From Nocardioidaceae bacterium (lineage in GTDB: Bacteria > Actinomycetota > Actinomycetes > Propionibacteriales > Nocardioidaceae): a DNA stretch of 64,000 nt. The stretch is taken from positions 379,881-443,880 of the forward strand of contig JAUJOD010000002.1 in NCBI GenBank assembly GCA_030447865.1. Reading direction: 5' to 3'. Shown in pieces: positions 1 through 64,000 of the stretch; position 1 is the first letter of the stretch; each line of letters starts with the position of its first letter. Both the position numbers and the translations under genes were made by a program. Under the pieces are notes generated by a model that saw only the letters and a program-made list of their open reading frames with translations, was not told where the DNA came from and did no database searches.

Positions 1-537
1 GGCGGCGACGAACCTATCGGTCTCATGTGTCGCCCAGCTCACCAGCGGCGGCCTGGTGCGTCCGTTGGTGACCAGCTCCCATCGACGTACGCCGTAGGAG
101 TGCACGAAGTAGAAGCGCTCGTGCTCGACGCCGGCGAACATCTGCGAGCGGGGGGCTGGCTCGACGGTGTTCCACCCGTTGTGCGGTAGCACACCGGCCG
201 ACAGCTGCTCCACCGTGCCCGGCCATTCTGCGCAGCCGGCCGTCTCGGTGCCGTGCTCCAAGCCGCGCTCGAAGAGCACCTGGTGCCCGACGCAGATGCC
301 CAGAACCGGTCGCCCACCGGCCAGCCGGCGACCGATGATCTCGGGTCCGCGGACGCGGTGCAGTCCGTCCATGCACGCCGCGAAAGCGCCGACGCCGGGG
401 ACGACGAGGCCGTCGGCGGCGAGCGCCTGCTCGGGCGCAGCGGTCACGGTGACGTCGGCGCCGGCGCGGGTGAGAGCGCGCTCAGCAGACCGGAGGTTGC
501 CCGACCCGTAGTCGAGCAGCACCACCCGAGAGCTCAC
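1..537 (-). CDS. hisH: Imidazole glycerol phosphate synthase glutaminase subunit HisH (partial)
   Basis: HisH hydrolyses glutamine and channels ammonia to HisF, making IGP and AICAR in histidine synthesis. The protein starts [18 protein letters not shown]. The nucleophile is Cys82 in GICVGHQ, the class I glutaminase elbow. The reading frame is open to the left window edge, where [12 protein letters not shown] is visible; by family length roughly the last 35-40 residues, with the catalytic His-Glu pair, lie outside. The start is GTG at 537, overlapping the hisB stop by four bases (GTGA), which implies translational coupling. It is the last visible gene of hisD-hisC-hisB-hisH. Only the truncation by the window edge is unusual. 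Confidence 0.93.
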
Positions 538-1136
538 AGGCTGCCTTTGGTGCTGGGCACACCGGCTTCGCGGGCGTCGATGGCCACGGCGTCTCGCAGC
601 GCCCGAGCAACCGCCTTGAACTGCGCCTCGACCAGGTGGTGCGGGTCGCGGCCGGCCAGCACCCGCACGTGCAGAGCGACCGAGGCGGCGGCGCTGATCG
701 ACTCGAAGACATGCCGGGTGAGCGATCCGACGTAGGTGCCGCCGATGACGACGTACGCCTGACCGTCGGGCTCACCGGAATGCACACAGTACGGCCGCCC
801 GGAGACGTCGACAGCACACTGGACGAGGGCTTCGTCGAGCGGTACCAGTGAGTCGCCGAAGCGCCGGATGCCGACCTTGTCGCCTAGGGCTTCGCGCAGC
901 GCCTGACCAAGGACGATGGCGACGTCCTCGACGGTGTGGTGCGCGTCGACGTGCACGTCACCGGCTGCATGCACGGTGAGGTCGAACAGTGCGTGTCGCG
1001 CCAACGAGGCGAGCATGTGGTCGTAGAAGCCGACACCGGTGTGGACATCTGCGCGGCCGGTGCCGTCGAGGCCGAGCTCCACCAGCACCTTGGCCTCGTT
1101 CGTCGCCCGCTCGATGCGGGCCGTTCGGGGCGTCAT
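534..1136 (-). CDS. hisB: Imidazoleglycerol-phosphate dehydratase HisB
   Basis: HisB dehydrates IGP to imidazole-acetol phosphate, the sixth step of histidine synthesis. The 200-residue product is the usual monofunctional length, without the phosphatase domain of enteric HisB. The dimetal-site motifs are present: GVGFYDHML near the N-terminus, [14 protein letters not shown] in the middle and the C-terminal [17 protein letters not shown]. The start is ATG at 1136 ([12 protein letters not shown]), overlapping the hisC stop by four bases. A longer frame runs upstream antisense-free into hisC, but it is only a shadow because homology begins at this ATG. Confidence 0.96.
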
Positions 1137-2218
1137 CGTCGGATCTCCTGGAGCACCTCGGTCAGCGCCTGCCGGAACAGGCTCATCTCGGCCGGCGTGC
1201 CCACCGACACGCGCAGCCAGCCCGGCGGCCCGGTCTCTCGGATCAGCACGCCGCGCTCGAGCAGACCCTGCCAGACCAGCTCCCGGTCGGCGAACCGGCC
1301 GAACAGTACGAAGTTGGCGTCGGAGTCGGCCGCCCGCAATCCCATCGCACGCAGCCACGACACCGTGGCGTCCCGCTCCCGCCGCAGCTCGTCGACCCGG
1401 CTGAGGAGCTCGAGGGCGTGCGAGAGCGCCACCCTGGCGACGACCTGCGTGAGCGTCGAGAGGTGGTAGGGCAGCCGTACCAACCGCAGGGCGTCGATCA
1501 CCTCGGCGGTGGCCGCGAGGTAACCGAGCCGCCCGCCGGCGAACCCGAAGGCCTTCGACATGGTCCGGGTCACGACCAGGCGCGGGTGGGCGTCCAGCAA
1601 GGTCAACGCGGTCGCCGTACCCGCTCGCCGGAACTCGGCGTACGCCTCGTCGACGACGACGATCCCCGGCGCAAGCGCGAGCAGTCGCTCCACGACGGGC
1701 GGCGGCAACGCGGTGCCGGTGGGGTTGTTCGGCGACGCGGCAAAGACCACGCTCGGCTGCTCGGCTGCGATCAGCTCGGCGGCCTCGTCCAGGTTGACCT
1801 GGAAGCTGTCGGTACGCCGACCCGTCACCCACCGCGTTGAGGTCACCCGGGCGTACTCGGGATACATCGAGTACGTCGGCGCGAACGAGAGCGCGGTACG
1901 ACCGGGCCCGGCGAAAGCCTGCAGCAGCTGCACCATGACCTCGTTGGAGCCGTTGGCCGCCCAGACTCGGTCAGCTGTCAGCCCATGGCCGAGATAGGCC
2001 GCGAGGTCGGTGCGCAGCGCCGTTGCCTCCCGGTCGGGATAGCGGTTCAGCTCAGCGCTCACCTCGGCCACCGCAGCCGCGATCGCGGCAGTGAGCTGCG
2101 GTGACGGGCCGTAGGGGTTCTCGTTGACGTTCAACCGCACCGGCGCGTCGAGCTGGGGAGCGCCGTACGGCTCAACGCCGCGCAGCTCCGGCCGCAGCGG
2201 CAACATCGCAGCCGTCAT
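1133..2218 (-). CDS. hisC: Histidinol-phosphate aminotransferase HisC
   Basis: This PLP-dependent class I/II aminotransferase converts imidazole-acetol phosphate plus glutamate to histidinol phosphate. The 361-residue protein has the substrate-side [14 protein letters not shown], the PLP-contact segments AANGSNEVM and [19 protein letters not shown], and the Schiff-base lysine in [16 protein letters not shown]. The C-terminal [10 protein letters not shown] segment is typical of HisC. Start ATG 2218 overlaps the hisD stop (ATGA), so it is coupled to hisD upstream and to hisB downstream. Some HisC-like enzymes also act on aromatic amino acids, but the operon makes the histidine role very likely. 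Confidence 0.95.
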
Positions 2219-3534
2219 GCGTCGAGCCTGATTCGCACGGCGTCAGCGTGCGCCGGCAGGTCCTCTGCCTCGGCCAGCGAGAGGACGTGCGGGGCAGCGG
2301 CGGCTAACGCCCCTGCTGAGTAGTCGACGACCTGAACCGTCTTGAGGAATGTGCGGACCGAAAGACCGGAGGAGTGGCAGGCGCACCCAGCGGTCGGCAG
2401 CACGTGGTTGGATCCGGCGCAGTAGTCGCCAAGCGAGACCGGGGTGTGCGGGCCGACGAAGATCGCCCCGGCGTTGCGGATTCGACCGGCGCGCTCGGCG
2501 GCATCACGGGTGTGGATCTGCAGGTGCTCAGGGGCGTAGCCGTTCACGACCTCCTCCCCCTGGGCGAGGTCGTCGACGAGGAACACCCCCGACTGCTGAC
2601 CGGTCAGCGCCGCCTCCACCCGTTCGCCGTGCTTGGTGCGGGCCACCTGCCGGGACAGCTCCAGCGCCACGGCGCGGCTCAGGTCCTCGCTGTCGGTGAC
2701 CACGACGCTGGCCGCCAAGGGGTCGTGCTCGGCCTGGCTGATCAGGTCGGCGGCGACGAACGCGGCGTCGGCGTCGGCATCGGCGAGGATCGCGATCTCG
2801 GTAGGCCCCGCCTCGGAGTCGATGCCTACCACCCCCCGCAGCAGCCGCTTGGCGGCGACGCCGTACACGTTGGCCGGTCCGGTGACCAGGTCGACCGGCC
2901 GGCAGCCGCCGTCGGCCGCGTCGTATCCATACGCGAACATCGCGATCGCCCCGGCGCCCCCCGCGGCGTACACCTCATCGACGCCGAGCAGCGCGCAGGC
3001 GGCCAGGATCGACGGGTGGGGGAGCCCGTCGCAGTCGCGCTGCGCCGGGCTGGCGAGCGCGAGCGAGGCCACGCCGGCCACCTGCGCAGGGACGACGTTC
3101 ATCACCACCGACGAGATGAGCGGCGCCTTGGCGGCTGGAACGTACAGCCCCACCCGGTCGACCGGCACGTGCCGCATCGTCACCATTCCTCCGGGCGACA
3201 CCTCGGTCACCACGTCGCCTGGCCGTTCGGCGCTACATGTGGTACGCAACCGGGAGATAGCCTCCTCCAGGCTGGCACGCAGGTCCGCGTCCAGTGCGTC
3301 CAGGGCAGCGGTGAGGCGCCGCGGCGGAACCTTGACCGAATCCAGTTCGACACCGTCGAAGGTCGCGGCCTGGTCAAGCAGGGCCCGCTGACCGTCGCGA
3401 CGCACCGCCTCGCACAGGGGACGGACGACGTCGATGGCCGCCTCGACGTCGAACGCCGCACGGGGAACAAGCGTTCGGTAGTCGAGCTGCTCGCCGGCGC
3501 CGCGCCGTCCTCGCACGTCGACCAGCCGCATCAT
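2215..3534 (-). CDS. hisD: Histidinol dehydrogenase HisD
   Basis: HisD performs the last two steps of histidine synthesis, oxidising L-histidinol to histidine with two NAD+ and a zinc ion. The 439-residue length is normal. Recognisable segments are DRVGLYVPAAKAPLISSVVMN, GPANVYGVAAKR, IDSEAGPTEI, SQAEHDP and NGYAPEHLQI. It is the first gene of hisDCBH. The start chosen is ATG 3534 (MMRLVDVRG) because a TAGACT hexamer lies exactly seven bases upstream, indicating a leaderless transcript beginning at this ATG; the second ATG at 3531 is the alternative. Confidence 0.96.
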   Translation of the reverse strand: MMRLVDVRGRRGAGEQLDYRTLVPRAAFDVEAAIDVVRPLCEAVRRDGQRALLDQAATFDGVELDSVKVPPRRLTAALDALDADLRASLEEAISRLRTTCSAERPGDVVTEVSPGGMVTMRHVPVDRVGLYVPAAKAPLISSVVMNVVPAQVAGVASLALASPAQRDCDGLPHPSILAACALLGVDEVYAAGGAGAIAMFAYGYDAADGGCRPVDLVTGPANVYGVAAKRLLRGVVGIDSEAGPTEIAILADADADAAFVAADLISQAEHDPLAASVVVTDSEDLSRAVALELSRQVARTKHGERVEAALTGQQSGVFLVDDLAQGEEVVNGYAPEHLQIHTRDAAERAGRIRNAGAIFVGPHTPVSLGDYCAGSNHVLPTAGCACHSSGLSVRTFLKTVQVVDYSAGALAAAAPHVLSLAEAEDLPAHADAVRIRLDA

Positions 3535-3541
3535 GGGTGTC

Positions 3542-3547
3542 AGTCTA
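3542..3547 (-). promoter_or_regulatory. Leaderless -10 hexamer of hisD
   Basis: TAGACT on the minus strand is followed by seven bases and the hisD ATG at 3534. This matches the actinobacterial TANNNT extended spacing for transcripts that begin at the start codon. No Shine-Dalgarno sequence is present. It lies 60 bp from the mirror-image promoter of the divergent LON-domain gene. Confidence 0.6.
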
Positions 3548-3607
3548 GGACGCCCAAGCCAGCTCCCCCCGCCTTCGTGACTCCCGGATCGCTGCGCTTT
3601 GCGGTGT

Positions 3608-3613
3608 TAGGTT
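3608..3613 (+). promoter_or_regulatory. Leaderless -10 hexamer of LON-domain gene
   Basis: TAGGTT is followed by six bases and GTG 3620. There is no ribosome binding site, so a leaderless mRNA is expected. It is divergent from the hisD promoter. Confidence 0.55.
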
Positions 3614-3619
3614 CGACGC

Positions 3620-4297
3620 GTGAGCGACGGGCTGCCACTCTTTCCGCTGAACACCGTGTTGTTTCCGGGAATCGTGCTGCCGCTGCACGTCTTCGAGGAC
3701 CGGTACCGCGCGATGGTCCGTGACCTGTTGGCACTGCCCCCGGCCGCCGACCGTCAGTTCGGTGTGGTCGCCATCAAGGTCGGCTACGAGGTCGGTGCTC
3801 GAGGCGTCCACACGCTTCAGCGCACCGGCTGCGCCGCGCTGGTCACCGACGTCAACGCTAACCCCAACGGCACGTATGAACTGCGGGTGGTTGGGCGGCG
3901 CCGCTTTCGGGTTCAGCGCCTGGACCCCAGCCGTGAGTACCTGCGGGCGGACGTCCAGTGGCTGGGTGACCCGACCGGGAACGACTCAGCCACTGTGCTC
4001 GATGTCACCGCAACCGCCCGGAACGTCTTCGAGGAGTACCGCGACACGGTCGAACAGCTTCGCGGTGAGGACGTCCTCAACGGCGCCACGCCTAGCGATC
4101 CCGTGGAGCTGTCCTACACGTTGGCAGCGGCGTTGGTGATCAACCTCGCGGAGCGACAGCAGTTGCTCGAGGCGCCCGACGTCGTCACTCGACTGCGGCT
4201 GGGAACCGCGCTGATGCGAGCCGAACTGCGCGCGATCGCGGCTCTGCCGTCGCTGCCGGCCACCTCAATGGCCAGGACTCAGTGGTCGCCCAACTAG
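3620..4297 (+). CDS. LON substrate-binding-domain protein
   Basis: This 225-residue protein consists of the LON N-terminal (substrate-binding, PF02190) fold alone. It opens with LPLFPLNTVLFPGIVLPLHVFEDRYRAMV, the family signature. No AAA or Ser/Lys protease domain follows, so it is not a Lon protease. Stand-alone LON-domain proteins next to his genes are common in Actinobacteria and their role is not settled. The start is GTG 3620, supported by the leaderless promoter just upstream. The stop TAG overlaps the stop of the convergent DUF3352 gene in the shared bases CTAG. Confidence 0.88.
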   Translation: MSDGLPLFPLNTVLFPGIVLPLHVFEDRYRAMVRDLLALPPAADRQFGVVAIKVGYEVGARGVHTLQRTGCAALVTDVNANPNGTYELRVVGRRRFRVQRLDPSREYLRADVQWLGDPTGNDSATVLDVTATARNVFEEYRDTVEQLRGEDVLNGATPSDPVELSYTLAAALVINLAERQQLLEAPDVVTRLRLGTALMRAELRAIAALPSLPATSMARTQWSPN

Positions 4298-6168
4298 TCG
4301 TTGACTGACAGCCGGTAGGTGCTGATCCAGTAGTCACCCTCCACGTCTGCGGTGATGCCGAAGGCTCGCAGCGGTTCCAGGTTCTCGATCACATCCGGCG
4401 GGGCACCGGTGTTCTCTGCGGCTTGGAGAATTTGCTCCTCGACGCTGTCCCAGTTGAAGAACATGACGAACTCCTTGCCGGCGGCGTCGTCGGTCACCGA
4501 CTGAAACTCACCGGAGTCACCTAAACCACCGTCTAGGTCAGCCAGGCGCTCGGCGTAGCCGTCGTTGGTGGCGATGACGATCCCGTCATCGGCGTCGCGC
4601 TTCACGAACGGCAGGCTCTGCTGGGCATCCGCGTCGACCAGCGCCAGCACCTTGTCGTAGATCGCGTTGAGGGCAGCGGGGTCGGTGGTGAAACGCACTC
4701 CCGCGTTGAACAAGCTGGGGTCCTCGGCCTCGATCGCCGCAGCGGTCAAACCCTCGCTGTCGATCGCGAACATGATGTTGTCTCCCAGCACCGTGCTCAG
4801 GTCCTCGGGCAACGCCAGTCCTGTCTCAGCCTCGAACTGGGAGATCTGGGTTTCGATGTCGACGCCCGCCTCCTCCTTGGCCGCGCTCATGATGTCGTCC
4901 CAGGAAGCGTCGAGTCGCTCACCGCCGCCTGCCTCGGACATGGCGAAGACTGTTGACTCGGGGAGGTCGACGATCTGGTTGTCACCGTGGTCGATCGACG
5001 GGGTGTCGCCGTAGATGGCCGTGACCACCTCGACGGAGTCGCTGGAGAAACGGATGGTCGCGGCGCCCCGCTGGTAGGCAGTCTTGAGGAAATCCATCTC
5101 ATCGCTGCCAGGTGCTACCGGTCCCAAGGCGTCGATCGAGCCCTCGATGTCCACCCACATCGTGGCTACGCCGAGGTCTCCGAGCGACTCCATGTCGGCG
5201 GTGAAGTCGTCATCGTCTGCCAGCGACGCATCGTCCGCGGAAGCGGCGAACTCGTCCGCGAGAGCCTGCGTCTCAGCCAGTACGGCGTAGTCACCGGAGA
5301 AGGCCAAGCCGTACTCGTCGTCGGACTCATCGGAACAACTTCGGAGCTTGTCCAGTCCCACGACGGCAGCGTCGCGGTCGGTCACCTCTAGCGCGAGCAT
5401 CACATCGGGCTCAGTGCCTCCCCGCGGTCCGGGCACACCGGCGACGCCAAACTTGCCGCCTATCCATGGGGCGATGTCGGCGTCATAGCTGATCGCTGCG
5501 CAGGCTGGATCTTCAGCGTCTTCGGCGGCTTCCTCGAACACGCGGCGCCGCACGTCAGCGTTCTCGTCGTCGATCTTCACCTCTTCCCGGAAGGCCGGGA
5601 AGTGGTTCAGGAAGCGCAGCGCGGCCACCTTCTGCTCCGCCGACGGCTCGAGGTCTACCCCGACGTAGAAGATCGCGTTGGCAGGCAGCGCCTCGGCAGC
5701 TTGCGGGCCGGCCGTGAACAGGTTGAACGGGTCAAGCTTGTAGAACGCGAAGGCACCGCCGCCCACGATGAGAGTCAGCACCGTCGCGATAATGGCAGCC
5801 TTGACGCCGCGGCTTTTCGCCGACGGCTCCCGGTACGGCGGCTGGCCACCGGGCCCGCCGACCACGTAGTCGGGAGGACCACCGGGTCCACCAGGCCCGT
5901 AGCCGCCAGGACCACCCGGCGGGTAACCACCCGGCCCATAACCGCCGGGGCCGCCGGGACCAGCTGGACCGTAACCCCCTGGCGCAGCGGGTCCGTAACC
6001 GCCCGGGCCGCTAGGACCACCACCGCCCGGAGCACCGGGCGGATAGCCACCCGCTCCCGCTGGTCCGCTCGGTCCACCGGGGCCGTAACCTCCCGGCTGG
6101 TATGCCCCCGGCTGAGGTTGACCCCACGGGCCACCTCCAGTGCCTGGCGGCGGAGCGCTGCTTGACAT
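4294..6168 (-). CDS. DUF3352 membrane-anchored extracytoplasmic protein
   Basis: The 624-residue protein has three parts. Residues 1-115 are Pro/Gly/Tyr-rich cytoplasmic repeats (GGYGPGG-like). A single transmembrane helix follows (AAIIATVLTLIVGGGAFAFY, about 124-143). The rest is a large Asp/Glu-rich extracellular domain of DUF3352 type, with paired halves around LEVTDRDAAVVGLDKL and VMFFNWDSVEEQI. The function of the family is unknown. The start ATG 6168 has a GAGGGGG ribosome site seven bases upstream. It converges with the LON-domain gene, sharing four bases at the stops. It is probably monocistronic or follows the small membrane gene at 6215. Confidence 0.85.
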   Translation of the reverse strand: MSSSAPPPGTGGGPWGQPQPGAYQPGGYGPGGPSGPAGAGGYPPGAPGGGGPSGPGGYGPAAPGGYGPAGPGGPGGYGPGGYPPGGPGGYGPGGPGGPPDYVVGGPGGQPPYREPSAKSRGVKAAIIATVLTLIVGGGAFAFYKLDPFNLFTAGPQAAEALPANAIFYVGVDLEPSAEQKVAALRFLNHFPAFREEVKIDDENADVRRRVFEEAAEDAEDPACAAISYDADIAPWIGGKFGVAGVPGPRGGTEPDVMLALEVTDRDAAVVGLDKLRSCSDESDDEYGLAFSGDYAVLAETQALADEFAASADDASLADDDDFTADMESLGDLGVATMWVDIEGSIDALGPVAPGSDEMDFLKTAYQRGAATIRFSSDSVEVVTAIYGDTPSIDHGDNQIVDLPESTVFAMSEAGGGERLDASWDDIMSAAKEEAGVDIETQISQFEAETGLALPEDLSTVLGDNIMFAIDSEGLTAAAIEAEDPSLFNAGVRFTTDPAALNAIYDKVLALVDADAQQSLPFVKRDADDGIVIATNDGYAERLADLDGGLGDSGEFQSVTDDAAGKEFVMFFNWDSVEEQILQAAENTGAPPDVIENLEPLRAFGITADVEGDYWISTYRLSVND

Positions 6169-6214
6169 GTGTTACCCCCTCAGATCGCCAGCGACCATGA
6201 CCAGCGGCGTTTCG

Positions 6215-6805
6215 CTACTGGTCTCGGTGCGTGATCACGCTACTAGATGTCGCAGCCGACGGCAGGAATGACCGTTGCCTCGGCCAGCTGAAGATTGCGG
6301 TGAGTCCCCCGAGCAGGCCGCCGATGGGCCACCCGAGGTAGGCGATGCGGGTGCCTAGCTCCACTTCGAGGGTGATCTCAGAACCTACGTGCGCGGTGGC
6401 AAGCTGCGCCTGCTCGTCCGGTCCGAAGACGTCGGCACCCATCCATTCGCTGACCCAGGCCGCGGCCGCACACAGGGCGAGTACGGCGGCGACAGTCGCA
6501 AGCCCATGGCGCTGGCCGAACCAGCCAACGACAAGACCTGCTACCAGACCGACAACGATGCCGACGACGAAGAACCACAACGTGACGCCGACCTGCTGGT
6601 TTCGCTCGACCTCGCCGAAGTAAGCCCCCGTCGATGTCATCGCAATCGACGGCGGGTCAGCCACCTGCAGCCACAGCAAGCCGCCCGGCACCCCGAGGAC
6701 GCTGCCAGCAACCGCGCAGGCACCGACGTAGACCAGCTTCTGAAGCGGGGTGCTGTCCGACGGTGGTGCCGCGGCGACTGCGGCAGGGAGGTCGGCGTAC
6801 GGCAC
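6215..6805 (-). CDS. Actinobacterial multi-spanning membrane protein (DUF2567-like)
   Basis: This 196-residue protein has about four hydrophobic segments: LVYVGACAVAGSVLGVPGGL, WFFVVGIVVGLVAGLVVGW, LATVAAVLALCAAAAWV and GWPIGGLLGGLTAIF. A loop with FGEVERNQQVG lies between the first two. Size, topology and the position next to dnaE recall DUF2567 proteins, but this is an assignment from memory. The start is GTG 6805. A TAGGAT hexamer seven bases upstream suggests a leaderless transcript, and it overlaps the dnaE stop codon. No function can be named. Confidence 0.75.
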   Translation of the reverse strand: MPYADLPAAVAAAPPSDSTPLQKLVYVGACAVAGSVLGVPGGLLWLQVADPPSIAMTSTGAYFGEVERNQQVGVTLWFFVVGIVVGLVAGLVVGWFGQRHGLATVAAVLALCAAAAWVSEWMGADVFGPDEQAQLATAHVGSEITLEVELGTRIAYLGWPIGGLLGGLTAIFSWPRQRSFLPSAATSSSVITHRDQ

Positions 6806-6815
6806 AGGCGAAATC

Positions 6816-9800
6816 CTAGGCAGACAGACACGCCGGACCCAGCAACGCCTTCAGGTCTGCCATCAGGGCAGGAGTCGGCGTCACCCGCAGGCGCTCATCG
6901 AGCTTCATCACCATCGTGCGGCCGGCCGACTGGAGCTTCAGGTGCACCTCGGCTGCGCCGGGGTGGGTCGCCAACACCTCCTTGAGCTGGTCGACAACGG
7001 GCGGTGTGACCCGCAGCGTGGGCATCGAGATCACCACCGGACCGGTTGCGGCGCCTCGGCTGAGGTCAGGCACAGTCACCTCGATGGCCATCAGCTGCAC
7101 CCCGTCCTCGCCTTCGCGGCGCACCCGGCCCTTGACAAGCACGACCGAGTCCTCGATCAACACGGTGGCGGCCGCCTGGTATGTCCCTGGGAACACCCAC
7201 ACCGGCAGGGCGCCCTCGAGGTCCTCGACGGTGACGACGGCATATGGCTCGCTTCTCTTCGTCGTCTTGCGGACCACGGAGGTGAGCAACCCGGCCACGG
7301 TGACTACCGCACCTTCTGCATGCTGGTCGTCGGTCAGCAGCTGGCCCACGGAGACGTCGCTGGACGAGGCCAGCACATGCTCGAGGCCGTTGAGTGGGTG
7401 GTCTGAGACGTACAAGCCCAGCATGTCGCGCTCGTGTGCGAGCAGGCTGGCTTTGTCCCACTCCTGCACGGCCGGCACCTGCACGGAGACCGAGGAGAAG
7501 CTGTCGTCGTCCAGCCCCCCGAACAGGGAGTCCTGACCCATCGCCTCATTGCGTTTGAGGTCGAGGTACTGGTCGGCGGCCTCCTCGTGGACTGCCACCA
7601 AGGCACGCCGGGAGTACCCGAGGGAGTCGAAGGCACCGGCTTTGCACAGCGAGTCCAGCACCCGTTTGTTGCAGACCGGAACCGGCACCTTGGCCATGAA
7701 GTCACCGAAGTCGCTGAACCGACCTTGGGCCTCCCGGGCAGCGACCAGGCCGGCCACGACGTTGGCGCCGACGTTGCGGATGGCCGACAGTCCGAACCGG
7801 ATGTCGGTGCCGACCGGGGTGAAGGTGGCGTCGGACTCGTTGACGTCGGGCGGCAGCACCTTGATGCCCATGCGTCGGCACTCGTTGAGGTAGACGGCCG
7901 ACTTGTCTTTGTCGTCGCGCACGCTGGTGAGCAGAGCGGCCATGTACTCAGCGGGGTAGTTCGCCTTGAGGTAGGCGGTCCAGTACGACACAACGGCGTA
8001 CCCCGCGCCGTGGCTCTTGTTGAAGCCGTAGTCGCAGAACGGCAGCAACGTGTCCCACAGCGCCTTGACCGCGCTGGTTGAGTAACCGCGCTCGAGCATT
8101 CCGCTGGAGAAGGACTCGTACTGCTGCTCCAGCTCCTTTTTCTTCTTCTTGCCCATCGCCCGGCGAAGCAGGTCAGCACTAGCCAGGGAGTAGCCGGCGA
8201 CTCGCTGGGCAATCGCCATCACCTGCTCCTGATAGACGACGAGGCCGTGAGTCTCGCCCAGGATGTCGGTCAACGGCTCGGCCAGCTCGGGGTGGATGGG
8301 CACCACCGGCTGGCGGCCGTTCTTGCGGTCGGCGTAGTCGTTGTGTGCGTTGGTGCCCATCGGGCCTGGCCGGTACAGCGCCAGGACAGCGGTGATGTCG
8401 TCGAAGCGGTCAGGCTTCATCGACCGCAGCAGTGACCGCATCGGGCCACCGTCGAGCTGGAAGACGCCGAGGGTCTCGCCGCGGCCGAGCAGTTCGTACG
8501 TCGCTGGGTCGTCGAACCGCAAGGACTCAACCACCACCTGCTGATGTCGGTTGGTCACGATGTTGGCCAGGGTGTCGTCGACGACAGTGAGGTTGCGCAG
8601 GCCGAGGAAGTCCATCTTCAACAGCCCGAGGGACTCACACGTCGGGTAGTCGAACTGGGTGATGATGGCGCCGTCTTGCTCGCGCCGCATGATCGGAATG
8701 TTGTCGAGCAGTGGCTCGCTGGACATGATCATCGCGCAGGCGTGGACGCCCCACTGGCGCTTGAGGCCCTCGAGCCCGCGCGCGGTGTCGACGATCTCGC
8801 GTACCTGCGGCTCGCTGTTGTAGAGCGACCGGAACTCGCCCGCCTCGGCGTACCGCGGGTGCTCGGGATTGAAGATCTCGTTGACAGGGATGTCCTTGCC
8901 CATCACCGAGGCTGGCATTGCCTTGGTGATGCGCTCCCCCATCGCGAATGGATGACCGAGCACCCGGGCGGAGTCCTTGACCGCCTGCTTGGCCTTGATC
9001 GTGCCGAAGGTGACGACCTGGGCGACGCGGTCCTCACCGTACTTGTCGTTGACGTACCGGATCACCTCACCGCGGCGCCGCTCGTCGAAGTCAATGTCGA
9101 TGTCAGGCATCGAGATGCGCTCGGGGTTGAGGAACCGCTCGAAGAGCAGGCCATGCTCGAGGGGGTCGAGCTCGGTGATGCCCAGGGCGTAGGAGACCAT
9201 GGACCCGGCAGCGGACCCGCGGCCCGGGCCGACCCGGATGCCTTGTTGCTTGGCCCAGGTGATGCAGTCGGCGGTGACGAGGAAGTAGCTGGGAAAACCC
9301 ATCTGCAAGATCACGCCGACCTCGTAGTCGATGCGCTGGCGTGTCTCAGCCGTAACGCCATCTGGGTAGCGTGCCGCCAGGCCCAGCTCGACCTGCTGGA
9401 CGAGCCAGGACTCCTCTGTCTCACCAGCGGGCACCGCGAATCGCGGCATCAGGTTGCGGCCCTCAGCAAACTGGACCTGACAGCGTTCGGCGATCAGCAG
9501 CGTGTTGTCACACGCGTCGGGGAAGTCTCGCCAGACGTGCCGCATCTCCGCCGGCGACTTGAGGTAGTAGTCGTCGCCGTCGAGCTGGAACCGGCCCTCG
9601 TCGTGCATGGTGGAGCCGGTCTGCACACACAGCAGCGCGGCGTGGCTCTGCGCGTCGTCTTGCCTCGTGTAGTGCAGGTCATTGGTGGCGACCAGCGGCA
9701 GGTCGAGTTGCTTTGCCAGGCGCAGCAGGTCGTCGCGGACCCGGCTCTCAATCGCCAGCCCGTGGTCCATCAGCTCGACGAAGTAGTTGCCGGCGCCGAA

Positions 9801-10367
9801 CAGATCGCGGTAGTCGGCCGCTGCCTGTACGGCGTCGGCGTACCGACCGAGCCGGATCAGCGTCTGCACCTCACCCCCGGGACACCCGGTGGTGGCGATA
9901 ATGCCCTTGCCGTAGCGCTCGAGCAGCTCGCGGTCCATCCGGGGCTTGTAGAACTGGCCCTCCATGGAAGCCAGTGAGGAGAGGCGGAACAAGTTGTGCA
10001 TGCCTTCGGTGCTCTCGGCCAACAGCGTCAGGTGGGTGTAGGCGCCGCCCCCGGAGACGTCGTCGCCGCCACCGTTGCCCCACCGCACCCGACGGCGCTC
10101 GAAGCGGCTGGTGCCGGGTGTCAGGTAGGCCTCGATGCCGATTATCGGGTTGATGTCGCGTGCCTTCGCGGCCTGGTAGAACTCGTAGGCGCCGAACATG
10201 TTGCCGTGGTCGGTGATCGCCAACGCGGGCATGCCGAGCCGGGACGTCTCGTCCAACAGCTGACCGCTCCTGGCCGCGCCGTCGAGCATCGAGTACTCCG
10301 TGTGCACGTGCAGATGCACGAACGAGGACTCACTCGACCCAGCGGCAGACCGGAGCGGGCTCGACAT
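6816..10367 (-). CDS. dnaE: DNA polymerase III alpha subunit DnaE
   Basis: This is the replicative polymerase catalytic subunit, 1183 residues from the preferred start. An N-terminal PHP domain opens with [17 protein letters not shown]. The C-family polymerase core contains [10 protein letters not shown] and the catalytic aspartates in [14 protein letters not shown]. Then come the DFLGLRNL and [22 protein letters not shown] segments, a helix-hairpin-helix region and a C-terminal OB fold ([19 protein letters not shown]). A longer frame reaches 10433, but ATG 10367 has an AGAAGGAG ribosome site and the upstream ATG has none. The chromosome also carries dnaE2 at 49.6 kb, so this copy is the replicative one. 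Confidence 0.95.
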   Translation of the reverse strand: [1183 protein letters not shown]

Positions 10368-10642
10368 CTGTGCGGTGACTCCTTCTCGCCGAACGACAAC
10401 GCCGCTGCCGCCAACGGAACGCGGCCGCGACATGACAATCAGACCGCGATTTGCGGGCGCGGCCCCGCTGTGGGGAAGACCTCAGAGACTACGCCGACAC
10501 ATCTTCGCCGCCGGCACCGACACTCTCGCGCACACATCAACAGCCGAGCTTGTTCAGCAGCCAAACCGTGGCCGATGAGCGGCGCTTGCTGCACCATGTT
10601 GCGATGCGCGGCCCGACCGCGGCACGGTGGAAGGTGGGAAAC

Positions 10643-12574
10643 GTGGAACTGGCGCACGTAGTGCTACAGGTCGCCGGGTTGCTGGCGCTGGCGGTTCTGT
10701 TGGGCTTGTTGGCTCGACGGGTGCACCTGCCACTGACCGTCGTCTTGGTGGTGGTGGCCTTTCTCGCCTCCGCCGTTGGGTTGGTCCCTACGGTGGGTCA
10801 GCTGCAAGGCGAGGTGTTCCAGGAGGTCGTGGTCATCGGGTTCCTGCCGGTGCTGATCTTCGCCGCAGCTCTCGACATCAACCTGAGGGCGTTCACGCGC
10901 AATCTCGGAGCGATCGTCGCCCTCGCTGTGGTGGGCTTCGCTGTGTCAGCGGTGTTGGTGGGCCTCACTTTGCACGTGGTCCTCGGTACCGGACTGGCGG
11001 TGGCGTTCCTCTTCGGTGCGTTGATCTCCGCCACCGACCCGGTCGCGGTGGTCGCGATCTTTCGTGAGCTCGGCGTGCCGCGGCGGCTGCTCACCCTGGT
11101 TGAGGGCGAAAGCCTGCTGAACGATGGCGTGGCGATCGTGATGTTCGCGATCCTGCTCGAGGCAGCTACCGGCGGTTCGATCAACGTGGCGGCCGGATTC
11201 GTCGACTTCGTCGCCGTCTTCGCCGGTGGCGCCATGATCGGTGCCTTGCTCGGGTTCGCTGCGGCCGCCGTACTCCCGTGGCTGGATCGGCTGCCTGCGG
11301 TTGCGCTGTCGCTGGCGGTTGCTTACGGCAGTTTCGTCCTCGCGGAAGAGGTGCTGGGGTTTTCCGGAGTGATGTCCACCGCTGTCGCCGGCATGGTGCT
11401 CGCGGGCCTCGCCCCGAGCAGGGGCTCCGCTGAGTTGCGGGAGGCGTGGGAGCAGACGTGGGGGGCGCTTGACTACATCGCCAACGCGCTGCTGTTCCTG
11501 CTCATCGGTCTCGCCCTTGAACCGGCTGCGCTGGCCAGCGAGATCGGGCCCATCCTGCTCGCAGTGGTGGCCGTCCTGGTCGCTCGGGCCGCCGCCGTGA
11601 TCCCGGTGGTGTGGCTGCTGGAGAAGGTGGCCGGGATCGCGAGGGTGGGTTGGCGCAACGAGGCGGTCCTGGTATGGGGTGGGCTGCGTGGCGGCGTGGC
11701 ACTGGCGCTGGCATTGGCGCTGCCCGAGGAGCTCCCCGAGCGCGACATGCTGGTGGCGCTGACCGGCGGTGTGGTTCTGGCCACGTTGCTGCTCAACGCG
11801 ACCACCATCCAGTGGCTGGTCCACCGGCTGCGACTCGACGAACCGAGCCCGGTCGACCTGTTCTTGACAGCGGTCGCGCGGCTGTCCGGGGTCCAGGCAG
11901 CCAGGCGGCAAGTTGCCGAGCTGGGTTTGGCGGACGCTGACGGGGTGGCGGCACGCCTGGACACCGCCGAAGAGGAGGCGCACGAGGAGCTGCATCGCCT
12001 TGAGCTGGATCCAGCCGGGGAGACTCGTGTCGTCCTTGGCCGGGGACTGCACATCGAACGCCGGACCTATCAAGACCTCAGTGACGAGGGTTTGCTCCCT
12101 CCGGCAGTCACCCGCACGCTCCTTCACCAGGTCGACGACGAGGTTGACGACCTCGCGATGTGCGTTCAAAGGGAACCCGGCCGCCGACGGAGGGAACCCC
12201 CACGGTTGGACCGGCTCAGCAGGCGAATCGTCGGTTGGTTGCCCGAACCGGCCGGCGAGGACGCGGAGGAGCTGACGTACGCCGAAGCGTCCGCCCGGCG
12301 CCTGGCTGCCCGGCGCACCGGCGAGGCGCTCGACCTCTTCGACCAACTGCCCACTATTCGCTCAGAGACTGTCCGGGAGGCCCGTCAGGCGTTCCAGCAA
12401 TGGGAACGGGAAGCCGTCGACGAGCTCGACAAGCTCGACTCCGACGGCTCCCGTCGGGAACTGCATGAACGGCAAGCGGTGCTCCTCGCTCGAGCCGCGA
12501 CGAGTCGCCAGCTCAGCGAACTCGTCCACAGCGGACTGCTACCCGAACGTCTCCAAGATCCTCCGAAGCTCTAG
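10643..12574 (+). CDS. CPA1-family Na+/H+ antiporter
   Basis: This monovalent cation/proton antiporter exchanges Na+ or K+ for H+ across the membrane. From GTG 10643 it has 643 residues. About twelve transmembrane helices come first and contain the CPA1 ion-site motif ATDPVAVVAIFRELG and the following LVEGESLLNDG. A hydrophilic C-terminal region of about 240 residues, rich in Arg and Glu, follows. The start is chosen because GGAAGGTGGG stands directly before GTG 10643; an open frame continues upstream to 10451 without hydrophobic character or a ribosome site. It is divergent from dnaE. Ion specificity cannot be read from sequence. Confidence 0.88.
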   Translation: MELAHVVLQVAGLLALAVLLGLLARRVHLPLTVVLVVVAFLASAVGLVPTVGQLQGEVFQEVVVIGFLPVLIFAAALDINLRAFTRNLGAIVALAVVGFAVSAVLVGLTLHVVLGTGLAVAFLFGALISATDPVAVVAIFRELGVPRRLLTLVEGESLLNDGVAIVMFAILLEAATGGSINVAAGFVDFVAVFAGGAMIGALLGFAAAAVLPWLDRLPAVALSLAVAYGSFVLAEEVLGFSGVMSTAVAGMVLAGLAPSRGSAELREAWEQTWGALDYIANALLFLLIGLALEPAALASEIGPILLAVVAVLVARAAAVIPVVWLLEKVAGIARVGWRNEAVLVWGGLRGGVALALALALPEELPERDMLVALTGGVVLATLLLNATTIQWLVHRLRLDEPSPVDLFLTAVARLSGVQAARRQVAELGLADADGVAARLDTAEEEAHEELHRLELDPAGETRVVLGRGLHIERRTYQDLSDEGLLPPAVTRTLLHQVDDEVDDLAMCVQREPGRRRREPPRLDRLSRRIVGWLPEPAGEDAEELTYAEASARRLAARRTGEALDLFDQLPTIRSETVREARQAFQQWEREAVDELDKLDSDGSRRELHERQAVLLARAATSRQLSELVHSGLLPERLQDPPKL

Positions 12575-12710
12575 CAGCCCGAAGCTCTGACAGTTGTGCC
12601 CATCTAGCAGTTCCGATTCGCGGTGGGTCAGGGCGGTGAACTCATAGGCTCAACGGCTGCCGGCAGGCGCGAGGTACAACCTGGCGCACAGCAGGGTCCG
12701 CTGGACAAAG

Positions 12711-13304
12711 TCAGTGGAGACTGATCACGGCGTACCGCTCGTCGTCGGTGGCACGGCCCCAGAAGGAAGCCTCCCTCAGCGGCCGAATCGCGGCCGACAA
12801 GCGGTGCTGCAGCACCAGTGCTGCGCAGTCCGCAGCGGTGAGGCCGGCACCGGTGGACCAACTGCCTTCGATCAGCACTAGGCGCCCGTCGGGGCGCAGA
12901 AGACGGACCCAGTGCCCCAGTGCGCTGGATGGGTCTGGAAGCGCCCAGAGAACATGGCGCGCGAGGACGACATCGCAGGTAGCCGGTTGGTAGGGAAGGT
13001 CGGTGACGTCCCCTTGCTGGAAGGTTGCCGCAACGCCGGCCGCCTGAGCCTTCAGCTTCGCGGCTTCTACCATCGCGTCCGACACATCGATCCCACGGAC
13101 GGTGTAGCCAGCCTCGGCGAGCAACACCGCCAGGGAGCCCGTCCCGCAACCAAGGTCGACAACGTCTGCTGGCGCCGGCGGCAAGTGTTCTAGAAGAAGC
13201 GTCCTCCAAGCGGTACGCACGACTGGATCTCGAAGGCCGTGGTCGGCTTCCTCGTCGAAGGTTGCGGCTTGCGCGTCCCAGTAGTCCCGTGTGGTGTCAC
13301 GCAT
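12711..13304 (-). CDS. Class I SAM-dependent methyltransferase
   Basis: This 197-residue protein has a complete Rossmann methyltransferase core: VVDLGCGTGSLAVLLAEAG (motif I), VRGIDVSDAMVEAAK (motif II acidic residue), GDVTDLPY and LRPDGRLVLIEG (motif IV/post-IV). The N-terminal DYWDAQAATFDEEADHG is typical of small-molecule methyltransferases of the UbiE/COQ5-like type. The substrate is unknown. It stands alone between the convergent antiporter and the DUF222/HNH gene. No ribosome site is evident before ATG 13304. I see no neighbour that would suggest a pathway. Confidence 0.85.
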   Translation of the reverse strand: MRDTTRDYWDAQAATFDEEADHGLRDPVVRTAWRTLLLEHLPPAPADVVDLGCGTGSLAVLLAEAGYTVRGIDVSDAMVEAAKLKAQAAGVAATFQQGDVTDLPYQPATCDVVLARHVLWALPDPSSALGHWVRLLRPDGRLVLIEGSWSTGAGLTAADCAALVLQHRLSAAIRPLREASFWGRATDDERYAVISLH

Positions 13305-13478
13305 GTGGAGATTGTGCCGTACCTCTGGCTGCCTTCTGTTCCAAGGCGGCAGCGACAGATCGCCGCGCCATAACTAAGGCGCGCCATCACTAAGGATGGC
13401 GTTGTGGCCCGCAGTGGCAGCTGGTGACGACGCCCAATCCCGTGAGCGCCCACCGCACGCGCTAGCCGATCCACAAGC

Positions 13479-13494
13479 TCGAAATCTTGTTCGA
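13479..13494. promoter_or_regulatory. SOS (LexA) box before the DUF222/HNH gene
   Basis: TCGAAATCTTGTTCGA differs by one base from the actinobacterial LexA palindrome TCGAAC-N4-GTTCGA, and from the fully matching copy at 53748. It covers -48 to -33 relative to the predicted leaderless start at 13527, overlapping the -35 region, which is suitable for repression. DNA-damage induction of 13E12 genes in mycobacteria is established. Confidence 0.7.
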
Positions 13495-13514
13495 ACACTG
13501 TCGGTGCGGTGGTC

Positions 13515-13520
13515 TAGGTT
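13515..13520 (+). promoter_or_regulatory. Leaderless -10 hexamer of the DUF222/HNH gene
   Basis: TAGGTT is followed by six bases (GATGGC) and ATG 13527, with no ribosome binding site. It lies 20 bp downstream of the LexA-like palindrome. Confidence 0.6.
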
Positions 13521-13526
13521 GATGGC

Positions 13527-15011
13527 ATGTACGACAGCAGCTTCGGGTACGGTCCGCCGCTTGGTCTCACCGGGGCCGATAACCCAGCCGGCGACACACC
13601 AGGTGCCGAGGTGTCGGGCGCATCCGGTGCCGAGGTCCCCGACACAGCGGCGCTGGACCCGATCGGGACGGTGCTCAGCGCGGTCACCGGCCAGCTCGGC
13701 CGAGCGGTGGACGTGCCGGTGTGGACCCTTGACGATGACCGGCTGCAGGCCCGCCTCACGCAGGCGCTGCAAGCCAAGGCCGGTGTCGATGAGCTGATCG
13801 CCCGACTGGTCGGCGAGATCGACGACCGCGACCTTGCCACCAAGACCGGGGCATCCTCAACTAGGTCCTACCTTGCCGCCACCCACCGGATGTCCACCGG
13901 TCAGGCCGCCGGCATCGTCGCCCAAGCCCGCGCCATGACCCCGCGCACCGACATCACCCGGGGCGCCTGGGCCACCGGCCGGATCTCCGGTGAACAAGCA
14001 GTGGTGATCGGCAAAGCCCTCGCCATGCTCGACGCCGACATCGACGCATCCACGATGGGGTTGGCGCAGCTGCACCTGATCGAATCCGCCGAACAGCTGA
14101 ACTACCTCCAGCTGCGGCACGTCGCCAACCACCTCGTCGAGGTCGTCGACCCCGCCGCCGCCGAGGCGAAACTCGGTGAGCAACTGCGGGCCGAAGAAGA
14201 CCGCGCGCTACAAGCCACCGTGTTCCGAGGCCGGCCCGGGCTGGACGGGATCGCCCGATTCTCCGGCCGGCTCCCCAACTCCACCTTCGCCATGCTCAGC
14301 AAAGCCATCGAGGCCTGCGCGGCGCCGCGCCGCAAACCTGCCAACCCACCCGGCACCCCACTCGGTGCCACGGCGCACGGGCCGGGGACCTCCGACGTGA
14401 TCGACGTCGACGGCGCCCACTGCGACACCGAGACCGGGGTGTTGACGTATGGGCAGCGGCTCGGGCGGGCCTTCGCCGAGTTGATCGAACACCTCCCCGT
14501 CGACAAGCTCCCCCAGCACGGAGTCGCCAACGCCCAGATCGTGGTCACCATCGACGCCAAGACGTTGGCCACCGGCATCGGCGAAGCGACCCTCGACACC
14601 GGCGGTGTCATCTCCGCGTCTGAGGCGCGCCGGCTCGCGTGCAACGCCGGGCTGCTGCCCGTCGTCCTGGACGGGCCGTCGAAGATCCTCGATCTCGGCA
14701 TGTCCCAACGGCTGTTCGACCGCTACCAACGCACCGCGCTGGCCGTACGCGACAAAGGGTGCGTGTGGCCCGCCTGCGACCGGCCACCCGCCTGGTGCGA
14801 AGCACACCACATCAACCCCTGGCACCTCGGCGGACCCACCGACATCACCAACGGGTGCCTGCTTTGCCCCTTCCACCACCGGCTCCTCGACACCGGCGAA
14901 TGGGCGGTGGTGATGGCCCCCGACGGCATCCCAGAACTCATCCCACCCGAACGCATCGACCCCCACCGAAGACCCATCCGCCACCAACGCCTCAAACCCA
15001 GAGCGGGATAA
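13527..15011 (+). CDS. DUF222 / HNH endonuclease (13E12 repeat family)
   Basis: The 494-residue protein has a DUF222 domain (about 60-300) and a C-terminal HNH nuclease. The nuclease reads CVWPACDRPPAWCEAHHINP with His427-His428, Asn442 and His450-His451. Cys412/Cys417 and Cys444/Cys447 are placed as zinc ligands. Such proteins are multicopy in Actinobacteria and are sometimes hosts of introns or inteins; none is present here, and the cellular role is unknown. A leaderless promoter and an SOS box precede it. It is followed by about 850 bp of decayed sequence, so it may mark a plastic locus. All catalytic residues look intact. Confidence 0.9.
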   Translation: MYDSSFGYGPPLGLTGADNPAGDTPGAEVSGASGAEVPDTAALDPIGTVLSAVTGQLGRAVDVPVWTLDDDRLQARLTQALQAKAGVDELIARLVGEIDDRDLATKTGASSTRSYLAATHRMSTGQAAGIVAQARAMTPRTDITRGAWATGRISGEQAVVIGKALAMLDADIDASTMGLAQLHLIESAEQLNYLQLRHVANHLVEVVDPAAAEAKLGEQLRAEEDRALQATVFRGRPGLDGIARFSGRLPNSTFAMLSKAIEACAAPRRKPANPPGTPLGATAHGPGTSDVIDVDGAHCDTETGVLTYGQRLGRAFAELIEHLPVDKLPQHGVANAQIVVTIDAKTLATGIGEATLDTGGVISASEARRLACNAGLLPVVLDGPSKILDLGMSQRLFDRYQRTALAVRDKGCVWPACDRPPAWCEAHHINPWHLGGPTDITNGCLLCPFHHRLLDTGEWAVVMAPDGIPELIPPERIDPHRRPIRHQRLKPRAG

Positions 15012-15446
15012 GCGGCTCAAGCAGCCGGTCCCGGGACGCCATCGTGGGGGGTTGGCCGCCATACACACGTCAGGGGCGGCGCTATCCCCTCGGGGACGTT
15101 CTGGACGTCAGTCACCAGGCAGCGGCCTGACGTGGCGTCGGCGAGTGCTGCCACCAGCGTGGCGTCGTACAGTTGACGACGGCGAGTTCGGGAAGTGACT
15201 TGTCCGAAGAGCTGGTGGTCGGGGTTGAGCCAGCCGCGCAGGAATATGAGTCGCCCCCGAGTGTCCTCCCGGGCTCGCCGCTTGTCCGTGTTCGGTGGTT
15301 GCCGCCCGCCGCCCAATCAGCCGGCACTCGCGCAACGACCTACACTCCTGCTGTGCCACCTCGGCTCCTTCGCCGCCACCTGCCAGCCGCTTTGGTGGCG
15401 GCCTTCTTCCTGTTGCCCCTGCTCGTCATGGTGCCTCGAGCGCGGA
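15012..15446. other. Decayed intergenic stretch
   Basis: No convincing gene fills this stretch. A 99-codon minus-strand frame (15017-15316) exists but shows no domain I recognise and no ribosome site. On the plus strand GTG 15353 starts a signal-peptide-like segment (RLLRRHLPAALVAAFFLLPLLVMV). Its frame runs out of register with the hydrolase fragment that follows, so it may be the severed N-terminus of a secreted protein. Confidence 0.45.
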
Positions 15447-15695
15447 ATGCACGACGGCGATCGCATCCTCAGCGCCGACTGGGTCGAGCAGTCGTGGGCA
15501 CCGTGCCCGGTCAAGCCCGAGTACGGGTATCTCTGGTGGCTCAACGACGACGAGGTGCCATGGCCGGGGGCGCCGAGCAGCGGGCGCAGTGCCCGGGGCA
15601 ACGCCGGACGTCACCTGCTCTGGGTCGACCCCGCCCGCGACCTCGTCCTCGCGTCGCACTGGACCGAAGACCCGCTCGGGCTGATCAAGGACGTC
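15447..15695 (+). pseudogene. C-terminal fragment of a serine hydrolase (beta-lactamase/class C-like)
   Basis: The translation DGDRILSADWVEQSW, PEYGYLWWLNDD, SARGNAGRHLLWVDPARDL and VLASHWTEDPLGLI matches the end of actinobacterial serine hydrolases of the class C beta-lactamase type. In these families the YGYLWW and RG-x-G-x3-LLWVDP strands close the active-site domain. The SxxK and YxN parts are absent, so about three-quarters of the gene is lost. After 15695 a different frame continues as GYAITTKHVMLEELHDTYPRHH to a stop at 15850; I do not recognise that part. The piece is therefore a nonfunctional remnant. Confidence 0.6.
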
Positions 15696-15868
15696 ACGAG
15701 GGTTACGCCATCACCACCAAGCACGTGATGCTTGAGGAGCTCCACGACACCTATCCCCGCCATCACACGCCCACCGGCGCGCCGCTCAACCCCACCGAAC
15801 TCGGCAGAGCCCGTTTACCGCTTCCGAGCGAGGGAACTGATGAGTGCTAGCCAACCTCAGAGGATGCT

Positions 15869-15985
15869 ATGAGCCCCGTACAGATCCGCCCGCTGGGTGG
15901 CGGTCCCGGCTGCCTGATCATGATCTTGGTGTCGATAGTCCTGTCTGTCGGCCTGACAATCCTGTTGAACGTGCTCGCGCGCTGA
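15869..15985 (+). CDS. 38-residue single-pass membrane peptide
   Basis: This small ORF reads MSPVQIRPLGGGPGC followed by the helix LIMILVSIVLSVGLTILLNVLAR. It has an AGAGGA ribosome site five bases before ATG 15869, a Gly-rich loop, a lone Cys and one transmembrane helix. A perfect 14-bp hairpin ends the transcript 42 bases downstream. Ribosome site, hydrophobic pattern and terminator together support a real gene. I recall similar unannotated short proteins in related actinobacteria but cannot verify this. Function is unknown; it might be a membrane regulator or a subunit. Confidence 0.6.
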   Translation: MSPVQIRPLGGGPGCLIMILVSIVLSVGLTILLNVLAR

Positions 15986-16027
15986 GCGTGAGCCCGTGTG
16001 CTGAGCCTAAGCGCTGACTGAGCGCGA

Positions 16028-16063
16028 AACCGCCGCCGCCCGCTGTCGGGGGCGGCGGCGGTT
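16028..16063. terminator. Strong GC hairpin terminator
   Basis: AACCGCCGCCGCCC pairs perfectly over 14 bp with GGGCGGCGGCGGTT across an eight-base loop. There is no U-tract, as is usual for high-GC actinobacterial terminators. It stands between the 38-residue ORF (plus) and the sialidase-like remnant (minus), so it can stop transcription from both sides. Confidence 0.75.
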
Positions 16064-16086
16064 CGGTGCGGCGTCGGGTCGACTGA

Positions 16087-16539
16087 CTATCTACCCCAGC
16101 CGATGTTCGGCCCGCCCACCTGCTTGACGCACAGGCCCCGCATGTCCCTCGCGGCGTTGTCCGCGTCCTCGAACAAGCCCGCGTCCTCGTCGAAGCCGAT
16201 CGCATCCGGGTTGGAGTTGCAGTTCCTCAGCCCGGTGCAGGTGTCGACGACGGTTGCCCAGATCGAGTGGTCGGGTGCCGGTGACACGAGCACGTCGAGG
16301 AAGTCGAGCATGTTGCCGCACCGACCTGGGCAGTCTCCCCGGTGAACCGGGTCGGTGGCCGGGTTGGAGATGTTCGACACGAACGTCGGGTTCTTGCTGA
16401 GAGCGTTCACCGACGCGACCACGTAGTAGTTCCACGGCCTGGTGAGGTCGCCTTGGTCCTTCTCGGTGGTGCCGGGGAAGCTGATCGCGATCCGACCTTT
16501 TCTGCCGGCAGCAATCGTCGGCCACTGCACCTCGCGCAC
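16087..16539 (-). pseudogene. C-terminal remnant of a sialidase/BNR-like secreted protein
   Basis: The 150-codon frame holds WPTIAAGRKGRIAISFPGTT, WNYYVVASVNALSKNPTFVS, a Cys-rich HRGDCPGRCGNMLDFLDV and SIWATVVDTCTG. These are closing blades of actinobacterial BNR/Asp-box (sialidase-like) beta-propeller proteins, which normally have 400-600 residues with a signal peptide. Here the N-terminal blades and signal are absent and the frame starts inside the fold at GTG 16539. I therefore call it a truncated remnant. Expression as a short protein cannot be excluded, but no ribosome site is visible. Confidence 0.6.
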
Positions 16540-16725
16540 CGGGAGGCGCGATCATGATCGGGTCGATGGCAGGGCGACGTCACAGCGACCAGCAGATCCT
16601 GCGCTGGCAGATGGGCGAATCGTACCCTTGTGGGACATTTAAAGCGACCTTTCGCTAGCAGAAGGCGGGACCGCGGTGACCGAGCGTTGTAGTGCACCGG
16701 AGTTCGTCGTCGGCTGGCGGCTGCG

Positions 16726-17262
16726 GTGGCGTCCGGCGCGGTCGGACTAGGTGTTCTCGTTGGCTGTAGCGCGGAACCAGCAGCGGATCCTCCGATCTCC
16801 GCCGATGGCACGAACACCGGCGGCAGCGCGTCCACGGCTGCCGCAACTGCTACCACTACCGCTCCGGCCACCGCCGGAGCCGACCAACCGATCGAGCAGG
16901 GGGGGCCGCTGGTGGCGTTGCCGGCGTGCGATGCTGCTCCGGAAGGCGTCGAGGCCGACGTCGCCGGATTGCTCCTTCCGGAAGGTGCCGTGGTGACAGA
17001 GGTCGAGGATCTCGGTCAGCTGATCAGCGTCCGCGCATACATCGAGCAGACACCCATCCAGGTCAAGGACTTCTACGCCAAGCAGCCCGGACTGGAGCTG
17101 TTCGAGATCGAGGACGAGATCTACGAGGCGGAGGTGCTCTTCGGTGGTGGAAAGTACCGCAGTTACGTCAAGGCCCAGGCGCAGTGCCAGCAAGGGTCCC
17201 TCCTGCTCGCGTTCGTAGGCCCTGGCAACAGCGGCGAACTGCCGTCGGTCGGAGGTCAGTGA
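16726..17262 (+). CDS. Putative lipoprotein of unknown function
   Basis: The 178-residue product has a lipobox-like VLVGC close to the N-terminus, then an Ala/Thr-rich linker. A small Glu-rich C-terminal domain follows (EGAVVTEVEDLGQLISVRAYIEQTP, QPGLELFEIEDEIYEAEVLF). The start is uncertain. GTG 16726 gives no positively charged n-region. The frame is open upstream to 16693 and would add VRRRLAAA, a good n-region, but offers only GTT or CTG as start there. It may be an intact lipoprotein with a non-standard start or a gene with a mutated start codon. The domain is not recognised. Confidence 0.6.
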   Translation: MASGAVGLGVLVGCSAEPAADPPISADGTNTGGSASTAAATATTTAPATAGADQPIEQGGPLVALPACDAAPEGVEADVAGLLLPEGAVVTEVEDLGQLISVRAYIEQTPIQVKDFYAKQPGLELFEIEDEIYEAEVLFGGGKYRSYVKAQAQCQQGSLLLAFVGPGNSGELPSVGGQ

Positions 17263-17302
17263 GTCGTCGCCACCCGTGGGCTCGTGAGACCGTGCTCGCG
17301 AC

Positions 17303-18241
17303 TCAGTCGGCGGCGCGGATCACAGCCAGCGCTGCGGTGAGGTCCGCGGGATATGGCGACGAGAACTCCACCCACTCCGCGCTGGCTGGGTGGGCGAACC
17401 CCAGCCGTACGGCGTGCAGCCACTGCCGAGCCAACCCGACTCTTCGCGCGAGGACCGGGTCGGCGCCGTACGTGAGGTCGCCGACGCACGGATGGTGCAA
17501 CGCGCTCATGTGCACGCGGATCTGATGCGTGCGCCCGGTCTCGAGCTTGATCTCCAGCAGCGAGGCGAACCGGTGCGCCTCGAGAGTGTCGTAGTGGGTG
17601 ACGCTGGAGCGCCCGCCTTCGCCGACGGTGTACTTGTAGTCGTGCTTGCGGTGCCGAACGATCGGCGCGTCGACGCTCCCGCGCAGCGGGTCCAGATGTC
17701 CCTGCACCAGGGCGTGGTAGGTCTTGTCGACCTGACGCTGCCGGAAGGCGGATTTGAGCCGCGAGTAGCCGTGCTCGGACTTGGCAACCACCATCAGGCC
17801 GCTCGTACCGACATCGAGCCGTTGCACGATGCCCTGCCGCTCGGGAACACCTGAGGTGGCGACGCCGAAACCAGCACCGGCCAGGTGACCCAGCACCGTG
17901 GGGCCGGTCCAGCCGACGCTCGGGTGCGCCGCGACTCCAGCTGGCTTGTCGATCACCACCAGCGCGTCGTCGTCGTGGACGATACGCAAACCCTCCACCG
18001 TCGTCGGTACCACGGACATCGGTTCGGCTGGGGCGGGGAGCAAGACCTCGAGAAAGGCGCCTTCCTCGACCCGCTCGGACTTCGCCGGCGTCGCCCCATC
18101 CAGCTGCACGTCACCGGCGGCGACGAGGTCGGCGGCCTTGGTGCGCGACACCCCGAACATCCGGGCGATCGCCGCGTCGACGCGCTCTCCGGCCAGGCCA
18201 CCCGGCACGTGCACCACCCGGCGGTCAGCTGGCGGTGTCAC
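17303..18241 (-). CDS. RluA/RluD-family 23S rRNA pseudouridine synthase
   Basis: The 312-residue enzyme isomerises uridine to pseudouridine in 23S rRNA. An S4 RNA-binding domain occupies the N-terminus ([21 protein letters not shown]). The catalytic domain contains [14 protein letters not shown] and the active-site aspartate in [13 protein letters not shown], with Gln replacing the His of the commoner [16 protein letters not shown] follows. Start ATG 18241 overlaps the lspA stop by four bases; this lspA-rluD coupling is conserved in Actinobacteria. RluD is the likeliest ortholog by architecture, but target sites cannot be read. Confidence 0.9.
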
Positions 18242-18837
18242 TGCGTTGCGGAGTCGTCATGACCACTGGGCTTGCCATGAGCACTGGGCTGGCGGCGCTC
18301 GACAGTTCCGTCGAGACGTACGCCGCGAAAGCTGAGCAGAACGAAAAGCGCGGTCGCCGCACAGATAGCTGAGTCAGCCACATTGAACACCGGCCAGTGC
18401 GGCAGCTGGAGAAAGTCGACCACGTGCCCGCGCAGCGGCCCCGGCTCGCGAAAGATCCGGTCGGTGACGTTCCCGAGCGCACCCCCGAGCAGCAGCCCCA
18501 GCGCCACCGCCCACGCTGGGCTGCGGATGCGACGCGACATCGTGACGCACACCGCGATGACCGCAAGAGCGACGACCGACAAGACGACGGTGTATCCGGT
18601 GCCGAGACTGAACGCCGCACCAGGGTTGTGGGTGAGCCGAAGCTGCAGCCAGTCGCCGAGAACCTGTCGGGGTACGCCGTCGGCCAACGCACGCTCGGCC
18701 CACCACTTGCTGGCTTGGTCAACCGTGAGCACCACCAGCGTCACGACAGCCGACAGCGCCGGGGCTCGACCGCCAGGTCTCGCCTCCGGTAGCGACGACA
18801 CGTCGTCTGTTAGCGGCGTTCCTGGCGTTGTTTGCAT
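18238..18837 (-). CDS. lspA: Lipoprotein signal peptidase LspA
   Basis: LspA cleaves prolipoproteins at the lipobox Cys after diacylglyceryl transfer. The aspartyl-protease residues lie in GNVTDRIF and FNVADSAI, and the conserved HNPGAAFS loop is present. There are four transmembrane helices. The C-terminal tail [18 protein letters not shown] is longer than usual. I chose ATG 18837 ([11 protein letters not shown], 199 residues), which overlaps the end of the upstream traR/dksA gene by 28 bases. No start has a strong ribosome site, so an internal GTG a few codons later is possible. Confidence 0.9.
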
Positions 18838-19340
18838 TCCATGCACAGTGTCGCACGCGGAAATGCCTGCAGGCGCATCTTTCCGATGGGCTCCCCACAT
18901 GACTCGCACACGCCGTACTCGCCCTGATCGATGCGCGTCAACGCGGCCTGGACAAGGATCAGGTTCTCCTTGGCGTTGCGCGCCATCGTCATCTCCTGGT
19001 CGCGCTCAAAGGTGTTCGATCCGACATCGGCCTGGTCATGGCCGGCGCCTTCGCCGCCTTGTCGCAGCAACTGGCTGATCTCCTCCTCGGCCGCCGCAAT
19101 CTCGACCTGCAGGCGCTCCTCGTCGGCCTCCAACGTCGCCCGCACGTCGGCGACCTCGCGGTCGGTCCACGGCTTCTCGCCCGGGCGTACGGCGAGTTCG
19201 ACCGCCCTGCCCTGCTGAGCCGCGCTGTCGGCCTTGCTGGCCTTGCCGTCGGCTGCCTTCCGCGTTGGCTTCTTGGCCGGTGCCTTCTTCGCCGCCCGGG
19301 TCTCCGCGGCCGCGACAGGCGCCGTGTTCTTCGCAGCCAT
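18810..19340 (-). CDS. TraR/DksA-family zinc-finger protein
   Basis: The 176-residue protein has a Lys/Ala-rich N-terminal tail (about 1-50), a coiled-coil (TDREVADVRATLEADEERLQ) and a C-terminal four-cysteine zinc finger, CESCGEPIGKMRLQAF then CMEC. This is the actinobacterial long-tail member of the DksA/TraR family; such proteins can modulate RNA polymerase, but for this one that is inference. The AAAGGG ribosome site fits ATG 19340 better than ATG 19343, from which it is too close. It is followed by lspA, whose start it overlaps. Confidence 0.88.
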   Translation of the reverse strand: MAAKNTAPVAAAETRAAKKAPAKKPTRKAADGKASKADSAAQQGRAVELAVRPGEKPWTDREVADVRATLEADEERLQVEIAAAEEEISQLLRQGGEGAGHDQADVGSNTFERDQEMTMARNAKENLILVQAALTRIDQGEYGVCESCGEPIGKMRLQAFPRATLCMECKQRQERR

Positions 19341-19472
19341 CATCGACCCTTTCTGCGGTGGAGGCCCCGCTGCGTGCGGTGGGGAGAGGATAGGCGCTCA
19401 GCCGGCACGCTTCAAACGTCCACGCACACTCCCCACGCGGCAATCGGCTGGCAGCGCTGCCGCCGCCTCGCC

Positions 19473-19478
19473 TAGGAT
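19473..19478 (+). promoter_or_regulatory. -10 hexamer of ileS leader
   Basis: TAGGAT precedes the T-box stem I and would start the transcript near 19485. It is the same TANNNT type as the other promoters in the window. Confidence 0.45.
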
Positions 19479-19484
19479 GACCGT

Positions 19485-19700
19485 TGCCGCACAGCGTTGA
19501 TGAGGCCATCACCTCGGAGTTGCCGGAAGAACAGTCCGCATCTGGACCTACTAGAACCGGCGGCGGCGCCCCACGACCAAGTGGGCAAAGGAAGTGGGCA
19601 GCCGAAGGCCGGCTTTGACGGCTCGACTGCCAAGAAGGGTGGTACCGCGGGACCTGGCCGACCTGGCCCGTTCTCGTCCCTTCGGCACCGTGCGGCCCAG
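19485..19700 (+). promoter_or_regulatory. T-box riboswitch (isoleucine, actinobacterial ultrashort stem I type)
   Basis: The T-box bulge sequence AAGGGTGGTACCGCGG (19636-19650) is essentially perfect. Upstream a small hairpin GAGG-CCATCA-CCTC (19502-19515) carries the Ile specifier ATC (19508-19510) in its loop, followed by GGAAGAAC. This is the ultrashort stem I arrangement known for actinobacterial ileS leaders, which control translation start rather than termination. No U-rich terminator follows, and the IleS ribosome site GAAGGA stands just after the leader, consistent with sequestration. Outer ends are approximate. Confidence 0.88.
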
Positions 19701-19742
19701 CCGCTGCCGTGACGAGCCGAGGATGAAGGACACCCACCCCCG

Positions 19743-22700
19743 ATGACCACCCAGTACTCTCCCGTCCCCGCGCACGTGGACTTGCCGACGCTGGAGCACC
19801 AGGTGTTGGAGTTCTGGCGAAACAGCGCAACCTTCGCCGCATCGCTGCAGCAGACTGCTGACGCTCCTCGATGGACGTTCTACGAGGGCCCACCGACAGC
19901 CAACGGCAAGCCCGGTGTGCACAGCATCGAGGCCCGGGTCTTCAAGGACGTGTTTCCCCGCTTCAAGACCATGCAGGGGTTTCGCGTGGACCGCAAAGCC
20001 GGCTGGGACTGCCAGGGTCTGCACGTCGAGGTGGGCGTGGAGAAGGAGCTAGGCCTTTCCGGCAAGCAGGACATCGAGAAGTTCGGGATCGCCGAGTTCA
20101 ACGCCAAGTGCCGGGAGTCGGTCGAGCGCGCCACCAACGACTGGGAACAGATGACGGAGCGGTTGGCCTACTGGGTCGACATGTCCCAGGCCTACCGCAC
20201 GATGGACTCGTCCTACATCCAGAGCGTGTGGTGGTCGCTGCAGCAGATCTTCGACGCCGGGTTGCTGTACGAGGCGCACCGCATCTCGCCGTACTGCCCC
20301 CGCTGTGAGACCGCGCTGTCGGATCATGAGCTGGGCCAGCCGGGCGGGTACGAGACGGTCGTCGACCCGTCGGTGTATGTCAGGTTCCCGCTCACCACCG
20401 GACCGCTGGCCGGGACGGCGGCGCTGCTCGTGTGGACCACGACGCCGTGGACGCTGGTGTCCAACACCGCTGTCGCGGTGCACCCCGACGTCGAGTACGT
20501 CGTCGCGTCCGACGGAGCCGAAACTTTGGTGGTCGCCGAGCCGCTGTTCGCGCCGGTGCTGGGCGACGGCTGGACGGTGCAGTCCCGCTTCACCGGTCGG
20601 GAGATGGAGCGGTGGTGCTACACCCGGCCGCTGGACCTTGTCGACTTTCCTCCGCCCGACGGCGGCGAGGCCGGCGACGGCCGGTGCGACGCGCACTTCG
20701 TCGTCCTGGGCGACTACGTCACCACCGAGGACGGAACCGGCCTGGTACACCAGTCCCCCGCGTTCGGCGCCGACGACATGGCGGTCTGTCTGGCTTACGG
20801 CCTTCCGGTGATCAACCCGGTCCAGCGCGACGGACACTTCGCCGACGACGTACGGCTGGTGGGAGGGCAGTTCTTCAAGCACGCCGACGCCGACCTCGTG
20901 CGCGAGCTGGACAGCCGTGGTCTGCTCTTCCGGCACGTCGCCTACGAGCACTCGTACCCACACTGCTGGCGCTGCCACACACCGCTGCTGTACTACGCGC
21001 TCCCCGCCTGGTACATCCGCACCACGGCCGCCAAGGAGGCGTTGCTGCGCGAGAACGCGAAGACGAACTGGTACCCGGAGACGATCAAATGGGGCCGGTA
21101 CGGCGACTGGCTGCGCAACAACGTCGACTGGTCGCTGTCGCGCACCCGCTACTGGGGCACCCCGCTGCCGATCTGGCGGTGCGCCGACGGCCACCTCACC
21201 TGCGTGGGGTCGCTCGCCGAGCTCGGAGAACTGGAGGGGACTGACCTCAGCGCCCTTGACCCGCACCGCCCGTACGTCGACGACATCGCGCTGCCGTGCC
21301 CGGAGTGCGGTGCCGAGGCGCGCCGGGTGAGTGAGGTCATCGACGCCTGGTACGACTCCGGGTCGATGCCGTTCGCGCAGTGGGGCTACCCGTACGCCGA
21401 GGGGTCGAAGGAGGAGTTCGACAACGCCTACCCGGCGCAGTTCATCTGTGAGGCGATCGACCAGACCCGCGGCTGGTTCTACTCGCTGATGGCGATCGGC
21501 ACCCTGCTGTTCGACGAGTCGTCGTACCAGAACGTCGTCTGCCTGGGGCTGCTGCTCGCCGAGGACGGCCGCAAGATGTCGAAGCACCTCGGCAACATCC
21601 TCGCGCCGATGCCGCTCATGGACGAACACGGCGCCGACGCCGTGCGCTGGTTCATGGCCGCCTCCGGCTCACCGTGGGCCGCCCGCCGGGTGGGGCACGC
21701 GACCCTGCAGGAGATCGTGCGCAAGGTGCTGCTGACGTACTGGAACACGGTGGCCTTCCACGTGCTGTACGCCCGCACGAACGGCTGGACACCGGAGCAG
21801 GGCGCACCTGTCCCCGCCGAGCGCCCGGTCCTCGACCGGTGGCTGCTGTCGCAGCTCAACCGGCTGACCCGCGACGTCACGGCCGCGTTGGAGGCCTTCG
21901 ACACCCAACGCGCCGGCACCCGGCTCGCGGAGTTCGTCGACGACCTGTCGAACTGGTACGTGCGCCGCTCCCGCCGGCGGTTCTGGGACGGCGACCCCGC
22001 GGCGCTTGGCACCCTGCACGAGACGCTCGAGGTCCTCACTCGCCTGCTGGCGCCGATCACCCCGTTCGTCACCGAGCGCGTCTGGCAGGACCTGGTGCGC
22101 AGCGTCGACCCCGCTGCCCCGCAGTCCGTCCACCTCGCCAGCTGGCCGACGTACGACGAGAGGCTGGTCGACGAGGAGGTGGACGCCGGGATGGCGGTGA
22201 CACGCCGGCTCGTCGAACTCGGGCGGTCGGCTCGCGGGGAGGCAAGAGTCCGCACCCGGCAGCCCCTGCGGCGGGCGCTGATCCCGTCCGCCGCTTTCAC
22301 GGCACTGAGCGATGACCTCCAGGCAGAGATCGCCGCGGAGCTCAACGTCGAATCGCTGGAGCCGTTCGGCTCGGCCGGCGACCTCGTCGAGGTGGCCGCA
22401 AAGGCCAACTTCCGCAACCTGGGCAAGCGGTTCGGTGCAAGGACGCCAGCTGTCGCCGCGGCCATCGCGGCCGCCGACGCCGCTCGGTTATCTGCAGACC
22501 TCGCCCAGCACGGGTCCGCGACGGTGGACTGCGACGGCCCGATGGCGGTCAGGCCCGACGAGGTCATCGTCACCGAGCGCCCGCGCGAGGGGTGGTCTGT
22601 CGTGAACGAGCACGGGGAGACGGTGGCGTTGGACCTGACGATGACACCGGAGCTGCTGCGAGCTGGGGTGGCCCGGGAGGCCGTTCGACTGATTCAAGAG

Positions 22701-22907
22701 GCGCGCAAGGCGGCGGGCCTCGACGTCGTCGACCGGATCCGACTGACCTGGAGCGCCGACGGAGCGACCGGAGCCGCACTGCGCGAGCACCAGGGACTCG
22801 TCGCGGCTGAGGTGTTGGCGGTGCAGGTGGCAGCCCAGGCGGAGCCGGGACCGAACTGGCACTGCAGCCGCGAGCTCGGGCTGTGCTTCACGCTCGAGAA
22901 GGCCTGA
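19743..22907 (+). CDS. ileS: Isoleucyl-tRNA synthetase IleS (IleRS2-like)
   Basis: IleS charges tRNA-Ile with isoleucine. The 1054-residue protein has the class I catalytic domain with the CP1 editing insert (WTTTPWTL, GADDMAVCLAYGLPV), KMSKH at 611-615, and a C-terminal anticodon-binding domain (VDDLSNWYVRRSRRRFW). The HIGH region reads PPTANGKPGVHSIEARVFKD: at residues 58-61 it is GVHS, where actinobacterial IleRS of the eukaryote-like class usually has GxHH. The start ATG 19743 follows a GAAGGA ribosome site that the T-box leader probably controls. It is monocistronic and convergent with wag31, nine bases away. Confidence 0.95.
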   Translation: MTTQYSPVPAHVDLPTLEHQVLEFWRNSATFAASLQQTADAPRWTFYEGPPTANGKPGVHSIEARVFKDVFPRFKTMQGFRVDRKAGWDCQGLHVEVGVEKELGLSGKQDIEKFGIAEFNAKCRESVERATNDWEQMTERLAYWVDMSQAYRTMDSSYIQSVWWSLQQIFDAGLLYEAHRISPYCPRCETALSDHELGQPGGYETVVDPSVYVRFPLTTGPLAGTAALLVWTTTPWTLVSNTAVAVHPDVEYVVASDGAETLVVAEPLFAPVLGDGWTVQSRFTGREMERWCYTRPLDLVDFPPPDGGEAGDGRCDAHFVVLGDYVTTEDGTGLVHQSPAFGADDMAVCLAYGLPVINPVQRDGHFADDVRLVGGQFFKHADADLVRELDSRGLLFRHVAYEHSYPHCWRCHTPLLYYALPAWYIRTTAAKEALLRENAKTNWYPETIKWGRYGDWLRNNVDWSLSRTRYWGTPLPIWRCADGHLTCVGSLAELGELEGTDLSALDPHRPYVDDIALPCPECGAEARRVSEVIDAWYDSGSMPFAQWGYPYAEGSKEEFDNAYPAQFICEAIDQTRGWFYSLMAIGTLLFDESSYQNVVCLGLLLAEDGRKMSKHLGNILAPMPLMDEHGADAVRWFMAASGSPWAARRVGHATLQEIVRKVLLTYWNTVAFHVLYARTNGWTPEQGAPVPAERPVLDRWLLSQLNRLTRDVTAALEAFDTQRAGTRLAEFVDDLSNWYVRRSRRRFWDGDPAALGTLHETLEVLTRLLAPITPFVTERVWQDLVRSVDPAAPQSVHLASWPTYDERLVDEEVDAGMAVTRRLVELGRSARGEARVRTRQPLRRALIPSAAFTALSDDLQAEIAAELNVESLEPFGSAGDLVEVAAKANFRNLGKRFGARTPAVAAAIAAADAARLSADLAQHGSATVDCDGPMAVRPDEVIVTERPREGWSVVNEHGETVALDLTMTPELLRAGVAREAVRLIQEARKAAGLDVVDRIRLTWSADGATGAALREHQGLVAAEVLAVQVAAQAEPGPNWHCSRELGLCFTLEKA

Positions 22908-22916
22908 GCTCTCGGG

Positions 22917-23639
22917 CTAGGAGGGCTCCTCGCCGAGCAGCTCGCGCAGCCGGCGCGGGGTGTCACCGTCGGCTGACGGTGTCAGCACGACTTCGTCCTT
23001 GGCTTCGCCGTTGAGTGCGCGCAGCTGGCTCTCGAAGTAGGTCCGCAGCCGGCTGCGGTACTCACGCTCGAACGATCGCAGCTCCTCGAGCTCACGCGCC
23101 AGGCTGTCCCTGTCACGCTCCAGGTCACTGACCAGCTGCTTGCGTCGGGCCGCGGTTTCGATGTCCAGCTGCTCGGCGCGGGACCGGGCAGCCGACTCCG
23201 CCTGCTCGGCCTTCCCCTTCGCTTCGGTCGCGAGCCGCTCTGCCGTGGTACGTGCGGAACCGATGATCCCGTCGGCCTCGTTCCGCGCCTCGCTGACCAG
23301 TTGGTCGGCGTTGTTCGTGGCGAGCTCCAACAGCCGAGCAGCCGCGCTCGATGCCTCGGGAATCGTCTTCACCGCCGGCAGCACCGCTGGCTCCGATGTG
23401 CGGGCAGGCCCCGCCGTGGGCGACGGCTTGCCTTGCGCGGCTTGCGGTGTCTCCTTGCCCGGTACGGCGGCGGGCGCGGTCGCGAGCTTCGTCCGCAGGC
23501 CCTCGTTGTCCTTCTGTAACCGGGAGAGCTCTACCTCGACCTCGTCGAGGAACTGGTCGACCTCCCCCATGTCGTACCCCTCGCGCAGGCGGACAGGTGT
23601 GAACGTCTTCTTGCGGACGTCCTCAGGCGTCAACGGCAT
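22917..23639 (-). CDS. wag31: Polar growth protein DivIVA/Wag31
   Basis: The 240-residue coiled-coil scaffold recruits wall synthesis to the cell pole in Actinobacteria. The N-terminal DivIVA membrane-binding domain is clear: MPLTPEDVRKKTFTPVRL, YDMGEVDQFLDEVEVELSRL. A Pro/Ala-rich linker with TAPAAVPGKETPQAAQG follows. Then a long heptad coiled coil runs from SAAARLLELATNNADQL to the C-terminus, with LERDRDSLARELEELRSFEREYRSRLRTY. ATG 23639 has a GAGGTG ribosome site five bases upstream. It is the distal gene of the dcw-associated row and converges with ileS. Confidence 0.94.
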   Translation of the reverse strand: MPLTPEDVRKKTFTPVRLREGYDMGEVDQFLDEVEVELSRLQKDNEGLRTKLATAPAAVPGKETPQAAQGKPSPTAGPARTSEPAVLPAVKTIPEASSAAARLLELATNNADQLVSEARNEADGIIGSARTTAERLATEAKGKAEQAESAARSRAEQLDIETAARRKQLVSDLERDRDSLARELEELRSFEREYRSRLRTYFESQLRALNGEAKDEVVLTPSADGDTPRRLRELLGEEPS

Positions 23640-23742
23640 CAGTCACCTCAGTTGTCGGTTTCCAGCGATGTGGCAGCGATGTGTGCAGCGCCACGCTACT
23701 CTGCTGGCGCGCGGCGGAGGCAACTGGAGTTGCCCTCAGCGG

Positions 23743-24042
23743 CTAGCCGGAGAACAGCAGGATGCGCCGGTTCATGATCAAGAGCACGTAGCAGATCAGC
23801 AGCACGAAAAGGATCGACAAGTCGAGCGCCGCTCCCCCCAACCGCAACGGCGGCACGAACCGCCGAAACAACCTGATCGGGGGGTCGGTGGCGGAGTAGA
23901 TGAGTTCCAGCAGCACGAGCAGGTAGCCGCTCGGGTGCCATGAGCGGGCGAACATCTGCACCCAGTCGGCGACGATGCGGGCGAGCAGCAGCAGGATGTA
24001 GAACCACAGGACGAGCTCTATGACGACGCCGACGAGAACCAC
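23743..24042 (-). CDS. YggT-family membrane protein
   Basis: The 99-residue protein has two transmembrane segments (VVIELVLWFYILLLLARIVADW and LDLSILFVLLICYVLLIM) joined by the conserved loop SGYLLVLLELIYSATDPPIRLFRRFVPP. Family members sit between sepF and divIVA in Actinobacteria and Cyanobacteria and are linked to cell-shape or thylakoid functions, but the precise role is unknown. The start is GTG 24042. TAGGCT six bases upstream suggests that this gene has its own leaderless transcript even though it lies in the cluster. Confidence 0.9.
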   Translation of the reverse strand: MVLVGVVIELVLWFYILLLLARIVADWVQMFARSWHPSGYLLVLLELIYSATDPPIRLFRRFVPPLRLGGAALDLSILFVLLICYVLLIMNRRILLFSG

Positions 24043-24048
24043 ACCGGA

Positions 24049-24054
24049 AGCCTA
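24049..24054 (-). promoter_or_regulatory. Leaderless -10 hexamer of yggT
   Basis: TAGGCT on the minus strand is followed by six bases and GTG 24042. It lies in the 27-bp gap after sepF. Confidence 0.5.
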
Positions 24055-24069
24055 GCCCGGCCAGCCCCG

Positions 24070-24579
24070 CTAGCTCTGGTTGAAGAAGCCGCCCTCGGCG
24101 ATGCGCTGCTTGTCTTCGGCGGCGACCGACACGTTGGGTGGCGACAGCAGGAACACCTTGTTCGTCACCCGCTCGATCGTGCCGCGGACCGCGAACACCA
24201 GTCCCGCCGAGAAGTCCACCAGCCGCTTGGCGTCGCTGTCGTCCATCTCCGACAGGTTCATGATGACCGGGATGCCCTCACGGAAGCGCTCCCCGATCGT
24301 GCGCGCCTCGTTGTAGGTGCGCGGGTGCAAGGTGGTGATCCTGGACAGTTCCGTGACCACCGGGCTGGGCCGGCGGCGCTCCGAGAGCGACGCGACAGGA
24401 GCTGGCCGGTCGTCGCGAACGGCCTGCACCGGTCGACCGACCGCCGTGGCGCCGGTGCCTCCGGTAGCACCGGTGGAGCCGGTCGACGCCTCCTGGTCGG
24501 CGTAGTAGTCATCTTCGTAGCGGTCAGTGTCTTCGAGCAGCCCGAGGTAGACCCCGACCTTGCGCATCGCGCCCGCCAT
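24070..24579 (-). CDS. sepF: Cell division protein SepF
   Basis: SepF is a membrane anchor and bundler of FtsZ, essential where FtsA is missing, as in Actinobacteria. The N-terminus [26 protein letters not shown] is the amphipathic membrane helix. An acidic and Gly/Thr-rich linker follows, then the conserved core [28 protein letters not shown] with [19 protein letters not shown] and [10 protein letters not shown] moved the start to ATG 24579 (169 residues): it has a CGGAGG site and matches the family N-terminus, whereas the ATG eight codons upstream has neither. Confidence 0.94.
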
Positions 24580-24645
24580 GACCTGGTTGCCTCCGGTTCG
24601 CAAAAGTGATGTGCAACAACCGCTGGGCGGCAGTCGCCTCTGACC

Positions 24646-25368
24646 CTACCGGAGCGCCGGCCGCTCGCCGAGGATCGCGCTGCCGACACGCACGTGTGTC
24701 GCGCCCGCCGAAATCGCTGCCGCGAAGTCGCCGCTCATGCCCGCTGACACCCAGCTGGCGTGGCCGTGCACAGCTTGGATCTGCTTGCCGATAGCGGCCA
24801 GCTTCTCGTACGCCGGGTGGGGGTCCGCCCCCAGTGGAGCGACGCCCATCACGCCGACAAGCCGCAGGAGTCCGGCGCCCGCGATGGCGTCCGCGACCTC
24901 CGCGACATCTGCCGCCGCTACCCCACCGCGGCCATCCTGGTGCACTCCGGGGTCAAGGCTCACCTGGACCAGGCAGTCCAGCGAACGGTCGTGACGATGG
25001 GCGCCGGAGTTGAGCCGCTGGGCCACCCGCACCGAGTCCACCGAGTGGACGACGTCGGCGTACGCCGCGATGCGGACCGCTTTGTTGGACTGCACCTGTC
25101 CGACGAAGTGCCACGTGATGCCGAGATCCGCTAGCTCAGCTGCCTTTCTCTCGGCTTCTTGGTGCCGGTTCTCGGCGATGTCGACGACGCCGAGGTCTAA
25201 CAGCCGCCGGATATCGCTGGTCGGCCAGGTCTTGGTGACGACCACGAGCGTCACGTCGGTCGGGTCACGCCCCGCTGCCTCAGCGGCGGCCGCGATCCCG
25301 GCCCGGACGGCGGCCAGACGTGAGCGCAGCTCCTGCGTACGCGCCCGGCTCACCGTCGGCTCAGTCAC
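24646..25368 (-). CDS. YggS-family PLP homeostasis protein
   Basis: This 240-residue alanine-racemase-fold protein binds pyridoxal phosphate and takes part in PLP and amino-acid homeostasis without known catalysis. Motifs are LVVVTKTWPTSDIRRL with the PLP lysine, IAENRHQEAERKAAEL, ITWHFVGQVQSNKAV and SAGMSGDFAAAI-AGATHVRVGSAILG. The start is GTG 25368 (VTEPTVSRARTQEL), overlapping the pgeF stop by four bases (GTGA). A longer upstream frame is a shadow of pgeF. yggS-pgeF next to ftsZ is the usual actinobacterial order. Confidence 0.93.
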   Translation of the reverse strand: MTEPTVSRARTQELRSRLAAVRAGIAAAAEAAGRDPTDVTLVVVTKTWPTSDIRRLLDLGVVDIAENRHQEAERKAAELADLGITWHFVGQVQSNKAVRIAAYADVVHSVDSVRVAQRLNSGAHRHDRSLDCLVQVSLDPGVHQDGRGGVAAADVAEVADAIAGAGLLRLVGVMGVAPLGADPHPAYEKLAAIGKQIQAVHGHASWVSAGMSGDFAAAISAGATHVRVGSAILGERPALR

Positions 25369-26099
25369 GACCCGCCCGAGCGGCGTACGACGATGCCGGC
25401 GCAGCGGCCCGACGCAGCCCCGTCCCGGCGGTAGGAGAAGAAGTCGGCGGACTCGACAGTGCAGGCGCTGCGGTCGTTCACCGAGCAGCCGTCGGCCTGC
25501 AGTTGCGCGGTGACGCCGGCCCCGATGTCGAGCGACGGAGTGCCCCAGGTGGTGCAGGCGTACGCCGCCGGCACGGCCGCTGCCGCCTCGTCGCGCAGCG
25601 GCGCCGGAACCTCGTAGCAGCCACCACACACGTGCGGACCGAGCCATGCCTCGATGTCGACAGCGCCGGAGGCGCGCATGGCTGCCACCGTCTTGGGAAC
25701 CACGCCGGTGACCATGCCCCGCCGACCAGCGTGAGCCACCGCGGTGACGCCGGCATCGACGTCGGCGAGAACCACAGGGACGCAGTCACCGACTCGCACG
25801 CACAAGGCCAGGCCAGCCACCGAGGTGACAACCGCGTCGCAGACGGGTTGTGGCTCGTCCGCGGACCGCACAATCGCCACGTCGGCACCTTGGACCTGGC
25901 GCATTGTGACGAAGCCGTCAACGTCGAAGGCCGCGGCCAGCAGCTCAAGGTTCGCCCGCAGGTCGGGTCCGGCGTCTGGCCTGGAGCGGCTCAGGTCGAG
26001 GGTGTCGAAAGGCGCAGCGCTGACCCCACCATGACGGTCGGTGAAGGCGACGTCGATAACTCCTGCCGCGCCGGCGCGCTGCTCGCGGGAGGCGAACAT
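25365..26099 (-). CDS. pgeF: PgeF/YfiH laccase-domain protein
   Basis: The 244-residue protein belongs to the multicopper polyphenol oxidase-like (DUF152) family, now known to include purine nucleoside phosphorylase/adenosine deaminase activity and, in E. coli, peptidoglycan editing. It has AFTDRHGGVSAAPFDTLDLS, GDCVPVVLADVDAGVTAVAHAGRRG and GPHVCGGCYEVP, which supply the His and Cys metal ligands. The C-terminal FFSYRRDGAASGR is typical. It begins three bases after the ftsZ stop, so it is cotranscribed with ftsZ. The biological substrate here is inferred from family. Confidence 0.92.
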   Translation of the reverse strand: MFASREQRAGAAGVIDVAFTDRHGGVSAAPFDTLDLSRSRPDAGPDLRANLELLAAAFDVDGFVTMRQVQGADVAIVRSADEPQPVCDAVVTSVAGLALCVRVGDCVPVVLADVDAGVTAVAHAGRRGMVTGVVPKTVAAMRASGAVDIEAWLGPHVCGGCYEVPAPLRDEAAAAVPAAYACTTWGTPSLDIGAGVTAQLQADGCSVNDRSACTVESADFFSYRRDGAASGRCAGIVVRRSGGS

Positions 26100-26102
26100 G
26101 CG

Positions 26103-27356
26103 CTACTTCAGGAAGTCGGGAACGTCAAGGTCCTCGTTGTCGTCGAACGGGATCGCGCGGGGTTGACGCTGCGGGCTCATCGGCTGCTGCTGCTGCGGCG
26201 GCGGCGGCTGCGGATGAGCTGTCGCGTGCGCCGGGCCTGGCTGCCCCGCAGGAACCGGCTGCGGCGTAGGGCGCGGCTGGGGGGCCTGTTGCGCCTGGTG
26301 TTGGTGCTGTTGCGGTGGCGGTTGCTGGCCGCCACCGGGCGGCGGTGGGGGTGGTTGCTGGCCAGCTTCTCGGCGCAGGGCCGGTCGGCTCTGGTCGCGT
26401 CGCTTGGGCATGCCCCCGTCGAAGCCGGCGGCGATCACCGTGACTCGAACCTCGTCGCCGAGGGCGTCGTCGATGACCGCCCCGAAGATGATGTTCGCCT
26501 CGGCGTGTGCGGCTTGGGAGACCAGCGCAGCTGCCTCGTTGATCTCGAACAGACCAAGGTCAGATCCACCGGAGATCGACAGCAGCACGCCGTGGGCGCC
26601 GTCAATCGACGCCTCGAGCAGCGGACTTGAGACGGCCATCTCAGCAGCGACAACGGCACGGTCGTCGCCGTTGGCGCGGCCGATGCCCATCAGTGCCGAC
26701 CCGGCGTTCGCCATCACCGACTTGACGTCGGCGAAGTCGAGGTTGATCAGCCCGGGAGTGGTGATCAGGTCGGTGATTCCCGAGACACCTTGCAGGAGGA
26801 CCTGATCGGCCTGCTTGAAGGCGTCGAGCACGCTGACGTTGCGGTCAGAGATCGACAACAGCCGGTCGTTGGGAATGACGATGAGGGTGTCGACTTCCTC
26901 GCGTAGCGCGGAGATGCCCTCCTCCGCCTGGTTGGCGCGTCGGCGGCCCTCGAACGAGAACGGTCTGGTCACCACGCCGATCGTCAGCGCGCCCAAGGAC
27001 CGGGCGATCCGGGCAACGACCGGCGCGCCTCCGGTGCCGGTGCCACCGCCTTCACCGGCGGTTACGAAGACCATGTCGGCGCCCTTGATGACCTCTTCGA
27101 TCTCCTCGGCGTGGTCACCAGCTGCCTGGCCGCCCACCGTCGGGTCGGCGCCAGCACCGAGACCTCGGGTGAGGTCACGGCCGATGTCAAGCTTGACGTC
27201 GGCGTCGCTCATCAACAGCGCTTGAGCGTCGGTGTTGATGGCGATGAACTCCACGCCTCGAAGACCGACCTCGATCATCCGGTTGACGGCGTTGACCCCG
27301 CCGCCGCCGATTCCTACAACCTTGATGACCGCCAGATAGTTCTGCGGTGCTGCCAC
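26103..27356 (-). CDS. ftsZ: Cell division GTPase FtsZ
   Basis: FtsZ polymerises into the Z-ring. The 417-residue protein has [17 protein letters not shown], the tubulin signature [16 protein letters not shown] and the T7 loop [12 protein letters not shown] long Pro/Gln-rich disordered linker follows (about 320-395), then the C-terminal peptide [13 protein letters not shown] that binds SepF and other partners. The start is GTG 27356 ([12 protein letters not shown]) with GAGAGG nine bases upstream. An open frame extends to 27569 but carries no homology. The 214-bp gap before it likely holds a dedicated promoter. Confidence 0.96.
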
Positions 27357-27459
27357 GACGCGTGCCTCTCGAGTGAAACGGCGGGCTGGTCCTTGCAAGA
27401 GCCAGCTCCCAGACATGACCACGGCTGCTGGGGAAGTGACCGTGTGGCTCTCGACCCTC

Positions 27460-27476
27460 ACTCTCGGGTTGAGAGT
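27460..27476. repeat. Inverted repeat in the ftsZ leader
   Basis: ACTCTC and GAGAGT flank a five-base spacer in the 214-bp ftsQ-ftsZ gap, about 105 bases before the ftsZ start. It may be an operator or a small mRNA hairpin in the ftsZ leader; six base pairs alone are weak evidence. Confidence 0.35.
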
Positions 27477-27570
27477 TACAGCGGGTGAACCTCGTGTCGA
27501 AGAACAACCTAGGTCACGGCGACGCTCGTGGGCAACCGCACACGCCACACTTTTCCCCGAGATCGCCACC

Positions 27571-28296
27571 TCACCTGGTCGTGGTCGGTTGGGCCGGCAC
27601 GCTGACGTCGTACACCCGCGCCGGCTGCTGGAGCAGCACGCTCAACACCTCGACTTTTTGGGCGGTCTCGGCAGCGCTACCCCACCGCACCTCGCGTCCG
27701 TCCCTCAGGGCGAGGGTGATCGAGTCCATCGACGAGGCGGAGAGGCGCTGCACCCGATAAAGCAACCCAGGGGGAAGTGCCGCGACCACCGATGCTGCCT
27801 CCACCACCGCTGCCTGGTCGCCGGTTGGCCCCTTGACCTCGACCACCGGCAAGGTGGCGACAGGTCCGTCCGTTTGCCGAAAGAGCACGCCCTCGTCGTC
27901 CATCACCCACCAGGATCCGGAGCGGTGAATCGCCGCGACGGGTTGGCGTTCGACGACGATGATGGCCACCGTGTGTGGCCAGGTGCGGTGCACCGACGCC
28001 GTTGCCACCGGACGCAGCCCCGACACGCGCCGATCGATGGCGTCGAGGTCGAGCCGTACCAACGCGGTGCCCAGATCGACGTCAGCGGCAGCCAGAACCT
28101 GAGCGTCCGACAACGTCTGTGCACCTTCGACGGTGACCTGCTGAACCGCCAACCACGAGGAGGCGAGCAGGACCCAGCCGGCGAAGGCACCGGCTCCGAG
28201 AACCGCCAACGTCAGCAGGACCGGTCTGGCTCGTCGGAGCCGTCGCTGCCACTGCAGTCGGGACAGCCTTGCCGCCGGTTGCGTTGACCGTGCCAT
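27571..28296 (-). CDS. ftsQ: Cell division protein FtsQ
   Basis: FtsQ links early and late divisome proteins. The 241-residue protein has a basic cytoplasmic tail, one transmembrane helix ([20 protein letters not shown]) and an extracytoplasmic POTRA domain starting [22 protein letters not shown] beta domain follows, with [19 protein letters not shown] and [13 protein letters not shown]. The ATG at 28296 shares one base with the murC stop (TGATG), so translation is coupled. As in other Actinobacteria, ftsA is absent between ftsQ and ftsZ. Confidence 0.94.
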
Positions 28297-29723
28297 CAGT
28301 GCGTCATCTCCTCGCGGACTCGCAGCCGCTGCAGGATCTGCGGAGCGATGTCGGTCACATCCCCTGCGCCGAGAGTCAGTACGACGTCACCACGGCTGCA
28401 GCGCCGCACCGTTTGCTCGGCGGCTCGCGACCACTCAGCCTCGAAGACGACGCTGGACTGGGGCAGCGGCACTGCAGCGGCGACCAGTGCTCCACTGACT
28501 CCCGGTTCGGGGTCCTCTCGGGCGGCGTAGACGTCCATCACGACGACTTCGTCCGCCGCACCGAGCGCTGCTCCCATCTGCGCACCGAAGACACGTGTCC
28601 TGCTGTACATGTGCGGCTGGAAGCACACGACAAGCCGTCCGTCACCGGCGATCGCCGCAGCCGCCTGCAAGTCAGCGGCGATCTCAGCGGGGTGGTGAGC
28701 GTAGCTGTCGTACACTGCCACCCCCGCCGAACTGCCCTTGAACTCCATCCGCCGGCCACTGCCACGAAAACTCGCCAGCCCCACCGCCAGCTCCTGGAAG
28801 CCAAACCCCAGCTCCAACCCCGCCCCGAGAGCCGCCAGCGCATCCAGCACGTAGTGCGCTCCCGGCACCTGCAAGGTGACGGCGCCGAGGCGGCTACCAC
28901 CGCGCCACACTTCGAACATCGACGTCTGCCGGGCGAACGCCACCGCGCGCGCCTGGAGATCGACGTCGACGCCCTGCCCGACCCGGACGACGCGCAGCGG
29001 CAACTCACCGGCGCGGTCGGCGAGGCGTCGACCGCCGGGGTCGTCCACGCCGATGATGACGAACCCCCCGGGCTCGATCCGATCGAGGAACCCGTCGAAA
29101 ACCGCTGCGTAGGCCGCTGCGGTGCCGAAGTGGTCGAGGTGGTCGACGTCGACGTTGGTGACGACAGCTCCGCTCGGTGTGTAGACGAGAATGGCTTCGT
29201 CGCTCTCGTCGCCTTCGGCGACGAAGATCGGGCCGGTCCCGTCGGCCGCGTTCAGTCCGGAGGCGTTGAGCGTCGACCCGATGGCGTACGACGGCTCGGC
29301 GCCACAGGTCAGCAAGGCAGTGACCAGCATCGAGGTGGTGGTGGTCTTACCGTGGGTGCCCGTCACCACCACCGCGGTGCGGCCAAGGAGCACCGACTGC
29401 ACGGCGGCGGACCGCGGCCACACCGCGAGGCCGCGCTGGCGGGCGGCGACGACCTCAGGGTTGTCGCCGCGGATCGCGGTGGAGACCACCACGGTGTCTG
29501 CGTTGTCGACATGGTGTGCATCGTGGCCAACCCAGCAGGTCACGCCGATCTCACGTAGCGACTCGAGCACCGCAGAGTCCTTTGCGTCACTGCCGGACAC
29601 CGTGACACCACGGGCCGACATGATGCGCGCCAGCCCCGACAGCGCTGCGCCGCCAACCCCTACGAAATGAACCCGGCGCAACGACTCCGCCGGCGGAATC
29701 TGCGCCGGTACCGGCACCCTCAC
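28296..29723 (-). CDS. murC: UDP-N-acetylmuramate-L-alanine ligase MurC
   Basis: MurC adds L-Ala to UDP-MurNAc. The 475-residue Mur ligase has an N-terminal UDP-binding domain (RVHFVGVGGAALSGLA), the ATP loop VVTGTHGKTTTTSML, EGDESDEAILVYTP and the C-terminal domain (VYDSYAHHPAEIAADL, CFQPHMYSRT). ATG/GTG at 29723 overlaps the murG stop by four bases, and the gene is followed directly by ftsQ. All expected catalytic elements are present. Confidence 0.96.
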   Translation of the reverse strand: MRVPVPAQIPPAESLRRVHFVGVGGAALSGLARIMSARGVTVSGSDAKDSAVLESLREIGVTCWVGHDAHHVDNADTVVVSTAIRGDNPEVVAARQRGLAVWPRSAAVQSVLLGRTAVVVTGTHGKTTTTSMLVTALLTCGAEPSYAIGSTLNASGLNAADGTGPIFVAEGDESDEAILVYTPSGAVVTNVDVDHLDHFGTAAAYAAVFDGFLDRIEPGGFVIIGVDDPGGRRLADRAGELPLRVVRVGQGVDVDLQARAVAFARQTSMFEVWRGGSRLGAVTLQVPGAHYVLDALAALGAGLELGFGFQELAVGLASFRGSGRRMEFKGSSAGVAVYDSYAHHPAEIAADLQAAAAIAGDGRLVVCFQPHMYSRTRVFGAQMGAALGAADEVVVMDVYAAREDPEPGVSGALVAAAVPLPQSSVVFEAEWSRAAEQTVRRCSRGDVVLTLGAGDVTDIAPQILQRLRVREEMTH

Positions 29724-30802
29724 GAGACCGCCGCCAGAATCATGTCGGCCAGCAGCTCGTCCGCGTCGCGAGGGATCAGGCCAGCCGCGGCTCGGCTCAT
29801 CGCGGTCAGCCGGTCGGCGTCGCGCAGCAGCGATGGAAGCTCGGTGCGCGCCCAGTCGGGGGTGAAGGCGGCGTCATCGACAAGCACCGCGCCGCCCGCA
29901 GCAACGACAGCAGCAGCATTCACCGCCTGTTCGCCGTTGCCGATCGGCAGCGGGACGAAGACCGCCGGCAGCCCTAACGCCGCTGCCTCGGTGACAGAGT
30001 TGGCGCCAGCGCGGCCCACCATCGCGTCCGCGGCGGCGTACGCCAGCTCCATCCGCTCGACGTAGGGGACGACAACGTACGGCGGGAAGTCGTCGCCGAG
30101 GTGGGGGATCTCCACCCGCCCGTTTGGCCCGGCGACGTGCAGCACCTGGACCCCTGCGGCGGCTAGCTCGGCAGCGGCCGCGCTGACCGACTCGTTGATG
30201 CGTCGGGCCCCTTGGGAGCCGCCGGTGACCAGCAGCGTCGGCAGCTCCTGACGGAGGCCGAAGTGCTCCCGGGCGAGCGGTCGCAGCTCGGCTCGCTCCA
30301 ACGTGGAGATCGCCCGGCGGATCGGCAGACCGATGAAGCGCGCATGCGGCAACCGGGTGTCGGGGAACGACGTCGCCACCTGGTCGGTGCAGAACCTCGC
30401 GCCCAACCGGTTCGCGACTCCGGGCAGCGCGTTGCCCTCGTGGATCACCAATGGCACCTTTCGGCTGCGGGCAGTTAGGTACGCCGGCACCGAGACGTAG
30501 CCGCCGAAGCCGGCGACCACGTCGGGCTCGACCCGCCGGAACACCTCGCCGGTCGCCGCCGTGGCAGCGCGCAACCGCACCGGAACGAGCAGCAGGTCAC
30601 GACCGGGCCGGCGCGGTAGCGGGACCGGTGGGATGAGCTCCAGCGGGTAGCCCGCTGCGGGGATCACCGTGACCTCCAGGCCGCGGGCGGTGCCGAGGCA
30701 GGTGATCTCGACATCTGGCCGCTTGCGGCGCAGTGCGTCCGCTGTCGCAATCAGCGGCGACGTGTGCCCGGCCGAACCTCCACCGGCCAGCAGTACTCGC
30801 AC
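29720..30802 (-). CDS. murG: UDP-GlcNAc transferase MurG
   Basis: MurG adds GlcNAc to lipid I on the inner membrane face, making lipid II. The 360-residue GT-B glycosyltransferase has MRVLLAGGGSAGHTSPLIATADALR (first G loop), GFGGYVSVPAYLTARSRKVPLVIHEGN, LLVTGGSQGARRIN and the donor-binding GRAGANSVTEAAALGLPAVFVPLP. It starts nine bases after the ftsW stop and overlaps murC. Confidence 0.96.
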   Translation of the reverse strand: MRVLLAGGGSAGHTSPLIATADALRRKRPDVEITCLGTARGLEVTVIPAAGYPLELIPPVPLPRRPGRDLLLVPVRLRAATAATGEVFRRVEPDVVAGFGGYVSVPAYLTARSRKVPLVIHEGNALPGVANRLGARFCTDQVATSFPDTRLPHARFIGLPIRRAISTLERAELRPLAREHFGLRQELPTLLVTGGSQGARRINESVSAAAAELAAAGVQVLHVAGPNGRVEIPHLGDDFPPYVVVPYVERMELAYAAADAMVGRAGANSVTEAAALGLPAVFVPLPIGNGEQAVNAAAVVAAGGAVLVDDAAFTPDWARTELPSLLRDADRLTAMSRAAAGLIPRDADELLADMILAAVS

Positions 30803-30811
30803 CAGGCGCTC

Positions 30812-32059
30812 CTATCGGCTGCTGGTCTGCTGCGCTCGACCGGCGCGCTGCCGCCGGGCCCGCAGCGCGGCAGCTGCCCCGGGCTCGGTACGGGCAAACG
30901 ACAGCAGTAGACCCAGCGCCACCAGCGTCGGGACCAGGGCGGAACCGCCGTAGGAGATCAGCGGGAGCGGAATCCCGATGACGGGCAGCAGCCCGAGCAC
31001 CATGCCGATGTTGATCAGGGCCTGGCCGAGCAGCCAGACAACGATGCCAGCGCTGGCGTAGCGCACGAACGGCTCCTTGGTACGGACCGCGATCCGGATG
31101 CCGGCGTACGCCAGGGTGGCGAACAGCCCCAGCACGACAAGCGTCCCGAACAAGCCGAACTCCTCACCGATGATGGCAAAGATGTAGTCGGTGTGAGCCT
31201 CCGGCAGGGCACCCCATTTCTGGTTGCTCGCCCCGATCCCCCGCCCCCAAAGGCCCCCGGTGGCGAGCGCGAAGAACCCGTGACTGGCTTGCCAGCCGTT
31301 TCCGGAGTACTCCGCCACGGGGTCGAGGAAGCTGGTCAGTCGGGAGACGCGCTCCCGTTCGGTGGTGGCCAAAGCGAAGGCCAGCGCACAAAACGCCAGG
31401 AACGTGCCGGCGAACAGCCGAGCCGGGGCGCCAACCACCCACAACATGCCGAGCACGATCGCGAACAGCACCAACGCCGTACCGAGATCGCCTTGACCGA
31501 CGACAAGACCGACCACGACCAACGACATCGGTAGTAACGGCACGGCCAGATGGCGCCACTGGTGCAGCAGCTTGGCCTTGCGCGCGTAGACGTCGGCGAA
31601 CCACAGCACCAAGGCGAGCTTGGCGAGCTCCGACGGCTGCAGCTGAAACGGGCCGCCGAACGTGATCCAGTTGCGGTTGCCGTTGATCGAGACGCCGACG
31701 CCGGGCACGTAGGTCAGCCCGATCAGGACGACCGAGACCAGCAGCCCCGGCCACGCCAGCGCCCGAACCAGCCGCAGCGGCAGCCGCGAGGCGATCCACG
31801 CGACGGGAAGGCCTGCGGCGACCCACATCGCCTGCTTGGTGAAGATCGCGTAGGAGTTGTCGTACTGCCGCAGCGAGTAGACGCTTGACGCGCTCAGCAC
31901 CATCAGCAGGCCCAGGACGAGCAGCAGGCCAGCGACCCCGAGCACCAGGTGGTACGACGCGGTTGGCCGGTCGAGCGCCCGCTTGAGCGTGGCAAGGAAG
32001 CTGTCGGCATGGGGGTGGGCGGCTGCCTCGGCCGAGCGCCGCTCCGTCGCCGTCGCCAC
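30812..32059 (-). CDS. ftsW: Septal glycosyltransferase FtsW (SEDS family)
   Basis: FtsW polymerises lipid II at the septum with FtsI. The 415-residue SEDS protein has ten transmembrane helices after a hydrophilic N-terminus of about 35 residues. Signature segments are NGNRNWITFGGPFQLQPSELAKLAL, VVGQGDLGTALVLFAIVL, EAHTDYIFAIIGEEFGLFG (catalytic Asp region) and GIPLPLISYGGSALV. The start is GTG 32059 with GGGGTGA upstream. The ftsW-murG pair is tightly spaced. FtsW rather than RodA is indicated by the location within dcw. Confidence 0.95.
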   Translation of the reverse strand: MATATERRSAEAAAHPHADSFLATLKRALDRPTASYHLVLGVAGLLLVLGLLMVLSASSVYSLRQYDNSYAIFTKQAMWVAAGLPVAWIASRLPLRLVRALAWPGLLVSVVLIGLTYVPGVGVSINGNRNWITFGGPFQLQPSELAKLALVLWFADVYARKAKLLHQWRHLAVPLLPMSLVVVGLVVGQGDLGTALVLFAIVLGMLWVVGAPARLFAGTFLAFCALAFALATTERERVSRLTSFLDPVAEYSGNGWQASHGFFALATGGLWGRGIGASNQKWGALPEAHTDYIFAIIGEEFGLFGTLVVLGLFATLAYAGIRIAVRTKEPFVRYASAGIVVWLLGQALINIGMVLGLLPVIGIPLPLISYGGSALVPTLVALGLLLSFARTEPGAAAALRARRQRAGRAQQTSSR

Positions 32060-32110
32060 GTCTGCTCACCCCTGGTCGGTTGGAGCCGACGCAGCGCCGG
32101 CCCTTCTCGG

Positions 32111-33571
32111 TCAGTGTTTGCGCAGCTGCTCGACGGCGGCGACGAAGGCGTCACCGCGCGCCGAGTAGTCGGCGAACAGGTCCTGGGAGGCACACGCCGG
32201 AGCCAACAGCACGGTGTCGCCAGGTCGAGCCAGCGACGCTGCGGCGGTGACGACGCGCTCCATGACCTCAGTCTCTGTGTCGCCCACCTCGATCACCGGC
32301 ACATCCGGCGCGTGTCGCGAAAGCGCCGCGATGATGTGCGCTCGATCGGCCCCGAGCACGACCACTCCGCGCAGCCGGCGGCGGGTGCTGTCGACAAGCT
32401 CGTCGAAGGTGGCGCCCTTCGCCAGGCCGCCGGCGATCCAGACCACCGAGTCGAAGGAGCGCAACGAGGCTAGCGCGGCGTGCGGGTTGGTGGCCTTGGA
32501 GTCGTCGACGTAGCGGACGTCGGCCACGACGGCGACCTCGGCGATCCGGTGCTTGTCGAGGTGGAAGCTGCGCAGGCCGCGGCGTACGGCTCCCCCCGAC
32601 ACTCCGTGGGAGCGGGCCAGCGCAGCCGCCGCCAAAGCGTTCGCGACATTGTGTGGTGCGCCGGTCGGTACGTCGCTGACTGCCGCCAGCTCGGCGGCGT
32701 TGCGGTCCCGGCCCTCGATGAACGCCCGGTCGGCCAGCACGTCGTCGACGATGCCGAGCATTCCGATCGACGGGATACCCAACGTGAACCCGATCGCCCG
32801 GCAGCCCTCGACGACCTCGGCGTCCTCGACCATCCGTCGGGTCTGCGGGTCCTGCACGTTGTAGACGCAGGCCACCTGGCAGTTGGTGTAGATCGACGCC
32901 TTCGCCGCGCTGTAGCGGTCGAGGTCGCCGTGCCAGCTGATGTGGTCGGGCGCGACGTTGAGGACCGCCGCCGACTCAGCCGACAGTGACTGCATCCAGT
33001 GCAGCTGGTGCGACGACAGCTCGACGGCGAGCACGTCGTACGGGTCGGGATTCATCACGACCTCACACATCGGCACTCCAACGTTTCCCGCCGCGACGGC
33101 GCGCAGGCCGTCGGCACGCAGCATGCTCTCGAGCATCTGGACCGTCGTGGTCTTGCCGTTGGTACCGGTCAGGCAGAGCCACGGGGTGGGGGCGGCCGGG
33201 TCGCGCAGCCGCCAGGCCAGCTCGACGTCCCCCCAGACCGGAACCTGCCGGGCGGCAGCGGCGGCGAACAGCGGCGCCGCCGGCGGCCAGCCGGGCGAGG
33301 TCACGACGACGTCGACGTCATCGGGCAGTGCCGCACCGGCACCAGGGCCAAGCCGGGTGCGAACGCCAAGGATCTCGAGCAACGTTGCCTTGTCACGGGC
33401 GTCGCCGTTGTCGCGGTCATCAAGGATCGTGACCGACGCCCCCAGGTGCTGCAGCGCGTCAGCGGCGGCGAAACCCGCAACCCCGATGCCCGCCACGACC
33501 GCATGCACCTGCTCCCAGGGCGACGTACGGTCGGCGCCGGACAGCCACGGGACCCGCGATGTAGTGCTCAC
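32111..33571 (-). CDS. murD: UDP-MurNAc-L-Ala-D-glutamate ligase MurD
   Basis: MurD adds D-Glu to UDP-MurNAc-L-Ala. From GTG 33571 the protein has 486 residues: AVVAGIGVAGFAAADALQHLGASV, WLCLTGTNGKTTTVQMLE (ATP loop), LNVAPDHISWHGDLDRYSAAK, KATNPHAALASLRSF and VLLAPACASQDLFADY. The start is two bases after the mraY stop, with GGGAG in the mraY end as ribosome site. An upstream open frame to 33928 is antisense-free mraY shadow and is left out. Confidence 0.95.
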   Translation of the reverse strand: MSTTSRVPWLSGADRTSPWEQVHAVVAGIGVAGFAAADALQHLGASVTILDDRDNGDARDKATLLEILGVRTRLGPGAGAALPDDVDVVVTSPGWPPAAPLFAAAAARQVPVWGDVELAWRLRDPAAPTPWLCLTGTNGKTTTVQMLESMLRADGLRAVAAGNVGVPMCEVVMNPDPYDVLAVELSSHQLHWMQSLSAESAAVLNVAPDHISWHGDLDRYSAAKASIYTNCQVACVYNVQDPQTRRMVEDAEVVEGCRAIGFTLGIPSIGMLGIVDDVLADRAFIEGRDRNAAELAAVSDVPTGAPHNVANALAAAALARSHGVSGGAVRRGLRSFHLDKHRIAEVAVVADVRYVDDSKATNPHAALASLRSFDSVVWIAGGLAKGATFDELVDSTRRRLRGVVVLGADRAHIIAALSRHAPDVPVIEVGDTETEVMERVVTAAASLARPGDTVLLAPACASQDLFADYSARGDAFVAAVEQLRKH

Positions 33572-33573
33572 TG

Positions 33574-34638
33574 TCAGACTCCCAGCACCCATTCGGCGTA
33601 GAAGATCCCAAGGCCGGTGGCCACACAGATACCGCTGATGATCCAGAACCTGATGACGATCGTGACCTCGGCCCACCCCAGCAGCTCGAAGTGGTGGTGC
33701 AGCGGCGCCATCCGGAACAGCCGCTTTCCGTTCGTCGCCTTGAAGTAGCCCACCTGTGCGATCACCGACAACGTGATGACCGCGAACAGGCCGCCGAAGA
33801 CGATCAGCAAGAGCTCGGTTCGCGTCATCACCGCGAGCCCGGCCATGACGCCACCCAGCGACAGTGATCCGGTGTCTCCCAGGATGATCTTTGCCGGGGT
33901 CGCGTTCCACCACAGGAAGCCGAAGCAAGCTCCGGTCAGCGCGGCAGTGACGACTGCCAGGTCAAGCGGGTCGCGGATCTCGTTGTAGCACTGTGGCCCT
34001 GGGGTGATCGCGCAGAACTGGTTGTTCTGCCAGATGCCGACGAGCGTGTAGGCGCCGAAGACCATCATCGCGCTACCCGTTGCCAGGCCGTCGAGGCCGT
34101 CGCTGAGGTTCACCGCGTTGCTCGTACCGGCGACCATGATCAGCACCCAGACGATGACGAGGATCGTCGGGAGCTCCCAGTTGACCACCCGGATGAACGA
34201 GATGGCGGCGGAGGCCGGGGGGTTCCCCCGCTCGTCAGGGAACTGCAGCGACGCCCAGCCGAAGAGGGTCGCGACTATTGTCTGGCCCCCGAACTTCGTC
34301 TTGCTCCGCAAACCCAAGCTGCGCTGCTTGACGATCTTGATGTAGTCGTCGATGAAGCCCACCACGCCAAGCCCGACGAGCAGGAACAGCAGCAGCAGCG
34401 CCGACATCGACGGCCCCTCCTGCGTCAGCAGCTTCGCCCCGAAGTAACCGAAAACCACTGCCAGGATGACTACCAGCCCACCCATCGTCGGGGTGCCCCG
34501 CTTGGTGTGGTGTGTGGTCGGGCCGTCATCGCGGATGAGCTGGCCGTAGCCCTTCTTGGTCAAGATGGTGATCGCCCACCGCGTGCCGAGCAGCGTGCCG
34601 ATGAGTCCCAGCCCACCTGACAGCAGGAGCGCCCTCAT
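33574..34638 (-). CDS. mraY: Phospho-MurNAc-pentapeptide translocase MraY
   Basis: MraY transfers phospho-MurNAc-pentapeptide to undecaprenyl phosphate, giving lipid I. The 354-residue integral membrane enzyme has TPTMGGLVVILAVV, the aspartate pair in GFIDDYIKIVKQRSLGL, AVNLSDGLDGLATGSAM and GDTGSLSLGG. The histidine cluster MAPLHHHFELLGW is near the C-terminus. It overlaps the murF stop by four bases. About ten helices are visible. Confidence 0.96.
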   Translation of the reverse strand: MRALLLSGGLGLIGTLLGTRWAITILTKKGYGQLIRDDGPTTHHTKRGTPTMGGLVVILAVVFGYFGAKLLTQEGPSMSALLLLFLLVGLGVVGFIDDYIKIVKQRSLGLRSKTKFGGQTIVATLFGWASLQFPDERGNPPASAAISFIRVVNWELPTILVIVWVLIMVAGTSNAVNLSDGLDGLATGSAMMVFGAYTLVGIWQNNQFCAITPGPQCYNEIRDPLDLAVVTAALTGACFGFLWWNATPAKIILGDTGSLSLGGVMAGLAVMTRTELLLIVFGGLFAVITLSVIAQVGYFKATNGKRLFRMAPLHHHFELLGWAEVTIVIRFWIISGICVATGLGIFYAEWVLGV

Positions 34639-36044
34639 GTCTCGGCCTCCGTCGCGTTCCCCACCAGTGCAGCGGCGACCTTCTCGAGCCCCGCTGCTCG
34701 CGATGCTTTCACAAGCACCACGTCACCTGGCCGCACCGCGCCACGGAGAAAGTCGATCGCGGCCTCGGCGTCGCCGACGCACACCGATCGGGGCTGCCTA
34801 GCAGACTCCGACGTGGCGCCGGTATGGACGGGAAGCGCGGCCTCCCCCACCACCACGAGCTGCGAGATGTCGAGCTGTGCAGTGAGTCGGCCGACCGCCT
34901 CGTGTTCGGCCGCGGCTGCTGCGCCCAATTCGCGCATCTCCCCAAGCACCGCGAAGGTGCGTGCCGGCGGCTGACGTCGGGAGCTGATCGCGACAAGTGT
35001 CGTCAGGGCGGCCCGCATGCTGTCGGGATTGGCGTTGTAGGCGTCGTTGATGACAGTGACACCACCCGGCGTCGTCGTGACCTCCATCCGCCAGGGAGAT
35101 CGGGAGCGCACGCCGTTCAGAGCTGCTGCGGCTGCCTCGACGGGCATGCCGGCTGCCCAGGCCGCCGCCGCGGCAGCGGCGGCGTTGCTTGCCTGGTGCT
35201 CACCGACGAGCGGCAGGCTTACCTCGGTAGTCGTGTCCCCGACCGTTAGCGCGAAGTGCGGTCTGCCGTTCTCGTCGAGACGTACGTCGCTCAACCGGAC
35301 GTCGGCCCGCGGGCTCTGTCCGAACGTGACGACCGATGCCGCCGTACGGCCGCGCATCTGGCTCACCAGCGGGTCGTCGGCGTTGAGTACGGCGTGCCCG
35401 TCGGTTGGCAGTGATTCGACCAGCTCTCCCTTGGCGGCGGCGATGTCCGCCCTGGACCCGAACTCCCCCAGGTGCGCGACACCCACGTTGAGGATGACGC
35501 CGATGCGTGGCTGCACCAGTGAGGTGAGGTAACGAATGTGGCCGCGGCCGCGCGCACCCATCTCGAGGATCAGGTGCTTGGTGTCCTGCGTGGCCCGGAG
35601 CGCCGTCAGCGGTACCCCGATCTCGGTGTTGAACGACCCGACTGGCGCAACGGTCGGGCTGTGCCGCTCGAGCAGTTGGGCGAGGATGTCCTTGGTCCCC
35701 GTCTTGCCTTGCGAGCCCGTGATGCCGACGACCTGCAAGCCGGGGAGCCGATCCACGACATGCCTTGACAGCAGGCCGAGCGCCGGCACGGTGTCGGGCA
35801 CCAACACCGCTGGAAGTTCAACTCGACGCTCGACCAGCGCTGCCGCCGCGCCCTGCGAAACCGCAGCCGCCGCGTAGTCATGGCCGTCAACGACCTCGCC
35901 AACCACCGCGACGAACAGCCCGCCCGCCACCACCTGGCGCGAGTCGTGGAAGGCCGGTCCACTGACAATCCGATGTTCGTCGGCAGGGTCGATGACGTCG
36001 CCACCTACCGCTGCCGCGATCTCGCCCAGCGTCATCGCGATCAC
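34635..36044 (-). CDS. murF: UDP-MurNAc-tripeptide D-Ala-D-Ala ligase MurF
   Basis: MurF attaches D-Ala-D-Ala, completing the pentapeptide. The 469-residue protein has the ATP loop VVGITGSQGKTGTKDILAQLL, EMGARGRGHIRYLTSLVQP, LNVGVAHLGEFGSRADIAAAKGEL, INDAYNANPDSMRAAL and FAVLGEMRELG. The start ATG 36044 overlaps the murE stop (ATGA); an internal ATG three codons later is the only alternative. Gln replaces the more common His/Asn in the P-loop, as in some MurF proteins. Confidence 0.95.
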   Translation of the reverse strand: MIAMTLGEIAAAVGGDVIDPADEHRIVSGPAFHDSRQVVAGGLFVAVVGEVVDGHDYAAAAVSQGAAAALVERRVELPAVLVPDTVPALGLLSRHVVDRLPGLQVVGITGSQGKTGTKDILAQLLERHSPTVAPVGSFNTEIGVPLTALRATQDTKHLILEMGARGRGHIRYLTSLVQPRIGVILNVGVAHLGEFGSRADIAAAKGELVESLPTDGHAVLNADDPLVSQMRGRTAASVVTFGQSPRADVRLSDVRLDENGRPHFALTVGDTTTEVSLPLVGEHQASNAAAAAAAAWAAGMPVEAAAAALNGVRSRSPWRMEVTTTPGGVTVINDAYNANPDSMRAALTTLVAISSRRQPPARTFAVLGEMRELGAAAAAEHEAVGRLTAQLDISQLVVVGEAALPVHTGATSESARQPRSVCVGDAEAAIDFLRGAVRPGDVVLVKASRAAGLEKVAAALVGNATEAET

Positions 36045-37600
36045 GGCTGGGCTCCGGCGTGGAGCCAGTCGAGCACCTCGGCGGCCACCACGCGGTCGTC
36101 GAACGGCAGCAGCTGGTCGCCCACCTGCTGGCCCGTCTCGTGCCCCTTGCCGGCGATGACGACGGTGTCGCCCGCCGTTGCCCCGCGCAGCGCGGTGGCG
36201 ATCGCCGTGTGCCGGTCACCGATCTCGACGATCTTGGTCCGCTCGCTGGGATCGGCGGCACCGGCGATGATGTCGGCCCGGATCGCGGCCGGGTCCTCTG
36301 TCCTGGGGTTGTCGTCGGTGACGACAACCCGGTCAGCGAGCGCCGCCGCTACCTCGCCCATCAGTGGGCGCTTGCCCTTGTCTCGCTCCCCGCCGGCTCC
36401 CAGCACGAGGGTGACCTCACCTCGCGTGACCCGCCGCACTGCCCGCAGGGTCGCCGCGATCGCGTCTGGCTTGTGCGCGTAGTCCACCAGCACGAGAAAG
36501 TCCTGCCCCCGGTCGACCCGTTGCATGCGACCGGGCACAGCGGCAACCCGGCCGATGCCCGCAGCTGCGGCCGCTACCTCGGCTCGGTCGTCGGCGACCT
36601 CGCCCAGGCAGGCCACCGCGCACAACGCGTTGGCGACGTTGAAGTCGCCCGGGAGCTGAAGTGTCATCGGGAGGGTGAGGCCAGGACCCTCGATGGTGAA
36701 CCTGGACTCAAGGCTCGTGGGCTCGACGTCAACGGCCCGCCAGGTGGCCGGCGCTCCGCTTGGTGAGAATGTGGTGGTGACCACGGCCGGCTGCTGGAGC
36801 AGGGTGGCGACGCGGTCGTCGTCGACATTGAGCAAGGCGCGTCGAGCCCGCGCGGGGGTGAACAGGTCGGCCTTTGCCGCGAAGTAGTCGTCCATGGTCG
36901 GGTGGAAGTCCAGATGGTCGCGCCCGAAGTTCGTGAAGGCGGCGACGTCGAACACCACCCCGTCGACGCGTCCCATCACCACCGCATGGCTCGAGACCTC
37001 CATGGCGCACACGCCGACATCCTCTTCACGCATCACCGCCAGCAGTGCATGCAGATCGGTGGCCTCGGGAGTGGTCAGCGCACTGGAGACCTTCCGGTCG
37101 CCGACCCAGGTGCCGTTGGTGCCGATCACAGCTGTTCGCCGACCGGCTGCGGTGAGCCCGGCGTACAGCAGCTGAGTGGTGGTGGTCTTGCCCTGGGTGC
37201 CCGTGACTCCGATCAGGGTCACCGCGCTGGCCGGGTCGCCGTACACAATGGCTGCTGCCCGACCCAGCACCCGCCGCGGTTCGTCGACAACGAGCACCGG
37301 GACGTCGATGTCGCCGACCAGTTCGGCGCCGGTCGAATCGCTCAGTACGGCGACCGCACCCGAGCGCACAGCCTCAGCAGCAAACCGGGCACCATGGGTC
37401 TTGGCGCCGGGCAGCGCGGCGTACACGTCGCCGGGTTGCACCGACTGCGATGACAGCGTGATGCCGGTCAGAGCGGGGTTCTCGGCTGGCCGCGAGACGA
37501 CCGCTGACCCGCTCAGCCGCGCGGCCAGCTCTGCCAACGCGACAGGCGTGACATTGCGGGGACGCGACGACAGCGTCATCCCGGAGCTATCAAGCGGCAC
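36041..37600 (-). CDS. murE: UDP-MurNAc-L-Ala-D-Glu diamino acid ligase MurE
   Basis: MurE adds the third peptide residue. The 519-residue protein has YAALPGAKTHGARFAAEAV, the ATP loop IGVTGTQGKTTTTQLLYAGL, MEVSSHAVVMGRVDG and FTNFGRDHLDFHPTMDDYFAAKA. The C-terminal specificity motif reads DNPRTEDPAAI. In known enzymes DNPR at this place selects meso-diaminopimelate, whereas L-Lys enzymes have D(D/N)P(N/A). Start GTG 37600 is supported by TAACCT six bases upstream, a leaderless promoter; ATG 37579 is an alternative. It is coupled to murF. Confidence 0.95.
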   Translation of the reverse strand: MPLDSSGMTLSSRPRNVTPVALAELAARLSGSAVVSRPAENPALTGITLSSQSVQPGDVYAALPGAKTHGARFAAEAVRSGAVAVLSDSTGAELVGDIDVPVLVVDEPRRVLGRAAAIVYGDPASAVTLIGVTGTQGKTTTTQLLYAGLTAAGRRTAVIGTNGTWVGDRKVSSALTTPEATDLHALLAVMREEDVGVCAMEVSSHAVVMGRVDGVVFDVAAFTNFGRDHLDFHPTMDDYFAAKADLFTPARARRALLNVDDDRVATLLQQPAVVTTTFSPSGAPATWRAVDVEPTSLESRFTIEGPGLTLPMTLQLPGDFNVANALCAVACLGEVADDRAEVAAAAAGIGRVAAVPGRMQRVDRGQDFLVLVDYAHKPDAIAATLRAVRRVTRGEVTLVLGAGGERDKGKRPLMGEVAAALADRVVVTDDNPRTEDPAAIRADIIAGAADPSERTKIVEIGDRHTAIATALRGATAGDTVVIAGKGHETGQQVGDQLLPFDDRVVAAEVLDWLHAGAQP

Positions 37601-37606
37601 ACGGCG

Positions 37607-37612
37607 AGGTTA
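37607..37612 (-). promoter_or_regulatory. Internal leaderless -10 hexamer before murE
   Basis: TAACCT is followed by six bases and GTG 37600, in the short gap after ftsI. The surrounding GCTAACCTCGCC also occurs upstream of the AI-2E-family gene (minus strand, near 63300). Confidence 0.5.
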
Positions 37613-37619
37613 GCGACGC

Positions 37620-39614
37620 TCACCAGTAAATCGGCAGTCTGGGCGAACGCGCGCCGGTCGGAGGCACCCCGAACTTCTGCAGGGTCGCCGCCATCAGGTC
37701 GTGGAACACCGGTCCGCCGGTTGCCCCTCCGCCGTTGCCGTCACGCGGCTCGTGAACGGCGACGTACACCACGAAGCGGGGGTCGTCGGCCGGTGCGAAA
37801 CCCGCGAAAGAGACGGTGAACGAGCCGTCGTAGCAACCGCACGACTCGTCAACGCGCTGGGCGGTGCCCGTCTTCCCGGCGACGCGGTAGCCGGCGATGT
37901 TGGCGTCCGGCGCGGTGCCCTCATCGCCGACCACCTGCTCCATCATCGCCGCGACCTGGTCGGCGGCGCGCTCGCTCACCACCCGGTGCTCGGCGGGTGG
38001 TGGCGCCGGGGAGTAGCCACCGTCGCTGTCGACGTACCCCTGGACCAGCGACGGTTGGACGTATCTGCCGCCGTTGGCCACGGCCGCGACCGCTGCGGTC
38101 ATCTGGACGGCGTTGACACTGACCCCCTGGCCGAACGCGATGGTGTCGCGAGTGATCGGCAACCAGTCTTTCGGCGCCGGCAGCAGTCCGGCGGACTCAC
38201 CATCGAGCCCCACGTCGGTGGCGCTGCCGAGGCCGAAGCTGCGCAGATAGCCGTGCAGCTGGCTGATCGGCATCTGCTCGGCGGCGAGTACCGTGCCGAT
38301 GTTGGATGACTTCGCCACCACGCCTGCTGCCGTCAACCGCAAGGTGCCGTGGCTGAAGTAGTCGTTGATGGTCGTGTCACTACGAGGCAGCGCCGACGGC
38401 ACCGAGATCTTGGTCCGGGGACCGACGTACCCGGAGTCGATCAGCGCCGCGAACGTGAGAACCTTCTGCACGCTGCCCGGCTCGTACACGTCCTGCAGCG
38501 CCCGCGACCCATAGTTGGCGGGACGGGTCTGCGTGCGCGTGTTGGGGTCGAACGTCGGGTAGTCGGCGAGCGCGAGGAGCTGTCCGGTGCGGACGTCCAT
38601 GACCACCGCGACGCCGGAGCTGCCGCGCGCCTGTGTCACCGCTTGCGCGAGCCGTCGCTGCGCGAGGAACTGCAGGTCTTGGTCGATCGTCAACCGCACA
38701 CCGGTTCCCTCGACCGGCTCGATCACGGTGCTGTCGGCCAGCGGTAGCTGCTGGCCGTCGGCTACTTCGAACGTCGCCGACCCGGCTGTGCCTGCCAGCG
38801 AGGACTCCAGCGCCGACTCGAAGCCGGCCAGCCCAGTGCCTTCCTCGCCGACGAAGCCGACCAGGTTGGCGGCGACATCGCCACCCGGGTACACCCGGGA
38901 CGTGTCCTCGTCGGCGTACACCCCTGGCAGCCGCGCGTCGCTGAGCATGGAGACGACCGCCGCTGCGCGCTCGGGTTGCACGTGCCGGGCCAGCTCGACG
39001 TACCGGGTGTTCGGCTTGCGGAGCAGCGCCACCGTCTCGATGTAGTCGGTGCCGATCTGGTCGTGGAGCAGGGTCGCGATCTTGGTCGCGTACCTCCGGG
39101 TGTACGTCGGGTCGGCCACCAGCTTGGCGGCGGCGACCGTCTCAGCGAGCGCGACCCCGTTGCGGTCGTAGATCGGTGCTCGGGGCGCGTCGATCGTGAT
39201 GGTCTTGGCGCCCTTGGCGACCGCCATCGCGGCGTAGTCGTTCTCGTCGATGCCTTGAAGCTGAATGAGCCGGGCGGCGAACAGCGATAGCACGAAGGCG
39301 ACGACACAGAAGGCGCTCCACAGCCGAAACGTCCCGGTGGCGAGTCGCAGGGTCCGCCGTCGGTTGCGCCGGCCCTGGCTCGACACGGCGGTAGCGCCGT
39401 GGGCCACCTGCGGCCGCTGCCGCTTGGCCCCAACAACCGCGCTCGGTCGGGTCACCGGGCCAGGCCGAGCAGCGGTACGGCGCTTGGTTGCCGCAGTCGC
39501 GCCGGTGCCCGTGCTTGCGCGGGCGGCGGGACGCTTGGCGTTGCGCGCAGCCGTCGTCCCCGCCGACGTACGGCCGCCGGGTCGGGCTCCACCGGGCTGC
39601 CGAGCCGAGGTCAC
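37620..39614 (-). CDS. ftsI: Septal transpeptidase FtsI (PBP3, class B)
   Basis: FtsI cross-links septal peptidoglycan with FtsW. The 664-residue protein has a long basic cytoplasmic tail (1-95, Ala/Arg/Thr-rich), one transmembrane helix (about 97-118) and the PBP dimerisation domain (IDAPRAPIYDRNGVALAE). The transpeptidase domain has the nucleophile Ser381 in SVQK, Ser436-Ser-Asn438 and Lys581-Thr-Gly. A Cys pair in DESCGCYDG near the active site is a noticeable loop. It overlaps ftsL by four bases and is followed by murE after 19 bases. The tail is unusually long and may bind cytoplasmic partners such as Wag31, by analogy. Confidence 0.95.
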   Translation of the reverse strand: MTSARQPGGARPGGRTSAGTTAARNAKRPAARASTGTGATAATKRRTAARPGPVTRPSAVVGAKRQRPQVAHGATAVSSQGRRNRRRTLRLATGTFRLWSAFCVVAFVLSLFAARLIQLQGIDENDYAAMAVAKGAKTITIDAPRAPIYDRNGVALAETVAAAKLVADPTYTRRYATKIATLLHDQIGTDYIETVALLRKPNTRYVELARHVQPERAAAVVSMLSDARLPGVYADEDTSRVYPGGDVAANLVGFVGEEGTGLAGFESALESSLAGTAGSATFEVADGQQLPLADSTVIEPVEGTGVRLTIDQDLQFLAQRRLAQAVTQARGSSGVAVVMDVRTGQLLALADYPTFDPNTRTQTRPANYGSRALQDVYEPGSVQKVLTFAALIDSGYVGPRTKISVPSALPRSDTTINDYFSHGTLRLTAAGVVAKSSNIGTVLAAEQMPISQLHGYLRSFGLGSATDVGLDGESAGLLPAPKDWLPITRDTIAFGQGVSVNAVQMTAAVAAVANGGRYVQPSLVQGYVDSDGGYSPAPPPAEHRVVSERAADQVAAMMEQVVGDEGTAPDANIAGYRVAGKTGTAQRVDESCGCYDGSFTVSFAGFAPADDPRFVVYVAVHEPRDGNGGGATGGPVFHDLMAATLQKFGVPPTGARSPRLPIYW

Positions 39615-40261
39615 CGGCCGTCCTGTCCCGAGCGCCGGTCCGGGTGCCGGTCCGGGCGGTCGGTCGTCGCGTCGACTGAGTCCGCGGGTCGGTTGCGGTC
39701 GGCCGCCGGCGCCCGCTCGACTCCGGTGCTGCCGCTGTTCCGGGTGCCCGCCGCCAGCGGCGTCGCCTTGCCGACGGAGCTCAATGTCGTTGCCGAGCCG
39801 CCGAGCACGGGTTGGTTGCCTGGCTGCCCAGCCGTTGGGACCCCGATGACCTCGCCGGTGGTGAGGGACAAGAATGCGGGGCTGTCGCCTTGCACCATGC
39901 CGATCGCAAGCGCCTCTTCAGCTACCCGCTGCGGAGCCTGTAGCCGGCCCACCGCCAGCTCCAGGTTCTGCTGTCGCAGCCGCAGGTCGGCTGCTTGATC
40001 ACGCAAATGGGTGATGGTGTACGCCCCCTGTTGCAGGGACGTGTTGAGCACCAGCAGGCCGATCAGACCGGCTACGAGCACAGCGACCACCAGCGCGACG
40101 AACGGGATCCGAGAGGCGCTCGGGGTGCCGACGGGCACCACGCTCAGTTGCGCGCGGGATGCACTCTGCGTTCGCAGCGACGGCGCACCGGACGTCCGCA
40201 GCGACTGCGCAGTCGGCGCCCTCAGCGGGCGGGCCCGGCCAGAGGCGAGGAACGAGCTCAC
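39611..40261 (-). CDS. ftsL: FtsL-like septum protein
   Basis: The 216-residue protein has a basic N-terminal tail (about 1-50), one transmembrane helix ([21 protein letters not shown]) and a leucine-zipper coiled coil ([28 protein letters not shown]). A Pro/Arg-rich tail ends the protein. This is the FtsL/FtsB-type layout, and the position between rsmH and ftsI is diagnostic. FtsL family sequence identity is always low, so the call relies on topology and synteny. Start GTG 40261 and the rsmH stop overlap in GTGA. The C-terminal extension of about 80 residues is longer than in E. coli FtsL. Confidence 0.85.
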
Positions 40262-41211
40262 GCGGCCTCCCTGATCCGTTCGGCTGCCCGCATCCGGACA
40301 GATGCCGCGCGGGGGTTGCGCTGGACCTCCTGGTCGTCGGCGGTCTCCGCCCCCCGGGTCAGCAACCGCAGCTCCGGGTCATGACCGGCCGGCACCACCG
40401 GCAAACCGATCGGTGCGGAGGACGACGCGCGCGCGACAAGAGCCTGCTTGGTGAGCCGGTCCTCCAGCGAGTGGTACGACAAGACGACGATTCGCCCTCC
40501 CACGGCAAGCGCGTCGATCGCGGCGGGGAGCGCCCGGCGTAGCGTCGAGAGCTCGTCGTTGACCTCGATCCGGAGAGCTTGGAAGGTCCGCTTGGCGGGG
40601 TTGCCGCCGGTACGTCGGGCAGCGGCAGGAATCGCGTCTCGAACGACGGCGACGAGCTGGCCGCTGGTCACGAAGGGTGTCGTCGCTCGCTCGCGAACGA
40701 TCGCCGCGGCGATCCGCCGGGCAAACCGTTCCTCGCCGTAGCGGGAGAAGATCCTCGACAAGTCGTCGACGGAGTAGGTGTTAACGACCTCAGCAGCCGT
40801 CGTGCCCGAAGAGGTGTCCATCCGCATGTCGAGCGGTGCGTCCTGGGAGTAGGCGAAACCACGCTCGACCTGGTCCAGTTGCATCGACGACACGCCTAGG
40901 TCGAACAACACACCGTGCACGCGGGCAAGCCCCAGCTCACCCAGCGTCGCCGGTAGCTGGTCGTACACCGCGTGCACCAGCGTCATCCGCGAGGAGAACC
41001 CCGCCAGCCGTCCCGCCACCCGGTCCAGGGCGTGGTGGTCCCGGTCGACCCCCACCAGGCAGGCGTCGGGGCAGTGGGCGAGCACGGCCTCGGCATGGCC
41101 GCCGAGGCCAACAGTGGCGTCAACGAAGACAGTTCCCCGGCGTTGCAAGGCCGGTGCCAGCAACGAGACCACCCGGTCGACCAGCACCGGGACGTGAAGG
41201 GCAGCAGCCAT
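40258..41211 (-). CDS. rsmH: 16S rRNA (cytosine-1402-N4) methyltransferase RsmH
   Basis: RsmH methylates C1402 of 16S rRNA. The 317-residue enzyme begins [15 protein letters not shown], with [17 protein letters not shown] (SAM loop), [43 protein letters not shown] and [18 protein letters not shown] chose ATG 41211 where homology starts; the open frame continuing to 41577 is not homologous. The start is eight bases after the stop of the newly noted 51-codon ORF, and its own ribosome site is weak, so it may depend on translation of that ORF. Confidence 0.95.
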
Positions 41212-41219
41212 CTCGGCAG

Positions 41220-41375
41220 TCAGCCAGCGAGCTTCATGAGCACCGTGAGCGCGACCGCCGCCAAGGTGGAGATCAGCGCCGACGTCGCCGCCACAGCCAG
41301 ACCGTCCTTGACCTCGTCGCGCACTCGGCGTACCGGTGGCTTGGTTGGAAGCGCCTCTGCTCCACTGCTCGACAT
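41220..41375 (-). CDS. 51-residue single-pass membrane protein in the dcw cluster
   Basis: This short ORF between mraZ and rsmH reads [25 protein letters not shown] and then the helix [26 protein letters not shown]. It has a charged cytoplasmic head, a 24-residue transmembrane helix and nothing beyond it. ATG 41375 has AAAGGG eight bases upstream. The stop is eight bases from the rsmH start, so translation of the two is probably coupled. Spacing, ribosome site, a clean membrane topology and the operon setting argue that it is expressed. No family is recognised. It could be a small divisome or wall-synthesis regulator; that is inference. Confidence 0.65.
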
Positions 41376-41530
41376 GTTCGACCCTTTGCATTCGCAGCTG
41401 ATGGGATTCGTACGGCCCAGGTCCCCGCCCGCTCCTCCAGCTGTGATCCGGCTGGCACCGGGGAAGGTGTGCCAGCAGGCGTTGAAGGGGCGGTTCGGAG
41501 ACCTCGGCGTACGACGTCCGAGATCGGCGG

Positions 41531-41968
41531 TCAGGACTGGCCTGAGCCGGGCAGCACCTCCTCCGACCAGTCCGCAAAGGCGGGTTCTTGCTCGTTGCTG
41601 TAGGAGCTCCAGGACTCGGCGTCCCAGATCTCGACCCGGTTGAAGGCGCCGATCACGACGCAGTCTCGTTCCAGGCCGGCGTAGTCGCGGAGCAGCTGCG
41701 GCAGCGTCACCCGTCCTTGCCTGTCGGCCATCTCTGCTGACGCGCCAGCAGACAACATCCGCATGAAGTCGCGCGCCCGCTTGTTGGTCACCGGTGCCTT
41801 CCTGAGCTGCTCGGTGAACGTGTTGAACTCAGCGGTTGGCCAGACGTAAAGGCATCGCTCCTGGCCTCTGGTCACGACCAACCCCTCTGCCAACTCCTCG
41901 CGGAACTTCGCCGGAAGGAACAACCTGCCCTTCTCGTCGAGGCGGGGGGTATGGGTGCCCAAGAACAT
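41531..41968 (-). CDS. mraZ: Transcriptional regulator MraZ
   Basis: MraZ represses its own operon, the division and cell-wall cluster, by binding repeats upstream. The 145-residue protein has two SpoVT/AbrB-like halves: [25 protein letters not shown] and [22 protein letters not shown]. The preferred start is ATG 41968 (MFLGTH): GGAGG lies seven bases upstream, whereas for ATG 41974 the same GGAGGT abuts the codon. The C-terminus [17 protein letters not shown] is variable. It is the first gene of the cluster and is divergent from moxR. Confidence 0.95.
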
Positions 41969-41984
41969 CGGCATACCTCCCTTC

Positions 41985-42026
41985 CTCCACCGCGCGCCAC
42001 TTTACCCCACTTCCCCCCACCGTCAA
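41985..42026 (-). promoter_or_regulatory. mraZ promoter with four-repeat MraZ box
   Basis: On the minus strand TTGACG (42021-42026) and TAAAGT (41999-42004) are separated by 16 bases, a good sigma-70-type promoter. Within and after it are four direct repeats at exact 10-bp spacing: TGGGG, TGGGG, TGGCG, TGGAG (42015-42019, 42005-42009, 41995-41999, 41985-41989). TGGGN repeats with five-base spacers are the known MraZ target, so MraZ should block its own promoter. Confidence 0.82.
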
Positions 42027-42188
42027 CCCCAGCGCTCGTGTGTCGGTGCTCGGCCACGCTCCCAAGAACTGTGCTGCCGTCACCACATCGTTATCCTTGC
42101 GACATCGCGCGATTCCGGCGAAGTGCCAAGATCGGGTGTGCGACGGCCCGCGCCGAGCGGGGCATGCACGCAGCCGCTAGGGAGACAG

Positions 42189-43157
42189 ATGAGCAGCTTC
42201 GACACCCTCGCCGGGGTGACCCAGCGGGTCAGCGACAACGTCGAGAAGGTCATCGAAGGAAAACCCGACGTGGTGCGCACCGCGATGACGGTTCTGCTGG
42301 CCGAGGGTCACCTGCTCATCGAGGACGTGCCGGGAGTCGGCAAGACGATGCTCGCGAAGGCCCTGGCACGGTCGATCGACTGCTCGGTCAAGCGGATCCA
42401 GTTCACTCCCGACCTCTTGCCCTCCGACGTCACCGGGGTCTCGATCTACAACCGCGAGACGCGGGAGTTCGAGTTCCGCCCCGGCGGCGTCTTTGCCAAC
42501 ATCGTCGTGGGCGACGAGATCAACCGCGCGTCTCCCAAGACCCAGTCGGCGCTGCTCGAGTGCATGGAAGAGCGGCAGGTCACCGTCGACACCACGACGT
42601 ACGAGCTGCAGGCACCGTTCATGGTGATCGCCACCCAGAACCCCATCGAGATGGAGGGGACCTACCCGCTGCCTGAAGCGCAGCGCGACCGCTTCATGGC
42701 CCGGGTGTCGATGGGCTACCCGGTGATGCGATCAGAGCTCGCCATGCTCGACTCGCACTCCGCGGCCAATCCCCTCGACGACCTCGAACCTGTCACCGAC
42801 GGAGCCGAGATCGCCAAGCTTGTCGACATCGTCCGCAGCGTGCACGTCTCCGACGCGGTCAAGAGGTACGCCGTCGACATCACCGCCGCAACCCGGCACT
42901 CCCCCGACCTTCGGCTCGGTGCCTCGCCGCGAGCGTCGTTGCACATCATCCGCGCCGCCCGAGCCCATGCAGCGCTGGAAGCCCGCGACTACGTCATACC
43001 CGACGACCTGCAGCTGTTGGCGGCTCCAGTACTTGCGCACCGGCTGATCACCGGGCTGGACGCGCAGATGGGCGGCCGGGGCGCCGAGGCGGTCGTCGCG
43101 TCGCTGCTGCGTGCGCTGCCGGTCCCCGAGCCGGCGGCTACCGGGCGCGGCGGGTAG
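42189..43157 (+). CDS. MoxR-family AAA+ ATPase
   Basis: The 322-residue MoxR ATPase is thought to act as a chaperone for metal or cofactor insertion or complex assembly. Walker A is EDVPGVGKTMLAKAL, Walker B VVGDEINRASPKTQSALLECMEE, sensor 1 VIATQNPIEMEGTYPLPEAQRDRF, and the C-terminal helical lid follows. The start is ATG 42189 after GGGAGAC; the frame is open further upstream without homology. It leads a moxR-DUF58-transglutaminase operon that is conserved beside mraZ in many Actinobacteria. The client is unknown; the DUF58 partner is the natural candidate. Confidence 0.9.
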   Translation: MSSFDTLAGVTQRVSDNVEKVIEGKPDVVRTAMTVLLAEGHLLIEDVPGVGKTMLAKALARSIDCSVKRIQFTPDLLPSDVTGVSIYNRETREFEFRPGGVFANIVVGDEINRASPKTQSALLECMEERQVTVDTTTYELQAPFMVIATQNPIEMEGTYPLPEAQRDRFMARVSMGYPVMRSELAMLDSHSAANPLDDLEPVTDGAEIAKLVDIVRSVHVSDAVKRYAVDITAATRHSPDLRLGASPRASLHIIRAARAHAALEARDYVIPDDLQLLAAPVLAHRLITGLDAQMGGRGAEAVVASLLRALPVPEPAATGRGG

Positions 43158-43166
43158 GGACGCCGC

Positions 43167-44579
43167 GTGCGCTCAGCGCTTACCACCCTGACCATCCGGG
43201 GCCGCGCCTTCTTGTCGGCAGGCGTGACCAGTGCTGGCTGTGCGGTGCTGCTCGGGCAGCGCGACCTGTTGCGGGTGGGTGTGCTCCTCGTGCTGCTCCC
43301 CCTGATCACGGCGCTGCTCACCAACCGGTCTCGCTACCTGTTGGCGAGCTCACGAGACATCACCCCCGCGCGCATCCAGGTGGGTCAGACGGCGACTGTC
43401 ACCATCCGGCTCGACAACCCCGGCCGCGTCCCCACCGGCCTGATGTTGCTCGAAGACTCAGTCCCCTACGTCTTGGGGAGCCGGCCGCGCTTCGTACTCG
43501 ACCAGCTGCGGCCACGATGGCATCGGGAGATGTCCTACAGCATCCGCTCGGAGGTGCGCGGGCGCTATCACGTCGGCCCGCTCACCGTCCGGCTCAGCGA
43601 CCCGTTCGGCCTGGTCGAGCTCACCCGGGCGTTCACCTCTGAGACCGGGCTCGTGGTCACGCCGATCGTCGTACCACTGCCGCGGGTTCGGCTGTCGGGC
43701 GACTGGTCGGGCACCGGTGAGAACCGGCCGCGTGCGTTCGCCGCGGCCGGCACTGAGGACGTTACGGTTCGGGAGTATCGCCTCGGTGATGACCTTCGGC
43801 GCATCCACTGGGCCTCCACAGCGCGTGCCGACGAGCTGATGGTGCGGCGGGAGGAGCAACCGCACCAAAGCCGCGCCACCGTGGTGATCGACACCCGAGC
43901 CAGTGCACACCGGGGCACCGGTCCTGCGTCGTCGTTCGAGTACGCCGTCTCCGCCACGGCCTCGATCGGGTCCCACCTGGCAGAGCACGGTTTCACCGTC
44001 CGCATGCTCACCGACGACACCCGGTCAGCCGACACCGCGTGGCACGACCGCGGGATCAGTGGGCCGGCCGAAGTCGAGACGTTGCTTGACGCGCTTGCCG
44101 TCGTCCAACCCAGCTCCCGGACGAGCTTCGCTCCCTCGTCGGTCGACCGTAACTCGACCGGCCTGGTAGTTGCTGTTGTCGGCCAGTTGACGCGCAACGA
44201 CGTTGCGACCCTGTCGAGCCTGCGTGCCGGAGCTACCCGTGCGCTCGCAATCGTCGTCGACACGGCGGCGTGGGGCCGGTCGTCCGCCGCAGGGGCGGGG
44301 AGCCGGTCATCCGCCGCAGGGGCGGGGAGCCGGTCGTCCACCGCAGGGGCGGGGAGCCGGTCGTCCACCGCAGGGGCGGGGAGCCGGTCGTCCGCAGCGG
44401 GAGCTGCCCCTTCGGCAGCGGAGCAGGCCGACGCACTACGGCGGCGAGGTTGGTCGGCGGTCGTCGTGAACCCGCGCACCTCATTGGAGGCCGCCTGGCG
44501 GGAGGTTGCCGGTAGCGTCGACGCCCGTCGGGTCCGTCCAGCCACGGCTATCCTCGAGCGGGAAGGCCCAGCGGCATGA
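43167..44579 (+). CDS. DUF58 domain protein
   Basis: The 470-residue protein has two N-terminal transmembrane helices (AFLSAGVTSAGCAVLLGQRD and GVLLVLLPLITALLTN), a beta-rich domain, and the DUF58 signature PRAFAAAGTEDVTVREYRLGDDLRRIHWASTAR. A VWA-like fold follows (TVVIDTRASAHRG). A segment of four tandem nine-residue repeats (RSSAAGAGS type) lies at about 371-411 between that fold and the C-terminal helix. DUF58 proteins pair with MoxR ATPases. It begins nine bases after moxR. The repeat region is an unusual low-complexity insertion. Confidence 0.88.
   Translation: MRSALTTLTIRGRAFLSAGVTSAGCAVLLGQRDLLRVGVLLVLLPLITALLTNRSRYLLASSRDITPARIQVGQTATVTIRLDNPGRVPTGLMLLEDSVPYVLGSRPRFVLDQLRPRWHREMSYSIRSEVRGRYHVGPLTVRLSDPFGLVELTRAFTSETGLVVTPIVVPLPRVRLSGDWSGTGENRPRAFAAAGTEDVTVREYRLGDDLRRIHWASTARADELMVRREEQPHQSRATVVIDTRASAHRGTGPASSFEYAVSATASIGSHLAEHGFTVRMLTDDTRSADTAWHDRGISGPAEVETLLDALAVVQPSSRTSFAPSSVDRNSTGLVVAVVGQLTRNDVATLSSLRAGATRALAIVVDTAAWGRSSAAGAGSRSSAAGAGSRSSTAGAGSRSSTAGAGSRSSAAGAAPSAAEQADALRRRGWSAVVVNPRTSLEAAWREVAGSVDARRVRPATAILEREGPAA
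44277..44400 (+). repeat. 27-bp tandem repeat within the DUF58 gene
   Basis: Four full units (44277-44303, 44304-44330, 44331-44357, 44358-44384) and a partial fifth are nearly identical. Each unit keeps the reading frame and encodes a nine-residue Ser/Gly/Ala/Arg unit. Units differ by single substitutions, so copy number may vary between strains. Confidence 0.9.
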
Positions 44580-44592
44580 GGAGGCCCGTGGC

Positions 44593-46932
44593 GTGAAGAA
44601 GTCTGCGGCTGAGCAGCATCGGCTGACGTTCCTCGTGTGGCTCGCGACCGTGGCCACGTCGCTGGCGTTCTTGCCGGCTCTCAGCCAACAGCGCTACGCC
44701 CTGGTAGGGGCCCTCGTGGCGGCAGCGGTCGCGGTGACCGGCACCCTGCTCCGACTGGTGCGGATCCCTGCGGTCGTCGTACTCACTGCACAGCTGGTCG
44801 TGATCGTCGAGCTGCTGTTCTTCGGTTACGGACGCCATCTGCGCTTTGGCTTCGTGCCCACCAAGGCGTCGTTCGAGACCCTTTCTCGCCAGCTCGAGAA
44901 GGGAATGCAGGTGGCCCAGGAGTACGCCGCGCCCGCCCCGGCGAGCGTGGGTCTGCTCCTCATGGTGGTGTTCTTCATCGCTGCAATGGCAGCGGTGGCC
45001 GACTTCCTCGCCGTAGGACTGCGCCGAGTGCCCCTCGCCGGACTGCCGCTCCTCGCGCTCTACACAGTTCCCGTTGCAGCGGTGGTTGACGGGGTGCCGT
45101 TCTACGGGTTCCTGCCGGGTGCCGTCGGCTACCTGGTGCTCCTGATGGCTGACGAGCGGGACCGGCTGACCCACTGGGGCAAACAGGTGACCCGCACCGC
45201 CGCACCTGAGGGTGCCCGCGCCAGCATGGATACCTCAGGGCTGACCGCCGCGGGACGCCGGATCTCGTTCCTCGCGTTGTCAGCGGCCGTCGCGCTGCCA
45301 ATCGTCGTCCCTGGCTTCTCGAGTACGTTGCTCGGGCACCCGGCGAGTAAGGGTCCCGGAGACGGTGGCGTCGCCGAGTTGACGTTCAACGACCCGATGA
45401 TCAGCCTGGCGAACAGTTTGCGCCGTCCCAACCCGGTCGACCTGCTCACAGTGACGGGCGACACCCAGCCGCAGTACTTGCGCCTGACGGTCCTCGACCT
45501 ACCCGGACCGGACGCCTGGACCGCCCGACCGGTTGACCTGGGCAGCACGGTGCCGCTGGCGAGTACGCTCCCTCTCCCCACCGGGATGGCACGAGACGTC
45601 CCGACGCAGCCCCATGAGATGAGCATCTCGCTCGAGGACGCCTTCCCAGACGATAGTGCCTGGCTACCGGTCCCCTTCCTGCTCCGCTCCGTCGACGTCA
45701 GCGACAGCTGGTCGTACGTGGCTGCGGACCAGACGGTCGTCGCCCAGTCGACGGCTGCCGCCGTTGGCCTGCCGAGGTACAACGTTGCCTACTCGAAGAT
45801 GAGCCTTCCCGAGTCGCGGCTGGAGGCGGCGGGGGAACCGCCGGCCGACATCGTAGAGCAGTACGGCCAGGTGCCGGGCGGCATTCCCGGTGTGGTGATC
45901 GGGACGGCGCAAGCGGTGACCGTGGAGGGTACCAACGACTATGAGCGCGCGAAGCTGTTGCAGAGCTTCTTCCGTGACCGTGGCGAGTTCAACTACGACG
46001 TCAATGTCGGCTACGGCTACGGCTACGAGGCGATGGCTGCCTTTCTGGACGAGCGCCGCGGCTTCTGCCAGCAGTTCGCGGCCACGATGGCGATGATGGC
46101 CCGCATCATCGGCATCCCGTCCCGTGTGGTGGTCGGCTTCTTGGAACCCGAGCGGAGCAGCGCCGACGGATACGTTTTCACCTCAGACAACCTGCATTCC
46201 TGGCCAGAGCTGTACTTCGAGGGGGTGGGCTGGGTGCGGTTCGAGCCGACCCAAGGCGTCGGGGCGCCGTTCCCGCAATGGGCCGAGCGCACCACTCCCC
46301 CGTCCCCGTCACTTGCCACCCAGGACCCCCTCCAAGGGCCCGACAGGGACCCTGAGCTGCAACCCAGCCCTGAGCCCGCACCCGCTGACAACGCGGCAGG
46401 AGGCGGCGGATCCGGCGGAGGCGTCCCGCTGTCGCCGGGTTGGCTGGTGTCGCTCGGTGCGTTGGCGTTCTTGTTCCTGCCGGCTGCACTGCGCACCGCC
46501 GTACGCCGAGGCCGGATGACGCGACCGATCGACGACGCTGATGCCGCTGAGTCGGCCTGGCTCGAGCTACGGGACTTCATCCGCGACCTGCGGCTCCCGT
46601 GGAGCGGCTCCATGACGCCACGAGCGAGGGAGCGGTCGGTCGCTCCGTTGCTGAGCGGCGACGACGAAGCGCTAGGAGCGCTGAAGAGGCTGGCCATCAG
46701 CGTCGAGCGCGCACGTTACGCCCGTTCGCTACCTCCCGGGGTGTCCCCGGCGTCCGATGCCAAGACCGTCATGGCCTCGTTGTCCAGGAGCGCCCGCAAA
46801 GGTGAGCGGGTGCGAGCGCTGCTATGGCCTGCGTCGCTGCTGGCGGAGCTCAGGGCCACCTGGAGGCGGCTGCGCCCGTCGCCTCGTCGACGGCTCCGCG
46901 GGGAGCTCCGCGGGGAACCCGCCGCCCCCTAA
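44593..46932 (+). CDS. Membrane transglutaminase-like protein (TgpA type)
   Basis: The 779-residue protein has a TgpA N-terminal bundle of about six helices, an extracellular domain, and a transglutaminase-like domain with catalytic Cys492 (RRGFCQQFAATMAMMARI) and His535 (DNLHSWPELYFEGVGWVRFEPT). A Pro-rich linker, another helix (PGWLVSLGALAFLFLPAAL) and a cytoplasmic DUF4129-like end follow. I chose GTG 44593, as GAGGAGG lies ten bases before it and the DUF58 stop is adjacent. With moxR and DUF58 it may modify or cleave an envelope protein, but no substrate is known. Confidence 0.88.
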   Translation: MKKSAAEQHRLTFLVWLATVATSLAFLPALSQQRYALVGALVAAAVAVTGTLLRLVRIPAVVVLTAQLVVIVELLFFGYGRHLRFGFVPTKASFETLSRQLEKGMQVAQEYAAPAPASVGLLLMVVFFIAAMAAVADFLAVGLRRVPLAGLPLLALYTVPVAAVVDGVPFYGFLPGAVGYLVLLMADERDRLTHWGKQVTRTAAPEGARASMDTSGLTAAGRRISFLALSAAVALPIVVPGFSSTLLGHPASKGPGDGGVAELTFNDPMISLANSLRRPNPVDLLTVTGDTQPQYLRLTVLDLPGPDAWTARPVDLGSTVPLASTLPLPTGMARDVPTQPHEMSISLEDAFPDDSAWLPVPFLLRSVDVSDSWSYVAADQTVVAQSTAAAVGLPRYNVAYSKMSLPESRLEAAGEPPADIVEQYGQVPGGIPGVVIGTAQAVTVEGTNDYERAKLLQSFFRDRGEFNYDVNVGYGYGYEAMAAFLDERRGFCQQFAATMAMMARIIGIPSRVVVGFLEPERSSADGYVFTSDNLHSWPELYFEGVGWVRFEPTQGVGAPFPQWAERTTPPSPSLATQDPLQGPDRDPELQPSPEPAPADNAAGGGGSGGGVPLSPGWLVSLGALAFLFLPAALRTAVRRGRMTRPIDDADAAESAWLELRDFIRDLRLPWSGSMTPRARERSVAPLLSGDDEALGALKRLAISVERARYARSLPPGVSPASDAKTVMASLSRSARKGERVRALLWPASLLAELRATWRRLRPSPRRRLRGELRGEPAAP

Positions 46933-46949
46933 CGCCCCCTACTACGGAG

Positions 46950-46994
46950 TTGTCAGAACCCAGTCGGCCTATAGGCCGAGCACGTTCTGACAGG
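46950..46994. repeat. 45-bp two-arm palindrome, copy A
   Basis: The outer arms TGTCAGAAC (46951-46959) and GTTCTGACA (46984-46992) enclose an inner hairpin TCGGCC-TATA-GGCCGA. The element aligns base for base with copy B at 53824. It lies between the convergent transglutaminase and DUF3040 genes, 17 bases after the former's stop, so it could act as a bidirectional terminator here. Confidence 0.75.
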
Positions 46995-47013
46995 TCCCGG
47001 AGGGGCGGGTGGA

Positions 47014-47409
47014 TCAGTAGTCCTCGCGGCGACGGCGCCAGCGGTCTTCCATCCGGTTCATGAACCCCGACGACTTGGGTACGGCGGAGCGTCCCTTGGC
47101 CTTCCCGATCGAGTGCACGTTGTCGGGTAGGTCCGGCTCCCGCAACCGCCGCCAATGGGTGAGCGCGACGTACGCAGATGCGAGCATCACGACGAATCCA
47201 CCGACCGCAACTAGCGTCATCATGAGCACCGCGCCGGTCATCAGCAGAGCTACACCGACGAAGAAGGCGACCGTGGCGAGAATCGCCATTCGCTTGGCCT
47301 GCGAGCGAGACGTGGCACCGCGCAGGGCGGAGACGAACTTCGGGTCTTCGGCCGCGAGCGCTTCTTCCATCTGCTCAAGCAGACGCTGCTCTTCTTCGGA
47401 GAGCGGCAC
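47014..47409 (-). CDS. DUF3040 membrane protein
   Basis: The 131-residue protein begins MPLSEEEQRLLEQMEEALAAEDPKFVSALRG, the DUF3040 signature. Two transmembrane helices follow (MAILATVAFFVGVALLMTGAVLM and TLVAVGGFVVMLASAYVAL), then a basic tail (MEDRWRRRRED). The family is actinobacterial, close to the dcw cluster, and its function is unknown. GTG 47409 has GGGAGGA upstream. It is convergent with the transglutaminase gene across palindrome A. Confidence 0.9.
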   Translation of the reverse strand: MPLSEEEQRLLEQMEEALAAEDPKFVSALRGATSRSQAKRMAILATVAFFVGVALLMTGAVLMMTLVAVGGFVVMLASAYVALTHWRRLREPDLPDNVHSIGKAKGRSAVPKSSGFMNRMEDRWRRRREDY

Positions 47410-47565
47410 CGTGTCCTCCCAGCCGACGCGACAAGTTGATGGTGGGTCCGTCGTGCTTACAGTCTAAGCGCGCATCGCAGAGGGGCAAGACCAGGCAACC
47501 AAATAGGTGGACGCCGCGTCGTTAGGTCGACACCGATTGCCGGGTGACGATGGAAGGATGGGCTC

Positions 47566-48351
47566 GTGAGGAAACTGTCGGCAGCCGCCACCGCCGTAAG
47601 CGCGGTCGTCGCCCTCGTTGCCAGTGCCGCTCCCGCCGGAGCTACACCGTCGGCGCCCCAATCCGCTTCAGCAGCAGCCGCCACGAACGCCGCTGCGGCT
47701 GCCCCATTCACCATGAAGAACCGCTGGGCCAGGGAGGTCACACGCTACGGTGACGCCGACACCTCCGTCCGCGACATCGACCACGTCACCGAGCTGCAGT
47801 ACCGGCTCAGGTGGGCAGGGGTCTACAACGGCCCGGTCACCGGGTACTTCGGATCGATGACCCGAGACGGCGTGAAGCGGTTCCAGAAGCGGGAGGGGCT
47901 GCGCCGGACCGGGGTGGCTGGGCACCGGACCTGGGCGCACCTGCTGCACGACACCGTCCGCCATCGTGGCCAGATCCCCAAGATCTGCAAGACCGCCGGG
48001 TGGCACGCGTGCTACGACCGGTCGATGCACCAGGTGACGCTGTGGCGCAGCGGGGTCATCCGCAACACCTGGCTCGTCAGAGGTGGCGACTCCGACACCC
48101 CGACCCGCACCGGCAACACCCGGGTCTACTACCGCGACAAGGACCACGTCTCCGGTCTGTACGGCAGCCCGATGCCCTACTCGCAGTTCTTCGACGGCGG
48201 CCAGGCGCTGCATGGGTCGGGGCTGATGATGGACCCGTTCGTCGGCCACAGCCACGGCTGCATCAACATGTACATCGAGGACGCCCGCCAGCTGTGGAAC
48301 CTGACCTCCAACAAGCGGTTGTACGTCAGCGTCTACGGCGCCTGGGACTGA
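47566..48351 (+). CDS. Secreted L,D-transpeptidase with peptidoglycan-binding domain
   Basis: The 261-residue protein has a signal peptide (MRKLSAAATAVSAVVALVASAAPAGA), a PG-binding domain (ELQYRLRWAGVYNGPVTGYFGSMTRDGVKRFQKREGL) and a YkuD domain. The catalytic Cys232 sits in SHGCINMYIEDARQLW. It probably forms 3-3 cross-links between peptidoglycan stems or anchors proteins. The start is GTG 47566 with GGAAGGATGG before it. The gene converges with dinB and their ends overlap by 19 bases. Confidence 0.9.
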   Translation: MRKLSAAATAVSAVVALVASAAPAGATPSAPQSASAAAATNAAAAAPFTMKNRWAREVTRYGDADTSVRDIDHVTELQYRLRWAGVYNGPVTGYFGSMTRDGVKRFQKREGLRRTGVAGHRTWAHLLHDTVRHRGQIPKICKTAGWHACYDRSMHQVTLWRSGVIRNTWLVRGGDSDTPTRTGNTRVYYRDKDHVSGLYGSPMPYSQFFDGGQALHGSGLMMDPFVGHSHGCINMYIEDARQLWNLTSNKRLYVSVYGAWD

Positions 48352-49592
48352 CCCGACGGCGCCACCGACGGCTCCAGCAAGGTCGCTGGCCGGACGGCGT
48401 ACCGGCCGAATCGGTGAACCGCCCGGTCGACGGCCCTTTCGGCGTCCTCCCACCCGAAGGGCCGCTCGTCCAACCGCAGCTGCCGTGTCGCGACGACTGC
48501 GTCGCGAAGCCCCTCGACTCGCACGCCGACGAGTCGGATGCGGGCCCGTTGCAGGCCAAGGCCGGTGAACAGGTCAGCTGCGGTGGCGTAGATCTCCGGC
48601 GTCACCGCGGTGAAGTTGCCCAGCGTGCGGGACCGGGTGAGAGTCGTGAAGTCGCTGAACCGCACCCGCACGGTGATGGTGCGCCCGCTGACGTGGGCAG
48701 CTCGCATCCGGGCGGCGACCTTCGTCGAGAGCCGCAACAGCTCGCGCAGCACGACATCGGGATCGTCGGTGTCGCGCCCGAACGTCTCGTCGGCCCCGAT
48801 GCTGTGCTCGGGTTCGTCGGCTCCCCGCTTGGCGACGATGCGGCGGTCGTCATCGCCCCAGGCCAGCGCATGCAGCCGGGCGCCGACACGAGGTCCCATC
48901 GCCCGCTGCAGCACCTCGACTGGGGTGTGCGCGACATCGGCGATCGTGCGCAGGCCGAGCCGGTGCAGCGCTGCGGCGGTCTTCTCGCCAACCCCCCACA
49001 GCTCTTCGACCCCTTGTGGGTGCAGGAACGCGGTCACCTCGGTGACAGGTACGACAACGAGCCCGTCGGGCTTGGCCTGCCGCGAGGCCATCTTGGCCAG
49101 CTGAGGGGTGGAAGCCACCCCCACCGAACAGGTGATCCGTTGCTCGTCGGCGATCCGGGCCCGTAGGTGCTCACCGATCGCCGTGGGCGAGGAGAACCGG
49201 CGAAGGGACCCTGACACGTCGAGGAACGCCTCATCCATCGACAGCGGCTCGACGATCGGCGTCACGCTGCGGAAGGTCTCCATGACCGCCGCTGAGACGG
49301 CGCTGAGGCACGCGAAGTCCGGGGCGATCACCACCGCCTGCGGGCACAGCCGGCGGGCCCTGGTCATCGACATGGCCGAGCGGACGCCGTACACGCGGGC
49401 GGCGTACGTCGCCGACAGCACGACGCCGCGGTGTCCCCCGCCGACGATGACCGGTGCGTCCCGCAGCTCGGGGCGGTCACGGATCGCCACCGAGGCGTAG
49501 AAGGCATCCATGTCGACATGCACGACGGTGCACCCGGCATCGTCGGCCGCGGCGGTCTCGCTGCGCGGCCGACTCCTGCGCGACCAACTCAT
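48333..49592 (-). CDS. dinB: DNA polymerase IV (Y family) DinB
   Basis: The 419-residue Y-family polymerase has VVHVDMDAFYASVAIRDRPEL (Asp27), YGVRSAMSMTRARRLCP and PLSMDEAFLDVSG with catalytic Asp120-Glu121. The thumb HhH (GVEELWGVGEKTAAALHRLGL) and little-finger domain follow. Because these acidic residues are kept it should be an active polymerase, unlike ImuB, which lacks them. A clamp-like QLRLD stands near the C-terminus without the usual Phe. The ATG at 49592 overlaps the dnaE2 stop by four bases, so the two are translated together under the SOS box at 53748. Confidence 0.93.
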   Translation of the reverse strand: MSWSRRSRPRSETAAADDAGCTVVHVDMDAFYASVAIRDRPELRDAPVIVGGGHRGVVLSATYAARVYGVRSAMSMTRARRLCPQAVVIAPDFACLSAVSAAVMETFRSVTPIVEPLSMDEAFLDVSGSLRRFSSPTAIGEHLRARIADEQRITCSVGVASTPQLAKMASRQAKPDGLVVVPVTEVTAFLHPQGVEELWGVGEKTAAALHRLGLRTIADVAHTPVEVLQRAMGPRVGARLHALAWGDDDRRIVAKRGADEPEHSIGADETFGRDTDDPDVVLRELLRLSTKVAARMRAAHVSGRTITVRVRFSDFTTLTRSRTLGNFTAVTPEIYATAADLFTGLGLQRARIRLVGVRVEGLRDAVVATRQLRLDERPFGWEDAERAVDRAVHRFGRYAVRPATLLEPSVAPSGQSQAP

Positions 49593-52500
49593 CCTGCACT
49601 GCCCGGGCTGCGGTGCCACAAGCTGCGCGGCACGGACTTGGTGTCGTCGCCAGCGGGGCGGATATCGGCGTACGGCGACTGCTTGAACCCGCTGGTGTGC
49701 ACCAGCACCCGCCGCCGACCCATACCCCCAGCTGTCGGCGCGGCTTCTTCTTCGCCGGAGGTGGGTGGAGAGGCCATCACCGGCCGAGTCGAGCGGCTCT
49801 CGGCCGCGCCGCGCACCGTCTGCTCGCTGGCGAGCTCCCCTTCAGTGAAACCAGGGGGGAGCTGGCTCATGAACGCGTCGACCCCGGCCAGGCCCTCCCG
49901 CTGCCAGACGTCGTGCAGGGCCGGGAGCTCCCAGCATCCGGTGGCGCGCAGCGACACCCCGCGGGGGCCGGTACGCCGCAGCTCTCCGCGCACCACCAGC
50001 AACCAGGAGTGGAACAAGGTGGCGGCGTAGGGGCCTTGGGCGTCTTCGAAGAACGTCGCATCGACTGGTCCGGTGCCGTCGTCGAGGGTCAAGAAGATGA
50101 CCCGACGGCCGGAGCGGATCGGCGGGGTCTGGGTGGCGACCTTGACTCCCGCCACGAGCAGCTCGGACTTGCTCCGCCGGCCCAACAGGTCGCGGGACCG
50201 AGTCACCGAGAGCGCGTCAAGCAGCGGTGCGTAGAAGTCGACGACATGAGCGCTGACGTCGAGGCCGAGGATCTCCAGCTCGGCCCGCACCCGTTCGGCC
50301 CGTGACATCTCCGGCAGCCCCGACGTCTCGGTGAGCTCGGGGATGTCGGCAAGGTCGAGGGCCAGCTGACCGGCAGCAGCCGGTCGGTCGGTGGCGCGGC
50401 TCCACCTGTCGAGCTCGGCCACCTGCAGCAGCAGGTCTCTGCGGGTGACGGTGCTGCGCCGGCGTACGGGCACCGGTGAGCCGATGCCGTAGACGGAGTC
50501 GAGCCCACCAGCGAGCACCAGCCGTTCAGCTGTCAGCCGGGACGGCCGGGCGCGCTGCCACAGGTCGGTGAGAGAGGAATACGGCCGCACAGCCACGATG
50601 CGGGTGATCTCGGCCGCGCTGATGCCCTTCACGTCGGCGAGCGACAACCTGATGCCGTAGCCGCCCCCAAGATCCGCGGACACCTTCTCGACCCGGTAGA
50701 CCGCGTCGGAGGCGTTGACGTCGAGCGGCAGCACAGTGATGCCGAACTGCCGGGCGTCGTCGAGGATCAGCCGTTTGGGGTACATGCCGGGGTCGTGGGT
50801 CAGCACTCCAGCGAGGAAAGCCGCAGGGTGGTGGGCCTTCAGCCACGCCGACTGGTAGGTCGGCAGCGCAAAAGCTGCCGCGTGGGCCTTGCAGAAGCCG
50901 AACGACGCGAACGCCTCGAGCACCTCCCAGCACCGCTGGGCGAGGAACGTGGAGTAGCCGCGAGCCAGCACCCGCGGGAAGAACCAGATCTTCATCGACT
51001 CCTTGCCCTCGCGGTCACCGAGGGCTCGGCGCGCCTCGTCGGCCTCGGCGAGGGTGCATCCGGTCAGCACAGCGATCATCTCGATCACCTGCTCGTGGAA
51101 CACCACGACGCCACAGGTCTGCGCCAGCACCGGCTCGAGGTCGGGATGCAGGTACTCCGGCGCTGACCAGCCCTGCCGGGCGCGCAGGAACGGAGTGACC
51201 ATGTCGCTCTTGACCGGGCCCGGCCGAAACAGCGAGATGTCAGTGATGAGGTCGTCGAAGGTCTCCGGGCCGAACTTGCCGACAAGCTCACGCTGGCCCG
51301 GCGACTCGATCTGGAAGCACCCGAGCGTCTTGGTGCTCGAGATCAGGGCGTACGTCGCGGGGTCGTCTCGCGGCACCTGCTGCTCATCGTCGATGTCGAC
51401 CTCGGCCCCGTCGACGCGGCGTACCTCATCGATAGCGTGCGCCATCGCCGACTGCATCCGGATGCCGAGCACGTCGAGCTTCAGCAGCCCGAGGTCTTCG
51501 ACGTCGTCCTTGTCGAACTGGCTCATCGGGAACCCGAGATAGCTGGACTCCACCGGCGTGCGGTCGAGCAAGGTAGCGTCGGACAGCAACACCCCACAGG
51601 GGTGCAGCGCGATGTGACGGGGCAGCCCGTCGAGCTTCTCGACCAGCCGGAACAACACGTCGAGTCGCTCGCTGCCGAGGCCGGAGGCGCGCAGCTCGGG
51701 GAGCTCGCGCAACGCCGTACGCGCGTCCCTTGCCCGGATGTGCGGGAACGCCTTGGCGATGGAGTCGATCTCACCCGGTGGCATGCCGAGCGCGGCACCG
51801 ACGTCGCGGACCGCGTGCCGGACCCGGTAGGTGTCCATCATCGACACGCACACGCACCGGTCGCCGGTGTAGCGCTCGAGGATGCGCTCATAGACCTCGG
51901 TACGCCGCGCCGACTCCACGTCGATATCGATGTCGGGCAACGCCTGCCGCAGCGGGGACAAGAACCGCTCCATCAGCAGGCCGTAGCGCAGCGGGTCGAC
52001 ACCGGAGATGCCCAGCAGATAGTTGACCAGGCTGCCCGCACCGGACCCGCGGGCGGCTGCCCGAACCCCCAGATCGCGGATCAGGTCGACGACGTCGGCG
52101 ACGGTGAGGAAGTACGACGAGTAGCCGAGCTCGCCGATGATCGCGAGCTCGTCAGCGAGCCGGGCGCTGACAGCTGCGTGCTGGTCGGCGGGATAGCGGC
52201 GTCCGATGCCGGCGTCACAGCGAGCCTTGAGCACGGCATCACCTGCGGTGACAGAGCGGGCCGCGAGCTCGGGCAGGTGCACTTCACCCAGGCCGAGGTC
52301 GGCGCGCGGGTCGAGGGCACAGCGGTCGGCAACTGTCCTGGTGTGCGCAACCAGCCGGTCAGCCGCCCGCTCCCCCAGCCCCGCCAACCGGCAGATCTCG
52401 TCGGCGATGTCGGCCATCTCCTTGCCGGACTTCAAGAAGCCCTCGGCGTTGGTGCGGTCGACATGGCGCCGGTCAAGCGGCACCAGCCGGCGTACGGCGT

Positions 52501-53344
52501 CCAAGACGTCGACGGTGGCTGCATCGGACCGGTCGGCGTAGCGGACGGCGTTGGTGAGGACCATGCCGTGACCGGTGGTGTGCGCCACCCCGGCCATCCG
52601 GGCAGCGTGCGGGCTCGAGCCGGGGCCGGCACCGGCGGCGCGATGAGATACGACCTCGACCAGCAGGTTGGTCGGGTCGGTGCCGACACGCCAGCTCTGC
52701 AGCACCGCCCGGGCGAGGTCGTCTCGGCGGAGCGTTGCTGCCCAACCCAGTTCGGAAGTGGGCCCTAGGAGAACCAGCAGATCGGAGCCGGAGGTGAGCC
52801 CGCTCAGCGAGTCGGCGACGAGCTGTTGGGTGACGACGGGGTTGCCGCGCTCACCGCGCAGATGGGTGGCCGACACCAGCCGGCACAGCGCCGCCCACCC
52901 CACCTTGCTCCCGGCGAGCAGGGTCACCCTGGGCAGCATCGGGTCGCGGTAGGTGCCCCCGCGTGCCGGCGTGCCGCGCGCGGTGGGTGCTCCGCGCGGG
53001 GCGGGTGCTCCGCCCGCCGGTGAGCCGCCGGAGTCGGCCGGGCTGGAGCCGGCTGTGTCGCTGGAGCCGGCGAAGTCGGCTGTGTCGCTGGAGCCGGCGA
53101 AGCCGGCAGGCGGCCGCACCAACCCGGTCGGCTCGATCGCCAGGTCGACCCCGAGCAGCGGCCGGATCCCGCTCGCCATACAGGCCTTGACGAACCGAAT
53201 CGCGCCGTACATGCCGTCGCGGTCGGTGAGCGCGAGCGTGTCCATGTCGGCGTCAGCGGCGCGTTCGACGAGACGGGCGGGAGATGACCCGCCGTACTTC
53301 AGCGAGTAGCCCGACGCGACGTGCAGGTGGACGAACGGGTCCAT
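49589..53344 (-). CDS. dnaE2: Error-prone DNA polymerase DnaE2
   Basis: DnaE2 is the damage-induced C-family polymerase for translesion synthesis. The 1251-residue protein opens with a PHP domain (FVHLHVASGYSLKYGGSSP), has the catalytic LPDIDIDVESARR, FGFCKAHAAAFALPTYQSAWLK and a C-terminal OB fold (VATQTPPIRSGRRVIFLTLDDGTG). A low-complexity Ser/Gly/Ala/Pro insertion at about 79-130 interrupts the PHP domain and includes a repeated AGSSDTA. It starts 52 bases after the DUF6504 gene and overlaps dinB. dnaE2 normally partners with ImuA and ImuB; neither is in this window. Confidence 0.93.
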   Translation of the reverse strand: MDPFVHLHVASGYSLKYGGSSPARLVERAADADMDTLALTDRDGMYGAIRFVKACMASGIRPLLGVDLAIEPTGLVRPPAGFAGSSDTADFAGSSDTAGSSPADSGGSPAGGAPAPRGAPTARGTPARGGTYRDPMLPRVTLLAGSKVGWAALCRLVSATHLRGERGNPVVTQQLVADSLSGLTSGSDLLVLLGPTSELGWAATLRRDDLARAVLQSWRVGTDPTNLLVEVVSHRAAGAGPGSSPHAARMAGVAHTTGHGMVLTNAVRYADRSDAATVDVLDAVRRLVPLDRRHVDRTNAEGFLKSGKEMADIADEICRLAGLGERAADRLVAHTRTVADRCALDPRADLGLGEVHLPELAARSVTAGDAVLKARCDAGIGRRYPADQHAAVSARLADELAIIGELGYSSYFLTVADVVDLIRDLGVRAAARGSGAGSLVNYLLGISGVDPLRYGLLMERFLSPLRQALPDIDIDVESARRTEVYERILERYTGDRCVCVSMMDTYRVRHAVRDVGAALGMPPGEIDSIAKAFPHIRARDARTALRELPELRASGLGSERLDVLFRLVEKLDGLPRHIALHPCGVLLSDATLLDRTPVESSYLGFPMSQFDKDDVEDLGLLKLDVLGIRMQSAMAHAIDEVRRVDGAEVDIDDEQQVPRDDPATYALISSTKTLGCFQIESPGQRELVGKFGPETFDDLITDISLFRPGPVKSDMVTPFLRARQGWSAPEYLHPDLEPVLAQTCGVVVFHEQVIEMIAVLTGCTLAEADEARRALGDREGKESMKIWFFPRVLARGYSTFLAQRCWEVLEAFASFGFCKAHAAAFALPTYQSAWLKAHHPAAFLAGVLTHDPGMYPKRLILDDARQFGITVLPLDVNASDAVYRVEKVSADLGGGYGIRLSLADVKGISAAEITRIVAVRPYSSLTDLWQRARPSRLTAERLVLAGGLDSVYGIGSPVPVRRRSTVTRRDLLLQVAELDRWSRATDRPAAAGQLALDLADIPELTETSGLPEMSRAERVRAELEILGLDVSAHVVDFYAPLLDALSVTRSRDLLGRRSKSELLVAGVKVATQTPPIRSGRRVIFLTLDDGTGPVDATFFEDAQGPYAATLFHSWLLVVRGELRRTGPRGVSLRATGCWELPALHDVWQREGLAGVDAFMSQLPPGFTEGELASEQTVRGAAESRSTRPVMASPPTSGEEEAAPTAGGMGRRRVLVHTSGFKQSPYADIRPAGDDTKSVPRSLWHRSPGSAG

Positions 53345-53396
53345 CAGGCACAGCCTGGAGAGCTCAGCCGGCCAGAACGCGGTGAGCCCAAGAGCG

Positions 53397-53729
53397 TCAG
53401 TCGAGGCTGCACAGGAGACGCCATGGCTCCCCTCCCCACGAGAAAGCCAGGTCGAACACTCCGCTGCTGCGCCGGTCGCGGGCCGCCTCGACCCGCCATA
53501 CCTCGCGCTCCTCGAGCAGCTCCGCAGTGGCGCGGGTCGCCGCTGCCTCGTCGGAGACGCCTAGCAGTGCACTCACCCCTGCCTGCTCCCACCATGCGCC
53601 GGTCTCGACCCAGTGGCCGAGAATCGTGCGCACCACCCACAACCGATCGCGCCATACGAACTGCTCAGGAGCCTCACCGCCAGCTACGAGCCCCTTCCGT
53701 ACGTCGATGGGCTCGCCATAGCGGCGCAC
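53397..53729 (-). CDS. DUF6504-family protein of the mutagenesis operon
   Basis: The 110-residue protein starts RRYGEPIDVRKG, continues PEQFVWRDRLWVVRTILGHWVETGAWWEQAG and ends VWRVEAARDRRSSGVFDLAFSWGGEPWRLLCSLD. It resembles the DUF6504 family, which occurs beside Y-family and DnaE2 polymerase genes in Actinobacteria; its function is not known. GTG 53729 has AGGAGG five bases upstream. It is the first gene behind the LexA box, so it is expected to be damage-induced together with dnaE2 and dinB. Confidence 0.82.
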   Translation of the reverse strand: MRRYGEPIDVRKGLVAGGEAPEQFVWRDRLWVVRTILGHWVETGAWWEQAGVSALLGVSDEAAATRATAELLEEREVWRVEAARDRRSSGVFDLAFSWGGEPWRLLCSLD

Positions 53730-53747
53730 AGGACCTCCTCTCGACTG

Positions 53748-53763
53748 TCGAACACGTGTTCGA
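53748..53763. promoter_or_regulatory. LexA (SOS) box of the DUF6504-dnaE2-dinB operon
   Basis: TCGAACACGTGTTCGA is a perfect palindrome matching the actinobacterial LexA consensus TCGAAC-N4-GTTCGA. It lies 19 bases before the GTG start and overlaps the putative core promoter (TTTACT about 17 bases upstream of TTCGAC on the minus strand). Confidence 0.92.
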
Positions 53764-53823
53764 ACAGTCAGTAAACCCCGTGTCTGCTCGTTGCGTCAAC
53801 CCCTTCCCTCCCCTCCTGCCGAC

Positions 53824-53868
53824 TTGTCAGACTCCAGTCGACCTATGGGTCGACTACGTTCTGACAAC
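53824..53868. repeat. 45-bp two-arm palindrome, copy B
   Basis: The outer arms TTGTCAGA (53824-53831) and TCTGACAA (53860-53867) enclose a perfect inner hairpin AGTCGACC-TATG-GGTCGACT. It aligns with copy A without gaps, and one inner pair changes from G-C to A-T in both arms together. It lies between the divergent SOS operon and the gene at 53953, a promoter region rather than a gene end. Confidence 0.75.
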
Positions 53869-53952
53869 GTTGCTGGGGGACCATCTGAGACGATGGATAC
53901 TTACGCCTGAGCCAACTGCCTACACCGTCATCCTGCGAAATGGACGTGAGCC

Positions 53953-54504
53953 GTGCCTGACGAGGACAGCCCCTGGTACGTCCAGCTGCTCATCAGTACG
54001 GCGGTGCTGATCTGCGTGGCGATCCTCGTCGGCGGCATCGCGGCCGTGGCCAGCCTCAAGGTCGCCGATTACGCCGGCATCACCACACCGCAGACCCCTG
54101 AGCCGGAGTCCGTGGTGATCCCCACGCTCCCAACCACCTCAGCGACTTCACCGTCGGGTGGTCAGCGCTCCCCCACTGACGGCCCGTCCACCCGCCCAAC
54201 CAAGACGCGGAGTCCCAAGCCTCCACAGAACAAAGCCATCACGTTGACTGCGAGCCCGCTCCAGGTTCCGGTCTATGGGCAGATAACCCTCACCGGCACC
54301 TATTCCGCCACAGACGGTACAACGCTCCAGGTGCAGCGCCAGGAGAGCAACGGGACGTGGGCGGACTTCCCGGTCGACGCCACCGTCACCGGCGGCACGT
54401 TCTCGACGTACATCGAGACCGGCCGGACGGGCACCAACAACATCCGGATGATCGACCCGGCCACCAGCGCGACGTCCAACGTCGTCACCGTCGACGTCGG
54501 CTGA
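53953..54504 (+). CDS. Membrane-anchored extracytoplasmic protein, function unknown
   Basis: The 183-residue protein has one N-terminal helix (VQLLISTAVLICVAILVGGIAAVASL). A Pro/Thr/Ser-rich stalk follows (about 45-95), then a C-terminal Ig-like beta domain (ITLTASPLQVPVYGQITLTGTYSA). It thus resembles a tethered surface beta-sandwich. The start is GTG 53953, without a strong ribosome site. It stands alone between the SOS operon and the convergent amidase gene. No family can be named. Confidence 0.75.
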   Translation: MPDEDSPWYVQLLISTAVLICVAILVGGIAAVASLKVADYAGITTPQTPEPESVVIPTLPTTSATSPSGGQRSPTDGPSTRPTKTRSPKPPQNKAITLTASPLQVPVYGQITLTGTYSATDGTTLQVQRQESNGTWADFPVDATVTGGTFSTYIETGRTGTNNIRMIDPATSATSNVVTVDVG

Positions 54505-54534
54505 CCTACCGACGCAAGACCAACCCGGCGGCTG

Positions 54535-56481
54535 CTAGTTGACCGTCACGTCGGCGGCGCGCACGTATGCCATCCGGTGACCGAACCAGATCAGGTAGTA
54601 CTTGTCCTGCCCCACGACCTGGGTGTGGTCGTCGGGGATGGAGTCGTCGTAGGTCTTGGCGTAGTAGTAGTCGGTCTCGATCGTGGCGTCGGCGAGCACG
54701 TACTGCTGGCCCGGCTTGATCGTGTATTGCAACGGCGTCACGGTCTGGTATGGGATGGCCGTGCCCGCGTACGCCGCCTGCTCGGGGTAGGCGCGTCCGT
54801 AGACCGGTGCGGAGGTGGCCCCAGGCTTGACCGACACGGTCCGGCCGCCAGAGGGTACGACGGCGTGCGGCGCATAGAGCCAGCCGATGTCGCCGAGGTA
54901 CCACACGCCCAGCCACGGGCCGGAGCGCTTCGCCACCACAAGCTTGTGCCCGGCCGCCACCCGGGCGCCGATGTCCCAGACCTTGGTGGTGGAGTAACTG
55001 CCGTCGGGGTGCAGGCCGATGTCCTTGACCAGCGGCGCCGACGCGCTTGGGGCGGTGTGCAGGTAGACGAAGTTCGTGCCCTGCTCCGGGCAGGGGCCGG
55101 TGCCGGCGCCGTCGCAGTCGGTGACGAGTTGCTCGTTCTTCTCAAATCCTGGCGCCACCGTGACGACGTCGGACTTGCCGCGGCGATCGGGCTTGATCGG
55201 CGCTCCGATCAGCTCCATGTAGTGCTCCCAGTCCCAGTACGGACCGGGGTCCCAGTGCATCCCGCGGACGTGGGCGGGTGTGACGCCGGGGATCTGGTCG
55301 TGGCCGATGATGTGCGCCCGGTCCAGCGGGATGCCGTACTTGTCCGCCAGATAGGCGACGAGCTGCGCGGAGGTCTCGTACATCGCCTCGGTGTACCAGC
55401 TCGCGCCCTCGGCAGCGACGCCCTCGTGCTCGAGGCCGATCGAGTGCATGTTCACGTACCAGTTGCCGGCGTGCCACGCCACGTCTTCCATGTCGACGTG
55501 TTGGGCGATGTGCCCGTCGCTGGAGCGGAGCGTGTACTGCCACGAGACGTATCGCGGATTGGTGACCAGCTTGATCGTGTTGTCGTAGCTCGTCTCGGTG
55601 TCATGGACGATGATGTAGTCGATTTCCATGTCAGCTTCGCGGTTGGCCTGGTCGTGGTTGCCGTACGCGTACGGGTTCGGGTAGCCGTACCACTCGTACG
55701 GCGCGGGGATCCACTCACAACCAAGCGTCGGCGGGCAGTCGGTGCGTGGGTCCGATGTCGCCGACGGGCTCGCACCCCGCTTCACCTTGAGACCGGGGTG
55801 GGCTGCCAGCTTGACGCGCTGCCCATCGTTGGTGACTCGCTCGGCACCCTGCTTGATCGTGGTGAACACGCGGCTCGCGAACGCCGCTGAGTCAGTGGTC
55901 GAGGCAGCCCCGCTGTAGCGGCGAACCGCGTCGTACCAGGCCGACGCTGGGGTGCGAGCGCCGGTTGGCTGGCCGAGTTGGCGCTGGTATGACGCCAGCA
56001 CCGCCGCGCCGCCGCAGATGTTCGCCGCGTCGTCTGCCTTCAGCTGCTGGGGGTCGAGTTTGGTGAGCCGCGCGGCTGCGTCGACGGTGCGTAGTGCGGC
56101 TGAACGTGGCGCGGTGACGACCGACCCGTCGCCCTTGGCCGTGCTCCTGTCCGGCACCTTCACGTCGGTGAGGTGGAGGGGCCCGTAGCCACCGGAGGTG
56201 CTGGGTGAGGCGGCGTGGTCGTCCCACCGTGACTCCAGGTAGGACACACCGAGCAGCACTGCGACGGGGACGTCGTACGTCTTGGCGGCCGCGACGAAGA
56301 CTCGCTGCCGGGCCGCGCTCGGAGTGCCGGCCGACACAGCCTGCAGACAGCTCTGCCCGCTGGATGTGGCAGCCGTGGGTTGCGCCGCAGGTTGAGCGCC
56401 GACGGCGAGTCCGGAGGCGGTGAGAGCTAGCGCGCTGGATCCGGCAAGTGCGGCGAGCAGCCGGCGAGAGGCGTGTGACAT
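54535..56481 (-). CDS. Secreted N-acetylmuramoyl-L-alanine amidase with lysozyme-like N-terminal domain
   Basis: The 648-residue protein has a signal peptide (LLAALAGSSALALTASGLAVGA) and an N-terminal transglycosylase-like region (VAVLLGVSYLESRWDDHA, GGYGPLHL). A zinc amidase_2 domain follows: DYIIVHDTETSYDN, VAWHAGNWYVNMHSIGLEHEG and RAHIIGHDQIPG supply the His ligands. The C-terminal region includes an SH3-like part (GWLYAPHAVV). It probably cleaves the stem peptide from glycan strands, maybe with glycan cutting as well. The start ATG 56481 has AAGGGGG upstream. It is convergent with the 53953 gene. Confidence 0.9.
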   Translation of the reverse strand: MSHASRRLLAALAGSSALALTASGLAVGAQPAAQPTAATSSGQSCLQAVSAGTPSAARQRVFVAAAKTYDVPVAVLLGVSYLESRWDDHAASPSTSGGYGPLHLTDVKVPDRSTAKGDGSVVTAPRSAALRTVDAAARLTKLDPQQLKADDAANICGGAAVLASYQRQLGQPTGARTPASAWYDAVRRYSGAASTTDSAAFASRVFTTIKQGAERVTNDGQRVKLAAHPGLKVKRGASPSATSDPRTDCPPTLGCEWIPAPYEWYGYPNPYAYGNHDQANREADMEIDYIIVHDTETSYDNTIKLVTNPRYVSWQYTLRSSDGHIAQHVDMEDVAWHAGNWYVNMHSIGLEHEGVAAEGASWYTEAMYETSAQLVAYLADKYGIPLDRAHIIGHDQIPGVTPAHVRGMHWDPGPYWDWEHYMELIGAPIKPDRRGKSDVVTVAPGFEKNEQLVTDCDGAGTGPCPEQGTNFVYLHTAPSASAPLVKDIGLHPDGSYSTTKVWDIGARVAAGHKLVVAKRSGPWLGVWYLGDIGWLYAPHAVVPSGGRTVSVKPGATSAPVYGRAYPEQAAYAGTAIPYQTVTPLQYTIKPGQQYVLADATIETDYYYAKTYDDSIPDDHTQVVGQDKYYLIWFGHRMAYVRAADVTVN

Positions 56482-56501
56482 GAATCCCCCTTAGAAACAA
56501 T

Positions 56502-56538
56502 CGAGGCGTCTTCGCCTCGTCACGTCACGTCACGTCAC
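56502..56538. repeat. Hairpin and GTCAC tandem repeat in the amidase leader
   Basis: CGAGGCG and CGCCTCG form a perfect seven-base-pair hairpin (56502-56519), followed by four head-to-tail GTCAC units (56519-56538). They lie 20-57 bases before the amidase start and may shape its leader mRNA. No known riboswitch is recognised. Confidence 0.5.
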
Positions 56539-56656
56539 TCAAGCACAACCGAAAGTCGCAACGCAATGACCCGCGCGGAACCGACTCCGGCTAACCCGCA
56601 GTCGTTGGGGGATTCGTCGCCCGTTATCCCGAGGCGGAGTATCCCCCGAGACATAG

Positions 56657-56890
56657 TCAGTGCTGGGCGTCGGTGGCGGTCTGCCGGTCGTGAGATCGCC
56701 GCCGGGCCATCGCCACCGCCACCGCCAGGAAGATCAGGAACCGGACGATCGTCACCGCCACCGCCAGGAAGATCAGGAAGATGAGAAGGAACTCCCAGAT
56801 TCCGATTCCTCCACTCGACAGGGCGGCGAGGACGGCGACGGTGAGCCAGGTGGCCAAGACAGCGGCGATGAACGCCACGAGGTACTGCAT
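56657..56890 (-). CDS. Small membrane protein with duplicated helix
   Basis: The 77-residue protein has a first helix (YLVAFIAAVLATWLTVAVLAALS) and a second hydrophobic region that contains a 13-residue unit twice in tandem (FLIFLAVAVTIVR and FLIFLAVAVAMAR). A basic tail follows. ATG 56890 is chosen because GGAGAGG lies six bases upstream; an ATG seven codons further up has no site. The duplication is also visible in DNA as two 27-bp copies (56714-56740, 56753-56779). Function is unknown. Confidence 0.6.
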   Translation of the reverse strand: MQYLVAFIAAVLATWLTVAVLAALSSGGIGIWEFLLIFLIFLAVAVTIVRFLIFLAVAVAMARRRSHDRQTATDAQH

Positions 56891-56983
56891 GGCTGCCTCT
56901 CCGTTGATCATGGACGGTCGCTGATTCTACCGCCGCGTGGCGCCGTACAGCGGTCGCTGCGCGGGCGCAATACAGTGGCGTCC

Positions 56984-57571
56984 GTGGAGCTGCTGCCTCT
57001 CGTGCTGACCTCGGGGTGGGCCAGCGGGATCAACGCCTACGCCGTGATCGTCGTGATGGGTCTGCTCGGTCGGTACGCCGGCCTCGACGGCGTACCGACT
57101 TCGGTGCAGCACACCGAGGTCTTGCTGCTGGCTGGCGGGATGTACCTGGTGGAGTTCGTGACCGACAAGATCCCGTACGTCGACTCGATGTGGGACAGCG
57201 TCTCCACGCTGATCCGCCCGACGATCGGCGCCATGCTCGGCTACCTCATCGCCGGGGACGCCGAGTCGGTCAACTCTGCGTTGTACGCGGCGCTGGGCGG
57301 CGGGTCGGCGCTGGTGTCCCACGGAGTCAAGGCCGGGAACAGGTTGGCGATCAACGCATCCCCCGAGCCGGTCACCAACGTCACCGTCTCCCTCGGCGAG
57401 GACCTGACCGTCGCCGGAGTCGTCGCGCTCGCCTGGTACCACCCGTGGTGGGCGCTCGGGATCGCGTCGGTGCTGTTCGTCATCGGGGCGATCTTGCTGG
57501 TGGTCCTGTTCCGGTTCGTACGCCGCGGCTGGCAACGCTGGAAGGGTCGAGGGACTCCGGCCCGTGCCTGA
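56984..57571 (+). CDS. DUF4126 membrane protein
   Basis: The 195-residue protein begins VELLPLVLTSGWASGINAYAVIVVMGLLGRYAGL, typical for DUF4126. It has five or so hydrophobic segments, including LVEFVTDKIPYVDSMWDSV, and a C-terminal helix with basic end (LFRFVRRGWQRWKG). GTG 56984 is preferred since TACAGT (56971-56976) lies seven bases upstream, as for a leaderless transcript; GTG 56975 is the alternative. It overlaps the next gene by eight bases, suggesting a joint operon. Function is unknown. Confidence 0.85.
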   Translation: MELLPLVLTSGWASGINAYAVIVVMGLLGRYAGLDGVPTSVQHTEVLLLAGGMYLVEFVTDKIPYVDSMWDSVSTLIRPTIGAMLGYLIAGDAESVNSALYAALGGGSALVSHGVKAGNRLAINASPEPVTNVTVSLGEDLTVAGVVALAWYHPWWALGIASVLFVIGAILLVVLFRFVRRGWQRWKGRGTPARA

Positions 57572-59072
57572 GGTGGCCGACGACGTTGGCGACTGGGAGC
57601 GGCACCTGTGCTCGCCCGTCACCGGCCGCAAGATCATCTGCTCCTTCGAGCTGCTCGCCGGCATGACGAGGCTGGTTGCCAGCCTGCGCCGCTGGGGCGC
57701 CGAACGCCCGCTGCTGATCGCCGAAGGGAGGGGTGCCGGCCCGATCCCGTCGGAGGACGAGGCTGAGATCGTCGCGGTCGAGCCTCCCCGCTTCGAGTCT
57801 TTGACCGACCAGGTGCGGGCGCGGATGCGGCCGGCCGACCGGCTGACGCCGCAGGTCGTCGCCAGCGTCGAGGCCTACGACTCCGACAAGCAAGCCGCCT
57901 GGTGGACGAGCCCGATCGGGCCCAACACAGCGCTGCTCGACCGGCCGGTGCTCGGTGGCCGCCCACCGCAGCACATCGCGCTCGAAGACAAGATGATCGT
58001 CGACGACCTGCTCGACGCAGTCGGCGCTGCGACGTCCGGCGCGGTGGTCGTGCCCGCACGCGATGACGACCTGCTCGCCGCCTCCGATGCCGTCCGAGTC
58101 GCCGCGGCGGTCGACTCTGTCGTGTGGGCCGGCGACGCCCGCGATGGCATCAACGGCGGCGGCGACTTCGTGCGCTGGGTGCGCAACCGCCGGCAGGCAC
58201 AAGCGGCTGCCGACTTCTTCGCTGCGCACTGTGACAAAGTGCGGGTCGCACCGTTCCTCGAGGGTGTGCCGTGCAGCGTGCACGGCATCGTCTTGCCCGA
58301 CGGGGTCGTCGTACTCCGCCCGATGGAGCTGGCCACGCTCCGCGATCCGGACAACGGCCGCTTCCTGTACGCCGGCATGGGTACGTCGTGGGAGCCGCCA
58401 CCCGCTGACGCCGCTGCCATGCGCCAACTCGCGCGGGACATGGGTGAGCACCTGCGGCAGTTGGTGGGATACCGCGGCGGGTTCGGTCTCGACGGCGTAC
58501 TCACCGCAGCCGGCTTCCGGGTCACCGAGCTCAACCCACGCTTCAGCGGCGGCCTGACCCGGCTCGGCCGGGCAGCGCCAGCGGCGCACCTGGAGCTCGT
58601 GCACATCAACGCCCTGCTTGGGCGTGCCGTCGGCAGACCAGCCGAGCAGATCGAGGCCGACGCGCTGGCCCTGCTCGACGACAACCGCTTCGTCGACGTG
58701 ATGGGGGTCTCGACTGCCGTCACGGCGACGGAGTCCGTCGAGGTGCGCGTTGCCGTGGGCCAGCCGTTGGCGGGTTTGGGTAGTTCCTCCGGCACCAGGA
58801 GCCGGGGATCCTCCACGAACCGCGCCGACGGGCTGACCAGTGCCGCTGAACCGCTGCGGCTGGAGGCGGCAGCGGACGACGCGCAGCTGGTGGGCACCGT
58901 GCTGTGCGGGCCCTCTCCGCTGGGGACCTTCGTCCGGCTCGTCGCAGCCCCCGATGTGCTGCGGGTGGGCGACCGCGCAGCACCCCTGGGCGTGCTGCTG
59001 CTGGACTTCGCCGACCGCACCTGGGGCACCGGCTTCGGGCCGGTGCGGATGGCTGCGGCGGTGCGGCGGTGA
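57564..59072 (+). CDS. ATP-grasp family enzyme
   Basis: The 502-residue protein shows an ATP-grasp fold: central glycine-rich GINGGGDFVRWV, a substrate loop FLEGVPCSVHGIVLPDGVVVLRPMEL and the metal/ATP signature VTELNPRFSGGLTRLGRA. N-terminal FELLAGMTRLVASLRRWGAERPLLIAEG may be a precursor-binding domain. It likely joins a carboxylate to an amine or thiol; the substrate is unknown. The start is GTG 57564, overlapping DUF4126. Its end MAAAVRR is repeated, out of frame, 38 bases downstream. The CrtI-like and prenyl synthase genes follow. Confidence 0.78.
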   Translation: MPEVADDVGDWERHLCSPVTGRKIICSFELLAGMTRLVASLRRWGAERPLLIAEGRGAGPIPSEDEAEIVAVEPPRFESLTDQVRARMRPADRLTPQVVASVEAYDSDKQAAWWTSPIGPNTALLDRPVLGGRPPQHIALEDKMIVDDLLDAVGAATSGAVVVPARDDDLLAASDAVRVAAAVDSVVWAGDARDGINGGGDFVRWVRNRRQAQAAADFFAAHCDKVRVAPFLEGVPCSVHGIVLPDGVVVLRPMELATLRDPDNGRFLYAGMGTSWEPPPADAAAMRQLARDMGEHLRQLVGYRGGFGLDGVLTAAGFRVTELNPRFSGGLTRLGRAAPAAHLELVHINALLGRAVGRPAEQIEADALALLDDNRFVDVMGVSTAVTATESVEVRVAVGQPLAGLGSSSGTRSRGSSTNRADGLTSAAEPLRLEAAADDAQLVGTVLCGPSPLGTFVRLVAAPDVLRVGDRAAPLGVLLLDFADRTWGTGFGPVRMAAAVRR

Positions 59073-59111
59073 CAGGCCGGCCGACGATGGCTGCGGCGGT
59101 GCGTCGGTGAC
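59048..59111 (+). repeat. 26-bp direct repeat across the ATP-grasp gene end
   Basis: Copies at 59048-59073 and 59086-59111 share 25 of 26 bases and each encodes MAAAVRR plus stop. The second lies in the intergenic gap, indicating a recent local duplication. Confidence 0.8.
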
Positions 59112-59137
59112 TGACCAGCTGCGGAGCGGTTCGGTGC

Positions 59138-60478
59138 GTGGCTGACGTCGTCGTGGTCGGTGCCGGCCTGGGCGGCCTGACAGCGGCGGCTCGACTGGCG
59201 AAGCTCGGGCACCGGGTGACCGTGTGCGAGCGCAACGGCTACGCCGGCGGGTGCCTGCGCTCGATCGAGGAGTCGGGGTTCCGATGGGACGCCGGCCCGA
59301 CGTCGACGACGCTGCCGGCCGCCGTACGCGACTTGTTCCGCAAGTCCGGCCGCCCGATCGAGCGGTACGTCGACCTGCAGCTGCGCACGCCGGCCCGCCG
59401 GCACGTGTTCGAGGACGGGTCGTTCGTCGACCTGCCGACCGGCAGCCGCGCGCGGCAGGTGGAGGCGGTCGACGCTGGTCTCGGTGCGGGCAGCGGTCAG
59501 CGTTGGGCGAGCTTCGTCGACGGTCAGGCCACCGTCTGGGAGGTGCTGCGTCGAGAGGTGCTCGACAGACCTGCCGGTGGAGCTCGGTTCGCTGACCGGG
59601 GCGTGGCCCGTGCGCTCGGCTCCCGCGCGTCTCTGGGCAGGGTGCTGACGAAGGCGTTGAAGGACGATCGGCTGCAGGTGATGGCGGCGCACCCTTTCGT
59701 CGTGGCGGGGTCTGCGCCGAGGGATGTGCCGGCCTTTGCCGCTGTCGAGCCTTACGTCGAGCGCAGCTTCGGCGTGTGGAGCATCCCGTCGGGGATGGCG
59801 GCGCTGGGTGCCGCGCTCGTCGTCCGCCTCAACGAGCGCGGCGTCGATGTGCGCTACAACGCGGCAGTCACGTCGATCCTTACCTCCGACGACCGCGTCG
59901 TCGGGGTGGAGACCGAGTTCGGCCAGCGCGTCTCGGCCGACGTCGTGGTGACCGACATCGACCCCCGGGTGGTCGTCGGCGACCTGATGGACCACCCCGC
60001 TCTGCGGCGCCCACGGCAGACGTTCGCCGCGGCGACGCCAGCGATCCCACCCGCGATCACCCATCTCGGGCTCAGCGGCGACCTGCCGACGCTCCCCGAG
60101 GAGGTCGTGCTGCACGGTGAGCCGCTGCTTGTGCTCACGACGTCGGGTTCCGCGCCGGCGGGCCACGCCGCCTGGACGGTGTGGCGGCGCGGCCCCGCCG
60201 AGGAGGACGTGCTCGTCACGTTGGCCCGGCGCGGCATCGACGTGAGGAAGAAGGTTGTCACTCGGGTCGACCGCAGCCCCGTTGACGTTGTCGCCGAGAC
60301 CGGGGGGTCGCCGTACGGGCTGGCCTGGTCGGGCTGGCGGGCGCATGCCCACCGGGCCGCGCTCGGCAACCCGCTGCTCGGACTGCACCTGATAGGCGCC
60401 AGCATGCACCCAGGTGCCTCGATCCCGTACGTCGTCTGGGGCGCTGCCCACGTCGCTGAGCGCGTCGGCAAGGCCTGA
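59138..60478 (+). CDS. CrtI/phytoene-desaturase-like FAD-dependent oxidoreductase
   Basis: The 446-residue flavoprotein begins VVVVGAGLGGLTAAARLAKLGHRVTVCE, the dinucleotide-binding loop, then GGCLRSIEESGFRWDAGPT. The C-terminal GLHLIGASMHPGASIPYVVWGAAHVAERVG is the CrtI-type FAD-binding end. Relatives desaturate or isomerise carotenoid or menaquinone-chain prenyls. The adjacent polyprenyl synthase suggests a prenyl substrate, but no phytoene synthase lies in the window. The start is GTG 59138. Length is slightly shorter than typical CrtI (about 500). Confidence 0.82.
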   Translation: MADVVVVGAGLGGLTAAARLAKLGHRVTVCERNGYAGGCLRSIEESGFRWDAGPTSTTLPAAVRDLFRKSGRPIERYVDLQLRTPARRHVFEDGSFVDLPTGSRARQVEAVDAGLGAGSGQRWASFVDGQATVWEVLRREVLDRPAGGARFADRGVARALGSRASLGRVLTKALKDDRLQVMAAHPFVVAGSAPRDVPAFAAVEPYVERSFGVWSIPSGMAALGAALVVRLNERGVDVRYNAAVTSILTSDDRVVGVETEFGQRVSADVVVTDIDPRVVVGDLMDHPALRRPRQTFAAATPAIPPAITHLGLSGDLPTLPEEVVLHGEPLLVLTTSGSAPAGHAAWTVWRRGPAEEDVLVTLARRGIDVRKKVVTRVDRSPVDVVAETGGSPYGLAWSGWRAHAHRAALGNPLLGLHLIGASMHPGASIPYVVWGAAHVAERVGKA

Positions 60479-60614
60479 CCCCGCCCCCCTTCCCGATGCG
60501 TCCCACCTGGACACCACGTAAACCCTCCGCGCTCAGCCGGACGAATCCGCTTAGTGCAGCCCCCGGCAGTGCTTCCCCCGGCCGTCCTTCCTCCTCCCGA
60601 CTAGGCTCGCCAGC

Positions 60615-61748
60615 GTGACTGAGACGACTGCGGAGGTCCGGTCCGCCAGTGCCGACCTGACCGGCGCCGACCCGACCAGGGCCGACCCCATCAGCGCCGA
60701 CCTACAGGCGAGCATCTCGGCCACGCTCGACGAGTTCATCGGCGACAAGCAGGCGCAGCTCGCCGCGCTGGGCACCGATCTCGCTCCGCTCTTCGACACG
60801 GCCAGGCAGGCGGTCGCCGGCGGGAAGCGACTCCGGCCGGCGTTCGCGTACTGGGGGTGGCGCGCCGCCGGTGGGTCGGCCGACAAGACGCAAGCGATTC
60901 TCACCGCAGCCGCCGCCGTGGAGTTGGTGCACGCCAGCGCCTTGGTCCACGACGACGTCATGGACGGCTCAGCCACCCGCCGCGGCCATCCCGCTGCCCA
61001 ACGCAACTTCAGCGCTCTGCTCGGCGCCGACGCATCGCCACTGCAGGCGGACCGGTTCGGGGTCAGCGCGGCGATCCTGCTCGGCGACCTGCTGCTCTCG
61101 TGGTCCGATGAGCTGCTCGGACGCAGCGGGTTCAAACCCAAGGCGATTAAGCGCGGCCGCGTCTACTTCGACCGGATGCGCTGTGAGGTGGTGGCCGGGC
61201 AGTACCTCGACGTGCTGGCGCAGACAACAACCCGCAGCAGCGCCGCCGCCGCGATGCGCGTCGTCCGCTACAAGGCCGCGAAGTACACGGTCGAGAGGCC
61301 GCTGCAGTTCGGCGCGGCCCTGGCCAAAGCCGAGAAGCCGCTGCTGGCGGCGTTGTCGTCGTACGGCGTCCCGCTGGGCGAGGCCTTCCAGCTCCGCGAC
61401 GACGTCCTGGGCGTCTTCGGTGAGTCAAGCCGGACAGGAAAGCCGAGCGGCGACGACATCCGGGAGGGCAAGCGCACCTTGCTGATCGCGCGCGCCTTCG
61501 ACAAGGGCTCCAGCGCTCAGCGCAAGCTACTCGACAAGCACTTCGGTAAGCCGGGGCTCGACGCGGCCGGGGTCGGCGCCGTACAAGAGGTGCTGCGAGC
61601 AACCGGCGCGTTGACCGACGTCGAGACCGTCATTACGGAACTGAAGGCCGCTGCGCTGGCAGCGCTGGATTCGGCACCCGTGTCGGACGCCGATGTCGTC
61701 TCGGCTCTTCGGTCGCTCGCGGGTCAAGCCACCGACCGTTCGATGTGA
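60615..61748 (+). CDS. Polyprenyl diphosphate synthase (trans, GGPP-type)
   Basis: The 377-residue enzyme condenses isopentenyl diphosphate to C20 or longer prenyl diphosphates. The first aspartate-rich motif is ALVHDDVMD (Asp113-Asp117), the second FQLRDDVLGVFGE (Asp262-Asp263, no third Asp). GGKRLRPAF binds the diphosphate. The N-terminus has a short ADP/ADL repeat (TGADPTRADPISADL). GTG 60615 follows TAGGCT by seven bases, a leaderless promoter (60602-60607). The C-terminal GQATDRSM is repeated as GQATDRSV at 63854. Product chain length cannot be read reliably. Confidence 0.9.
   Translation: MTETTAEVRSASADLTGADPTRADPISADLQASISATLDEFIGDKQAQLAALGTDLAPLFDTARQAVAGGKRLRPAFAYWGWRAAGGSADKTQAILTAAAAVELVHASALVHDDVMDGSATRRGHPAAQRNFSALLGADASPLQADRFGVSAAILLGDLLLSWSDELLGRSGFKPKAIKRGRVYFDRMRCEVVAGQYLDVLAQTTTRSSAAAAMRVVRYKAAKYTVERPLQFGAALAKAEKPLLAALSSYGVPLGEAFQLRDDVLGVFGESSRTGKPSGDDIREGKRTLLIARAFDKGSSAQRKLLDKHFGKPGLDAAGVGAVQEVLRATGALTDVETVITELKAAALAALDSAPVSDADVVSALRSLAGQATDRSM
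61722..61748 (+). repeat. 27-bp direct repeat, left copy (end of polyprenyl synthase gene)
   Basis: The last 27 bases of the gene match 63854-63880 at 24 of 27 positions. The three differences are all transitions. The right copy is listed separately. Confidence 0.75.
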
Positions 61749-61796
61749 CCTACCGCTCCGACCTGCCCGGCTCCGTGCGTGGTGCGAATCGGCTGT

Positions 61797-63215
61797 TCAC
61801 GGCGGCGGCTCCGAAGCGTCCTCGACTGCCGGCTGCTCGGCCTGGTTCTGGAGCGGTCTTCCTCGTCCGCGTTGTCTGGTCCATCGGTCCCGCACCCCCG
61901 CTCCAAGCCGCGCGGACCAGGCCGTGCCCCAGCCCTGCGGCCGGGTCGCGGCTCTCGGTTGGGTGGTTGGCACGGCTCGGAGCGCGGCGGCGGTTGGGGT
62001 TCCCCAGGGTTCCATCACCAGGTGTCGCCGCAGGTAGAGCGCGGTTTCCCGGGCGATCGCGGCCAGCGGCAGTGCGAGCAGCGCGCCCGGAATGCCCTGC
62101 AGGTGACCGCCAAGCAACAGCGCGAAGATCACCAGCAGCGGGTTGATGCGCAGGCTGTGCGCGAACACCAACGGCGCCACCACGTGGCCCTCCAGCTGCT
62201 GCAAGGCCACGAACAGCAACACCAGCCAGAGCGCGGTCAGCGGCTCTCCCTGAAACAACGCCACAAGAATCGGTGGCGTTGCGCCAAGGACCGGCCCGAC
62301 ATAGGGAATCAGCTCCATCAGCCCGAAGAACACACCGAAGAACACCGCATAGGTCCGCCCTGGCGGAAAGATCCCGAGCACGCCGAACAACCAGAGGGCC
62401 ACGCCAGCACTCAGCCCCATGATGAAGCTGAACAGAAGCTGCCCGCGCACATACCCAAACACCGCGCGCTGCACCCGCACCGGGTAATCATCATCACTGG
62501 TGCCGTCCCCCGGCGGCATCAGCTGCCTGGCCAAGGCACCGATCCTCTCCCCGTACAGGAGCATGTAAATCGAGATGACCAGGACCAACACCAGCACGAA
62601 GCCTGCCTCGGCGACCAAGGTCACCAGGTCACGGGTGAACGCCACGACGTCCCCGGAACCACGCAGTACCGAAGCCTGCAGGGTCTCCAGGGCAGTCTCG
62701 CCCGGCCGTTTGATCTGGATGCCGACGCCCCGCTCGTCGATCCAGTCTTGGACCCGGGCGAGGGAGGTGTTCGCCGTGTCGATCAACCGGGGTAGGTCAG
62801 CCTGGAACGCCGCCACCTGCCTTGCCACCGGCCGCACCAGCAGCGCCACGACCCCGGCCAGCGCGGCGAAGAATCCCGCGAACACCATCCCGATCGCGAG
62901 CCCGCGGGGCACTCCACCACCCTGAAGCAGCGTGACGAGCGGGTTGATGATCAAGGCGACCACGGCGGCGACGAGGAACAGCAGCACCACTGGTGCCGCT
63001 GCCCGCGCCAAGCCGGCCATTGCGAACAGCGCCACTGCGACCACCACGACCTGGAGCCATCGGGGCACCACCACCGGCTCCACCCGCGGGGCATCCGGCG
63101 CCTCGCCGCCCTCAGTGAGGGTCTCCGGCTCCTGTCCAGGTTCCGCGACGGCGCGCTCGTCCATCAACGGCTCGTACGTCGCCTCCGCCGTGGTCTCTTC
63201 GGGCTGGCTGGTCAT
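61797..63215 (-). CDS. AI-2E-family permease
   Basis: The 472-residue membrane protein belongs to the AI-2E/TqsA family, whose members export small molecules, ions or quorum signals. It has an acidic N-terminal tail, then about eight helices (LQVVVVAVALFAMAGLARAAAPVVLLFLVAAVVALIINP in pairs), a soluble loop (ADLPRLIDTANTSLARVQDWIDERG) and the family motif LMELIPYVGPVLGATPPI. LQQLEGHVVAPLVFAHSLRINPLLV follows. An Arg/Pro-rich tail ends the protein. The start is ATG 63215, with GGGGGCGGG before it. Substrate is unknown. It is convergent with the polyprenyl synthase gene. Confidence 0.87.
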   Translation of the reverse strand: MTSQPEETTAEATYEPLMDERAVAEPGQEPETLTEGGEAPDAPRVEPVVVPRWLQVVVVAVALFAMAGLARAAAPVVLLFLVAAVVALIINPLVTLLQGGGVPRGLAIGMVFAGFFAALAGVVALLVRPVARQVAAFQADLPRLIDTANTSLARVQDWIDERGVGIQIKRPGETALETLQASVLRGSGDVVAFTRDLVTLVAEAGFVLVLVLVISIYMLLYGERIGALARQLMPPGDGTSDDDYPVRVQRAVFGYVRGQLLFSFIMGLSAGVALWLFGVLGIFPPGRTYAVFFGVFFGLMELIPYVGPVLGATPPILVALFQGEPLTALWLVLLFVALQQLEGHVVAPLVFAHSLRINPLLVIFALLLGGHLQGIPGALLALPLAAIARETALYLRRHLVMEPWGTPTAAALRAVPTTQPRAATRPQGWGTAWSARLGAGVRDRWTRQRGRGRPLQNQAEQPAVEDASEPPP

Positions 63216-63584
63216 CGACCCGCCCCCAATCGACTCCAACTACCCAGCAGGTCAACCCCGGCCAACCGAGGTGTATCGATGAATGCGGACATCGCATGGC
63301 GAGGTTAGCAACGGTCACCTGGCCGCGCAGGCAGGAGCATCGCAAGACCGGGCAAGAAGGGGCCTGCCGCGTTGGCCGGACCTGTCGTCCTAGGGGATCT
63401 TCGGGCCCCTCTGCACGTTACGTTGGACAAGTGCCCTAGACCGTTCAGTTTCGCGACCCTGGCCATGTTCCCGCACCGGATGGCCAACGGTGGTGAGCTC
63501 TGACAGGCTGATACGAGGAGTGGTCGACCGACGACATACGTCACTGACCTACCAGAACGGACGCAACAGAAGGGACGCATCGCC
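63216..63584. other. Divergent intergenic region
   Basis: It separates the AI-2E permease (minus) from the amphi-Trp gene (plus). On the minus strand GCTAACCTCGCC near 63300-63311 includes TAACCT, a likely permease -10. A weak hairpin AGGGG-atcttcggg-CCCCT lies near 63394. No ORF with support is seen. Confidence 0.5.
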
Positions 63585-63845
63585 ATGGCGACAGAGCCGC
63601 GAGACGTGGAACGCATCTACTCAACGCACGAGGTGGTGGCCAAGCTTCGCCGCCTTGCGGACGCCTTGGAGGAGGAAAAGCCTTTCCGAATCCAGATCGC
63701 TGGCGAGCGGGTTCGGGTTCCGCAGCGTGCCCAGTTCTCCGTCGAGCATGAGCGCGGCGACGAAGAGGAGGAGATCGAGTTTCAGCTGAAATGGCCGCTG
63801 GAGTCCCAGGCCGACGGCGGGTCAGACGAAGAGTCGCTCGTTTAG
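63585..63845 (+). CDS. Amphi-Trp domain protein
   Basis: The 86-residue acidic protein has the amphi-Trp layout: STHEVVAKLRRLADALEEEKPFRIQIAGERVRVPQRAQFSVEHE, then a Glu stretch and FQLKWPLE. Homologs are short single-domain proteins of unknown function, often near membrane genes. ATG 63585 has GAAGGGA upstream. Its stop is immediately followed by the right copy of the polyprenyl-synthase-end repeat. Confidence 0.85.
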   Translation: MATEPRDVERIYSTHEVVAKLRRLADALEEEKPFRIQIAGERVRVPQRAQFSVEHERGDEEEEIEFQLKWPLESQADGGSDEESLV

Positions 63846-63853
63846 GCGTTGCC

Positions 63854-63880
63854 GGTCAGGCCACCGACCGCTCGGTGTGA
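63854..63880 (+). repeat. 27-bp direct repeat, right copy
   Basis: It encodes GQATDRSV plus stop and matches 61722-61748 at 24 of 27 positions. TCGCTCG also precedes both copies at slightly different distance. The pair flanks the AI-2E/amphi-Trp segment like a target or attachment-site duplication. Confidence 0.75.
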
Positions 63881-63897
63881 GGCTCCACCCGCTGCGG

Positions 63898-63999
63898 TCA
63901 GGCCGCTCTCCCGAGCCGGGCAAGAAGCCGGACTTCTCGGTCAGCGTCTGCGGGTGCTTCGACGCCTGGCTTGCAGACGCCGTCCATGTACAGCGCTTC
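63898..63999 (-). CDS. C-terminal end of an unidentified protein (partial)
   Basis: The minus-strand frame entering from the right edge encodes EALYMDGVCKPGVEAP and then ADADREVRLLARLGRAA with a TGA stop at 63898-63900. It is open over all 33 visible codons and looks like a compact helical tail. It is too short to assign. Its stop lies 17 bases beyond the 27-bp repeat. Confidence 0.5.
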   Translation of the reverse strand, partial: EALYMDGVCKPGVEAPADADREVRLLARLGRAA

Positions 64000-64000
64000 T

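Follow-up and report, generated by a model that had tools for sequence, protein, structure and literature searches.

A conserved small membrane protein encoded between the mraW RNA motif and rsmH in the dcw cluster of Nocardioidaceae

The mraW RNA motif (Rfam RF01746) sits between mraZ and rsmH (mraW) and is named after the gene that follows it (Weinberg et al., 2010; PMC2864571). Mapped starts of the mraW transcript are located near the 3′ end of the motif, or downstream of it, in both Corynebacterium glutamicum (PMC3890552) and C. diphtheriae (PMC5784534); these positions raise the question of whether the motif acts as an RNA of the mraW transcript, as an RNA of the mraZ transcript, or as DNA. 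In the stretch of DNA analyzed here (the window; 64,000 nucleotides of contig JAUJOD010000002.1 from a Nocardioidaceae bacterium), the motif has the same location, but the first gene behind it encodes a small membrane protein and is not mraW/rsmH; this small ORF lies directly behind the motif.

The small protein can be compared with several described systems. Escherichia coli Blr and Caulobacter SidA are bitopic division proteins of less than about 60 residues that have one transmembrane (TM) helix and are encoded outside the dcw cluster. The likeness is one of layout: the small protein has the dimensions of a small bitopic regulator (51 residues and a single helix, 18–50, where such regulators have fewer than 100 residues) and possibly a helix partner in the divisome. 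Unlike Blr and SidA, its helix is C-terminal, and its gene is operon-linked to rsmH. FtsL and DivIC are small bitopic membrane proteins of the dcw cluster with the N terminus inside, a description that the small protein would share; however, it has only about three residues after its helix and, therefore, no extracytoplasmic coiled coil, and an ftsL-like gene exists separately after rsmH. Translationally coupled leader ORFs share with the small ORF a start signal on the first ORF and a stop codon placed where the following cistron begins; the small ORF differs from them because it encodes a conserved membrane protein and contains no regulatory codon run.

The small ORF and its neighbors

The locus is encoded on the minus strand in the order mraZ (41531..41974; PF02381, E 3.6e-41), mraW RNA (41407..41512), start signal (41376..41387), small ORF (41220..41375; 51 aa, with an ATG start and support from homologues, selection, and AlphaFold2), and rsmH (mraW), encoding the 16S rRNA methyltransferase (40258..41211; PF01795, E 7e-109). 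After rsmH, on the same strand, is the gene for a 216-residue bitopic protein (39611..40261) with one TM segment followed by a heptad-like segment; it has no Pfam match, and its likeness to FtsL is one of position and layout. The ftsI gene in the cluster is confirmed by Pfam. The small ORF as a displaced ftsL was considered and ruled out, because the ftsL-like gene is present downstream of rsmH.

Two further features were observed. At 41990–42025, upstream of mraZ, three CCCCAC-like boxes with 10-nt spacing are located on the plus strand, that is, GTGGGG-N4-GTGGGG-N4-GTGGCG on the coding strand; these resemble MraZ operator repeats. A DUF58-like ORF (43167–44579) carries a tandem (SRSS[AT]AGAG)n repeat at 44230–44480; because of this low-complexity insert, open frames persist on both strands.

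The match to RF01746 in the window is full-length (model 1–107), on the correct strand, and inside the mraZ–rsmH gap; its score (36.3 bits, E 4.4e-5) falls below the 50-bit gathering threshold. Relatives (L005, L019, L114, L116, L119, and L134) score >50 bits at the same place. An earlier note on this DNA, made from the sequence, missed both the mraW RNA and the conserved start signal, which explain the layout of the locus. The coordinates that it gave for the ORF are confirmed: the 51 codons are preceded by AAAGGG (41382–41387, six bases upstream of the start), and the stop codon is located 8 nt before the rsmH ATG at 41211.

The charged head and single helix described in the same note are also as we find them. 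The protein runs from a variable N-terminus through an RRVR-xx-V-(R/K)-DG motif to a helix, its one hydrophobic segment, that ends about three residues from the C terminus; AlphaFold2 predicts a single helix (18–50) with a pLDDT of about 97 in the membrane part. Because the positive-inside rule places a basic head on the cytoplasmic side, the head would be cytoplasmic and the protein tail-anchored, with the N terminus inside. In the family alignment, R17 and R19 are invariant, S32 and S36 are 97% conserved, and D24, V28, S32, S36, and A40 are almost invariant and spaced on an i+4 ladder. The most conserved membrane positions (V28, S32, S36, and A40, each four apart) form a small-residue ladder typical of packing helices; a permutation test for helical periodicity of conservation was not significant (p 0.12).

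The small protein matches no family in Pfam or NCBIfam above the curated cut-off; searches of these databases with 23 family members gave scattered weak matches only (best E 0.015), and look-alike TM ORFs from other families were likewise below the cut-off in Pfam. Comparison with solved structures gave only chance-level matches, mostly to ribosomal protein S11, and Foldseek gave no match, a search in which a lone helix is uninformative. RNA structure within the ORF region is nothing special (folding z-score −1.17), and none of the papers covered by our literature search describes a small protein in the mraZ–rsmH gap.

Conservation and selection

The first search covered 58 relatives and recovered the frame between mraZ and rsmH in 24 genomes (E 5e-26 to 0.008); the count was then extended with a profile (alignment A1) and by direct reading of the regions upstream of rsmH. 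An in-frame homologue is located between mraZ and rsmH in 28 of the 35 assessable Nocardioidaceae genomes (21 of 25 genera), so the conserved short frame that the earlier note proposed to look for in these gaps is found. In sister family f2, a homologue occupies the gap in one of five genomes (HMM E 7e-12); in sister family f4, each of the seven genomes sampled has a homologue, recognized from its position and by profile (E 2.6e-5 and 4.4e-5 for two of them; composition-controlled p 0.0003–0.009 for four). The claim of homology extends no further than these sister families.

The R(V/I)R motif is invariant, and exactly 35 residues separate it from the stop in 49 of 59 distinct copies. For nine disjoint pairs, pN/pS is 0.46 in the ORF frame vs 1.50 and 1.63 in the shifted frames, and codon positions 1, 2, and 3 contain 46, 35, and 85 differences, respectively; as judged from these alignments, the synonymous/nonsynonymous comparison suggested in the earlier note shows purifying selection in the ORF frame only. 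The region holds many long chance frames, as expected if the ORF were spurious in GC-rich DNA, an explanation to which we give virtually no credence; conservation, selection, and synteny all contradict it, and the conserved frame in 21 genera refutes it.

Frameshifts or stops in close relatives, or no conserved frame in relatives generally, would have counted against the ORF according to the earlier note. The frame is intact within the genus: genome G001 differs from the ORF of the window by three synonymous changes and one Ile-to-Val replacement in 51 codons. A near-identical locus is found in JAUJOE010000001 (‘Nocardioidaceae bacterium isolate YX3bin1’). The membrane segment is missing in four other genera and in one or more species of a fifth; seven Nocardioidaceae genomes lack it (G004, G009, G013, G021, G031, G034, and G036, the last from one species of a genus that otherwise carries the ORF). 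Because the membrane segment is missing in several Nocardioidaceae genera and in most other families, the protein has proved dispensable in evolution and is not a core part of the division machinery.

The start signal and probable coupling to rsmH

The start signal in the window, AAAGGGTCGAAC, is the local form of a conserved (G)AAGGGTCGAnATG element. GGGTCG is found 6–13 nt ahead of an ORF start in 61 of 80 Nocardioidaceae loci (partly redundant), with a background of 0.06 per locus; outside the family, GAAGGGTCGAGATG or a near form begins the small TM ORFs in f2, f4, f10, f12, f24, and f28. In genomes that lack the ORF, the signal starts rsmH itself (G004 in the Nocardioidaceae, G045 in f2, and three genomes of f3), as it does in ORF-less members of f9, f12 (including G089), f13, f33, and f40. 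Because the signal begins the ORF where the ORF is present and rsmH where it is absent, the ORF stands between rsmH and the usual signal of rsmH; from this comparison of loci, the small ORF appears to have taken over the rsmH start signal.

In the window, rsmH has no recognizable Shine-Dalgarno sequence (duplex −3.4 kcal/mol vs a random-site median of −4.4), in agreement with the weak site reported in the earlier note. By the same measure, the AAAGGG of the ORF is also weak in this genome (−4.3); the family median for the ORF ribosome site is −8.3, but choosing the start with the best site biases this value. The stops of signal-anchored TM ORFs are located −4 to +16 nt from an in-frame rsmH start in all 58 distinct cases; shuffled sequences are expected to place 17.2 of 58 stops within −12 to +16 nt. 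The layout is that of a leader cistron: the first ORF carries the initiation signal, and its stop is near the next start or overlaps it. This layout makes it likely that the small ORF is translationally coupled to rsmH.

Many GC-rich actinobacterial genes initiate without a Shine-Dalgarno sequence, and rsmH could do so as well; in that case, a functional small protein would merely be sited in the operon, with rsmH initiating independently. The variation in stop–start spacing within the 20-nt range given above is compatible with this explanation, but the spacing is tight, and the ORF, in loci that have one, holds the start signal that otherwise belongs to rsmH, which is then signal-less; we consider independent initiation quite improbable.

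Of the seven Nocardioidaceae genomes that lack the membrane segment, five (G009, G013, G021, G031, and G034) retain a leader of 13 to 32 codons that has an overlap of 1 to 8 nt with the rsmH start. The leaders of G009 and G031 end in VREAAR and VREVAR, as if the motif had been truncated ahead of the helix. Such frames are what would be expected of a pure leader ORF, that is, one in which the act of translation sets the output of rsmH, perhaps in concert with the mraW RNA, while the peptide is functionless and degraded. A leader in family f3 points in the same direction: in G041 it begins MDGAER, as do the RsmH N-termini of G043 and G046, and it resembles a detached copy of that N-terminus. The G041 leader probably arose by such a detachment, a likely case of the birth of a leader cistron by frameshift. 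However, a pure leader is unlikely for the small ORF, given the conservation of its residues (R17, R19, S32, and S36), its fixed length, and its pN/pS; also, a pure leader has no need of a membrane helix, yet TM ORFs recur at this position in eight further families. Among the f3 loci L118, L120, and L123, the MDGAER extension is fused to rsmH in two and takes the form of a 35-aa leader frame in the third.

The reading that we favor, with moderate confidence, is that a tail-anchored small protein under selection is produced from the leader cistron of rsmH, is translationally coupled to rsmH, and packs its helix on a membrane partner. In this view, the rsmH-ftsL-ftsI portion of the dcw operon would have the ORF as its leader cistron. 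Ribosomes would enter at the conserved start signal, which closely follows the mraW RNA, and would synthesize a product whose basic head stays in the cytoplasm and whose single membrane helix is C-terminal; having terminated 8 nt ahead of the rsmH start, they would re-initiate at that start. The small protein would probably pack its helix against a partner encoded by the same mRNA, most plausibly FtsL, FtsI, FtsW, or MraY. The earlier note had proposed a small division or wall regulator whose translation feeds rsmH; the conserved single-helix protein is upheld and the layout strongly suggests the passage to rsmH, but any part in division or wall synthesis, regulatory or otherwise, is a reasonable guess from operon context only.

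A hydrophobic first cistron that heads an operon of membrane proteins might also be explained by nascent-chain targeting, in which the membrane helix carries the dcw mRNA to the membrane as it is translated. We regard this as highly improbable and rejected it: the helix ends so close to the C terminus that it remains in the ribosome tunnel at termination and, therefore, can hardly tether the mRNA.

Membrane ORFs at the junction in other lineages

Outside the Nocardioidaceae (f1) and f4, a TM ORF ends shortly before rsmH in 11 of 32 mraZ–rsmH gaps of at least 250 nt, vs an expectation of 0.0 from dinucleotide shuffles (one of the 11 is the f2 homologue); in gaps of <250 nt, the count is 0 of 30. 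These junction ORFs are conserved within f12, f14, and f28. Among loci mostly from other classes, 2 of 30 have a junction TM ORF. Two phylum-level loci outside the class, L113 and L090, have TM ORFs of 47 and 62 aa between mraZ and rsmH; many of the gaps outside the class are <80 nt.

TM ORFs from f12, f14, f10, f28, f37, and f41 and from two loci outside the class were compared for homology. In hhalign, f12 and f14 have no homology with the Nocardioidaceae family (prob 1.4%); in a composition-controlled PSSM comparison, a weaker test, p values for the other-family TM ORFs are scattered from 0.003 to 0.6. Either a single fast-evolving family or repeated origin fits these results. As a broader conjecture, which we offer tentatively and with more doubt than belief, small tail-anchored membrane proteins may have arisen repeatedly at the mraW RNA–rsmH junction across Actinomycetota; each new cistron would take the old rsmH signal and feed rsmH, so that the mraW RNA would primarily control a small protein that tunes septal wall synthesis and 16S rRNA methylation.

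Few bacterial operons have been studied as closely as the dcw cluster, and still it holds a conserved protein outside Pfam and NCBIfam. In the lineages that carry the ORF, the mraW RNA gains a different immediate target; sister genera in which the ORF is present, absent, or reduced to a bare leader provide a natural experiment on the RNA and on coupling.
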